45,406 bases of DNA, taken from the IMG/VR virus record IMGVR_UViG_3300045131_000428, positions 1-45,406 of that record, one strand, 5' to 3'. A program made the translations under genes and the position numbers. Below the pieces are notes generated by a model. It saw nothing but the letters and a program-made list of their open reading frames with translations, searched no databases and had not been told where the DNA came from. Numbering within the stretch: position 1 is the stretch's first letter; each line of letters starts with the position of its first letter. This DNA is from a virus. Below are positions 1-45,406 of the stretch, piece after piece.

Positions 1-1
1 T

Positions 2-133
2 GCAAGAGACAGAGCAGTGGTAGCAGTTAATCATGCTAAATGGCAAGCGGCCACTGCATATTGTAAAATGCAAGGTTTTTCCTTTCGCGTAATTACAGAA
101 GATGATCTTTTTAGAAATGGGTCACGAAAGTAA
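2..133 (+). CDS. C-terminal end of a TnsA-like head-completion nuclease (T4 gp4-like), partial
   Basis: An open frame enters from the left edge and stops at 131-133, giving 43 residues. They include H-A-K-W-Q-A-A-T-A-Y-C and F-R-V-I-T-E-D-D-L-F. The K-W-x-A-A-x-x-Y-C ... F-x-[IV]-[IL]-T-E pattern is typical of the C-terminal part of TnsA-type endonuclease folds, which in T4-like phages are annotated as head-completion protein gp4. In that family the protein acts on the DNA-filled head before tail joining. The catalytic residues lie outside the window, so function rests on this tail and on the neighbouring small terminase gene. Moderate confidence. Confidence 0.55.
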   Translation, partial: ARDRAVVAVNHAKWQAATAYCKMQGFSFRVITEDDLFRNGSRK

Positions 134-140
134 CTAAATA
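133..140 (+). promoter_or_regulatory. Late-type promoter box ACTAAATA, leaderless spacing
   Basis: The box ends 6 nt before the ATG at 146 and overlaps the preceding stop codon. It resembles the T4 late -10 element TATAAATA, which would put transcription start at about the A of the ATG. No Shine-Dalgarno sequence lies between box and start. Confidence 0.45.
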
Positions 141-145
141 CTTTT

Positions 146-622
146 ATGAACAAAAAATTAGAAGAACTTTTTGAACTCCCGCAAGATGAAATAGACAACT
201 TGGCAAAACCAACCCCAGAAAACGCTCAGGAAATAACTACTGAGGCATTAGATAGTCTATCAAAAATAGAACAAGCATTGCCACAAGTACGTGGATTAGA
301 AGCCGCAGATGATGAGATGGATAGTCTTGCTACATTAGCACAAGACAGCTATAAAGATTTAATGGATTTGGGTATGCAAGTGGATAGCAGATATGCTAGT
401 GAGATATTCAATGTTGCTGGAACTATGCTAGGACATGCTATTACTGCAAAAACTGCTAAACTAAATAAAAAGCTAAAGATGATTGATTTGCAATTGAAAA
501 AAGCACAATTAGATCAAAAAGAAGCAAATAGGGACAAAGAGATTGAAGCTACTCCAATAGGAGAAGGAAGAGAACTTGATAGAAACGAGTTGCTTAAGAT
601 GTTGGCAGCAAAATCCACTTAA
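146..622 (+). CDS. Small terminase subunit, T4 gp16-like
   Basis: 158 aa, mostly helical and charged. The acidic N-terminus (about 1-60) is probably disordered. The centre (about 65-125, L-M-D-L-G-M-Q-V-D-S-R-Y-A-S-E-I-F then a K/L-rich helix) resembles the region of gp16-type small terminases in marine T4-like phages, where a Y-x-x-L/M-x-x-G segment is followed by an A/V-rich helix and a long coiled coil. The family recognises phage DNA and regulates the large terminase motor during head filling. Length and its place beside head-completion and virion genes fit. The large terminase gp17 is not in the window. The start follows a late-type box by 6 nt, suggesting leaderless translation. Confidence 0.6.
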   Translation: MNKKLEELFELPQDEIDNLAKPTPENAQEITTEALDSLSKIEQALPQVRGLEAADDEMDSLATLAQDSYKDLMDLGMQVDSRYASEIFNVAGTMLGHAITAKTAKLNKKLKMIDLQLKKAQLDQKEANRDKEIEATPIGEGRELDRNELLKMLAAKST

Positions 623-625
623 AAA

Positions 626-633
626 GATAAATA
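626..633 (+). promoter_or_regulatory. Late-type promoter box GATAAATA
   Basis: The box lies 21 nt upstream of the ATG at 654 and is followed by an AGGA Shine-Dalgarno. It belongs to the long-spacing group of GATAAATA boxes. Confidence 0.5.
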
Positions 634-653
634 ATATATACAGGAATAAAAAC

Positions 654-1283
654 ATGCGAAGCCTTAAACATTTCATTGTTGAAAGTATACATACTTACAA
701 GTATACTATCAAAATTGCCGGCACCATTGACAAAAACTTTATAGACATGTTTAAGTACAATCTAAAAAAGTTTGACCCAGTGGAAATTGGTGAACCAAAA
801 AGTACTCCAATACAGAAATCACCATATGGTTTTCCTAACTTAGAGAACGAAAGTGTTACATTGATTAAAGTTGAGTTTAGATACCCAGCTACAGAACCAA
901 TGGTGCAACAACTTGCTCAGTTATGCGGATACAATGTTAACATGGTGCGTATGATATCAACTGCTTTTGATGATAGTATTGATAGTGAACAGGCGGGATA
1001 TCAAAATGAAATGAGTCATAGCCCATTGCTTGATAAAGAAGAAATGGGTGAGCAGCCTGATGCCAAAGCAGCAAGCAAGGCGTACGGGGATTCATATTTA
1101 CAATCAATCAAAGATCAAGCTAAAGAGTCTAAGATTGATATTCCATATGCAGGGACAAGAACAAAAGATGCGTTTGACCCGTTCAAGCCATATTTAGATG
1201 ATAAGAAGATGGGGGACAAGAGCCCAATGAGTACTATAAAGATGCCACCAAAGCCAAAGACTGGCGCAGCATATAACCGTTAA
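654..1283 (+). CDS. Putative virion protein with capsid-targeting-like N-terminus
   Basis: 209 aa from the ATG at 654, chosen because it follows a late box and an AGGA ribosome site; an in-frame ATG at 576 overlaps the terminase gene and lacks either. The first ten residues, M-R-S-L-K-H-F-I-V-E, followed by S, resemble the T4 internal-protein leader M-K-T-Y-Q-E-F-I-A-E, which the prohead protease cuts after the Glu. The rest has a mixed alpha/beta part (about 15-110, with V-T-L-I-K-V-E-F-R-Y-P) and a hydrophilic, proline- and lysine-rich tail. I do not recognise an enzymatic motif. Context (terminase before, large acidic protein after) and the leader suggest a head or internal protein. Confidence 0.55.
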   Translation: MRSLKHFIVESIHTYKYTIKIAGTIDKNFIDMFKYNLKKFDPVEIGEPKSTPIQKSPYGFPNLENESVTLIKVEFRYPATEPMVQQLAQLCGYNVNMVRMISTAFDDSIDSEQAGYQNEMSHSPLLDKEEMGEQPDAKAASKAYGDSYLQSIKDQAKESKIDIPYAGTRTKDAFDPFKPYLDDKKMGDKSPMSTIKMPPKPKTGAAYNR

Positions 1284-1293
1284 GGAAAATAAA

Positions 1294-4242
1294 ATGGATT
1301 TCAGAGATATATTAAAATCGTTTGACAATTTATCAGAAGCCACAACTACTACTGATACAGGTGAAGTTCACACTGCTGACCCAGGTGGTTACGGTCGTAA
1401 AGACGATGAAGATGCTGACGGTAACCCAGTTAAGCAAGCACCTCCTGCCGTGAAGCGTGGCAAAGGTCGTCCTCCAAAAGCAGCCCCTGCAGGTAGCAAG
1501 CCTGATTGGTCAGCATTTGGTGTAACAGGTAAAGATGTTAAGTTGCCCAAGTGGGATAAAAGTAAAACTACTAAGCATAGTTTGAAAGAATACTTTGATC
1601 AATTAACCCAAGCATTGAATGAAGCTGATCAAATTGAAATCAAACCGGCTTCACAAATGCCTAAGCAGCCCGGACAAACACTACAGCCCGGACAACAGCA
1701 ACAAATGGCAGGTCAACCACAAAAGAACACACAAGTTATTGCACAAGGTGATAAGACACTAGGTACAGTTGACAACGCTCAATTAGCACAACAGATTAAA
1801 CAATCTATTGGTAAAGGTGAACTGACTTTAATGCCTGATCAACAAATGGCTGAAGATGGTGAAAATTGGATCAAGGGTGCTATTAAGCATCCGGGCGCCT
1901 TCACCACAAAAGCAAAATCTCACGGTATGACTCCTACTCAATTCAGAGCAAAAGTCTTAGCACACAAAGAAGATTATCCTGCTAAGACAGAAAAGCAAGC
2001 ACAACTTGCTACGACATTAAGCAAGATGCATGAGGCTGAAGCTCCACAGTACTTTGCACAATCAAGTCCACTAAGCACTGCTAATCGCGGTGTATTAGAA
2101 GGCAAGAAAGGTGTAAATCCTTTTGTCAAGAAAGATGACAAGGCTGAAAAGATTGGAAAAAAAGTTACCAAAGATATAGAAAAGGATGAGAAGAAAGGGA
2201 ACGCACCTAAGAAAGGTGTTAATCCTTTTGCTAAGAAATCTGCCAAACCAGACTTTCTAGATATAGATAAAGACGGTAATAAGAAAGAGCCAATGAAGAA
2301 AGCTGTCAAAGATAAAAAGAAAGTTAAAGAAGGCATGGAACATAATTTACAAGCTGCAAGACTTCAAGGTAAAAGCCATGCACTAAGAAAAATGCCATAC
2401 AATTGCACAAACGATGATATGGAAGAAGCAAGACACTATCACGACGGGTTCAAAGAAGGCTTAGATGAGTGCTATGGTCAAATGCCAATACTAGGTCTCA
2501 CTGCAATTGGTGAAATGGGTCAAGGACCTGAAGTTGGCACAATGGCTAGTTATGGCGCACATGATGTAATGGATGAAGGCATGGGTAAAGGTGATATAGA
2601 TATGTTTGGTGAAGATGATTATATGGATATTATCCAAGACATGATTGATAATAATCGCCGCTATATGAGTCCAAGTAGAAAACCAAGAGTAATGGCCGCA
2701 GTTAAAAAATATGTAGAATCAAACGGTGGAGTATTTGATCCTATGTTGTTTGAAGAAATGTATGATCGGATAGTATCATTCGCCCGAGATATATTTAACG
2801 AGCAAGGCATGGGTGAAGTAGATGAGATGGATAAGACTTCTTACATGAAGCAACAAGCAATTACAACGCCCGGTAACACTTTCAAAGCATTTGGACAAAC
2901 AATGCGTGATAACAATGTTTTAGATGAATTTGCTTTTGAATCATTAGATAAGCAATTAAATTCTTTACTTGAAAATGTTAATGAAGGTAGAATGAATGAA
3001 CTATCATTGGATTTTAAAGAGTTAACTGACGCAGAATTCAAAAAGAAATACGGTAAAACTAAGGCTGAATTCAAAGCCAATGTGAAAAGTGAAGAAAATG
3101 TATCTGAAGGAATGACAGTTTCAATCAGTAAAGGTCAACAAGGATCACCTGATTCAGTGTCAGTATCAGCACAAGATGGTGAAGCTGACCAATTGTTATC
3201 TATAATTAAATCAGCAGGTTTAGGCTTATTTGGAGGTGAAGAACAAGGTTTCAATGCACCACAAGGCTCAGCAGGTGCTCACGGTGGTATCAGCGTAGTT
3301 GATGACCATGACGGTATGATGTCATTGATGAAGAAATTGTCAGGCACTGGCGGCGGAGAAATGACAGATGACGGTGACTATGAAGATGAAGAAGGTTCCA
3401 GTGAAGAAGATCATGGGCATGAGGCAGAAACATGCGAGTCATGTGGCGACATGATGGAAGAGAATCATCAATGTGAATCCGATGAACAACCAGTTATGGG
3501 CGAAGATGAATCAGAAGATCAAATGACTGATGATGTATCTGAAGCAAATGCCCCAGATTCCGGTGCTGATAATACCAATGCTGATGTTGCAGGGAATGCA
3601 GCAGCTAATAGTGCATTGGCAACGGCAGATGCAGGTGCAGACGAAGAAGAAGGTGAAGTATATTCAAGCCCAACTAACGAAGCTGAAGATGAAACAGGTG
3701 AAGAAGCCGGCACAGACGCATTAGATGAAGATAACAATTGCAAAAAATGTGATTGCAATCCTTGCAAATGCGAAACAATGTCAGAATCAAGTTTCACTAA
3801 TCTTTTCAGAAAAATAGCAATGCTTTCAGAAGAATCAACTAAAGTAGAAGAATCAGAAGAAAGACCTTTTATTTGTGTACATGCTAAAAAAGGTAAGTGC
3901 GAAGTTAAAGCAAGTAGTAGTTATCAAGCAGCACAAAAAGCTGCTCAGAAATGGGGACTTAAAAGTACAGCTGGCATTGATGCCCACTTGTCTGATGTAA
4001 AAAAGGATACTAGTTCAATAGAAGAATCATACGCTAACAGTGCAGATGATACATTTGAAGCTGACATTGGATTTATGATGAATGTTATAAGTGGTGGATT
4101 GAATAAACAAAAATCTACCGGTCAAACAACTATCCCAGTAATCTCAGGGCAAAAGAATCGCATGGGTGCTGATGGCTTAGGTAATCCTATGAAAGAATCC
4201 ACTGAGTTGTTAAAAGACTACATGAAATTAAGCGGTCTATAA
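1294..4242 (+). CDS. Large acidic, disordered, modular virion (internal head) protein
   Basis: 982 aa with strong low-complexity character. Residues 1-130 are A/P/K-rich. There is a Q-rich stretch near 125-150, two K-K-G-V-N-P-F-x-K-K repeats near 271 and 306, and an acidic 680-820 region. Two Cys clusters occur at about 713-728 (C-x-x-C ... C) and 816-826 (C-x-x-C-x-C-x-x-C-x-C). A folded-looking R-P-F-I-C-V-H-A-K-K-G-K-C-E segment lies near 856. The N-terminus contains N-L-S-E-A (cut site after residue 15), and V-K-E-G, V-N-E-G and V-S-E-G occur at 344, 562 and 603, all matching hydrophobic-x-E prohead protease sites. No enzyme domain is recognised. It is most likely a head-internal or scaffold-associated protein processed during maturation. 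The gene follows its neighbour by 10 nt with an AGGA site and ends at a terminator. Confidence 0.55.
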   Translation: MDFRDILKSFDNLSEATTTTDTGEVHTADPGGYGRKDDEDADGNPVKQAPPAVKRGKGRPPKAAPAGSKPDWSAFGVTGKDVKLPKWDKSKTTKHSLKEYFDQLTQALNEADQIEIKPASQMPKQPGQTLQPGQQQQMAGQPQKNTQVIAQGDKTLGTVDNAQLAQQIKQSIGKGELTLMPDQQMAEDGENWIKGAIKHPGAFTTKAKSHGMTPTQFRAKVLAHKEDYPAKTEKQAQLATTLSKMHEAEAPQYFAQSSPLSTANRGVLEGKKGVNPFVKKDDKAEKIGKKVTKDIEKDEKKGNAPKKGVNPFAKKSAKPDFLDIDKDGNKKEPMKKAVKDKKKVKEGMEHNLQAARLQGKSHALRKMPYNCTNDDMEEARHYHDGFKEGLDECYGQMPILGLTAIGEMGQGPEVGTMASYGAHDVMDEGMGKGDIDMFGEDDYMDIIQDMIDNNRRYMSPSRKPRVMAAVKKYVESNGGVFDPMLFEEMYDRIVSFARDIFNEQGMGEVDEMDKTSYMKQQAITTPGNTFKAFGQTMRDNNVLDEFAFESLDKQLNSLLENVNEGRMNELSLDFKELTDAEFKKKYGKTKAEFKANVKSEENVSEGMTVSISKGQQGSPDSVSVSAQDGEADQLLSIIKSAGLGLFGGEEQGFNAPQGSAGAHGGISVVDDHDGMMSLMKKLSGTGGGEMTDDGDYEDEEGSSEEDHGHEAETCESCGDMMEENHQCESDEQPVMGEDESEDQMTDDVSEANAPDSGADNTNADVAGNAAANSALATADAGADEEEGEVYSSPTNEAEDETGEEAGTDALDEDNNCKKCDCNPCKCETMSESSFTNLFRKIAMLSEESTKVEESEERPFICVHAKKGKCEVKASSSYQAAQKAAQKWGLKSTAGIDAHLSDVKKDTSSIEESYANSADDTFEADIGFMMNVISGGLNKQKSTGQTTIPVISGQKNRMGADGLGNPMKESTELLKDYMKLSGL

Positions 4243-4258
4243 AAGAATCGTAACTTAA

Positions 4259-4288
4259 AATACTCGGCTTTATGTCGGGTATTTTTTT
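4259..4288 (+). terminator. Rho-independent terminator
   Basis: A 10-bp stem (4259-4268 pairing with 4274-4283, with G-U pairs) has a 5-nt loop, and the T run extends to 4288. It sits 16 nt after the stop of the 982-aa gene and separates head from fibre transcription. Confidence 0.8.
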
Positions 4289-4310
4289 GGGTTGTTGTTT
4301 CTTAAAAAAC

Positions 4311-9519
<5,209 letters not shown>

Positions 9520-9622
9520 TTATGTGTAATTTGCGGCGGCATAAATATATGTGACAACATTGTAAAATTCCTGGGGTCGCATCCGGCGTATCTTAGGTAA
9601 CAAAACATAAATGGAAATTAAA

Positions 9623-9766
9623 ATGAACGACAAAAAAATTGAACTATCTTTAAACTTGATCAACGGCATCTTGCAGTATCTGGCCACACGCCCCTACCAA
9701 GACGTTGTTGTATTGATTCAGGGGATCCAAGAGCAAGCCAAGGACGCATCTGTACCCGCGGAGTAA
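9623..9766 (+). CDS. Small conserved-type phage protein of unknown function
   Basis: 47 aa, M-N-D-K-K-I-E-L-S-L-N-L-I-N-G-I-L-Q-Y-L, then a helix with R-P-Y-Q-D-V-V-V-L-I-Q-G-I-Q-E-Q-A. It is amphipathic and helical, with no membrane segment. An in-frame ATG at 9611 would add four residues; 9623 is preferred because GGAA lies about 8 nt upstream. Short proteins of this look often follow tail fibre genes in phages and may be fibre- or lysis-associated, but that is from memory of similar loci. Composition is intermediate between the GC-rich fibre end and the AT-rich endolysin. Function unknown. Confidence 0.6.
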   Translation: MNDKKIELSLNLINGILQYLATRPYQDVVVLIQGIQEQAKDASVPAE

Positions 9767-9895
9767 AAAATTACCTGAAATCAAAAACCGTGGGGTTTTC
9801 GGCCTTCTAGCAGAGGGCAGCACCCCACAGTCTTGTGTAGTCGGTTACGGCGACATAAGCAGATTCTGGTAGGCATACGCATATTAGGAAAAAAA
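9767..9895. other. Intergenic segment with a large stem-loop (9788-9830)
   Basis: 129 nt without a gene. GTGGGGT (9790-9796) pairs with ACCCCAC (9822-9828). An inner arm GCCTTCT pairs with AGAGGGC with one wobble. A smaller GTCG/CGAC hairpin follows near 9839-9854. There is no T run, so it is not a standard terminator. It marks the right border of the GC-rich fibre segment. No tRNA signature was found. Confidence 0.45.
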
Positions 9896-10516
9896 ATGGT
9901 AACTTTAGATTTATTAACGCAGATATGTCCGCACACAAAATCAAGTATTCTTGAGGGATATATTGAACCACTTAACACCGTGGCTGAATACTATGAAATG
10001 AATGTGAATCCAGCAAGATTGGCTGGCTTTCTAGCACAAACTGCACACGAATCCGGTGGTTATAACTTCATTAAAGAAAATCTAAATTATAGTTCTAATG
10101 GACTACGCAGTACATTTGGTAAATATTTTACCAATGATGACATGGCAAATCAATATGCAAAAAAGCCAGAAAAGATTGCTAATCGTGTTTATGCTAACCG
10201 AATGAAAAACGGGGATGAATCAAGCGGTGATGGATATAAATTCCGCGGGCGTGGACTTATTCAATTAACTGGTCGTGATAATTATACTAAATTTGCCAAC
10301 GATTTGGGTATGAGTTTAGAAGATACTGTTGCTTACTTAGAGACACCAAACGGTGCAGTAGCAAGTGCAGGATGGTTCTGGGAAAATAACAAATTAAATC
10401 AATATTGTGATAGTGGAGATTTTGTTACATTAACTAAACGTATCAACGGTGGTACTATTGGGTTAGCAGATAGAAAACATCACTTTGAATTAGCGATGCA
10501 TTACTTAACAGCATAA
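9896..10516 (+). CDS. Endolysin, glycoside hydrolase family 19 (chitinase/lysozyme-like)
   Basis: 206 aa from the ATG at 9896, which has AGGA 8-9 nt upstream; a longer frame from 9833 reaches into the hairpin region and is rejected. GH19 features: A-Q-T-A-H-E-S-G-G-Y with candidate catalytic Glu52, K-E-N-L-N-Y with candidate second acid Glu61, and F-R-G-R-G-L-I-Q-L-T-G-R-D-N-Y near 117-130. These enzymes cut the glycan strands of peptidoglycan. No signal peptide or membrane segment is present, so release would need a holin; a holin-like gene lies at 20159. A second GH19 domain is in the fusion at 35164. It overlaps no neighbour and sits 1 nt before the next gene. Confidence 0.88.
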   Translation: MVTLDLLTQICPHTKSSILEGYIEPLNTVAEYYEMNVNPARLAGFLAQTAHESGGYNFIKENLNYSSNGLRSTFGKYFTNDDMANQYAKKPEKIANRVYANRMKNGDESSGDGYKFRGRGLIQLTGRDNYTKFANDLGMSLEDTVAYLETPNGAVASAGWFWENNKLNQYCDSGDFVTLTKRINGGTIGLADRKHHFELAMHYLTA

Positions 10517-10517
10517 T

Positions 10518-12995
10518 ATGTCACAGCCTATTTGGAATACCCCTGCTGGCTCTATAGGAAGTTATCCATATGGATATGCAACTTCATATGTATTATTGGC
10601 AACACCAGTTGCCCCCGCTACTAGTGTAAGCTATCAAGTTTTAGCAGGATCATTACCTAACGCAATAGTACTAAACACTAATACCGGTGTATTATCCGGG
10701 ATTCCTGCAATAGTAACATCTGACACACTAACTATATTCACTGTAAGAGCAACAGATAATTTAAATAATATCCGTGATAGAACATTTAGTATGTTGATTA
10801 CTGGTGCTGTTACACCACAGATTACTACACCAAGTGGGGTAATATTAACTACCCAAGATAGTGTTTGGACACAGATACAAATAGAATATTCTAATCCTGT
10901 TCCAAACAATATAGTATTAATAGAGTTACAACAGGGGCTATTGCCTCCGGGTCTTGAAATTTCTACATCAGGGTTGATACAGGGCTATCCACAACCACCA
11001 ACAACAATAGTTACATTACCCTTAGTAACCGCATTTAGTTTAAATACATCATCTACATCGTTGATTTATTGTTTATCAATTATAGGTATAACTATTGGAA
11101 GACCGGTGACATTTACCGATCCTATAGGTGGAATAATCGCAGGACAAACATATTATATAAAAACTATTGATACGACTAACACTGCATTTACTATATCTAC
11201 CACCCAAAATGGAAGTACTTTTGTATTGAGTGAAGATGCAGGAGGGATGAATATTACATTACCTGCAATTTCTACCGGTCAACCTATAATTAGAACTTAC
11301 AATTTTGTATTGGCACTAGTAAGTGCTTTGGGTAACGCAACTGCTTCTTATTCAATTACAGTTTTAAATCAAAACACCCCTGTAAGTCAAGGTGGTCCTG
11401 GAAACCCACCTAACACAAGACAGCCCACTTTATTAAATACTAGACCATTGACAATTACAGTAAATGATAGTGATCCGTATTATGGTTATTATTTATTGCC
11501 ACCGATAGCAACTTCAACGAATGCTCAATTAGGTACATTTTTAAGTGATAACTACTTTGCTTTCAAATTAATTGGATATGAGTTTGATGGCAACGATATT
11601 AATTATTATGTTTCTGGATTGCCGCAGGGAATAGCACATGATTCTACCACAGGTTGGATAACAGGAACTCCTATTTTGTCATCACCGGGTATTAATAACT
11701 ATAGTTTTACTGCACAAGTAGTAAGAGCAGGTAATACTGGAATAGTGTCTCCGGTGTTTAATTTTGCATTCAATCTAAGTTTGGATATCACTGGTACAAT
11801 ATCTTGGGTCACACTACAAGATTTAGGTACAATATATAACGACACTCTTAGCATATTAAAAGTCCTTGCAGTTTCGGACACCCCATTAGAGTATAGATTA
11901 ACTTCAGGTAGTTTACCTCCGAATTTAACATTATTACCCAGCGGTGAAATAACAGGTATTGTAGCTAGTCAACCAACAAATACTTTTTTAAATGTTGGTG
12001 AACAAACTGCTTTTACATTTACAATTCAAGCATACTCGTCAAACTTTGCTATTGTAGAATCTAGCAAAACATTTACCGTAAATGTATATCAAGAATATGG
12101 GCAACCTACTGATATATTATATATTCAAGCGGCCCCTAGCATTAACGATAGAAATATACTACGAACATTGTTAGACAGTGAAGCACTAATACCTACTGAA
12201 TTATTATACAGATCAGATGATGTTAATTTTGGAAAAGCAACCAATGTCATATACGACCATGCATATGGTATATATGCAAGTGGTCTACAAGAATATATAG
12301 CATCAGTCACACAAAATCATTACTGGAGAAATATCACTTTAGGTGAGCTAAAAACTGCTATTGCAAGAGATAACAATAATAATATAATTTATGAAGTAGT
12401 ATACAGTGAAGTAATTGATAATTTGATAAATCCCCAAGGGGTTAGTGTTCCTAGTAGTATATATTGGCCAACTCCAATTGATTTACATTTGGGACCTTGG
12501 TACACAAGTGTAACCGATATATTCACTAGCTATGTTGAATTGTTAAATCAACAATACTTTACTAGTTTGACTTCCGGATATGCTAGAACGCTATACCCTA
12601 ACAGTTTATTTAACATGCGTAATAGAGTAGCTGATATCCTGGGACAAGTATTAAACAGCACACTATTGCCAGTATGGATGACTAGTCAACAAACAAATGG
12701 TAGTACTTTGGGCTATACTCAAGCATGGGTAATATGCTATACAAAACCAGGCCAAGCTGAAACTATTAAAACGAATATAGAAACTAACTGGCCATATACT
12801 CTTAATCAGATTAATTTCAATATAGATAGATTTACAGTAGATAAGAGTACTACTTATAATTGGGAAAATGATTTTAATCCACCTGCATGGTCTAGTTTAC
12901 CTAGTGCTACTCCAGTACCAAACCCAATCAATAGTCAAGATTTCTTTGTATTGTTCCCTCGTGCAACTATTTTACCAGATGAAACTCAATACTAA
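10518..12995 (+). CDS. Virion structural protein with putative Ig-like domains
   Basis: 825 aa. Repeated units of the type L-P-x-[GAN]-[IL]-x-L-x-x-x-[TS]-G-x-[IL]-x-G-x-P appear near 50-65, 138-155, 370-390 and 465-480. This is the putative-Ig (He_PIG-like) pattern found in surface-exposed phage and bacterial proteins. A mixed C-terminal part (about 535-825), rich in Tyr, Asn and Trp, has no recognised fold. It probably belongs to the baseplate, tail or fibre complex, given its neighbours (fibre and second fibre-like gene). AT-rich codon use matches the phage core, unlike the distal fibre. Confidence 0.65.
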   Translation: MSQPIWNTPAGSIGSYPYGYATSYVLLATPVAPATSVSYQVLAGSLPNAIVLNTNTGVLSGIPAIVTSDTLTIFTVRATDNLNNIRDRTFSMLITGAVTPQITTPSGVILTTQDSVWTQIQIEYSNPVPNNIVLIELQQGLLPPGLEISTSGLIQGYPQPPTTIVTLPLVTAFSLNTSSTSLIYCLSIIGITIGRPVTFTDPIGGIIAGQTYYIKTIDTTNTAFTISTTQNGSTFVLSEDAGGMNITLPAISTGQPIIRTYNFVLALVSALGNATASYSITVLNQNTPVSQGGPGNPPNTRQPTLLNTRPLTITVNDSDPYYGYYLLPPIATSTNAQLGTFLSDNYFAFKLIGYEFDGNDINYYVSGLPQGIAHDSTTGWITGTPILSSPGINNYSFTAQVVRAGNTGIVSPVFNFAFNLSLDITGTISWVTLQDLGTIYNDTLSILKVLAVSDTPLEYRLTSGSLPPNLTLLPSGEITGIVASQPTNTFLNVGEQTAFTFTIQAYSSNFAIVESSKTFTVNVYQEYGQPTDILYIQAAPSINDRNILRTLLDSEALIPTELLYRSDDVNFGKATNVIYDHAYGIYASGLQEYIASVTQNHYWRNITLGELKTAIARDNNNNIIYEVVYSEVIDNLINPQGVSVPSSIYWPTPIDLHLGPWYTSVTDIFTSYVELLNQQYFTSLTSGYARTLYPNSLFNMRNRVADILGQVLNSTLLPVWMTSQQTNGSTLGYTQAWVICYTKPGQAETIKTNIETNWPYTLNQINFNIDRFTVDKSTTYNWENDFNPPAWSSLPSATPVPNPINSQDFFVLFPRATILPDETQY

Positions 12996-12998
12996 ATA
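12991..12998 (+). promoter_or_regulatory. Late-type promoter box ACTAAATA
   Basis: Overlaps the preceding stop codon and lies 20 nt upstream of the ATG at 13018, with CGGAA as ribosome site between them. Long-spacing group. Confidence 0.45.
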
Positions 12999-13017
12999 TA
13001 TATAACGGAATAAAACA

Positions 13018-14289
13018 ATGAGTACAATCAACACAAATCCAATTAATGTAAATTATCCTGTCCCGGGTGTTAACAACAACAGTCAAGGATTCAGAGATAA
13101 TTTTGCATCTATTGTAACCAATCTTAATGCTGCCGGAACAGAAATAACTGACCTGCAAAATAAAGTAGTAGTTAAGCAGGCTTTAATAGGTACTACTATT
13201 AACAATGATATGGCCAACACGCTTATCAGCAACGCAAGTACACGCAGTTTCAGAGCAACCACTTATAATTTAGGCAACGCATTATCAGGTACTGTTCTAG
13301 TAAATACTTCATTAGCAGATGTTCAGTATGGAACAATAGCAGCAAATACTACAATCAATTTTGGTAGTTGGGCACCAGCCGGCACGCAAAGTAATGTTCA
13401 ATTAAATCTATCAATATCTAATACCCTTTCTACTATTACTTTCCCGTCAAATGTAACATTGGGAGCAACTACACTTGAAAATTATTCAAATATAAATGGA
13501 AATACATCGGTCACTGTTCCATATGGGGTAACTCAACTTAATTATTTAATAAGTACAGTTGATTGTGGTACTACATTGTCTATTTCCGCAACTAATAGAC
13601 CAATTCAGTCTACACAAATTCAACAACGTCTTGTTCCTCCTACTGGATTTCAAGGTGACGTAAACGGAGATATTGCAGTTGGTTCTTCGGTTAATCAATT
13701 AACTATCACTGGGGCTAATACAGACCCGTATCTTACGACTTCCGGGAACACTACACAACTTTATACTGATTTGCCAATCGTATTCACCGGTACTTCACTT
13801 GCAGGTAATATAGTGGTGGGCACAACATATTATGTAAGAAATGTAGTGTCAAGCACTACATTTACAGTGTCATCATCTATTGGTGGTGCTAATATTGCTA
13901 TTGGAGCAAATGCATCTGGTACTTCAATGCTTGCTAACCCAACATCATACGTTTATATAGCAACTGACACATATAATTCTACTGCGTGTGCAACTAGTGT
14001 AACAAACACATTTTCGAGTGGCAATGTGATTACACTGTCGGGTAATTTGTCAAGTATAACTAGTGCAGTAAACTCACCAATTATCTTTACTGCTAATATG
14101 GGTGGATTGATTTCTAATACAGTATATTATATCAAAACTGTTGCTAGCCCAAATATCACAGTAAGTCAATCTAGGACAAACGGTGTGGCGGGAACAGTAG
14201 TTGCATTAACTTCAAATATAGTAGCAACTAGTGCTACTTATTATGTTGGTAATGATATTTGGAAAAAAATTGTACTGTCGCCGTGGTAA
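13018..14289 (+). CDS. Fibre-like virion structural protein
   Basis: 423 aa, rich in Thr, Ser, Asn and beta-strand patterns. The N-terminus (N-Y-P-V-P-G-V-N-N-N-S-Q-G-F-R-D-N-F-A) parallels that of the giant fibre ([18 protein letters not shown]), so both may dock on the same baseplate or fibre component. Middle and C-terminal parts contain repeated T-T-Y-Y-V-R/I-K and T-V-Y-Y-I-K-T segments also seen in the 825-aa protein (T-Y-Y-I-K-T-I). No catalytic motif. Probably a short fibre or baseplate appendage protein. Confidence 0.6.
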   Translation: MSTINTNPINVNYPVPGVNNNSQGFRDNFASIVTNLNAAGTEITDLQNKVVVKQALIGTTINNDMANTLISNASTRSFRATTYNLGNALSGTVLVNTSLADVQYGTIAANTTINFGSWAPAGTQSNVQLNLSISNTLSTITFPSNVTLGATTLENYSNINGNTSVTVPYGVTQLNYLISTVDCGTTLSISATNRPIQSTQIQQRLVPPTGFQGDVNGDIAVGSSVNQLTITGANTDPYLTTSGNTTQLYTDLPIVFTGTSLAGNIVVGTTYYVRNVVSSTTFTVSSSIGGANIAIGANASGTSMLANPTSYVYIATDTYNSTACATSVTNTFSSGNVITLSGNLSSITSAVNSPIIFTANMGGLISNTVYYIKTVASPNITVSQSRTNGVAGTVVALTSNIVATSATYYVGNDIWKKIVLSPW

Positions 14290-14295
14290 TAAATA
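14288..14295 (+). promoter_or_regulatory. Late-type promoter box AATAAATA, leaderless spacing
   Basis: The box overlaps the stop of the previous gene and ends 6 nt before the ATG at 14301. No ribosome site lies between. Same geometry as the boxes at 133, 18979 and 37005. Confidence 0.45.
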
Positions 14296-14300
14296 TTTGA

Positions 14301-14558
14301 ATGGAACATCCATTCTTAGATAGAAAAACACTGTCTGAAAAGACACTAGAGGAAATTCAAGCTACCCTAACCGGGCTGATGAATAAACTTACTTTTGCTC
14401 ACCGAATGGGTAATAGACCACTAATCAATCAACTTGAAATGGTGGTTGAAAGTTATCGCAACGAAGCAAATAAAAAACTTGATGAGGTAATGAAAAAACA
14501 AAACCTGCATAATCAAGTTTCTATTCAGAAAGAGGGCGAAATTGGCAACAAGAATTGA
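14301..14558 (+). CDS. Small helical protein of unknown function
   Basis: 85 aa, predicted all-helical and charged, with K-T-L-E-E-I-Q-A-T-L-T-G-L-M-N-K-L and a long E/K-rich C-terminal helix. The length and helical pattern would suit a small structural or assembly protein, but no family is recognised with certainty. It overlaps the next gene by 17 nt, so the two are probably translationally coupled. The start is placed 6 nt after a late-type box. Confidence 0.55.
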   Translation: MEHPFLDRKTLSEKTLEEIQATLTGLMNKLTFAHRMGNRPLINQLEMVVESYRNEANKKLDEVMKKQNLHNQVSIQKEGEIGNKN

Positions 14559-15144
14559 ACGTGAATTTGCATTCCAAGCTGCTGTTTATTTTGAAGGGGA
14601 GTTCTTAATGAACATATATGAACTTTCATTGAGCATGGAAGTTGATACAGCATCTATTAAAGAACAAAATATAGCAATGGACCGGATACATTACTTCTTA
14701 CATAACTGTTTGGGCAATAGTATTTTTGTGCAAGATTCAGAAAAAAAAGCGATTGAGAAGTATCTACAAGCTGATATCAAAGTTTGTACTCTTCCGGACG
14801 AGCCGTATGATCAGATCATAACCATTCTGCTATTGTTGAAACTAAACGCCATAACAGAAGGTAAATTACATATAACTGATATATCACTTATTTCTGGATT
14901 AAGTGATGATGTTAAATTTATTTATGATGTAGAAACTGTAGCTAATCACCCTTTTGGTAACAAGGGCTGGTGGGAATGTGCTTCCACTTCTATATCTGAT
15001 TTATCCAAATCTAATAAAAAAGATAAAATAGTTAGATTGATAAAACATCATAATGATTGGGCCGGAGTTAGTTTGGATTGGGAACAAAAAGAACATACCT
15101 CTACTGAAATTATTTTCAACAATGACTACCATAAACAACCATAA
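14542..15144 (+). CDS. Conserved-type phage protein of unknown function (TTG start)
   Basis: 200 aa from a TTG codon at 14542 preceded by GAGGG; the next in-frame ATG (14608) would remove the A-T-R-I-E-R-E-F-A-F-Q segment that looks like the true N-terminus. The protein has an alpha/beta N-terminal half (M-N-I-Y-E-L-S-L-S-M-E-V-D ... N-I-A-M-D-R-I-H-Y-F-L) and a C-terminal part with W-W-E-C-A and a His-rich stretch near 170. Similar proteins beginning M-A-T-R-I-E-R-E-F occur in other T4-like phages without assigned function. It closes the cluster before a sigma70-type promoter. Confidence 0.6.
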   Translation: MATRIEREFAFQAAVYFEGEFLMNIYELSLSMEVDTASIKEQNIAMDRIHYFLHNCLGNSIFVQDSEKKAIEKYLQADIKVCTLPDEPYDQIITILLLLKLNAITEGKLHITDISLISGLSDDVKFIYDVETVANHPFGNKGWWECASTSISDLSKSNKKDKIVRLIKHHNDWAGVSLDWEQKEHTSTEIIFNNDYHKQP

Positions 15145-15147
15145 GTG

Positions 15148-15176
15148 TTGATTTATCTATTGGTCTATGTTAAAAT
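15148..15176 (+). promoter_or_regulatory. Sigma70-type promoter, leaderless geometry
   Basis: TTGATT (15148-15153), a 17-nt spacer, TAAAAT (15171-15176), plus an extended -10 TG at 15168-15169. The -10 ends 7 nt before the ATG at 15183, so transcription should begin at the start codon. Confidence 0.7.
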
Positions 15177-15182
15177 ACATAG

Positions 15183-15692
15183 ATGAGAACCGACATATAC
15201 GATCAAATAATCCTCACAGAAAATGACCTGTGTGATTTGTATATGCGTGATTCTACCCGCACTATAAAAGATTGTTTGGTAGATGAAAAGATAACTCTGG
15301 GTACCATATTTCTTTCAAATGAAAACTTACCCGTTCTAATAGAGTATGTTAAATCTAATTTATCAGTAAAAGAATTTGATAGTCAAAATCAATCACAATG
15401 GCAAATGCCCAAAGAATATTATGAAATGGATATTGCTAAATGGGTATTAGCTCAATGCAAAACCGAAGAAGAACTGCAACGAGCAGGTGATGAACTATTA
15501 AAATTCCATGATAGGAATATGTTTTCATTACTACAATACTTAAAATATCTTGTTGATACTATGCGTAGTAATAACATAGTTTGGGGAGTGGGCAGAGGTA
15601 GTAGTGTGGCTAGTTTTGTGTTGTTTTTGATAGGGATTCACAGAATTAACAGTCTTTTTTACCAATTATCAATTGATGAATTTCTAAGGTGA
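15183..15692 (+). CDS. DnaE-palm-like miniprotein (C-family polymerase GRGS motif, no catalytic Asp)
   Basis: 169 aa. The last 40 residues, including W-G-V-G-R-G-S-S-V-A-S-F (134-145), G-I-H-R-I-N-S-L-F-Y and F-L-R at the C-terminus, match the bacterial Pol III alpha palm segment G-P-G-R-G-S-A-A-G-S-L ... G-I-T-x-I-D-P-L-x-Y-x-L-x-F-E-R-F-L. In DnaE this segment is followed at once by the catalytic P-D-x-D-x-D; here the protein stops just before it, and no continuation is visible in the other forward frames. The N-terminal 130 residues are helical and unassigned. It therefore cannot be a polymerase by itself. It could be a nucleotide- or host-polymerase-interacting factor, or a stable remnant. 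The sigma70-type promoter suggests early expression. Confidence 0.6.
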   Translation: MRTDIYDQIILTENDLCDLYMRDSTRTIKDCLVDEKITLGTIFLSNENLPVLIEYVKSNLSVKEFDSQNQSQWQMPKEYYEMDIAKWVLAQCKTEEELQRAGDELLKFHDRNMFSLLQYLKYLVDTMRSNNIVWGVGRGSSVASFVLFLIGIHRINSLFYQLSIDEFLR

Positions 15693-15735
15693 GTAATTGG
15701 AATACTGAGTAAAAATTAAGGCATACTAGCAGAAG

Positions 15736-15743
15736 ATTAAATA
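15736..15743 (+). promoter_or_regulatory. Late-type promoter box ATTAAATA
   Basis: Lies 23 nt upstream of the ATG at 15766, with AAGGAG as ribosome site. Box variant, long-spacing group. Confidence 0.35.
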
Positions 15744-15765
15744 TTACTAACTAAAAGGAGATAAA

Positions 15766-16137
15766 ATGGCCACATACAGATCCGCAATGGGTAAAACCGT
15801 TGACATGTCAGCTATTGTAGCAAAAAATGAAAAAGTCAGAGCCGTGGGGAATGTCAAAAATCTTAACGCACGAGGTGACACCATTGATTCAATGGGTAGA
15901 ATAATTCAACCCGCAACTGCTAAAGTAAACAATGCTTATGCTAAAACAGTGGGAAATCGTTCAGCAAACGCAAGCAAGCCACAAAGTAGAATACAACCGG
16001 ATGTTCCCACACCAGCAAAAATAGCCGTTGCTGAACTCCACCCAGAAGAATTTGAGTTAGATGAATCAATTGAAGATGATTTGGCGATTGAAAAAATCAA
16101 AGAAGAAGAAATCAAGAAAGCAACAAAGAAGAAATAA
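15766..16137 (+). CDS. Conserved-type phage protein of unknown function
   Basis: 123 aa. Basic, Asn/Ala-rich N-terminal two-thirds (M-A-T-Y-R-S-A-M-G-K-T-V-D-M, then N-E-K-V-R-A-V-G-N and N-A-R-G-D-T-I-D-S) and an acidic then lysine-rich C-terminal helix. Proteins starting M-A-T-Y-R-S-A-x-G-K-x-V-D-M are familiar from T4-like aquatic phages as hypothetical or virion proteins. Strong AAGGAG ribosome site. It sits 1 nt before the GroES gene. Confidence 0.6.
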   Translation: MATYRSAMGKTVDMSAIVAKNEKVRAVGNVKNLNARGDTIDSMGRIIQPATAKVNNAYAKTVGNRSANASKPQSRIQPDVPTPAKIAVAELHPEEFELDESIEDDLAIEKIKEEEIKKATKKK

Positions 16138-16138
16138 C

Positions 16139-16528
16139 ATGACACACACCGAACCAAAAAAATTAGCATTTGCTCCACATAAATTCAATAAAAGCCAGTT
16201 CAACCCAATTGGCGCACATATTATCGTATGTGATATGAGTTTTGACCAACGCATTACACATGGCGGTATTCTATTGCCCAATGATGATATGAAAAGTGCA
16301 GGTATCAGGCCTCGCTGGGGAAAGATATATGCTGTGGGTTCAGAAAACAAAGATACTGACATTGTTGAAGGTAAATGGGTTTGTGTCAGTCATGGACGCT
16401 GGACTCGTGGAATTGAGATAGAAGATGAAACGGGTAAGAAAACATTGCGTAGAGTTGACGCTGATGATATACTAATGATGTCAGATGAAGAAGTATCGGA
16501 TTCAACATTAAGCGAAATGGTGTACTAA
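16139..16528 (+). CDS. GroES-like co-chaperonin (T4 gp31-like)
   Basis: 129 aa from the ATG at 16139, directly after the previous stop; an open frame from 16061 merely extends back into the upstream gene. Cpn10 features: F-N-P-I-G-A-H-I-I-V at the N-terminal strand, a mobile-loop-like R-I-T-H-G-G-I-L-L-P-N with the hydrophobic tripeptide that docks on GroEL, R-W-G-K-I-Y-A-V-G, and a C-terminal D-A-D-D-I-L-M-M. T4 gp31 replaces host GroES so that GroEL can fold the major capsid protein; the same role is inferred here. It overlaps the next start (TAATG). Confidence 0.85.
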   Translation: MTHTEPKKLAFAPHKFNKSQFNPIGAHIIVCDMSFDQRITHGGILLPNDDMKSAGIRPRWGKIYAVGSENKDTDIVEGKWVCVSHGRWTRGIEIEDETGKKTLRRVDADDILMMSDEEVSDSTLSEMVY

Positions 16529-16812
16529 TGATAAAATGGTTTAAGAAAAAGATTCACAACTGGGCCAGTGAAGATTGGGAAAATGCTTCTAGAGTGGAAG
16601 AATCGACGGTCGGCTCAGTTAGAAGGCGTAGATTTGACCGAAATGGAATGAACTTTACTATCTACTCTGCTAACGGAGGATATGTAATGGAATATGTTTC
16701 GTATAATGACAGAACCGAAGAACGCGATTCCACATTACATATCATTCCCAGTGAACAAGACTTGGGTCAAAGTATCGCCCACATCATAACACTTGAGATG
16801 CTTAGAAAATGA
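16528..16812 (+). CDS. Small protein of unknown function in the clamp-loader operon
   Basis: 94 aa, basic N-terminus (M-I-K-W-F-K-K-K-I) followed by an alternating beta pattern (N-F-T-I-Y-S-A-N-G-G-Y-V-M-E-Y-V-S-Y) and a C-terminal helix. It overlaps both neighbours (stop/start overlap with GroES; 4-nt overlap with the clamp loader), implying co-translation. No family recognised. Confidence 0.6.
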   Translation: MIKWFKKKIHNWASEDWENASRVEESTVGSVRRRRFDRNGMNFTIYSANGGYVMEYVSYNDRTEERDSTLHIIPSEQDLGQSIAHIITLEMLRK

Positions 16813-17735
16813 AAAATCAACTTTGGGTTGAGCGTTATCGTCCCAAATCTGTTAAAGATTATGTTTTTGTGGATGAACGACAAAAACAACAGGTAGAAGG
16901 TTGGATAGCTAATGGTAGCATTCCGCATCTATTGTTAAGCGGCGACCCGGGTACTGGTAAGACTACTCTTGCTAAAGTATTGATCCATGAACTTGGTGTG
17001 GAAGATTATGATGTAATGGAAATCAATGCTAGTCGTGAAAATGGCGTAGCAATCGTGCGTGATAAGATTAATGGATTTGCACAAACCATGCCATTCGGTA
17101 AGTTTAAGGTAATCCTACTTGATGAGGCCGATTACACTAGCCCAGAGTTTCAAGCAGCATTGCGTAACGATATGGAAGCATATGCTGATACAGTGAGATT
17201 TATTCTTACTTGTAACTATGAACACAAAATCATTCCAGCATTGCGTGAAAGTCGTTGCCATAAGTTTCATATTGCTAAACCCGATCGTACAGAATATACA
17301 GCAAGGGCAGCAACTGTTTTATTGACAGAAGGTATTGAGTTTGATTTAGATACATTGGACAGTTATGTTCGTGTAGCATACCCAGACTTGCGTAAATGTT
17401 TGAATCAACTACAAGTTAATTCAAGCACCGGTAAACTATTGCCTCCGCAATCACAGGGTAATAGCGAACATGAGCTTCTAATAGAAGCAACTACATTGTT
17501 CAAAGCTGGCAAGATTCTTGAGGGTCGTCAGCAACTTATGCAGTACACTGCATTGTACCCGACCCGAGTTGAAGAAATTTATACTTGGGCTTACTCTAAC
17601 TTAGATTTGTGGGGAAAGACACAAGAAAAGCGTGATGCAAGTATCATTATCATTCGCAATGGTTTGGCAACATTGCCCTTAGTAGGGATTCCTGAAATAG
17701 CAATAGCGGCCTCAATTGTGGAGTTGACGGCATGA
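16809..17735 (+). CDS. Sliding clamp loader, T4 gp44-like AAA+ ATPase
   Basis: 308 aa. RFC/gp44-type AAA+ protein: W-V-E-R-Y-R-P near the N-terminus, Walker A G-D-P-G-T-G-K-T-T (45-53), Walker B V-I-L-L-D-E-A-D (101-108), sensor region F-I-L-T-C-N-Y and the S-R-C arginine-finger motif (148-150), then a helical collar domain. It opens the gp45-type clamp (gene at 42490) and loads it onto primer-template DNA. T4 uses four gp44 subunits with one gp62; no gp62 homologue is recognisable here. It overlaps its neighbours by 4 nt on both sides. Confidence 0.92.
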   Translation: MKNQLWVERYRPKSVKDYVFVDERQKQQVEGWIANGSIPHLLLSGDPGTGKTTLAKVLIHELGVEDYDVMEINASRENGVAIVRDKINGFAQTMPFGKFKVILLDEADYTSPEFQAALRNDMEAYADTVRFILTCNYEHKIIPALRESRCHKFHIAKPDRTEYTARAATVLLTEGIEFDLDTLDSYVRVAYPDLRKCLNQLQVNSSTGKLLPPQSQGNSEHELLIEATTLFKAGKILEGRQQLMQYTALYPTRVEEIYTWAYSNLDLWGKTQEKRDASIIIIRNGLATLPLVGIPEIAIAASIVELTA

Positions 17736-18001
17736 AATATTTACTTATCCAATTCTTGAGGAAACCTAATGGCCAAATTGACGAACAGGTGTCTATTAGC
17801 AAACGCTTGCGACCAGCAGACATTCAAACATGTAATGTCATTATGGATTTTGGTAAGAAGAAAGTTGAAAAATGCGTAGTTGAAGGAAAGACTGTGGATA
17901 CAGACTGGAATAAACTAAATGAATACTATAAGCGTATTTACCCGGCATTAGTTGATCAATTAGAAAAGAATAATACTGAAAGCGAAGTTAAGAAGAAATA
18001 A
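17732..18001 (+). CDS. Small protein of unknown function following the clamp loader
   Basis: 89 aa, starting in the ATGA overlap with gp44-like. Beta-rich N-terminal half (K-Y-L-L-I-Q-F-L-R, Q-V-S-I-S-K-R-L, C-N-V-I-M-D-F) and a helical, lysine-rich C-terminus with Y-Y-K-R-I-Y-P-A-L-V-D-Q-L. It occupies the place where T4 encodes gp62, but at 89 aa it is half the usual size and shows no gp62 signature I can name. It ends just before the convergent terminator. Confidence 0.6.
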   Translation: MKYLLIQFLRKPNGQIDEQVSISKRLRPADIQTCNVIMDFGKKKVEKCVVEGKTVDTDWNKLNEYYKRIYPALVDQLEKNNTESEVKKK

Positions 18002-18026
18002 AAAGAGGGCTTAAGCCCTCTTTTTT
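18001..18026. terminator. Bidirectional terminator between clamp-loader operon and phoH
   Basis: Perfect palindrome GAGGGC (18005-18010), TTAA, GCCCTC (18015-18020), flanked by A4 on the left and T6 on the right. It can serve the + strand operon and the minus strand phoH-like gene, whose stop codon is at 18025-18027. Confidence 0.9.
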
Positions 18027-18813
18027 AACTATACAGTTTGAGTACTTGCTCAATTATCCGGTGTCGCTGTACATCTTTTACTTCAAATTTACATGACACA
18101 ATACCGGAGACAGGGTGCTGACCAAGTCTTGTGACTAAATCGAGAAGACCATTGTTTTCTTTTCGCTGGTCTGTCTGCTCGGTATCACCCGTCAGGATAA
18201 TTTTACTTCCTGACCCTATCCGGGTCATTAACATTTTTAACTGGCCTGGACGACTGTTTTGGCCCTCATCCAGAATGATGATAGAGTCCTTGAATGTGCG
18301 GCCACGCATAAAGCCCAACGGAGAGAATTCAATGACTTGTTCAGCTATCATCTCCGCAAGCTCCTTCACCGTGTAATACTCATGCAGAATATCCACCATT
18401 GGTCTTACCCAAGGGGCCAGTTTCTCATTCAAATCACCGGGCAAGAATCCATGATCCTCATCCTCCACGGCTACCGCAGGCCTGGTAAGAACGATTCGTT
18501 TACATTCGCCGGCACGAAGTGCTTTAACTGCTGCCAAGATTGCAAGATATGTTTTTCCAGTACCGGCAGGGCCAGAGACGACAACAATATCTGTGTTTTC
18601 ATCTAGTAATGCGATAATATAATTTTCTTGATTTAGCGATTTGGGGATCAACTGCACGGGTCTTTTATTAACCCTAGTAGTTCTTTGTGCTTGTGAGAAA
18701 TCTATTGTTTTGGATTCTTTCATATAAAAAGTTTGATTTGTTTGTTTTTTGCTAGTTAAATAGCGTGAATCTTCTTGCGTTGTGCGTAAAGCACTAGTTT
18801 TCCGTTTGCTCAA
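18025..18813 (-). CDS. phoH: PhoH-like ATPase
   Basis: 262 aa. PhoH-family P-loop NTPase: Walker A G-P-A-G-T-G-K-T (81-88), R-I-V-L-T-R-P-A-V, L-P-G-D-L-N-E-K-L, Walker B I-I-I-L-D-E-G-Q-N (178-186) and a sensor-like I-I-L-T-G-D-T-E-Q. PhoH proteins are common in aquatic phages; the biochemical role is an RNA-associated or nucleic-acid helicase-like ATPase, not settled. The first 55 residues are a basic, probably disordered extension. The start is a TTG with a good AAAGGAG site on the minus strand. It is the only minus-strand gene in the window. Confidence 0.9.
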   Translation of the reverse strand: MSKRKTSALRTTQEDSRYLTSKKQTNQTFYMKESKTIDFSQAQRTTRVNKRPVQLIPKSLNQENYIIALLDENTDIVVVSGPAGTGKTYLAILAAVKALRAGECKRIVLTRPAVAVEDEDHGFLPGDLNEKLAPWVRPMVDILHEYYTVKELAEMIAEQVIEFSPLGFMRGRTFKDSIIILDEGQNSRPGQLKMLMTRIGSGSKIILTGDTEQTDQRKENNGLLDLVTRLGQHPVSGIVSCKFEVKDVQRHRIIEQVLKLYS

Positions 18814-18978
18814 TGTAAATTCTCCTTTATAAGAGCGTGAGTTCTCATAATACTCATAGTTATTTACAACTGGTTAAATAGACTAATGTAGTAGACTTTT
18901 AACACAAATTTCTAGACTAAATATAAGGCTAAGGGTTCAACTATTGTAATTTCTTATTAGTGCTATTAATCAATAAAA
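18814..18978. other. Divergent intergenic region upstream of phoH and the 18992 gene
   Basis: AT-rich spacer. It holds the minus-strand ribosome site of phoH at its left end and an ACTAAATA box (18916-18923, + strand) with no gene directly behind it. No convincing -35/-10 pair for phoH was found, and no RNA gene. Confidence 0.4.
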
Positions 18979-18986
18979 GATAAATA
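18979..18986 (+). promoter_or_regulatory. Late-type promoter box GATAAATA, leaderless spacing
   Basis: The box ends 6 nt before the ATG at 18992 with no Shine-Dalgarno between. As the first gene after a divergent region it needs its own promoter, which makes this box one of the more convincing examples. Confidence 0.6.
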
Positions 18987-18991
18987 TATTA

Positions 18992-19603
18992 ATGAAGCAC
19001 GAAGCCGCAGACAATTTTTTTAATGGTGTTGATTATGTCAGCATCATAGACACCGTAAAAGGTATATTTACTAGTGATGGTTCAATGAATACCTTATTGG
19101 ACTTTGAACGAGTACTAGACGAATCTGACCTATACGCCTACCGTAACTGGGAACTAGGTGAATTAGTTCAAGGTCCTGACATAAAACGCTATACAGTTAG
19201 TTGCATATTCATGTGGCCATACAAACTAATGCCCAATCCAAAAGGTGCCAGACGATTAGTAGCAATTGGATGTAAAGTTAAATTTGCTAAAAGCAAAATT
19301 GAAGTTCCAGTAGAAGTCAAAGATTACGAAGATTATGTTGCAGGGACAAGATATCCAAAGATGGCACCTAAACAAGTTTGGTTTGTTTTCATAGAGATTC
19401 CCAAAGACTTGCTGGACGATATTAAAGAAGGTTCTATTGACTTGGCAGGACAAACAATTGATCTGGAAGAACTAGATGATTCATACGATGAAGATTTAGA
19501 TAAAGACAATGGTGAGGGCGAGGAAGAAAATCCGCAACAACCAGTTGATATGGGAATGGGCGGCATGCCACCTCCGGCAGCTCCTGGTGCCCCTCCAATG
19601 TAA
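18992..19603 (+). CDS. Putative structural protein with acidic and Pro/Gly-rich tail
   Basis: 203 aa. The folded part (1-155) is alpha/beta with R-Y-T-V-S-C-I-F-M-W-P-Y-K-L-M-P and V-W-F-V-F-I-E-I-P-K; the tail (156-203) is acidic and then M/G/P-rich. It resembles hypothetical proteins in aquatic T4-like phages that travel with the next gene, but no function is known to me. The ATG lies at the predicted +1 of a late-type box, pointing to late expression and a leaderless message. Confidence 0.6.
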   Translation: MKHEAADNFFNGVDYVSIIDTVKGIFTSDGSMNTLLDFERVLDESDLYAYRNWELGELVQGPDIKRYTVSCIFMWPYKLMPNPKGARRLVAIGCKVKFAKSKIEVPVEVKDYEDYVAGTRYPKMAPKQVWFVFIEIPKDLLDDIKEGSIDLAGQTIDLEELDDSYDEDLDKDNGEGEEENPQQPVDMGMGGMPPPAAPGAPPM

Positions 19604-19611
19604 GGTGTAAT

Positions 19612-20157
19612 ATGACAAGAATCATTAATGAAGGTTTAGATTATATGGATATGGAACATCAAATTGAACCAAATGTATCCATTGATGAATATTCTGCCAA
19701 GATGGGCAAGGATAGTGATATTGTTACACTTGCATTTATTGTCAAGAGCGAAGCAGCAGGTAATGATTTAGTTGATTGGTTTGAGCGAGGATATGACTGG
19801 ATACTTGATGCCAGCTTGAGTGATGGTGAATTAAGCCCTGGTAGATATTTAGTATTTGTTGAAATGAAACGCAGAACAAAAATACCGGAACGAGTTGTAG
19901 AATTGCTTGATGATTTAGAAACACTTACAGGAATGACAGTGGATGAATGGGAGGTGACTATTGATGAAAAAGATTACTCGGCAGATACAGAAATATTGAA
20001 AGAATTGATACCTATCAGCCCACATGAATATCGTGAAGAAAACGAAGATGAAAAAGAATTAAATGAAATGCGTCATCGTGCAGGATTAGACACAGTAAAT
20101 TTACACGGTGAACCGGATAGTGAATTAAAAGCATTTATATCAATGGCAGGTTTATAA
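19612..20157 (+). CDS. Putative virion-associated protein with short leader-like N-terminus
   Basis: 181 aa. The N-terminus M-T-R-I-I-N-E followed by G matches the hydrophobic-x-E/G pattern of possible capsid-targeting leaders, though it is short. The body is alpha/beta (V-T-L-A-F-I-V-K-S-E-A-A-G-N-D-L-V-D-W, Y-L-V-F-V-E-M-K-R-R) and resembles a ferredoxin-like fold by pattern only. The C-terminus ends F-I-S-M-A-G-L. It follows the 18992 gene by 8 nt and precedes the holin by 1 nt. Confidence 0.55.
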   Translation: MTRIINEGLDYMDMEHQIEPNVSIDEYSAKMGKDSDIVTLAFIVKSEAAGNDLVDWFERGYDWILDASLSDGELSPGRYLVFVEMKRRTKIPERVVELLDDLETLTGMTVDEWEVTIDEKDYSADTEILKELIPISPHEYREENEDEKELNEMRHRAGLDTVNLHGEPDSELKAFISMAGL

Positions 20158-20158
20158 A

Positions 20159-20782
20159 ATGGCAACAACAATATTAGCAAAGAAAGCAACAACTGATACC
20201 CCAATAGCAAAAAGTGATGACCAGCATACTCAACTAGCAGCAGATCCAACTATACCTCAATTTCCACAAGAAAGTAGTTATGGCACAACAACACCAAACA
20301 CAACCTTATCAGCAAGCAGTACTTCAGCATTTAGCACACCTTCGTCAGGAGGATTCGGGTTACCCGGTTCGTTTGGTGCACCAGCAGCCGTGGGCAACGG
20401 TTCGCCAGCATCAACAAGCAACATGGGATCAATCGGATCAAGTAACATGAATGTAAGTCTGGGTAATCAACCCGTATTAACAGGTGCCGGAGTAAATGCT
20501 GCCCAAGATGCCAGTATCTTAATTAAGAACACCAACGACGATTTCATAAATAAAAAATGGCGACCACTAATGGCATTTGTTTATATGCTTACTTGTACAT
20601 GTGACTTTGTTATATTCCCTATATTATGGAGTTTATTACAAGCAATGAGCAAAGGTAGCGTCACTATGCAATGGCAACCTCTAACACTGCAAGGTGCTGG
20701 TCTTTACCATATCGCTATGGGTGCTGTATTGGGTGTGGCCGCATACGGCAGAACTAAAGAAAAACTAGAAAATAAAGCCTAA
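20159..20782 (+). CDS. Holin-like membrane protein
   Basis: 207 aa. A long Ser/Thr/Gly/Pro-rich, probably disordered N-terminus (1-120) leads to K-W-R-P-L-M-A-F-V-Y-M and a membrane segment (about 136-161), then a loop and a second one (about 177-196) followed by a charged tail. The K-W-R-P-x-M-A-x-x-Y-M ... D-F-x-[IV]-[FA]-P entry is typical of phage holins of the three-TM type, which permeabilise the inner membrane for endolysin release. The two-membrane-segment reading and the long N-terminus are unusual. The endolysin (9896) is about 10 kb away. Confidence 0.65.
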   Translation: MATTILAKKATTDTPIAKSDDQHTQLAADPTIPQFPQESSYGTTTPNTTLSASSTSAFSTPSSGGFGLPGSFGAPAAVGNGSPASTSNMGSIGSSNMNVSLGNQPVLTGAGVNAAQDASILIKNTNDDFINKKWRPLMAFVYMLTCTCDFVIFPILWSLLQAMSKGSVTMQWQPLTLQGAGLYHIAMGAVLGVAAYGRTKEKLENKA

Positions 20783-20788
20783 CTACTA

Positions 20789-20817
20789 TTGACAATAGCA
20801 GATTATTTTGCTACAAT
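20789..20817 (+). promoter_or_regulatory. Consensus sigma70 promoter, leaderless geometry
   Basis: TTGACA (20789-20794), 17-nt spacer, TACAAT (20812-20817). The -10 ends 7 nt before the ATG at 20824, placing +1 on the start codon of the DnaJ-like gene. No ribosome site is present. Confidence 0.82.
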
Positions 20818-20823
20818 AATAAG

Positions 20824-21639
20824 ATGGATTATTATGAAATTTTAGGTGTTACTAAAACCGCCTCACAAGAGGATATCAAAGGGGCCTGGCGAAGATTGGC
20901 TAGTCAGCATCATCCCGATAAGGGAGGGGATAAAGTCAAATTTCAGGAAACACAAGCTGCGTATGAAACATTAAGTGATGCAAATAAACGCCAGCAATAT
21001 GATAATCCCATGCCACAAGGATTTCCGCAGCAAGGTGGAATACCCCCAGGGTTTGAACATATATTTGGTCAAATGTTTGGTCAAAATAATCCTTTTGACA
21101 TATTCAGTCAACAACGTAGACAACAACAACCTCAACAACAATTATTTAGAACAACAATAAATATATCATTAGAACAAGCATATAACGGCGGTGAACAAAT
21201 ATTAAAACTACAAACACCCACGAATGTACATGCCATAACCATTCAGATTCCTAAAGGGATTCAAAATGATAATCAAATGCGTATAGATAAAGTCATAGAT
21301 GGTGCTAGTTTAATAGTAGATTTTCGGGTTGAACCCCATCTCAAATATGATAGACAAGGTAATGATTTAATTTGCAACCATCCAATTTCCGTGTTAGATT
21401 TGATTATTGGCACAAGTTTTGAATTTGTTACTCTATCAGGAAAAACGCTGGATGTAACAATTAAACCTAAAACTCAACCCTATATTCAATTAAAATTAGC
21501 GGGACAAGGCATGCCTATACTAAATGCTACTAGCTACGGTGACCAAATTATATTGTTAAAAGCATTCATCCCTGATATAATAGGAGAACAAGTTATCAAT
21601 AGCATTACGGCTTATAAACAACAAAGGAATCAAGCATGA
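20824..21639 (+). CDS. DnaJ-like co-chaperone (CbpA type, no zinc finger)
   Basis: 271 aa. Canonical J domain (M-D-Y-Y-E-I-L-G-V at 1-9, H-P-D at 30-32, Y-E-T-L-S-D), then a G/F/Q-rich linker (about 66-108) and a two-lobe C-terminal substrate-binding region ending Y-G-D-Q-I-I-L-L-K-A. The Cys-rich zinc domain of type I DnaJ is absent. J proteins deliver clients to Hsp70 and stimulate its ATPase; no DnaK is in this window, so the host DnaK is the likely partner. The start is certain by homology, and it coincides with the predicted transcription start. It overlaps the ClpA-like gene by 4 nt. Confidence 0.9.
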   Translation: MDYYEILGVTKTASQEDIKGAWRRLASQHHPDKGGDKVKFQETQAAYETLSDANKRQQYDNPMPQGFPQQGGIPPGFEHIFGQMFGQNNPFDIFSQQRRQQQPQQQLFRTTINISLEQAYNGGEQILKLQTPTNVHAITIQIPKGIQNDNQMRIDKVIDGASLIVDFRVEPHLKYDRQGNDLICNHPISVLDLIIGTSFEFVTLSGKTLDVTIKPKTQPYIQLKLAGQGMPILNATSYGDQIILLKAFIPDIIGEQVINSITAYKQQRNQA

Positions 21640-23897
21640 ACCATTCACCCGAAATTGATAGCATTATTGAACAAGCGATTCATCATGCTAAAGAAAGAAA
21701 ACATCAATATGTAACCGTAGAACATTTACTTCTTGGTTTGATAAATCACAGTGCATTCAAAAAATGCTTGCATAGTTTTGGTGCAGATATTGAAACAATG
21801 GATCAAGAGATTAAGGCATACTTAGACAGTTTACATGCCATTGTAAGCAAAGAGGATGAAGTAGTACCTCGTAAAACAAATAGTTTAGAACGAGTTATGA
21901 ATCGTTCTGTAACACAAGTGTTATTCACCGGTCGTAGGCAAGTAACAACTATTGACTTGTATCTTAGCATTGCGGCAGAAGGGAATAGTCATGCTCATTA
22001 TTTCTTGTTGAAATACGGAATCAACAAAAATGAATTTGTAGCACATTGGCAGAAAAATTATAAGCACAACGAAGTGGGTAATCTCACCGAGAATCAAGCC
22101 GACGAAATTCTAGAAGAATATACCATCAACTTAACACAATTAGCGGCACAAGGTAAACTTGAACCAATGATTGGTCGCGGCAAAGAACTTGACGATATCA
22201 TTAATGTACTTGCTAAACGATTCAAGAGTAATGTATTGATGGTAGGTGACCCTGGGGTTGGTAAAACAGCAATCGCCGAAGGTCTAGCACAGATGATGAT
22301 CAACAAAGAAGTACCTGAATTCTTGCATGATCATCAAATATATAGCTTGGAGATTGGCTCATTGCTTGCAGGAAGTAAATATCGCGGGGACTTTGAAGAA
22401 AAAGTCAAAGCAGTACTGGATGCGTTAAACACAAAGAAAAAGACTATCCTTTTCATTGACGAGGCACATACTATGCAGGGTTCAGGGGGTTCATCTACTG
22501 GTTCAGTGGACTTCAGTAACATGATTAAACCCGCAATTACTAAAGGTACTCTTAAAGTTATTGCTAGCACAACTTGGGAAGAATACTACGAAAGTTTTGA
22601 AAAGGACCGTGCATTGATGCGTAGATTCTATCGTGTGTCAGTTGATGAACCTAATCACGACACAACTATTCGTATATTGAATGGATTAAGTGCTAGACTT
22701 AATGATTTTCACAATGTTGAAATTACAGATGAGGCAATCAAAGCAGCAGTTGAAAGTGCTGATCGGTATATTCATGACCGAAAGAACCCAGACAAATCTA
22801 TTGATTTACTTGATGCTGCTTGCGCTAAACAACGAGTAGCAGAGAACAAAGGGGCAATCATTACCAAAGACCTTGTATTTGATCAAGTTGAACGATTCAC
22901 CGGAGTCCCTGCTGACAAGATGAAGGGTGACAACTTTGATTTGATTCATAATTTAGAATCAAATATCAAGGACAAACTATATGGTCAAGATGAAACTGTA
23001 CAAAAAGTACTTGAACGAATTTATGTTAACTTTGCTGGTATTGGTAATGATAGTAAACCAACAGGTAGTTTCTTATTCTTAGGCCCTACTGGAACTGGTA
23101 AAACAGAATTTGCCAAACTACTTAGCAAGAACTTGGATATGCCGCTACTTAAGTATGACATGAGTGAGTATTCAGAGAAGCATAGTGTTTCAAGTTTGAT
23201 TGGACCTCCTCCGGGCTATGTTGGATTCGGTGATAGTCAAGTGTCGGGTGGTAGATTGATTAATGACTTGAGCAAGAACCCACATAGTATTATGCTATTT
23301 GATGAGGTTGAAAAAGCACATCCAGAAATCTTTAATATCTTTCTACAGATGTTAGATGAAGGGCATCTTACCGGTAGTAATGGCAAGCAAGTTAACTGTA
23401 AAAACAGTATTATCATTATGACTAGTAACTTGGGTTCTAGTGATAGCGAACGCAACAACATTGGATTTGGCACACAAGAAAAGACCGGTGAAGATGACAA
23501 AGCATTGAAAGAATTCTTCAAGCCTGAGTTCCGTAATCGTGTTGATTTGATTTGCAAGTTTAACAAGTTGGATACACTTGCTATTAAGAAGATTGTTATC
23601 AAGTTTACCGATGACTTGAAAAAGAGTTTGTTAGACAAACATGAAATTGTAATGAATCTAAGTGAGCCAGTGGTAGAATACTTAGCAGAGCAAGGATATG
23701 ATAAGAAAATGGGCGCACGACCATTAAGTCGTAAGATTGATGAATTGATTCGGGTACCTCTAAGTAAGAAAGTCTTGTTTGAGCGCATTAAATCTGCAAC
23801 AATCAATGTTGTAATGTCAGCCGGAGCAATTGATTTTGTAGTAACACACAAACTAACAGCAATGGTTGATGACAATGGATTAATTATTGTTAACTAA
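21636..23897 (+). CDS. ClpA-like AAA+ unfoldase with ClpP-docking loop
   Basis: 753 aa, close to ClpA length. Clp N domain (1-140, with V-T-V-E-H-L-L-L-G-L), first AAA+ module with Walker A G-D-P-G-V-G-K-T (204-211), second with G-P-T-G-T-G-K-T (483-490), then the F-x-P-E-F-R-N-R-x-D sensor segment and a C-terminal Clp domain (M-G-A-R-P-L-S-R). No ClpB-type middle coiled coil is evident. Residues 609-611 are I-G-F in the position where ClpA carries the I-G-L/F loop that docks on ClpP. It may therefore form a protease with host ClpP, since no clpP gene is seen here. Translationally coupled to DnaJ, which suggests a joint protein-remodelling role in early infection. Confidence 0.9.
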   Translation: MNHSPEIDSIIEQAIHHAKERKHQYVTVEHLLLGLINHSAFKKCLHSFGADIETMDQEIKAYLDSLHAIVSKEDEVVPRKTNSLERVMNRSVTQVLFTGRRQVTTIDLYLSIAAEGNSHAHYFLLKYGINKNEFVAHWQKNYKHNEVGNLTENQADEILEEYTINLTQLAAQGKLEPMIGRGKELDDIINVLAKRFKSNVLMVGDPGVGKTAIAEGLAQMMINKEVPEFLHDHQIYSLEIGSLLAGSKYRGDFEEKVKAVLDALNTKKKTILFIDEAHTMQGSGGSSTGSVDFSNMIKPAITKGTLKVIASTTWEEYYESFEKDRALMRRFYRVSVDEPNHDTTIRILNGLSARLNDFHNVEITDEAIKAAVESADRYIHDRKNPDKSIDLLDAACAKQRVAENKGAIITKDLVFDQVERFTGVPADKMKGDNFDLIHNLESNIKDKLYGQDETVQKVLERIYVNFAGIGNDSKPTGSFLFLGPTGTGKTEFAKLLSKNLDMPLLKYDMSEYSEKHSVSSLIGPPPGYVGFGDSQVSGGRLINDLSKNPHSIMLFDEVEKAHPEIFNIFLQMLDEGHLTGSNGKQVNCKNSIIIMTSNLGSSDSERNNIGFGTQEKTGEDDKALKEFFKPEFRNRVDLICKFNKLDTLAIKKIVIKFTDDLKKSLLDKHEIVMNLSEPVVEYLAEQGYDKKMGARPLSRKIDELIRVPLSKKVLFERIKSATINVVMSAGAIDFVVTHKLTAMVDDNGLIIVN

Positions 23898-23905
23898 GGA
23901 ACATA

Positions 23906-24631
23906 ATGGGCTTGATAAGATCAATTAAAGACATTCCCGATATTGATTATTATGAATATCGGGATAGTAAGTTTTATAACAAATATAGATATCGTGCTAA
24001 ACTAAATATCCCGGGGTTGAATTTTACTTATTATATTAAAACTCCAGAAGAATTGGTGAATAGAGTGAATGCAATCGGATATAGACGTATTCACGCCAAT
24101 AGGAAATCCGAGATTATGCCAAATTTACAAAGACTTTGTGCATTTGTTGATTGGCGTAATACTCACAAAACTCGCAAAAAGACGGGTGAGATGACCAGTA
24201 GAATTGAGCAGGATAGTGCCGCAATCTTTAGTAATGATTTAGAGTTGTTACTAACATTGAAAGAAGTTTGTAATGATATTAAAATCACTGAAGCACAGGT
24301 GGAGGAATTTTCAGGTATAAAATACTATGTTAATGAGCCAAAGCATAAGTACAGAATTTATCTAAAATCTGCTCATATTAAGGATAAAAACTTTATCAAC
24401 GATTTAGCTGTTACACTTAAGAAAAACCAAGACTTAGTTGCTAGTAAATCGTTAATCTCTTGGTTAAAAGAGTATTCCTTATTTAATCCCTTCAAGTGGA
24501 GATATAATTACACCCATAGTAGTCATTCTATTGATTACGATAATGAAAGTACACTAAGCTATTTGATGCTAATGTATGGTGACATGCTTGGAAAACGATA
24601 TAAATTAGAGAAGTGTATAATACCTATCTAA
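23906..24631 (+). CDS. Protein of unknown function downstream of clpA-like gene
   Basis: 241 aa, basic and Tyr-rich (I-D-Y-Y-E-Y-R-D-S-K-F-Y-N-K-Y-R-Y-R). Mixed alpha/beta, no signal peptide or membrane segment. A T-x-K-T-R-K-K-T-G and multiple Arg/Lys clusters might contact nucleic acid, but this is only composition. It starts 9 nt after the ClpA-like stop with AAGGA and is probably in the same early operon. Confidence 0.6.
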   Translation: MGLIRSIKDIPDIDYYEYRDSKFYNKYRYRAKLNIPGLNFTYYIKTPEELVNRVNAIGYRRIHANRKSEIMPNLQRLCAFVDWRNTHKTRKKTGEMTSRIEQDSAAIFSNDLELLLTLKEVCNDIKITEAQVEEFSGIKYYVNEPKHKYRIYLKSAHIKDKNFINDLAVTLKKNQDLVASKSLISWLKEYSLFNPFKWRYNYTHSSHSIDYDNESTLSYLMLMYGDMLGKRYKLEKCIIPI

Positions 24632-24634
24632 AAT

Positions 24635-24642
24635 GATAAATA
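24635..24642 (+). promoter_or_regulatory. Late-type promoter box GATAAATA
   Basis: Lies 22 nt before the ATG at 24664. The box and its downstream CTCTATAA recur almost exactly at 31168-31183. Confidence 0.6.
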
Positions 24643-24663
24643 CTCTATAATGGGGTATTTTTC

Positions 24664-24831
24664 ATGGCAAAAATCGTAACAGAATCGGTTGTAATAACCT
24701 TTAGTAAAATTGTTAAGGATGGCGAATCAGATAATGCTGATATCGTTGGGGCTGACGTTCAGCAAGCATTGGAGCAAGTTGCCCAGGAACTTGTAGGCAG
24801 AGGCGTAGTAGTTGAAGTGGTAAAAGCATAA
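24664..24831 (+). CDS. Small virion-like protein, 55 aa
   Basis: M-A-K-I-V-T-E-S-V-V-I-T-F-S-K-I-V-K-D-G then an acidic turn and a helix A-D-V-Q-Q-A-L-E-Q-V-A-Q-E-L-V, ending V-V-V-E-V-V-K-A. It has a clean strand-turn-helix-strand pattern and resembles tiny conserved proteins of aquatic T4-like phages. The stop overlaps the next start (TAATG), and a late-type box lies 22 nt upstream. No catalytic residues; function unknown, probably structural. Confidence 0.65.
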   Translation: MAKIVTESVVITFSKIVKDGESDNADIVGADVQQALEQVAQELVGRGVVVEVVKA

Positions 24832-25190
24832 TGAGTCAATCTACCACACTTATTCTATTACCGCAAACTACCTATCAAAATCCAGGTAACGGGGCACCCT
24901 ACACAGTTGTAGGGAATGCTCAACCTGCTGCTGCGTATTACTTGGGTAATAGAGATTTACAAACAGTTAACTTTAATGTATCTAATATTATTGGTAATAT
25001 CGTTATTCAAGCTACACTAGCAAATCCAGCGACAGTTGACAATCAATGGTTTGATGTATATGAGTATGATGGAAGTGCTAATCCAAACGCCAATGTATAT
25101 ACTAATGTTACTGGTAACTTTGTTTACATGAGAGCAAAAGTAGCAGACTTCCAACAAGGTATTGTTGGGTACATTAAACTAAGTTATTAA
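24831..25190 (+). CDS. Putative virion structural protein
   Basis: 119 aa, beta-rich, Asn/Thr/Tyr-rich and short, with Y-L-G-N-R-D-L-Q-T-V-N-F-N-V, W-F-D-V-Y-E-Y-D-G and the C-terminal V-G-Y-I-K-L-S-Y. The pattern is that of a small beta-sandwich decoration or fibre protein. It is co-translated with the preceding 55-aa gene and followed by another virion-like gene after an AAGGA site. Confidence 0.55.
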   Translation: MSQSTTLILLPQTTYQNPGNGAPYTVVGNAQPAAAYYLGNRDLQTVNFNVSNIIGNIVIQATLANPATVDNQWFDVYEYDGSANPNANVYTNVTGNFVYMRAKVADFQQGIVGYIKLSY

Positions 25191-25200
25191 AGGAAATAAA

Positions 25201-25731
25201 ATGAGTACAGCACTTTTTAGAAAATATATTGATATGATAAATGAGGCACAAGAAGGTGGCCCTGCTGACATACAACAAATAGCAGCAGGTATGGAATTCT
25301 TACCTACACATAAGCAACCAAAACAATACAAATATGTAGATGGTGGTATGCCAGGTAAGATGCCAGCAATGACATATACTGTAGCAACACAACAAATGCC
25401 AGTTGTTACTATTACTAGTGATGGTAAAGAAACACAAAATGTTGCTGAACCAAATGATATAATTATGTCTGGCCCAAGCAGAGAAAATTATGTTGTTAAG
25501 TCAGCAAAATTTCCTAAATTATATCAAGGTAAACTAGGTGAAGTTGTTGTGCCCGAACAGGGTCCTAGAATGGTAGCATTGTATACTGGTCAACAACCAA
25601 TCACATTTACTGCGTCATGGGGTGAGCAAATGGTATTAAAGCCAGGGGATTACCTAGTCAAAGACGGTGATAACTACTATCGTATTGCTAAAGTAGAATA
25701 CGAACAAACATATAACCCACCGGGTAAATAA
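25201..25731 (+). CDS. Putative capsid-targeted protein of unknown function
   Basis: 176 aa. The N-terminus M-S-T-A-L-F-R-K-Y-I-D-M-I-N-E followed by A-Q fits a capsid-targeting leader with a prohead-protease site after Glu15. The C-terminal part (L-K-P-G-D-Y-L-V-K-D-G-D-N-Y-Y-R-I-A-K-V-E-Y-E-Q-T-Y) is a small beta module, recalling cupin-like or P-G-D-x-[LW] domains seen in other phage and bacterial proteins. No catalytic residues recognised. Stop and next start overlap (TAATG). Confidence 0.55.
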   Translation: MSTALFRKYIDMINEAQEGGPADIQQIAAGMEFLPTHKQPKQYKYVDGGMPGKMPAMTYTVATQQMPVVTITSDGKETQNVAEPNDIIMSGPSRENYVVKSAKFPKLYQGKLGEVVVPEQGPRMVALYTGQQPITFTASWGEQMVLKPGDYLVKDGDNYYRIAKVEYEQTYNPPGK

Positions 25732-28700
25732 TGAAAATCAGTGCCCTACTTGAAGGTCGTACACACCTAGACGAAGGTGGCAATCTATCTATTAACGGAA
25801 AAGAAGCACAGCATTTAGATTTAAAGGTAACTAAGCGTAGTTACATGGTTCCTAAATTAAATGAACTACTTTACGCAATTAATTCTGCTTATTTTAAAAT
25901 GTATAAGCAAGGATTATGGAGTAATGAACTCTTAACAAGTGGTAAGTTCTTAAGTGGAAGTTCATTGCATTTCTTTAATGTTAAGGGTATCTCTGATGAG
26001 GTATTTACAGAAAAGAAACCAACTGTTGGTGATATTGACACCATGGTTGACAAAACAAAAGAACCTAACTTACAACAATTCTTGACAGCATACACTAACA
26101 AACAAATAGGTGCTGCGACATTTTTAGGATTTCAAAGAGGCAATGAACAATTCTCTGGATTGTTTGAATTGCAAGACCCACCTGTTAAAGTACAGATTGA
26201 TTTTGAATTTGTAGAATTTGAAAAAGACAATCCAACTGATTGGGCTAGATTTAGTCATAGTAGCGCATGGGAGGATTTGCAAGCAGGAGTTAAAGGTGTA
26301 TTCCATAAATGGTTGATACAAGCATTTACAGCACTAACTCGCAAAGACTTCATATTACGAAAATTGGTTGGTAGAGGTAAATTAAGACAAGAACAAGATG
26401 TTCCTACCACAGATAACATGTATTCTTTTGCAGTATCTAGCAAAGAAGGTGGCGGACTACGAGCAAAGTATGAACCGGTATTAGATGATAATGGAAAACC
26501 GTTAGTTAGTAAAGGTTTACCTGTAATGCGGGAAGCACCTACATCAGGATATAATCAAGACATTGGACAAATCTTTTCAACGATTTTAGACCAACGATTA
26601 AATCCTAAACAAGCAAAAGCATTGCAAAAACAATTCTGGTCATTCACTGGCTTATTACAAGTAATGAATTCTTTGATGAGTCCTGAAGAAAAAGAACAAG
26701 TAATGCAGGGGTTCTTGCAAAAGACAATAGGGCCAGGTGCACAGGGTATGTACAAAAATAACCCTGATAAAGATATTGCAGAGAAAATGGTAGCGATCAA
26801 CACCTTACTAGACACATTAAAACTATCTAAGTCCGCTGAATTAGACCAACTACTTGCTGCATACCGTAAATCATTCAAATATACATCAGCTGGTGCTGAA
26901 GAAAAAGCAGGAGCTGATGCCGATGTTGTAAAATCAATGGCAAAGAATACATTAGCCGAAGCAGTTCCTAGCTATAAGCGTAAGGGTATTCAACATATAT
27001 ACAATCCTGGTTCATCTACTGAGATGAAGGATGCAGATTTTATCAATTTTTGTAAAGAGATAGCACAAGATGGTGGCAATTTTGCAAATGTTCCTATTAA
27101 CTTGAAAGTAGATGGTGCTGGCATAAGATTTGGCAGAACACAAAATGGTGAACCATTCTTTATGACTAGTAGAGTTGAAACTCCCATGACTAAAGCCAAC
27201 ATTGGTGATTTTGAGAAGTATGGAAGAAGTCAAGGTCAATCTGATGAGCAACTGACAAGAACACAAAATTATGATAAAGTATTAAGTATAATTGTTAATG
27301 CTAAATTTATGAAAGATATTCCACCTGATACAATTGTCAATGCTGAAATGTTATTCAATCCAATGGCACAACAAGATAGTGGTGGTTTTAAGTTTGTTAA
27401 CATCCCATATGATCCTAAGAAATTAGGTAAGGTAATGACTCTTGTTCCAATTACTGTTAAGCAATACAGTACGGGTGAACAAAGTCCTGATGCTGATGAG
27501 ATTAAAGAAGCATTAATTAAAGATAGCACCCCTGATATCAAAATGATTAATAATACATTGAGCCATAAAGGCATTGATGTTAGTAAAATTGTTAATCCTA
27601 TCGTAAAGAACTCAGCAGCATTATTGAATGCGGTGTCTCAGAGAGGGGATTCACCTGACAAACAAAAAGCAAAAGCAATATTATCTGCTGCAAGACAAGC
27701 ATTAAGCAAGGTGATTATTAACAGTCCTATACCAGGGAAAGATCAACTTGGTGATATGATTGAAGGTCTTGTTATTAATATGCCAAGCGGTACTCTTGCT
27801 AAAGTAACAAGTCCTGACATGCAGCAAAAGATGGCTGACAAACAAGCCATGAACAAGAAGCCAACTGAAGGTGGAAATCGCACAACCACCGCAGTAATCA
27901 CTTATGGTTCATTTGTGGGTCATAAAGGACATGAACAGTTAATTGATGAAACAATTGCTATAGCAAAACAAGTGGGTGGAGTACCATTCATATATGTAAG
28001 TCCAGTTGTTGGTCCAGATGATCCTATTCCACCAGCAGACAAAGTTAAAACATTGCAGAAGTTGTATCCACAATATGCAAACAACATTCAAGTTTGGGAT
28101 GCAGGCGGAACTGCAATGAAGAAGATTGAAAAAGAACTTGTTCTTCCGGCTAATAGTAAATACAATAAAATTATAGTTGTAGTAGGTGCGGATAGAAAAG
28201 ACAGTACAGAGTCGTGGTTAAATAGTTTAGAAAAGCGCATGAAAGATCCAGTTGCATTAGCCAAGTATGGTGGGACACAAAATCAAGTTGAATTTCAAAC
28301 AATTGGTACAGAGCGTGATCCTGAAAAAGGTGGAACTGGAATAAGTTTTACTCAATTGCGTGATATCTTAAAAAATCCTAATGCAAGTGAACAAGACAAA
28401 TTAAACGTTTGGATGCAGGCATTTGATTCACAAAAGCTAGGAGTAGCGTGGATAAAGCATTTAATGGATACTACTGCAAAATATTCAAACAATCAACCGC
28501 AAGCTATTAAAGAGTATATTAAAAAGATTAAGCCAATGCTTGAGTATGCTACTCCTATTCAGAAAGTTAAAATATACAATCAATTGTTAGAAGCAAAACA
28601 ACATCTAGATGAGATGGGTGCTACCATTGAACCTATAGAAGAAGAAGAGGTGATGGCTCATATGGCAAACGCCTTAATCAAAGGTGCACCTATTGCCAAA

Positions 28701-28796
28701 CTAAGAGCAGCAAGAGATCAAGAACGGATGAAAAAACGTGAACAAGATTATGGTCGTCCGCAAGCTCCTAAATTTGATTATCTAGACGAAAAATAA
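25731..28796 (+). CDS. Three-domain nucleotidyltransferase: pol-beta-like NTase, ATP-grasp-type ligase core, HIGH-family NTase
   Basis: 1021 aa. Domain 1 (about 40-390) has the pol-beta-type pattern S-G-S (75-77), D-I-D (101-103) and a third Asp at 157 (V-Q-I-D-F-E-F). Domain 2 (about 410-700) has covalent-nucleotidyltransferase (DNA/RNA ligase) motifs: K-V-D-G (459-462, candidate lysine adenylylation site), A-E-M-L-F (Glu539), E-G-L-V-I (678-682) and A-K-V (Lys691). Domain 3 (about 715-930) has H-K-G-H (731-734) and I-S-F-T-Q-L-R (871-877), the HxGH and ISxTxxR signatures of cytidylyltransferase/adenylyltransferase-like enzymes. A possible protease site L-A-E/A at 410 separates domains 1 and 2, and L-L-E/G at residue 8 resembles a capsid leader. 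Substrates unknown; tRNA or nucleic-acid-end repair, or NAD-type chemistry, are possible. Confidence 0.75.
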   Translation: MKISALLEGRTHLDEGGNLSINGKEAQHLDLKVTKRSYMVPKLNELLYAINSAYFKMYKQGLWSNELLTSGKFLSGSSLHFFNVKGISDEVFTEKKPTVGDIDTMVDKTKEPNLQQFLTAYTNKQIGAATFLGFQRGNEQFSGLFELQDPPVKVQIDFEFVEFEKDNPTDWARFSHSSAWEDLQAGVKGVFHKWLIQAFTALTRKDFILRKLVGRGKLRQEQDVPTTDNMYSFAVSSKEGGGLRAKYEPVLDDNGKPLVSKGLPVMREAPTSGYNQDIGQIFSTILDQRLNPKQAKALQKQFWSFTGLLQVMNSLMSPEEKEQVMQGFLQKTIGPGAQGMYKNNPDKDIAEKMVAINTLLDTLKLSKSAELDQLLAAYRKSFKYTSAGAEEKAGADADVVKSMAKNTLAEAVPSYKRKGIQHIYNPGSSTEMKDADFINFCKEIAQDGGNFANVPINLKVDGAGIRFGRTQNGEPFFMTSRVETPMTKANIGDFEKYGRSQGQSDEQLTRTQNYDKVLSIIVNAKFMKDIPPDTIVNAEMLFNPMAQQDSGGFKFVNIPYDPKKLGKVMTLVPITVKQYSTGEQSPDADEIKEALIKDSTPDIKMINNTLSHKGIDVSKIVNPIVKNSAALLNAVSQRGDSPDKQKAKAILSAARQALSKVIINSPIPGKDQLGDMIEGLVINMPSGTLAKVTSPDMQQKMADKQAMNKKPTEGGNRTTTAVITYGSFVGHKGHEQLIDETIAIAKQVGGVPFIYVSPVVGPDDPIPPADKVKTLQKLYPQYANNIQVWDAGGTAMKKIEKELVLPANSKYNKIIVVVGADRKDSTESWLNSLEKRMKDPVALAKYGGTQNQVEFQTIGTERDPEKGGTGISFTQLRDILKNPNASEQDKLNVWMQAFDSQKLGVAWIKHLMDTTAKYSNNQPQAIKEYIKKIKPMLEYATPIQKVKIYNQLLEAKQHLDEMGATIEPIEEEEVMAHMANALIKGAPIAKLRAARDQERMKKREQDYGRPQAPKFDYLDEK

Positions 28797-28818
28797 AAAT
28801 ATTTCGTACCCCTCTGCC

Positions 28819-28838
28819 TGATGTAAATAATTACATCA
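28819..28838 (+). promoter_or_regulatory. Perfect inverted repeat containing a late-like box
   Basis: TGATGTAA (28819-28826), ATAA loop, TTACATCA (28831-28838). There is no T run, so it is not a standard terminator. The left arm and loop include TGTAAATA (28822-28829), 24 nt before the ATG at 28853, the same spacing as other late boxes. It could be an operator-like site or an mRNA hairpin. Confidence 0.4.
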
Positions 28839-28852
28839 TTTAAGAGGACCTT

Positions 28853-29782
28853 ATGGCAACAAGAAAACCCAAAGAAGCAGCAGAAGAAAAATCAGTACCA
28901 GTAGAAATGGTACAAGAAATTGCTGCACAAGCAGCAGAGGAACAAGCAGAAAAAGCAGCAGATGCTCCTGCTGAAGCACCCGCTGCAGGACAAGTACAAG
29001 TTAATGTAGACTTTCTGCGTACAACCAAAGTGCATATTTCTATGCCTTGCTATGGAGGTATGTTGACTGAATCAACATTTATGAGTTTCATCAAGTGGGC
29101 TAACACCGCCCGTCAATTAAACATTGACTGGACATTGGAAACAATGGTCAACGAATCACTAATCAGTCGTGCCCGTAATACACTAACTGCTAAGTTCTTA
29201 GACATGCCTGACGCAACACACTTATTCTTTGTTGATGCTGACATTGGTTGGGAACCATGGCATTTGTTGGTATTGTTAAATCGGGATGTAGATGTTATCG
29301 GTGGATTGTATCCCATGAAGACTATGCCTATCAAGTGGGTAGTTAACGGATTTGACGGTGCTGAAGAAGGAACAGACGGATTACAAGAAGTATCTAAAGC
29401 AGGCACTGGCTTCTTACTAATGAAGAAACATGTATTTGAGAAATTGAAATCTCATCCAGCAGTCAAGCAATACAAGAATGACATTGGATTAGATCCAAAG
29501 TATGATCAACACTTGAAAACATATTTTGACACTGCGGTGCGTCAGAATCGTTACTATAGCGAAGATTGGACTTTCTGTGAAAACTGGCGGGATATCGGTG
29601 GTAAGATTTGGGTGGATAAGCGTGTTCTATTGCGTCATTCAGGTAGTTATGTGTTCTGTCAGGAAAATCAAGAACATCTAATTAACACAGTTGGACCAAT
29701 GTTCATGGAAAGACAACAAAGTCTGGGATTGAAACTAGTTGACAAAGACGGCAACGAAGTCAAATCAATTAAAGCAGCATAA
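28853..29782 (+). CDS. Glycosyltransferase-like protein (GT-A fold)
   Basis: 309 aa. After an Ala/Glu-rich N-terminal helix (about 1-48), a GT-A-like domain begins with V-H-I-S-M-P-C-Y-G-G and includes R-A-R-N-T-L, F-F-V-D-A-D-I-G-W (D128 and D130 as a DxD-type metal site), D-V-I-G-G-L-Y and Y-S-E-D-W-T-F-C. The family moves a sugar from a nucleotide sugar to an acceptor. In phages the acceptor can be modified DNA, a virion protein or host surface glycan; the neighbourhood does not decide which. Good AGAGGA ribosome site, followed by a strong terminator. Confidence 0.75.
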   Translation: MATRKPKEAAEEKSVPVEMVQEIAAQAAEEQAEKAADAPAEAPAAGQVQVNVDFLRTTKVHISMPCYGGMLTESTFMSFIKWANTARQLNIDWTLETMVNESLISRARNTLTAKFLDMPDATHLFFVDADIGWEPWHLLVLLNRDVDVIGGLYPMKTMPIKWVVNGFDGAEEGTDGLQEVSKAGTGFLLMKKHVFEKLKSHPAVKQYKNDIGLDPKYDQHLKTYFDTAVRQNRYYSEDWTFCENWRDIGGKIWVDKRVLLRHSGSYVFCQENQEHLINTVGPMFMERQQSLGLKLVDKDGNEVKSIKAA

Positions 29783-29784
29783 GA

Positions 29785-29808
29785 AGGCCCCGAAAGGGGC
29801 TTTTTTTT
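29785..29808 (+). terminator. Rho-independent terminator with GAAA tetraloop
   Basis: GCCCC (29787-29791), GAAA loop, GGGGC (29796-29800), then T8 (29801-29808). It lies just behind the glycosyltransferase gene and directly abuts the next late-type box. Confidence 0.92.
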
Positions 29809-29816
29809 GATAAATA
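29809..29816 (+). promoter_or_regulatory. Late-type promoter box GATAAATA, leaderless spacing
   Basis: Starts immediately after the terminator T run and ends 5 nt before the ATG at 29821. Upstream transcription is stopped here and no ribosome site is present, so the message is probably leaderless. Confidence 0.65.
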
Positions 29817-29820
29817 ACTA

Positions 29821-31146
29821 ATGAACCTAAAAGAATTAAACAGTTTTAAACTAAGTGATGCAGTTACATTCCACGACAAACTTAATCCAAAGTTATGGAA
29901 CGGTACTAAACTACGGTCAGAAGTTAGAGAACAACTTATAAAGATAGCACAAGACTTTTTATCGGAATTAGGGGTACATGATTTAGATGTAAAAGACATC
30001 ACCATATCAGGCAGTAATGCTGCATTTAGTTACACAAAGCACAGTGATTTAGATTTGCATATATTAGTAGACATGGGCAATTTGCCTATAGATGAAGTAT
30101 ATAAAGAGTTATTCAATGCAAAGAAAACAATTTACAATGATTCCCATGATATAACAATTCATAAAATTCCAGTAGAATTGTATGTACAAGACAGTAGAGA
30201 ACCTGTAGTAAGTTTAGGTGAATATAGTATAATTAATGACCAGTGGATAAGAATACCCACTAAGCGTAGAAGTGATTTTGACCAAACTGCCACTAAAAGT
30301 AAGTATGAAAAGTTATTAGCTGTAATGGAGATTGCCCTCAAATCAAGAAAGTACAGCAGAGTAAAACATATATTAGATACAATCAAAAGATATAGACAAG
30401 CAGGGTTAGATAAAGGGGGTGAATTTTCACCTGAGAATTTAGCATTTAAGATGTTGCGTAGCCAGGGATATATTACAAAGTTGTATGATTTAAGAAACAA
30501 GTTACATAGTGAGAAGTTATCGTTTGAAACTATGTATCGTAATGTCACAGACGAAGATTATGATCCAAATGGTCCTCCTCCTGGACCAGAGTTTAAACCA
30601 ACGATGCCCGCAGGTACTGTTAAAGTAGATGTTAGTGATGTATATGATTGGTATAAGTTAGGTCAACATATTAGCAATCTTAAAGGATTAGGAAAGCATG
30701 ATTTTGGTAAAGGACCACCTAGTACCATACTGGCGTTTGGAAGTGAAGATGAAGAACATAAGTATATTGATGCACTAAAAAAGACTGGATTAACAACAAC
30801 AGATATTGATCCAGTTGATCCAAAACAACCTAAAGGTATGCCTAGACAGAAAGTTGATCCTACATATAATGTCGGTGAAAATTACACTATGCAATTTGCC
30901 AGTGAAAAGACTTCAGCAATAAATCCATACGGTGGGCGTAAAGACAATCAATATCGTGGTGGAATAAGTGAAGCAAGTGGTTACATTCCTTCCGAGTCAG
31001 AAAAAAATGATCCACGATTTAAGACCGCACTAACCGTGGATGTGAATCCGTATAGCATTCAGGACAACTCTACGAGACTAGGGTTAGGTAAAATAAAAAG
31101 AAGCGGTGTACCAAAAACTGCCCCTACAAACGGAAAAATCTCTTAA
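29821..31146 (+). CDS. Pol-beta-like nucleotidyltransferase fused to phage-specific C-terminal modules
   Basis: 441 aa. Residues 55-130 carry an NTase core: I-S-G-S-N-A-A-F-S-Y (GS at 64-65) and H-S-D-L-D-L-H (D76 and D78), with P-V-E-L-Y-V as a candidate third acidic strand. Residues 130-235 are helical and may bind substrate. A P/G-rich linker leads to a second module (about 255-345, V-K-V-D-V-S-D-V-Y-D-W-Y-K-L-G-Q, F-G-K-G-P-P-S-T). A final module (about 385-441) begins after I-S-E/A at 384, a prohead-protease-like site, with S-G-Y-I-P-S-E-S-E-K-N-D-P-R-F. The last two modules recur in aquatic phage proteins in other combinations, as I recall them. Substrate unknown. Leaderless-type late expression. 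Confidence 0.65.
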   Translation: MNLKELNSFKLSDAVTFHDKLNPKLWNGTKLRSEVREQLIKIAQDFLSELGVHDLDVKDITISGSNAAFSYTKHSDLDLHILVDMGNLPIDEVYKELFNAKKTIYNDSHDITIHKIPVELYVQDSREPVVSLGEYSIINDQWIRIPTKRRSDFDQTATKSKYEKLLAVMEIALKSRKYSRVKHILDTIKRYRQAGLDKGGEFSPENLAFKMLRSQGYITKLYDLRNKLHSEKLSFETMYRNVTDEDYDPNGPPPGPEFKPTMPAGTVKVDVSDVYDWYKLGQHISNLKGLGKHDFGKGPPSTILAFGSEDEEHKYIDALKKTGLTTTDIDPVDPKQPKGMPRQKVDPTYNVGENYTMQFASEKTSAINPYGGRKDNQYRGGISEASGYIPSESEKNDPRFKTALTVDVNPYSIQDNSTRLGLGKIKRSGVPKTAPTNGKIS

Positions 31147-31167
31147 GTTTCCATATTATGGTATTTT

Positions 31168-31175
31168 GATAAATA
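31168..31175 (+). promoter_or_regulatory. Late-type promoter box GATAAATA
   Basis: Lies 24 nt before the ATG at 31199, followed by CTCTATAA as at 24635. Long-spacing group. Confidence 0.6.
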
Positions 31176-31198
31176 CTCTATAACTTTGGGAAACCAGC

Positions 31199-33568
31199 AT
31201 GAGATTTAATCAAATAGTAGAAAATACAACAGCAGGATCGGTTGCCACCGTAGCACAGCCTATGATGACTCAAACCCGCGAAAATACTAATGTTCGTGGA
31301 CTAAAACCAGTACAACAATTAATAAAGGGCAAATCTAAAAAGAAAGGTCCTTACGCTAATAGCATTGTAGAAAGCAAAGTCACTGAAGATGATCTTTCAG
31401 AACAAGACTTAATTGTTGTTCCTGGACAAGGCAGATTAAAAAGAACCGGATTTGTTAAACATGATTTAGATCAAGGTGAACATGAAGGCCACACATTAAA
31501 GAACAGTTTACACACTATCGCCCGTGCTGCCAGTGATTTAGACGAGAGATTATCTGTTCAATCTGAATTCCCAGAGTGGGTATCAGAGAAGATTGGCGCA
31601 GCAAAAAGCATGATGGTTAGTGTTATGGATTATCTAATCAGCAGCCAAGAGATGCAAGGTGTCGCGGAGGTTAGTGATGCTACTAAAGCAAGTTATTTAG
31701 AAAAAGCAAAAGCACAAGTTAAAGGACTTACCCCAGATGCTAAAAAAGGTGAATATAAAGACATTGCTCAACGCATGATTTCACGGAGAGAAAAAGGTAT
31801 CGATAGAGTAACACCAAAAGATGTGGAGGAAGGCTCCAAGTATCCTTGGTTAGATAATCCCAGAAAGAACCCCAACCCCAAACCAACAGAACCAGAGAAA
31901 GGTGTGTCAGAAGGCTCCAAGTATCCTTGGTTAGATAGTCCCAGAAAGAAACCAGAACCAGAGAAAGATGTGGCGGAAGGTTACGATCCCGGTGATAAGA
32001 TTACTTGGTATCACAGCAATCATTATCCTGAAATTGAAGGCACCATAGTTGGTTGGAAAGACGGGCATCTTATTGTTAAATCAGTTGATCCAAGCCCAAG
32101 AAACACCGAAAAGACTGTGGCAAAATATCGTGTTCCTAAAAATAATATTTTAAGTCATACAGAGCAAGGTGTGGCGGAAGGCTTTAATGAATCATTAGAT
32201 GATTTGAAATCAAAATATCAACATCACACTTACTTGTCAAGAACATATCTAAAGAGAGGTAACAAAGAAAAGGCTCAGCAGCATCACACTAAAGCATATG
32301 ATATCAATCAACAGATAATGAAGCATCCTGATTACGAATTAAAGTTCATTGACGATCCGCGGACAAATGATGCACTTGCAATGAAACATGATACAAGATT
32401 TAATGAGCAAGGTGTGGCGAAAGGCTCGAAAGGATTGAACGAGTTAGCACCACCTGAGCGTAAAGACGGTCAGGGAGATAGATTTTTCTTTCAGGAAGAC
32501 TTTGAAAGCGACGACGGAAAATACATTATTGAAATTTATGCCGTGGCCGACAGTAACTCCTATGCAGTGTCGTTTCATCGTGGAGATAAACAATATGTAA
32601 TGTATCCAATTGATGGACTTGATGCCGGTGATCTGTCAGAAGGTGCCGATCGGTATGTACAAGAAATTAAACAAAATGCGGCACACGGAAGTCAAAACGA
32701 TTTTATAGGATTTTCTAGTATGGATTTGGAAGACTTTATACCTCCGGAGCAAGGTGTGTCAGAAGGCCAGTTAGATGAATTGAATAGAGACACTGTTACT
32801 TCTTACTATGACAAAGCGGAGAAAGATCAAGATAAACAATTTACCACTATTGGTAAAGGTATAAGAGACAATGACCCAAAATCTGCAAATAAAGCAGGTC
32901 ATAAATTTTCAATGAGAAGTGTTGGATTGAATCGTGCAGAAAAACGGTTACAAGATAAAAATATAGCAGAAGGTGCTATGCCAGCATCAGTAATTCGTGT
33001 CAAAGAAAAAATTCGCCTGATGACCGATGCTGAAAAGAAAGAATACTTCAAAGGCAAGACCCAAGCGCAATTACAACAAATGGCTAGGAGACATGGCTAT
33101 GGTGAAAATAGCAAGGTGTACGCCAAGTATGCAACACAAGATGTAGCGGAAGGCTCCAAGTATCCTTGGTTAGATAGTCCCAGAAAGAAACCCAAACCAA
33201 CAGAACCAGAGAAAGATGTGGCGGAAGGCAGCTCTCCAAGTCCCTATATGTCAGACAAACAAGCTAACGCAGAGATGAAATTATGCCGTAAAGGATACAC
33301 ACCTTCCACCCGCTGGTCCAGATATCCAAATTTCGACAAGGACGAAATTGCTGATATTGGCGCCGGTGGTAAAGAATACAATGTAAAGACTGATGCTGCA
33401 TGGGATGCTGCTAAGAAAAAAGTTAGTGAAGGTGCCAAAGTAGATCGTATGGTTAGTCATATTGAAAAGAGTGAAGAAAAGGCAGGCAAGTCAAAGAAAG
33501 TCGCTAAGAACATTGCTTGGGCAACTGCTAACAAACGCGGCATGTTAGATAACAAGAATAAGAAATAA
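31199..33568 (+). CDS. Modular virion polyprotein-like protein with repeated V-A-E-G linkers
   Basis: 789 aa. Leader M-R-F-N-Q-I-V-E then N. Eleven internal [VIL]-x-E sites, at Glu157, 211, 238, 260, 327, 481, 522, 591, 651, 676 and 744, all but the first followed by Gly, are spaced between short domains and often preceded by E-Q-G or E-K-D; a twelfth has become V-A-K (408). Domains include a helical unit with H-D-L-D-Q-G-E-H-E-G-H-T-L-K-N-S (about 88-150), a beta unit with D-K-I-T-W-Y-H-S-N (about 264-320), a two-helix TPR-like unit (about 329-400), and a C-terminal basic unit G-A-K-V-D-R-M-V-S-H-I-E-K-S-E-E-K-A-G-K-S. Three S-K-Y-P-W-L-D copies act as short linkers. Likely an internal head protein cut into pieces by the prohead protease. 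Confidence 0.6.
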   Translation: MRFNQIVENTTAGSVATVAQPMMTQTRENTNVRGLKPVQQLIKGKSKKKGPYANSIVESKVTEDDLSEQDLIVVPGQGRLKRTGFVKHDLDQGEHEGHTLKNSLHTIARAASDLDERLSVQSEFPEWVSEKIGAAKSMMVSVMDYLISSQEMQGVAEVSDATKASYLEKAKAQVKGLTPDAKKGEYKDIAQRMISRREKGIDRVTPKDVEEGSKYPWLDNPRKNPNPKPTEPEKGVSEGSKYPWLDSPRKKPEPEKDVAEGYDPGDKITWYHSNHYPEIEGTIVGWKDGHLIVKSVDPSPRNTEKTVAKYRVPKNNILSHTEQGVAEGFNESLDDLKSKYQHHTYLSRTYLKRGNKEKAQQHHTKAYDINQQIMKHPDYELKFIDDPRTNDALAMKHDTRFNEQGVAKGSKGLNELAPPERKDGQGDRFFFQEDFESDDGKYIIEIYAVADSNSYAVSFHRGDKQYVMYPIDGLDAGDLSEGADRYVQEIKQNAAHGSQNDFIGFSSMDLEDFIPPEQGVSEGQLDELNRDTVTSYYDKAEKDQDKQFTTIGKGIRDNDPKSANKAGHKFSMRSVGLNRAEKRLQDKNIAEGAMPASVIRVKEKIRLMTDAEKKEYFKGKTQAQLQQMARRHGYGENSKVYAKYATQDVAEGSKYPWLDSPRKKPKPTEPEKDVAEGSSPSPYMSDKQANAEMKLCRKGYTPSTRWSRYPNFDKDEIADIGAGGKEYNVKTDAAWDAAKKKVSEGAKVDRMVSHIEKSEEKAGKSKKVAKNIAWATANKRGMLDNKNKK
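31829..33189 (+). repeat. Three copies of a 41-bp repeat encoding E-G-S-K-Y-P-W-L-D linkers
   Basis: Copies at 31829-31869, 31910-31950 and 33149-33189 differ by one base, sharing the core GGCTCCAAGTATCCTTGG. The second and third copies are also extended by a shared P-E-K-D-V-A-E-G coding segment. Such DNA identity among otherwise unrelated domains points to recent duplication or recombination-driven module shuffling. Confidence 0.88.
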
Positions 33569-33569
33569 T

Positions 33570-34721
33570 ATGAAACCATCAGATTTTTTAACAGAACTAT
33601 CTAACGAAAAGTTAGCACAATACAAAACTGCTGCCGCAGCCGATGCCAGTAAAGCAGATAAAGAAAAAGATTTTGCTCGTGGCAACAAGCGTTTTAGTGG
33701 CATTGTAAAAGCAACTAATAAACAATTTGCAAATGATGTTAAGAAAGAATCAGTTGGTATACCTTATCCAGGAACATATGAAGAAACAAATGATATGTTC
33801 AAAGGTTCCGGACAAAGACGCACTGGTACACTAACAACCGAACAAGGTGTGTCGGAGGACAAGTTAAATGAATTAGATATCTTTGCTCCAGTGACCACTT
33901 ATGTTAGATTAGCCAATGGCACATACGTTGCAGCCAGTTGGCGCCGCAACCAAAATTTATCTACTGCAAGTAACTCAGCATCATTTATTGACATAAAACC
34001 AGTGGCTCCTAATGTTGCTAAACAATTGGGATTAGATCAAAGACTAAATGATCCAGAAAAAAAATACACAGGTGCCGCAACGATTGCATCAGGTGGCCCT
34101 ATTCAATCAAGCGGTCCACTTGCTGATAGAACTATTAACGTAGTTGATATTAGCGATCCAAAGGCTGCTACAGACCTCGGTGTTCCTGATACACTCTTTG
34201 GAAAAATTGCTCAATGGGCGCAACAGCAAGGTCAAAAAGAACAAGGTGTGGCGGAGGAACAACATAGTTGCCCACACTGTAATGGACCAATGTTCAGTGA
34301 AATGATAATGAATGAAAAGAAAGATGCTTGCTACTATAAAGTAAAAAGCCGTTATAAAGTATGGCCAAGTGCCTATGCTAGCGGTGCATTAGTCAAATGT
34401 CGTAAAAAAGGTGCAAGTAATTGGGGTAATAGTAGTAAGAATGAAAGTTCTATACTAGAAGGCATAAATCAAACGGATGAAAGTTTACATGATTGGTTTA
34501 ATAAAGAAAAGTGGGTTCGCATGGATACCAAAGGTAATATCAAGGGTCCATGTGCAAGAGAGCCGGGAGAAGGTAAACCAAAATGTTTGCCTCAAAGTAA
34601 AGCACACAGTTTAGGTAAAAAGGGTCGTGCAAGTGCAGCAGCAAGAAAACGCAGAGAAGATCCCAATCCAGAGCGTAGTGGTAAAGCCATCAATGTCAAC
34701 ACAAAGAAAACTAAAGGATAA
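33570..34721 (+). CDS. Second modular virion protein with V-A-E/V-S-E linkers and basic Cys-containing C-terminus
   Basis: 383 aa. Leader M-K-P-S-D-F-L-T-E then L. Module 1 (about 10-60) is a lysine/alanine-rich helical unit with K-R-F-S-G-I-V-K-A-T. The site E-Q-G-V-S-E at 96 precedes module 2 (about 98-220), a beta-rich unit. E-Q-G-V-A-E at 229 precedes C-P-H-C (about 234-237) and K-K-D-A-C-Y-Y-K-V-K-S-R-Y-K-V-W-P-S-A-Y-A-S-G, then I-L-E/G at 297 and a very basic tail. The basic tail and Cys pairs could bind packaged DNA. Same architecture as the 31199 protein and only 1 nt from it; probably co-translated internal head proteins. Confidence 0.6.
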   Translation: MKPSDFLTELSNEKLAQYKTAAAADASKADKEKDFARGNKRFSGIVKATNKQFANDVKKESVGIPYPGTYEETNDMFKGSGQRRTGTLTTEQGVSEDKLNELDIFAPVTTYVRLANGTYVAASWRRNQNLSTASNSASFIDIKPVAPNVAKQLGLDQRLNDPEKKYTGAATIASGGPIQSSGPLADRTINVVDISDPKAATDLGVPDTLFGKIAQWAQQQGQKEQGVAEEQHSCPHCNGPMFSEMIMNEKKDACYYKVKSRYKVWPSAYASGALVKCRKKGASNWGNSSKNESSILEGINQTDESLHDWFNKEKWVRMDTKGNIKGPCAREPGEGKPKCLPQSKAHSLGKKGRASAAARKRREDPNPERSGKAINVNTKKTKG

Positions 34722-34723
34722 TA

Positions 34724-35164
34724 ATGTTATCAGATAACTTAAAAACACTATTGGGCAGTACATTTGTACTGTATACAAAAACTCACGGATTTCACTGGAA
34801 TATCGAAGGAAGCAATTTCCCGCAATATCATAAATTTTTAAATAAAATGTATGATGAAATCTATGGAACTATTGATACTATTGCCGAATATATCAGAACT
34901 TTAGGCAGTTATTCTCCAGGCAGCTTAGGCAGAATGCTTGAATTGAGTATCATTGAAGAACAACATAAAATTCCTCGTGCTGAATTAATGCTTGAAGAAC
35001 TACTAGTTGATTGTGAAAAAATGATTAAGTTAGTAACTGAATTATTTGACATTGCAACAGAAGAAAAAGCACAGGGAATTGCCAATTATCTAGCTGAACT
35101 ACAAGACTTATATGCCAAGAAAGCATGGATGATTCGTGCTACACTTAAAAAAGCCCGTGAGTAA
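34724..35164 (+). CDS. Dps/ferritin-like protein
   Basis: 146 aa, four-helix bundle pattern. Dps features: K-T-H-G-F-H-W-N-I-E-G near 19-29, then F-P-Q-Y-H-K-F-L-N-K-M-Y-D-E-I-Y and I-D-T-I-A-E-Y-I-R-T-L-G, which carry the His, Asp and Glu ligands used at the intersubunit ferroxidase site. Dps proteins store iron oxidised by H2O2 and can coat DNA. The N-terminus is very short, without the usual lysine-rich DNA-binding tail, so protection from oxidative stress is the simpler reading. It sits between two capsid-leader genes; whether it is packaged is open, as it lacks a leader itself. Confidence 0.82.
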   Translation: MLSDNLKTLLGSTFVLYTKTHGFHWNIEGSNFPQYHKFLNKMYDEIYGTIDTIAEYIRTLGSYSPGSLGRMLELSIIEEQHKIPRAELMLEELLVDCEKMIKLVTELFDIATEEKAQGIANYLAELQDLYAKKAWMIRATLKKARE

Positions 35165-36540
35165 TGAGAGCAATTGAATTTATTAATGAGACTGCCTCAT
35201 ATCAACCGCCCAAGTTATCAGTTGGTGATAAAATCCTCAAGGGTAAATTTAAGAATAGTCCAGCAGAGATTAAAGGCTTTACTAAAGACAAGCACAATCA
35301 ACCTGTACTAAAAACTAACAAAGGTGAAGTACAGTTATTCAAGCCTCGCATTAGTAAATTAATGAAGGAAGATGAACCAATCAAAATAAGCAACAACGAT
35401 GCCGCAAAGGCTTGGATTGAAAAGGTCTATCAAAAGTATCCAACTATCTTTAAAAATAATCATGTAATGATGTGGGGCGAAGGTGACACTCAGCAGCTTG
35501 CAATGTTTGAACTAACCCCAAGTTTCAGCAAACGAGGTGCAGTAGAAGTAAAATGGTTTCAAGCATATCCACTACGTCAAGGGGTCGGCTCACGCGCAAT
35601 GAAAGAATTGCAAGCCATGGCACAAGCAGATGGAATTGCACTAACATTGTTCCCTTGGCAACACGGTCAAGTAAGTCAAAGTAAACTAACAAAGTTCTAC
35701 AAGGGGCAAGGCTTCGCTCCTATACACAAGGGTAGTAAGAGCATGAAGTGGGATCCAGCAGTCGGCGAAGCAATGGATCAGGGTTCAAGATGGACCGGTG
35801 ATGAGCCATATAGACAATTAGTTGAACTAGATGATTTAGAAGAAGATTGGAAGAACTGGGTCGCTGGTGGTGCTATGGCATTGGGAGCATTAGGTGCTGC
35901 TAATCAATATAATTCTCCGGTAGAACCAGTTAGAACAGCTAAAATATCTAAAATAACTCAACCCGATGCTGCTCCTGAAGTACAAGTTAAAGCAGCAACA
36001 CCCGTAGTTAAAGCAGCATCTCCCACAGTAGATACACAAGCAGAAAATGTTTTATATCAAACTGCAAAAAAAGAAGGAATGAAGGGATCAGAATTAGCAC
36101 AATTTTTAGCTCAGACGAAACATGAAACTTGGAATTTTAGTAGGTTACAAGAAAAGCCACAACCAAAGGTAAAAGATTATTTTGCTAAAAAATACGATGT
36201 TAAACATTCACCCAGAACTGCTAAGATACTTGGTAATAAACAAGTGGGAGATGGTGCTAGATATCACGGCAGAGGATATATTCAATTGACCGGTCGTGAC
36301 AACTATCGTATGGCAGGTGACGCCTTGAAGATAAACTTACTCAAACAACCTGAACTTGCAGCAAGGCCTGACATAGCGTTAAAGGTAGCACTGTGGTATT
36401 GGAACACAAGAGTTAAACCGGGGATAAATAACTTTGATGATACTGCCGCAGTTACTAAGAAAATTAATTCTTCACTATCAGGATTAGAAGATAGACACGC
36501 AAACTTTATAGATTACAAGAAACGCATTAAATCAACATGA
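35164..36540 (+). CDS. GNAT-like acetyltransferase fused to GH19 lysozyme domain, with capsid-targeting-like leader
   Basis: 458 aa. Leader M-R-A-I-E-F-I-N-E then T-A, very close to the T4 internal-protein leader. Residues 15-70 form a small basic beta module (G-K-F-K-N-S-P-A-E-I-K-G-F ... L-F-K-P-R). Residues about 75-195 look GNAT-like: R-Q-G-V-G-S-R-A-M as the acetyl-CoA loop and L-T-K-F-Y-K-G-Q-G-F as the terminal motif. V-G-E/A at 202 is a candidate protease site. A short hydrophobic segment (about 230-245) leads to a GH19 domain (about 295-458) with T-K-H-E-T-W-N-F (candidate catalytic Glu) and H-G-R-G-Y-I-Q-L-T-G-R-D-N-Y. Possibly a packaged or virion-borne peptidoglycan hydrolase for DNA entry; the acetyltransferase target is unknown. 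Confidence 0.7.
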   Translation: MRAIEFINETASYQPPKLSVGDKILKGKFKNSPAEIKGFTKDKHNQPVLKTNKGEVQLFKPRISKLMKEDEPIKISNNDAAKAWIEKVYQKYPTIFKNNHVMMWGEGDTQQLAMFELTPSFSKRGAVEVKWFQAYPLRQGVGSRAMKELQAMAQADGIALTLFPWQHGQVSQSKLTKFYKGQGFAPIHKGSKSMKWDPAVGEAMDQGSRWTGDEPYRQLVELDDLEEDWKNWVAGGAMALGALGAANQYNSPVEPVRTAKISKITQPDAAPEVQVKAATPVVKAASPTVDTQAENVLYQTAKKEGMKGSELAQFLAQTKHETWNFSRLQEKPQPKVKDYFAKKYDVKHSPRTAKILGNKQVGDGARYHGRGYIQLTGRDNYRMAGDALKINLLKQPELAARPDIALKVALWYWNTRVKPGINNFDDTAAVTKKINSSLSGLEDRHANFIDYKKRIKST

Positions 36541-36977
36541 AAAAAATAATAATATTATTAGCATTGACAATACTATCTAGTGTTGTATTAGCACAAAAAC
36601 AAAAAGAAGGTGTAACATATGATGCTGTAATAACTAGGGTTATTGATGGTGATACGGTAGCCTTTCACGCACCGTTCTTACCTGATCCATTAAAGAAAGA
36701 ATTAAGTATTCGTGTGTTTGGTGTTGATACACCGGAAAAAGGTTTCAGGGCAAAATGTCCTAGTGAGGAGCAACGAGGTCAAGCAGCAACTGCCTTCACT
36801 AAACATGCAATTGAAGTAGCAACTAAAAGACAAATTGTTCTCATGGATTGGGACAAGTATGGCGGGCGTGTGTTGGGTGATGTAATATTAAATGGACAAA
36901 GTCTTAGACAAATGTTAATTAGTCAAGGTTTTGCCCGAGAATACTATGGTGAAGCTAAAACTAGTTGGTGTAATTAA
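36537..36977 (+). CDS. Exported thermonuclease (staphylococcal nuclease-like)
   Basis: 146 aa. The signal peptide M-K-K then a hydrophobic core ending V-V-L-A-Q (cut near 19-20) precedes an SNase fold with R-V-I-D-G-D-T (Asp37, Asp39), R-V-F-G-V-D-T-P-E (Arg59, Glu67) and Y-G-G-R-V-L-G (Arg111), the full catalytic and calcium set. Two Cys in the mature part (74 and 145) could pair in the periplasm. The enzyme cleaves DNA and RNA. Export argues against host chromosome degradation and for a periplasmic job, for example destroying DNA of competing phages or scavenging. It overlaps the GNAT-GH19 stop by 4 nt. Confidence 0.88.
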   Translation: MKKIIILLALTILSSVVLAQKQKEGVTYDAVITRVIDGDTVAFHAPFLPDPLKKELSIRVFGVDTPEKGFRAKCPSEEQRGQAATAFTKHAIEVATKRQIVLMDWDKYGGRVLGDVILNGQSLRQMLISQGFAREYYGEAKTSWCN

Positions 36978-37004
36978 GGTTTAATATTAACATTAATAGT
37001 TCAC

Positions 37005-37012
37005 ACTAAATA
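37005..37012 (+). promoter_or_regulatory. Late-type promoter box ACTAAATA, leaderless spacing
   Basis: Ends 6 nt before the ATG at 37018, no ribosome site between. Confidence 0.45.
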
Positions 37013-37017
37013 TCAGT

Positions 37018-37470
37018 ATGAACATCACAAAATTAGGTACATTTATCGGTGATTGGAGTAATATCAATGATACTTTACTTCAACAACTAAGCAATCTAAT
37101 CAAACTTAGAAATTGCAATATTAATTTAGATAGACAAAAGCCAAATCAAGTCTCTACTTTTATTAAAGATAATTTAGAACATTATAATTTGGATCAACCT
37201 TTCACTGTTAAAAGAATCTGTATTCATTTAACAGATTGGGTACCAGGGCATTTTTATTGCTTTGATGATGTTAATCATACCAACTGGAAAGCAGGGGAAG
37301 TGTATGGAATTGATTGGCATAATACTTCTTATGCTAGTGCAAACGCAGGAAATAGTGACAGAATTATATTACAACTTACTGGAATATCAACAGAAGAATC
37401 TAATGAATTCTTGGCCAGATTAAAACGATTTGATAAATATACACTAGAACTTAAAGAAAGTTCTTGGTAA
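37018..37470 (+). CDS. Possible cupin/2OG-oxygenase-like protein
   Basis: 150 aa. The second half reads I-C-I-H-L-T-D-W-V-P-G-H-F-Y-C-F-D-D ... W-K-A-G-E-V-Y-G-I-D-W-H-N-T-S-Y-A-S-A-N-A-G-N then R-I-I-L-Q-L, which follows the double-stranded beta-helix pattern of aspartyl/asparaginyl hydroxylase-like phage proteins (W-x-x-G-[DE]-V, later His, N-x-[SG]-x-x-x-R). The expected H-x-D iron ligand pair is not clear, so the protein may be non-catalytic or the assignment wrong. The first 75 residues are helical and unassigned. Confidence 0.4.
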   Translation: MNITKLGTFIGDWSNINDTLLQQLSNLIKLRNCNINLDRQKPNQVSTFIKDNLEHYNLDQPFTVKRICIHLTDWVPGHFYCFDDVNHTNWKAGEVYGIDWHNTSYASANAGNSDRIILQLTGISTEESNEFLARLKRFDKYTLELKESSW

Positions 37471-37554
37471 GAACACCCTTAGGGCCGTGTGGCCGGCTGC
37501 TGGCCAACGAATAGGAATCGCTACCCATTTAGTTCGTTAAAGTGAGCACCTTTT
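37471..37554. other. GC-rich structured intergenic element
   Basis: 84 nt with no gene. GGCC-GTGT-GGCC hairpin potential is followed by GGCTGCTGGCC, then AACGAA ... TTCGTT arms with an inner TAGG ... CTA. The GC-rich core is out of character with the surrounding AT-rich DNA. No T run, no tRNA T-loop or acceptor match. It could be a small RNA, a processing site or a recombination site. Confidence 0.4.
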
Positions 37555-37562
37555 GATAAATA
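37555..37562 (+). promoter_or_regulatory. Late-type promoter box GATAAATA, leaderless spacing
   Basis: Ends 5 nt before the ATG at 37567, no ribosome site between. Same geometry as 29809. Confidence 0.58.
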
Positions 37563-37566
37563 CATA

Positions 37567-38151
37567 ATGCTCACTGAACACATTATTATTGAATCCGCTA
37601 CAAATGAATTGGCAAAACGCTTGCCGTCATTGCAAAAACATGACTACACAACGATTGACAAATTAATGCGTCAAGTTGCTAGTAGACATAGTATTACTAG
37701 CAAAGCACTACATGACCTATTTGTGCGGAAATTCAAACGATCACCGGATAACTGGGTTAAGGGCAAGCTAGATGAAGAAAATGACGAACCAGACTTTTTA
37801 GCAGATAACCCAATAATGCAGAAATTCATTCAATTTGCAGCACAAAAACTTAATCTACAATCAGTACCCGAAATTGAATTCAGCTACGATACTGAAGAAG
37901 CACAAGAAGGTCATCATACTGGTCGCCATAGTACAAATGATAATAATGTTTGGGTATATGTTGCTAATCGTAATATGGTTGATATTATGCGTACGGTCCT
38001 GCATGAACTTACTCATGTCCGTCAAGGTGAATTGGATATGATTAAACCAGGTGATAGTTACCCAGGTAGTCCAATTGAAATGCTAGCTGATATGAGTGCC
38101 GGAAAATATATGAAAGTATTTGGCAAAGATCACCCGGAAATCTTTCAATAA
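37567..38151 (+). CDS. Zincin-type metallopeptidase with capsid-targeting-like leader
   Basis: 194 aa. Leader M-L-T-E-H-I-I-I-E then S-A. A helical N-terminal half is followed by an acidic linker, then V-L-H-E-L-T-H-V-R-Q-G (HExxH at 146-150, zinc ligands His146 and His150, base Glu147) and P-I-E-M-L-A-D-M (Glu171 as likely third ligand). The compact size recalls small phage metalloproteases. If packaged, it could cut a host protein at injection; it could equally act in head or lysis processing. Leaderless-type late expression fits a virion protein. Confidence 0.68.
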   Translation: MLTEHIIIESATNELAKRLPSLQKHDYTTIDKLMRQVASRHSITSKALHDLFVRKFKRSPDNWVKGKLDEENDEPDFLADNPIMQKFIQFAAQKLNLQSVPEIEFSYDTEEAQEGHHTGRHSTNDNNVWVYVANRNMVDIMRTVLHELTHVRQGELDMIKPGDSYPGSPIEMLADMSAGKYMKVFGKDHPEIFQ

Positions 38152-38162
38152 AATCATTTCTA

Positions 38163-38171
38163 TGCTATAAT
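38163..38171 (+). promoter_or_regulatory. Extended -10 promoter, leaderless geometry
   Basis: TGC followed by TATAAT (38166-38171); only a weak -35-like TTTCAA at 38143-38148. The -10 ends 7 nt before the ATG at 38178, so +1 falls on the start codon. Confidence 0.65.
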
Positions 38172-38177
38172 GCATAG

Positions 38178-38786
38178 ATGCTTAAACTACTCTTTCCGTT
38201 GCCAAAAGAAGTTGTTGTCGCACTAAGCGGCGGGGTTGACTCTGTTGCTATTACAGATTTCCTTTCCCGTAAACATAAAGTAACTTGCGCTTTCTTCCAT
38301 CATGGAACAGAGAATAGTGAACGGGCATTTGAATTTGTTGCTAAATTCTGCACTGAACGAAATCTTCCACTTATGGTTGGCCTGATTAAGAATGATAAAC
38401 CTAAAGTACTTAGTACAGAAGAACACTGGCGCAACGAACGCTATGACTTCTTGGACAGCTTTGGTGATTCATTGGGTCCAATTATTACCGGTCATCACTT
38501 AGATGACTGCGTAGAAACATATCTTTGGTCATCAATGCATGGCCAGGCAAAAGTTATCCCAGCAAAAAGAAACAATGTAGTACGCCCATTTCTAACAACA
38601 ACTAAAACCGAATTCACAAATTGGTGTAAACAGAAATCTATTGATTGGTGTCACGATAATAGTAATGATGACACCAAATATATGCGTAACTATGTCAGAC
38701 AACATATTATACCACACGCATTCCATATTAACCCCGGGCTAAGAACGGTGGTAAAAAAGATTGTAGAAAATCAGCAAAATGTTTGA
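38178..38786 (+). CDS. tilS: TilS-like tRNA(Ile) lysidine synthetase core
   Basis: 202 aa, only the N-terminal catalytic domain of host TilS (about 430 aa in E. coli). PP-loop S-G-G-V-D-S (17-22), H-H-G-T-E-N near 41-46, T-G-H-H-L-D-D-C-V-E-T-Y (near 109-120), R-P-F-L, W-C-H-D-N-S-N and Y-M-R-N-Y-V-R-Q-H-I-I-P. TilS attaches lysine to C34 of the CAU-anticodon isoleucine tRNA so that it reads AUA. AUA codons are frequent in this AT-rich genome, so boosting that tRNA is a plausible benefit. The C-terminal tRNA-binding domains are missing. Its own promoter suggests early expression. Confidence 0.8.
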   Translation: MLKLLFPLPKEVVVALSGGVDSVAITDFLSRKHKVTCAFFHHGTENSERAFEFVAKFCTERNLPLMVGLIKNDKPKVLSTEEHWRNERYDFLDSFGDSLGPIITGHHLDDCVETYLWSSMHGQAKVIPAKRNNVVRPFLTTTKTEFTNWCKQKSIDWCHDNSNDDTKYMRNYVRQHIIPHAFHINPGLRTVVKKIVENQQNV

Positions 38787-38811
38787 CTTTTCTACACAAA
38801 GCCTGTATACT
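38783..38811 (+). promoter_or_regulatory. Sigma70-type promoter for the dsbA-like/polymerase operon
   Basis: TTGACT (38783-38788), 17-nt spacer, TATACT (38806-38811). AAGGAG follows before the ATG at 38833, so this message has a normal leader. Confidence 0.82.
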
Positions 38812-38832
38812 ATATTTTTATAAGGAGTTTTT

Positions 38833-39093
38833 ATGTCAGCAAAAATGTTTACAGGTGAGCAAAAAATTAAGTTAACCCAATTGGTGAATGAAGGAATGGT
38901 AGTCCTACATGAGATTGATACCCTTCGTGAGGGACTATCCGATACTATTAAGGCTATTGGTGAAGAACTAGAAGTTAAGCCTAGTATACTTAAGAAAGCA
39001 ATCTCTGTGGCACACAAAGCAAGTCTTGGCCAAACCACTGCTGACCACGAAGAACTTGTGACAATTTTGGAAACTGTGGGAAAAACTTTATAA
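38833..39093 (+). CDS. dsbA: DsbA-like dsDNA-binding late-transcription cofactor
   Basis: 86 aa, small and helical: L-T-Q-L-V-N-E-G-M-V-V-L-H-E-I-D-T-L-R-E-G-L, then A-I-G-E-E-L-E-V-K-P-S-I-L-K-K-A-I-S-V-A-H-K-A. The D-T-[VI]-K-A-I-x-E-E-[LM]-E-[IV]-K-P-x-[IV]-L pattern is that of the DsbA proteins of cyanophages and other T4-like phages; T4 DsbA binds double-stranded DNA near late promoters. It fits the abundance of late-type boxes. Strong ribosome site; its stop overlaps the polymerase start (TAATG). Confidence 0.72.
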   Translation: MSAKMFTGEQKIKLTQLVNEGMVVLHEIDTLREGLSDTIKAIGEELEVKPSILKKAISVAHKASLGQTTADHEELVTILETVGKTL

Positions 39094-41798
39094 TGTCATA
39101 TGTGGATGCAATACATTCCAGAGATGAAGATAAAATTTTTGTAGTAGAACGGGATAAGAATGGCAAGCGTCAATACAAAGAATATTCCACAAACTATGTA
39201 CTGTATTATCCTGATCGTAAGGGCAAGTATCGCAGTATATACGGTGACCCCGTAAATCGTTTCAGCACACGCAAACGACAAGAGTTTGAAAAAGAAAGAC
39301 GCATCCATTCAGGTAAGAAATTATTTGAAAGTGATGTACCAGTGGTGTTTCGTTGCCTTAGTGAAAACTATCTTAAGGCAGATGTTCCCAATCTGCATAC
39401 TTGCTTCTTTGACATTGAAACTGATTTTGATCCGATTAAGGGGTTTAGTCCAACAACCGATCCGTTCAATCCAGTAACCGCTATCAGTTGTTATCTAGAT
39501 TGGCTGGATCAATTGGTTACATTGGTCATTGCTCCCAAGCATATGAGTAAAGAAACAGCACAGGAAATTTGTAATGAGTTTGAAAACTGTTTACTTTTTG
39601 CCAATGAGAAGGATATGTTTGATGTTTTCTTTCAACTCATTGAAGATGCTGATGTATTGACTGGTTGGAACTCAGAAGGATATGACATACCTTACATGGT
39701 TAATCGGGTTACCCGAGTAATGAGTAAAGATGATACACGCAAGTTTTGTTTGATGGGTCAACTGCCTAAACCACGCACATATGAACGGTTTGGTAAAGAA
39801 GAACAAACATACGACTTAGTTGGTCGTATTCATTTGGACTACTTACAACTCTACAAGAAATACAACTATGAATCCCGTCACAGCTACAAGTTAGATGCGA
39901 TTGGTGAAATGGAAGTAGGAGAAAACAAAACTCAATACGAAGGTACGCTAGATCAATTGTATAACAAAGACTTTAAAAAGTTTATTGAATACAACAGACA
40001 AGATACTATGTTGTTGGTGAAGATTCACAACAAACTTAAGTTTTTAGAACTTGCTAATCAATTGGCGCACGAGAACACTGTACTGCTTCCAACAGTCATG
40101 GGTTCAGTAGCAATGGTTGAGATGGCAATTTTTAATGAAGCCCACGAACGTGGATTGGTAGTGCCAGACAAAAAACGAAAGATTGAAAATGCAGAAGAAA
40201 CAACGACAGCAGCAGGTGCCTTCGTTGCTACGCCGAAAAGAGGCATGCACGAATATGTCGGAGCAGTTGACATCAACTCGCTCTATCCCTCGGTTATTCG
40301 TGCCCTCAACATGGCAGGAGAAACCATCATCGGTCAAGTCCGACAGACATTAACTGACAAGTATATGGACGACAAAGGCAAGCAACTTGCTAGCGTTAAG
40401 AAACGATTCAAAGAGGGTGACGAGGACGTTACTGGTGCTATTCTTTGGGAAAACTTGTTTAGCGTATTAGAATATACTGCTATTATGAATCAAGAACGCG
40501 GAACAATACTGACATTAGACTACGAAGATGGCAGGTCAGTAGAGATGAGTGCAGCCGAGATTTGGAAGATGATTTTTGATAGCAATCGCCCATGGATGTT
40601 GTCAGCTAATGCTACTATCTTTACTTACGAAAAAGAGGGTGTAGTCCCTGGACTACTTACTCGCTGGTATAGTGAGCGTAAAGAAATGCAAGCTAAAGCT
40701 AAATCAGCTTATGGCACTGATCAATATGAATATTTTGATAAGCGTCAGCTTGTTCGTAAAATTTTGTTGAACTCAGCATATGGTGCGTTGTTGAATGAGC
40801 ATTGCAGATTCTATGATAAGCGCATCGGTCAAAGTGTTACCTTGAGTGGTCGTCAGATTGTTAAGCATATGATGAGTACAATCAATGAAACAATCGCAGG
40901 TGAATATTCACATGATGGTCAAGCTATTGTGTATGGAGATACTGACTCATGTTATTTTACTGCATATCCTATTCTCAAAACACAAATAGCAAGTGGTGAA
41001 CTAGAGTGGAACAAAGAAACTTGTATCGGCTTGTATGATAGTATAGCTGATCAAGCAAATGAATCATTCCCTGCATTCATGGAAAAGGCATTTCATGCCC
41101 CAAGAAAGAACGGTGAAATCATCAAAGCTGGTCGTGAATTGATTGGTGATCGTGCTATCTTCATCACAAAGAAACGCTATGCCATCAATATCTTTGATAA
41201 AGAAGGCAAGCGTAAAGATATCAATGGTAAGAATGGTGATATCAAAGCGACGGGCCTTGACTTAAAGCGTGCCGATACCCCAAAGTATATACAAGAATTC
41301 TTAATGACGGTGCTTACAAAGGTCCTTGCTGGTGAGCAGCGGGACAAAGTTATTGAAATGGTTAAAGAATTCAAAAACAAGTTGTCTGAACAAGATAGCT
41401 GGACAAAGGGATCACCAAAGAGTGTTAACAATCTAACTAAACATACTATTGAGTTTGAAAAGTCGGGCAAGTGTGGTGTTGGTCATGCCCGAGCAGCAAT
41501 TAACTGGAACTATCTACGCAGAGTATACGGGGATAATTACAGTCAAAAGATTATAGATGGTATGAAGATTGTTGTATGTAAACTCAAAGATAATGCATTG
41601 GGATTCACTAGTATTGCATATCCGGTTGATGAATTAAGATTACCACAATGGTTCAAAGACTTGCCATTTGATGATTTACTAATGGAATCAACACTAGTAG
41701 ATGAGAAGATAGACAACTTACTTGGTGTATTGGATTGGGATATCAGAAGTAATACTGATGTTAACTCAACATTTGATGATTTGTTCAGCTTCGGGTAA
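39093..41798 (+). CDS. DNA polymerase, family B (T4 gp43-like)
   Basis: 901 aa, matching T4 gp43 length. Exonuclease motifs F-F-D-I-E-T-D (Asp107, Glu109), N-S-E-G-Y-D-I-P-Y and Y-N-R-Q-D-T; polymerase motifs V-D-I-N-S-L-Y-P-S (about 391-399), K-I-L-L-N-S-A-Y-G-A and Y-G-D-T-D-S (about 614-619). The C-terminus S-T-F-D-D-L-F-S-F-G (892-901) matches the clamp-binding tail of the RB69 polymerase, so it should bind the gp45-type clamp at 42490. Replicative polymerase with proofreading. Intact, no intron or intein seen. Translationally coupled to the DsbA-like gene. Confidence 0.97.
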   Translation: MSYVDAIHSRDEDKIFVVERDKNGKRQYKEYSTNYVLYYPDRKGKYRSIYGDPVNRFSTRKRQEFEKERRIHSGKKLFESDVPVVFRCLSENYLKADVPNLHTCFFDIETDFDPIKGFSPTTDPFNPVTAISCYLDWLDQLVTLVIAPKHMSKETAQEICNEFENCLLFANEKDMFDVFFQLIEDADVLTGWNSEGYDIPYMVNRVTRVMSKDDTRKFCLMGQLPKPRTYERFGKEEQTYDLVGRIHLDYLQLYKKYNYESRHSYKLDAIGEMEVGENKTQYEGTLDQLYNKDFKKFIEYNRQDTMLLVKIHNKLKFLELANQLAHENTVLLPTVMGSVAMVEMAIFNEAHERGLVVPDKKRKIENAEETTTAAGAFVATPKRGMHEYVGAVDINSLYPSVIRALNMAGETIIGQVRQTLTDKYMDDKGKQLASVKKRFKEGDEDVTGAILWENLFSVLEYTAIMNQERGTILTLDYEDGRSVEMSAAEIWKMIFDSNRPWMLSANATIFTYEKEGVVPGLLTRWYSERKEMQAKAKSAYGTDQYEYFDKRQLVRKILLNSAYGALLNEHCRFYDKRIGQSVTLSGRQIVKHMMSTINETIAGEYSHDGQAIVYGDTDSCYFTAYPILKTQIASGELEWNKETCIGLYDSIADQANESFPAFMEKAFHAPRKNGEIIKAGRELIGDRAIFITKKRYAINIFDKEGKRKDINGKNGDIKATGLDLKRADTPKYIQEFLMTVLTKVLAGEQRDKVIEMVKEFKNKLSEQDSWTKGSPKSVNNLTKHTIEFEKSGKCGVGHARAAINWNYLRRVYGDNYSQKIIDGMKIVVCKLKDNALGFTSIAYPVDELRLPQWFKDLPFDDLLMESTLVDEKIDNLLGVLDWDIRSNTDVNSTFDDLFSFG

Positions 41799-41805
41799 AC
41801 TGCTA

Positions 41806-41834
41806 TTGCTTTTAGTAAAATATTCCGTTATAAT
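41806..41834 (+). promoter_or_regulatory. Sigma70-type promoter
   Basis: TTGCTT (41806-41811), 17-nt spacer, TATAAT (41829-41834). +1 would lie about 23 nt upstream of the ATG at 41864. No clear ribosome site; a TTTAAATA sequence lies at 41849-41856. Confidence 0.7.
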
Positions 41835-41863
41835 ACGCAACAGGGACATTTAAATATATTATT

Positions 41864-42430
41864 ATGATACAACAAATTGAATTTACTAGAAATAATAGTT
41901 TCCCAATAAAATTATTTAAAAAAGAAAAAGCATTAAGTTTTGATATTTGCCATTCACTACGAGAGTTTGCATTAAGCAGTGAATCAGGCTGGCATCGTTC
42001 TGTTAATCGTACTCCCAAACATTGGGACATTGAATGCCATACTTGTAGAGTACCTTTAAATTGGAATGACAATAAATTACACGAAATATTGTCTCCTATT
42101 TGGGAAGAAGCGTTTAACTATTATGGTTTTCATGTAACTCATGTAGAACAATATGAGATAAAAAGATATAGCGAAGGAGATTACGTCACAGAACATGTTG
42201 ACCAATATTATGGCACAGCAGGTACTGAACGAAAATTAACAATGCTATTGCAATTAACTGATGGATCAGAATATCAGGGAGGCAATCTTCATGTAATTAG
42301 GAATGCGGTAAGTAAAACAATAGGATCATTGACCATTTTACCTGCATTCTATTTACATGAAGTAAAACCAATAACAGCAGGTGAACGATGGTCACTGAAT
42401 TGTTGGGCATGGGGCCCATATTGGAAGTGA
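41864..42430 (+). CDS. 2-oxoglutarate/Fe(II)-dependent oxygenase (prolyl-4-hydroxylase-like)
   Basis: 188 aa. Double-stranded beta-helix core with H-V-D (His111, Asp113), L-L-Q-L-T-D-G-S-E-Y-Q-G-G-N-L, and the distal His165 (Y-L-H-E-V) with Arg175 (E-R-W-S-L) for 2-oxoglutarate. The spacing is that of the P4Hc/PiuC-like group. These enzymes hydroxylate proteins or nucleobases; the phage substrate is unknown. Placement between polymerase and clamp allows, but does not show, a link to DNA modification. It has its own sigma70-type promoter. Confidence 0.85.
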   Translation: MIQQIEFTRNNSFPIKLFKKEKALSFDICHSLREFALSSESGWHRSVNRTPKHWDIECHTCRVPLNWNDNKLHEILSPIWEEAFNYYGFHVTHVEQYEIKRYSEGDYVTEHVDQYYGTAGTERKLTMLLQLTDGSEYQGGNLHVIRNAVSKTIGSLTILPAFYLHEVKPITAGERWSLNCWAWGPYWK

Positions 42431-42462
42431 ACATATTAAATGCATATTTTATTAAAAACGTG

Positions 42463-42468
42463 TACAAT
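42463..42468 (+). promoter_or_regulatory. Possible -10 element for the sliding clamp gene
   Basis: TACAAT preceded by TG, about 22 nt before the ATG at 42490, with AAAGGA between. No good -35 was found 17 nt upstream. Confidence 0.45.
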
Positions 42469-42489
42469 TTAACATACAAAGGAAACAAA

Positions 42490-43221
42490 ATGAAAGATTT
42501 TTTAAAAGACTTAATTGATCATACTCTTGGTCTTGGTACAATTGAACTGATTAAAGTTACAGGTACTGATACTGAAACAGTAATCAATGCGGTAGCAGAA
42601 AACAAAAGCGTAATTATTAGTGGTACATTCAAAGATCCGATTGCCGACTTTATTGGTGTATTCGGAATGCCCAACTTGAATAAACTCAAGACAATTATTG
42701 GGTTTGATGAATATGACGGAACATCTAAAATTAATGTTGTTCGTACTCAACGTGACGGGGTAGATGTACCTTCTACTATTCACTTTGAAACAAAGAGTGG
42801 TGACTTTGTTAATGATTATCGTCTTATGCTTAAAAGTGTAGTTGACGAGAAAGTTAAAAGTGTATCCTTTAAGGGTGCTAAGTGGAATGTTGAATTTGAA
42901 CCTACAATTGCTGGTATTCAACGACTTAAGAAGCAATCACAAGCAAATAGCGAAGAAGATCATTTTGTATTCAAAACTGATGGAAGTGATTTGAAAGTAT
43001 ACTTTGGTGACGCATCAACACATAGCGGTAACTTTGTATTCAATACTCCAGTTACCGGAACACTAGCTGGTACACATAAGTGGCCCGTTAAAGAATTCTT
43101 GAGTATCATGGATTTAGTCGGGGACAAGACAGTTAAGATTAGTGAACAAGGTGCAACGGAAATCACAGTTGATAGTGGTATAGCAATTTATGTTTACTTG
43201 TTGCCAGCTAATAAGAAATGA
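42490..43221 (+). CDS. Sliding clamp, T4 gp45-like
   Basis: 243 aa from the ATG at 42490, chosen for its AAAGGA site; the open frame extends back to 42388 inside the oxygenase gene. N-terminal M-K-D-F-L-K-D-L-I, repeated beta-alpha-beta lobes, W-P-V-K-E-F-L-S-I-M-D-L near the C-terminus and a final V-D-S-G-I-A-I-Y-V-Y-L-L. gp45 forms a trimeric ring that tethers the polymerase and, in T4, also activates late transcription from TATAAATA promoters. Both roles fit this window (clamp loader at 16809, late boxes throughout). Slightly longer than T4 gp45 (228 aa). Confidence 0.8.
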   Translation: MKDFLKDLIDHTLGLGTIELIKVTGTDTETVINAVAENKSVIISGTFKDPIADFIGVFGMPNLNKLKTIIGFDEYDGTSKINVVRTQRDGVDVPSTIHFETKSGDFVNDYRLMLKSVVDEKVKSVSFKGAKWNVEFEPTIAGIQRLKKQSQANSEEDHFVFKTDGSDLKVYFGDASTHSGNFVFNTPVTGTLAGTHKWPVKEFLSIMDLVGDKTVKISEQGATEITVDSGIAIYVYLLPANKK

Positions 43222-44776
43222 TCAAGAGTATCAATTGAAACAAGATAATCTATCAGCGAAGCATAACCCAGATTGGGCATTGTTCTTACCCGCAGTCAGT
43301 AGTTTTTATATTGCTGGCTTGGGTAAGCAACGTAAGGGTGAAAACTATTTTGACCAAGCACGTATCCCTGCCAGTTTCAAAGGTGATGTAGAGAAACTAA
43401 ACTTTCTTAACAGCAAAGAAGGTCTTTACTACTACAAGTGGGGACTATACAGTGCTGGTCACGCTAATTTGGATACTACCAAAGATGATTCAAGTGAATC
43501 AATCATCCGTGAACGTGAAGAAGGTACATTCATATTGGGCGATAGTGGTGGCTTTCAGATTTTAAAAGGTCAATGGCCAGCTGATTGGAAGGATCCCAAC
43601 TGTCCACGGGCTATGGTAAAGCGTAAAGCAGTATTGAATTGGATGGACACATACATGGATTATGGTATGTGTTTAGATATTCCAAGTCAATCATTGACTA
43701 CATTTGGAATGAAAGATAAGAACGGCAACAGTTTACACGGTATCAGTACTATTGAAGAAGCCATTGCAGCTACACATATTAATAACGAATACTTTATAAA
43801 TAATCGCTCAGGGAAATGCAAGTTATTAAATGTATTACAGGGTCGCAATCATACTCAATCAGATGATTGGTATGAAGAAATGAAAAAGTATTGCGATACT
43901 AACATCTTTCCAGATAATCATTTCAATGGCTGGGCATTCGGTGGACAGAACAAGATTGATATACATTTAATGCTACGTAGATTAGTTGGTATTATCCATG
44001 ATGGATTGTTAGTTGAAGGTAAGCATGATTTGATTCATTGCTTGGGAACAAGTATCTTGGAATATGCTGTGTTGTTTACTGATATACAGAAGGCAATACG
44101 AAAGTATCATAATCCAAAACTACAAATTACATTTGACTGTGCCAGCCCATTCTTTAGTGCTGCTAAAGGATTGGCATATTTCAATACTAATATCCAGCAT
44201 AATAAAAAATGGTCTTACAGCATGGAAAAGACTGCTGAAAAGAAAAGTTATGCCAATGATAATCGCAAGTATCGTGATGCTGTATTAGCTGATGGTATAC
44301 ATAAATTATTTACAGATAGTCCAGTAACTGATGCATTAGTTATGAAAGATTTATGTTATCGTGGTGTAGGTTTCTTGGGACAGCACGGTAAAGAAACTAA
44401 AACAAGTTGGGATACATTAAGTTATACACTGTTACAAAGTCACAATGTTTGGATGCATATGAATGCAGTTCAAGAGGCTAATCGTCAGTATGAACAAGGT
44501 GTAGTTCCAAAGATGTTAGTACATAAGTTTGAAGGTGATAGGTTCTTTACTCAATTAGTTGATGAAATCTTTGCAAAGAAAACTAAACAAGAATCACTAG
44601 ATTTGATTGATTTTCATAATAGTTATTGGAAACAATTCCAATCAGGTAGTCAGGGTATTAGTGGTAAGAAAACTGTTAATGCTATGAGTATGTTTGATGA
44701 ATTGTTTTCAGTAGATGAAGAACCGTTAGAAGAACTAGAAGATAGTGATGATGCTATCGCATTAGTTTTGGAGTAA
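43190..44776 (+). CDS. TGT/DpdA-like base-exchange (7-deazaguanine) enzyme with clamp-binding-like motif
   Basis: 528 aa. tRNA-guanine-transglycosylase fold signatures in order: G-D-S-G-G-F-Q (117-123), C-L-D-I-P (Asp163), V-L-Q-G-R (Gln218), W-A-F-G-G-Q (248-253), C-L-G-T-S, and T-F-D-C-A-S-P (candidate nucleophile Asp316). The C-x-C-x-x-C zinc cluster of tRNA enzymes is not seen, which favours the DNA-modifying DpdA branch that inserts 7-deazaguanine bases to evade restriction. S-M-F-D-E-L-F-S (500-507) closely resembles the clamp-binding tail of the polymerase. The start at 43190 overlaps the clamp gene by 32 nt; a TTG at 43235 with AAGAG upstream is an alternative. No deazaguanine synthesis genes are in the window. 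Confidence 0.75.
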   Translation: MFTCCQLIRNDQEYQLKQDNLSAKHNPDWALFLPAVSSFYIAGLGKQRKGENYFDQARIPASFKGDVEKLNFLNSKEGLYYYKWGLYSAGHANLDTTKDDSSESIIREREEGTFILGDSGGFQILKGQWPADWKDPNCPRAMVKRKAVLNWMDTYMDYGMCLDIPSQSLTTFGMKDKNGNSLHGISTIEEAIAATHINNEYFINNRSGKCKLLNVLQGRNHTQSDDWYEEMKKYCDTNIFPDNHFNGWAFGGQNKIDIHLMLRRLVGIIHDGLLVEGKHDLIHCLGTSILEYAVLFTDIQKAIRKYHNPKLQITFDCASPFFSAAKGLAYFNTNIQHNKKWSYSMEKTAEKKSYANDNRKYRDAVLADGIHKLFTDSPVTDALVMKDLCYRGVGFLGQHGKETKTSWDTLSYTLLQSHNVWMHMNAVQEANRQYEQGVVPKMLVHKFEGDRFFTQLVDEIFAKKTKQESLDLIDFHNSYWKQFQSGSQGISGKKTVNAMSMFDELFSVDEEPLEELEDSDDAIALVLE

Positions 44777-44777
44777 T

Positions 44778-44945
44778 ATGTATAGCCAACAAATTGCAAT
44801 AGAAAAAAAGGTTGATAACTTTGACAAAGATTCCCGTAAAGCTATGCAATCACAACATAGTATGATATACTATAACATACAGCGACTTAATAAGTTGCAG
44901 TGGGCAAGTATACGTGATACATATGATTACAAAAGGGATAGATAA
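44778..44945 (+). CDS. Small protein of unknown function, 55 aa
   Basis: M-Y-S-Q-Q-I-A-I-E-K-K-V-D-N-F-D-K, then a Gln/His/Tyr-rich helix and a basic end (Y-D-Y-K-R-D-R). It begins 1 nt after the DpdA-like stop, and its stop overlaps the next start (TAATG), so it lies in a coupled operon. Codon pattern and tight packing support it as a real gene. No family recognised. Confidence 0.6.
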   Translation: MYSQQIAIEKKVDNFDKDSRKAMQSQHSMIYYNIQRLNKLQWASIRDTYDYKRDR

Positions 44946-45397
44946 TGGAACAGATGATACAAGCACAAGCAGAAAAGCGGCAGCGCATTAAAGAAAAAGC
45001 AATTCGTACAATTTTTGTACGTTTTCAGAAAGAGGGTATTCATTGTTACCCGGCAGCAGCAACAGACCCAGCACTTGCTACAGGTGATGAGTATGATGTT
45101 AGCTTTTTAGGAACTTTGCATCGTCACATCTTTCATTTTGAAGTGACTATGGAAGTATTTCACAACGACCGTGATTTGGAATTTATTCAAGTAAAACGCT
45201 GGTTAGAAAATCTCTATGCCGGTAATATTCTTGAATTGAACCATAAAAGTTGTGAAATGATTAGTGATGATCTTTATGAGGTTATTGCAACTCGGTATCC
45301 AAATCGTAATATCACTATCACAGTCTCAGAGGACAATGAGAATGGTGCTACGATTTTTTATAGTAAAACTCACCCGTATCAATCACTCGCTATTTAA
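44945..45397 (+). CDS. Conserved-type protein of unknown function
   Basis: 150 aa. N-terminal helix (Q-A-E-K-R-Q-R-I-K-E-K-A), then an alpha/beta body with F-E-G/K-E-G-I-H-C-Y-P-A-A and V-S-F-L-G-x-L-H-R-H-I-F-H-F-E-V-T-M-E-V, and a C-terminal part with Y-P-N-R-N-I-T-I-T-V-S-E-D-N-E. The strands around H-R-H-x-F-H-F suggest a compact sheet, but no catalytic set is recognisable. AAGGAAT directly after the stop looks like the ribosome site of a further gene beyond the window. Confidence 0.6.
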   Translation: MEQMIQAQAEKRQRIKEKAIRTIFVRFQKEGIHCYPAAATDPALATGDEYDVSFLGTLHRHIFHFEVTMEVFHNDRDLEFIQVKRWLENLYAGNILELNHKSCEMISDDLYEVIATRYPNRNITITVSEDNENGATIFYSKTHPYQSLAI

Positions 45398-45406
45398 AAG
45401 GAATAT

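Follow-up and report, generated by a model that had tools for sequence, protein, structure and literature searches.

In the window, a 45,406-nucleotide stretch of viral DNA (IMG/VR virus record IMGVR_UViG_3300045131_000428), linkers of the EQGVAEG type part short modules in two mosaic genes encoding proteins of 789 and 383 aa, and the DNA of these linkers is a seam of ~20 bp, (G/A/C)AG-CAA-GGT-GTG-GCG-GAA-GG, that is common to many phages. Unrelated genes exchange modules in the form of seam-module-seam cassettes, at up to 99.8% DNA identity. Judging from sequence features, the seam also appears to spell a cut site of the T4 gp21 type that would be cleaved in the phage head. We consider it likely that these genes encode head-targeted polyproteins of uncultured T4-like phages, which would be packaged and cut into separate effectors, with the DNA of the cut site acting as the exchange seam.

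Linkers conserved as DNA

Both open reading frames lie where the initial annotation had placed them (Table 1), as do the Glu residues it had listed (157, 211, 238, 260, 327, 481, 522, 591, 651, 676 and 744 in the 789-aa protein; 96, 229 and 297 in the 383-aa protein) and a degenerate V-A-K at residue 408 of the larger protein. Its count of eleven [VIL]xE sites in that protein holds in part: the sites are real and ten have Gly next, but the total is 22, so the listed eleven are a selected subset. Comparison with 5000 residue shuffles ruled out chance motif density, with [VIL]xEG observed 10 times in the 789-aa protein (shuffle mean 0.66, maximum 5), [QKDN][GD]V[AS]E 7 times (mean 0.02) and all [VIL]xE 22 times (mean 9.1, maximum 21). 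The 383-aa protein was significantly enriched in [QKDN][GD]V[AS]E (2 observed, mean 0.009) and showed no significant excess of bare [VIL]xE.

What had been overlooked is conservation at the DNA level, by virtue of which the linker is not only a peptide but also a seam for recombination. Scoring window sites by mismatches to a 19-bp consensus, we found 7 seams at ≤3 mismatches versus 0 for a reversed control pattern, and decayed seams at 4 or 5 mismatches (Table 1). The sites previously listed as one class are thus seams or decayed seams for the most part, but Glu481, 591 and 744 and Glu297 of the second gene are [VIL]xEG at 7–11 mismatches with no DNA seam.

Table 1. Coordinates of the modular genes, seams and repeats in the window. 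A slash marks the candidate cut; mismatches are to the 19-bp consensus.
Feature	Position	Strand	Remarks
1021-aa protein	25731..28796	+	targeting-like N-terminus MKISALLE/G; cytidyltransferase-family region
789-aa modular protein, polyprotein candidate	31199..33568	+	ORF; N-terminus MRFNQIVE/NTTAG resembles capsid-targeting propeptide
Decayed seam MQGVAE/V, P1 Glu157	31653..31671	+	4 mismatches
SKYPWLDxPRKxP modules, duplicated across seams	31812..31971	+	direct repeat family D2
Decayed seam KDVEE/G, Glu211	31815..31833	+	5 mismatches
Seam EKGVSE/G, Glu238	31896..31914	+	3 mismatches
Seam EKDVAE/G, Glu260	31962..31980	+	2 mismatches
Seam EQGVAE/G, Glu327	32163..32181	+	exact consensus
Seam DNA, VAK408	32406..32424	+	1 mismatch, Glu to Lys; predicted uncut
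Seam EQGVSE/G, Glu522	32748..32766	+	2 mismatches
SKYPWLDxPRKxP module, third copy	33132..33210		
Decayed seam TQDVAE/G, Glu651	33135..33153	+	4 mismatches
Seam EKDVAE/G, Glu676	33210..33228	+	2 mismatches
383-aa modular protein	33570..34721	+	ORF; N-terminus MKPSDFLTE/L
Decayed seam EQGVSE/D, Glu96 of 383-aa protein	33841..33859	+	4 mismatches
Seam EQGVAE/E, Glu229 of 383-aa protein	34240..34258	+	3 mismatches
458-aa neighbour of the same design	35164..36540	+	N-terminus MRAIEFINE/T

Across viral contigs, the seam is present at 330 loci, with up to 11 seams in a single chain; of 346 copies, 345 share a single reading frame and the strand of their gene, with almost none outside genes. Among 232 copies picked by amino-acid pattern with every synonym permitted, the seam codons were GTG (89%), GCG (90%) and GGT (93%), as against 21%, 10% and 48% in the same genes, and information drops to ~0.1 bit immediately beyond the seam. 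Homologous cassettes that have dropped to 0.36–0.55 in their own synonymous-codon identity still agree at ~0.9 in the seam codons, and the V/I-A/S-E triplets in the scaffold protein of these phages are never written GTG-GCG-GAA. These three comparisons (codon usage, scaffold, cassettes) rule out codon bias as the source of the conservation, and recent common descent of whole genes is rejected because seams are alike even where cassettes are saturated. Seam DNA was found in none of the phage isolates, and a search with the 789-aa protein returned no cultured carriers. A host or bacterial origin is likewise rejected, as a search of 257 Gb of bacterial and archaeal genomes for the exact 20-mer gave 3 hits, which is about the chance level.

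Modules move between unrelated genes as cassettes

The shuffling of modules between linkers that the initial annotation had proposed is borne out by near-identical cassettes running from seam to seam in unrelated genes. Three loci (L022, L109 and L237) have in common a ~400-bp cassette that is 99.3–99.8% identical with unrelated flanks, and neighbours differ in 155 of the 173 module clusters with at least two members. BLAST match ends fall at seam edges in 30–33% of cases versus 5% at random, and 86 of 199 matches of ≥88% identity begin as well as end at seam edges in each of the two genes (2.3% expected per end), although the relatedness of the sequences means that pair counts are not independent. 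Match ends off the seams also lie near [VILMF]xE (53% and 44% vs 20%). Assembly chimeras are unlikely to be the general explanation, because additional assemblies, two of which span the full gene, show the window arrangement again at 100%, and because the seam is, by our inference, shorter than the usual assembly words.

Relatives of the 789-aa protein keep residues 1–153 and the C-terminus, while the cassettes between them differ; Pfam and PHROGs searches with this protein gave no match. The 383-aa protein carries a first module at residues 97–228 (folded core ~97–223), a second at 230–297 (CPHC...NEKKDACYYKVKSRY) and a third at ~301–380 (LHDWF...KAINV), the last two of which also occur, in reversed order, in the cultured cyanophages S-SM1 and S-SSM5, where they follow VLE/G, VSE/G, IQE/G and INE/G. 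Full fragment alignments were poor for structure modelling because the modules are shuffled, and smaller alignment sets (A3, A4) were used instead; the model of the 789-aa protein (mean pLDDT 41) is too poor to place all sites in linkers, and a fold search with the 383-aa model returned nothing at E ≤ 0.001.

Rather than offering homology to the general phage recombination machinery, the 20-bp seam could be recognised by a dedicated enzyme, either a site-specific recombinase or an endonuclease of the homing type, that actively moves cassettes; this account is possible but less likely, and is compatible with cleavage. The sharp 20-bp edges, the rigidity of the consensus including its silent positions, the breakpoints at its edges and a GIY-YIG domain in one seam protein speak for such an enzyme. 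However, no enzyme that tracks the seam turned up incidentally, the sites all run in direct orientation with the gene and are almost absent outside genes, and short-homology annealing would likewise keep seams alike. In its fullest form, which we hold only tentatively, a phage enzyme would recognise the seam and actively assemble effector polyproteins from a pool common to many phages, with the seam as a prohead-protease site and some modules Tat-exported; if so, one sequence would be under DNA- and protein-level selection for two enzymes.

Candidate cut sites and the proposed fate of the modules

Substitutions counted over 894 seam copies separate the positions of the linker peptide. At P1 Glu, replacement:silent changes are 9:65 where single mutations give 7:1, at P3 50 of 51 replacements are to Met, Leu or Ile, and P5 Gln drifts freely (185:14), indicating that a hydrophobic-x-Glu cut motif is kept by selection. 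Each of the 13 related contigs in which a gp23-type capsid gene (PF07068) is present carries a gp21-like protease (PF03420, Peptidase_S77) too, and all 11 distinct capsid N-termini carry L-x-E/[SNTA] at the expected cleavage place. Neither gp23 nor gp21 was recognised in the window fragment, so the protease is assigned from relatives with orthologous genes. Head-targeting-like N-termini are more frequent in seam proteins (156/213) than in controls (720/1572, p = 3e-14), against a high background of 46%.

Buried twin-arginine (Tat) export signals start 0–2 residues past [VIL]xE in 11 of 12 cases (P ~2e-13), and being buried they would function only if the chain is cut. One cassette is exactly filled by a Tat signal plus a TonB/TolA-C domain, and a Tat leader from a cassette begins DRRGFLKGLGAAAVAG. 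In the 458-aa neighbour, the N-terminus is followed by LDDLEE/DWKNWVAGGAMALGALGAANQ, a signal-like leader, and then a GH19 lysozyme/chitinase domain. Some chains hold nucleotidyltransferase, GIY-YIG, GNAT and TonB/TolA-C domains, and most modules have no recognisable function.

The polyprotein reading of the initial annotation is therefore supported, with the shuffling seen outright and release by a T4-type prohead protease suggested by selection confined to P1 and P3, the 13/13 protease co-occurrence, the capsid L-x-E sites, the N-termini and the Tat signals. We propose that an N-terminal propeptide (e.g., MRFNQIVE, MKPSDFLTE) would bring the chain into the prohead core, where a gp21-like prohead protease would cleave past hydrophobic-x-Glu at the V-A-E linkers and related L-x-E sites. 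Cleavage would free mini-effectors of ~50–180 residues each that may be ejected with the DNA into the host, and the cut would expose a Tat or leader-like signal that could direct some of them to the host envelope. Recombination at seams exchanges whole seam-module-seam cassettes across genes and phages with the frame intact, and with the cut site written into the seam, new modules would be released automatically.

Against this explanation, the seam has Val at P3, as opposed to the L/I-x-E described for T4 gp21 (PMC9026906) and the Leu at capsid sites. The chains might then stay uncut, as beads on a string, with the seam being only a recombination anchor and flexible linker in one long multidomain protein. 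Cleavage is indeed not needed for DNA-level conservation or cassette exchange, but what selection holds is exactly a hydrophobic P3 and a Glu at P1 while P5 drifts, Tat signals inside chains start directly past the sites, and match ends off the DNA seam are still at [VIL]xE; we thus think uncut chains improbable. We give less credence still to cleavage outside the head, whether the chain cuts itself after synthesis or is cut by a protease of the host or by a different one of the phage. Sequence features are all that tie the cut to gp21, and a member of the Clp-like ATP-dependent protease family is among the products of the window; against this, hydrophobic-x-Glu is the gp21 motif (PMC9026906), the gp21-like protease accompanies gp23 in all 13 contigs with gp23, targeting-like N-termini are enriched, and Pfam finds no protease domain in the seam proteins examined. 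An interspersed repeat of selfish DNA, akin to the Rickettsia palindromic elements, that inserts into genes and is translated by happenstance would fit the high copy number and DNA-level conservation, but is rejected as highly improbable by the single frame and strand and the location in genes (rather than several frames and intergenic DNA), by edges that are the module-exchange edges, by a consensus with no palindrome and by protein-level selection at P1 and P3.

Known systems and meaning

In integron cassettes, shufflons and Borrelia vls, cassettes lie between short conserved sites, those of vls and shufflons being in frame within a gene, and in Rhs/CdiA polymorphic toxins a cleavage or border motif marks the exchange point of one variable C-terminal module. 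The seam resembles the former in that a short conserved site bounds the cassettes and breakpoints fall at cassette borders, but it lacks the inverted sites of shufflons, 345 of 346 copies having the same strand and frame; here the sites are all direct, recur in hundreds of different genes and phages, and code for a motif of the protease type. It resembles the latter as a motif at the exchange border of variable modules, although here one chain can hold up to 11 seams.

The T4 internal head proteins (IPI-III, Alt) have a capsid-targeting sequence and are cleaved by gp21, losing the propeptide and, in Alt, also a C-terminal part (PMC9026906). The proteins described here would share with them a putative short N-terminal propeptide with a hydrophobic-x-Glu end, a gp21-like protease and variable cargo, but differ in having many candidate cut sites between exchangeable cargo modules and a site conserved as DNA. 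Like the polyvalent proteins of phages and plasmids, they are long, probably multidomain, may be injected as sets of effectors and turn over domains rapidly, although the passages of PMC5512222 that were searched contain no DNA seam or repeated prohead-protease linker. Ongoing shuffling of protein fragments has been reported among phages from domains that tail proteins, among others, have in common (PMC10684548), whereas here unit borders are fixed by one short sequence. Our literature search returned no EQGVAEG linker and no description of such a seam and cut-site system.

Module borders are marked by a short, searchable sequence, which allows phage proteins of unknown function to be divided by the hundred into effector domains that are exchangeable and some of which may, from their signals, be phage-delivered proteins that use the host Tat system. 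If true, the arrangement would give a virus a general means of taking in any foreign domain in frame and releasing it as a separate protein, and would explain the continual turnover of the effectors that large phages carry into the host.

Exchange of cassettes at conserved DNA seams

An EQGVAEG pattern allowing every synonymous codon, run against viral contigs, returned at least 120 stretches, as did each of two further scans, and the seam genes gathered (at least 330 loci) were reduced by dropping near-duplicates to 310 genes carrying 801 seams, i.e., in-frame DNA of ~20 bp encoding an EQGVAEG-type linker. These loci were collected via the motif or via one protein, such that their frequencies are not representative of phages at large; the source contigs are metagenomic with partly uncertain start codons, and sequence pairs are related by descent, making counts non-independent. 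Seam copies picked by amino acids used GGT, GTG and GCG at 93%, 89% and 90%, whereas the corresponding shares across the genes that carry them were 48%, 21% and 10%. Seam conservation ended abruptly on either side, and 345 of 346 copies lay on the coding strand in a single frame. Other codons encode the V/I-A/S-E triplets in the scaffold protein of these phages, which the same protease probably cleaves, so seam codons are not required by the peptide alone. Between homologous cassettes (seam-module-seam) with synonymous-codon identity down to 36–55%, seams stayed ~90% identical, a value somewhat inflated by defining seams at ≤3 mismatches, with the same bias in the amino-acid-defined set. The exact 20-mer occurred in bacterial and archaeal genomes at chance level only, and phage isolates searched for seam DNA gave no match above chance.

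Cutting the proteins at seams produced 1,082 modules of at least 25 residues (internal modules, median 80). Neighbours differed in 155 of the 173 module clusters with at least two members, the largest cluster being a chained mix of unlike modules rather than one family, and one internal module occurred 8 times with 8 different left and 8 different right neighbours. Ends of DNA matches concentrated at the seam's outer edges, 86/199 near-identical matches spanned seam to seam in both genes, and junctions revealed identical cassettes in unrelated flanks, the switch occurring at the seam; this bears out the initial annotation's proposal of module shuffling between linkers. Relatives of the window's 789-aa gene share residues 1–153 and the C-terminus and differ between. 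This gene holds three copies of a SKYPWLD module, and the exact window arrangement was also assembled from other samples.

Coordinates of seam-bearing and neighbouring features
Sequence	Positions	Strand	Feature
Window	21636-23897		Large Clp-type ATP-dependent protease (phrog_4871, E 3e-235)
Window	31199-33568	+	789-aa gene
Window	31199-31270		N-terminus of 789-aa family
Window	33570-34721	+	383-aa gene
Window	34724-35164		Small gene between cargo genes; Dps/ferritin-type candidate by eye
Window	35164-36540	+	458-aa gene
L069	3833-6214		With relatives, recurrent N-terminal module, no targeting-like start; matches phrog_13484 (virion structural protein)
L270	3-3047	-	Seam gene with Tat cassette
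L366	1276-2535		gp23-type capsid gene
L366	2626-3399		ORF beside gp23, HNH homing endonuclease-like by eye

A putative prohead protease site

Both genes lie where the initial annotation had placed them and its listed motif positions are all right, but its eleven [VIL]xE triplets in the 789-aa protein proved incomplete (22 are present); ten are indeed followed by Gly, and the stereotyped linker contexts far exceed chance expectation. Classing the window's sites by mismatches to AGCAAGGTGTGGCGGAAGG separated true seams (0–3) and decayed seams (4–5) from plain [VIL]xEG sites with no seam DNA (7–11; Glu481, 591 and 744 of the 789-aa protein, Glu297 of the 383-aa protein).

T4 gp21 cleaves after L/I-x-E, and T4 internal proteins carry targeting propeptides of 10–19 residues, processing of the IPIII propeptide being blocked by an aspartyl at its position 10 (PMC9026906). 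A gp21-family gene was present in 13/13 related contigs with a gp23 gene, and the neighbourhoods we read placed a scaffold protein with ~14 [VIL]xE sites beside gp21/gp23. In each of the 11 distinct capsid-protein N-termini, L-x-E|[SNTA] stands directly ahead of the conserved mature region, a site equated with the T4 cleavage place by position rather than alignment. Seam drift offers the strongest test of the putative cut site available from sequence: counting back from the presumed cut, P1 Glu is protected (9 replacements vs 65 silent changes), P3 replacements are hydrophobic in 50/51 cases, and P5 Gln drifts freely (185:14). Seamless module borders lie near [VILMF]xE 2–3 times as often as random points, as expected if old seams lose the DNA consensus and retain the cut site. 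The sequences thereby show exchange and conservation at the DNA level, and from them we infer that the proteins are targeted to the head, cut and ejected.

For the 383-aa protein, structure prediction gave a well-predicted domain (~97–223) whose low-confidence flanks contain or adjoin Glu96 and Glu229, and the mostly low-confidence 789-aa model neither contradicted nor confirmed that sites lie in linkers; sparse alignments, and not just disorder, may account for the low pLDDT in both.

The 789-aa family N-terminus, TTAGSVATVAQP, resembles the gp23-type capsid region immediately after its presumed cleavage site, TTTAGNIATLNRV. Separately, contigs of up to 262 kb had neither PF07068 (gp23) nor PF03420 (gp21 protease); the 262-kb one (G015, bearing locus L188) has seams, and is either incomplete or from a phage whose head is of another type.

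Buried leaders, cultured relatives and novelty

Seam proteins contain 12 distinct internal twin-arginine (Tat) signals, 11 beginning 0–2 residues past [VIL]xE, the majority as VAEG-SLEE|[VI]DRRGFLKGxGAAA. Because Tat signals function at an N-terminus, their internal position would be sensible if the chain is cut there. One L270 cassette comprises seam, Tat signal (NCBIfam TAT_signal_seq, over cut-off), TonB/TolA C-terminal domain and next seam, and could have a role in the periplasm of the host. Another family of leader-like segments, GWK...AGAALAGAMALGA, immediately followed [VILM]xE in 17/26 segments from a loose pattern search; the 458-aa gene has one after LEE, ahead of a GH19 domain. Such leaders are putative secretion signals, and a head-targeting-like N-terminus plus the internal leader-like segment suggests that the GH19 lysozyme is cut from a precursor.

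Cyanophages S-SM1 and S-SSM5, without the DNA seam in the isolate search, carry two 383-aa-protein modules in one protein in reversed order, with VLE|G / IQE|G and VSE|G / INE|G ahead of them. T4-GC190, a cytidylyltransferase-family protein, was detected in purified S-SM1 virions (PMC3037559); the window has a cytidyltransferase-like region after a targeting-like N-terminus, and several seam genes open with what looks by eye like such a domain, both possible relatives of T4-GC190.

The separate parts have precedents in T4 internal proteins, polyvalent proteins and cassette systems. We know of no system, however, where one short in-frame DNA sequence is both exchange seam and protease site for a shared pool of cargo cassettes, and this combination would, if cleavage is confirmed, constitute a new category.
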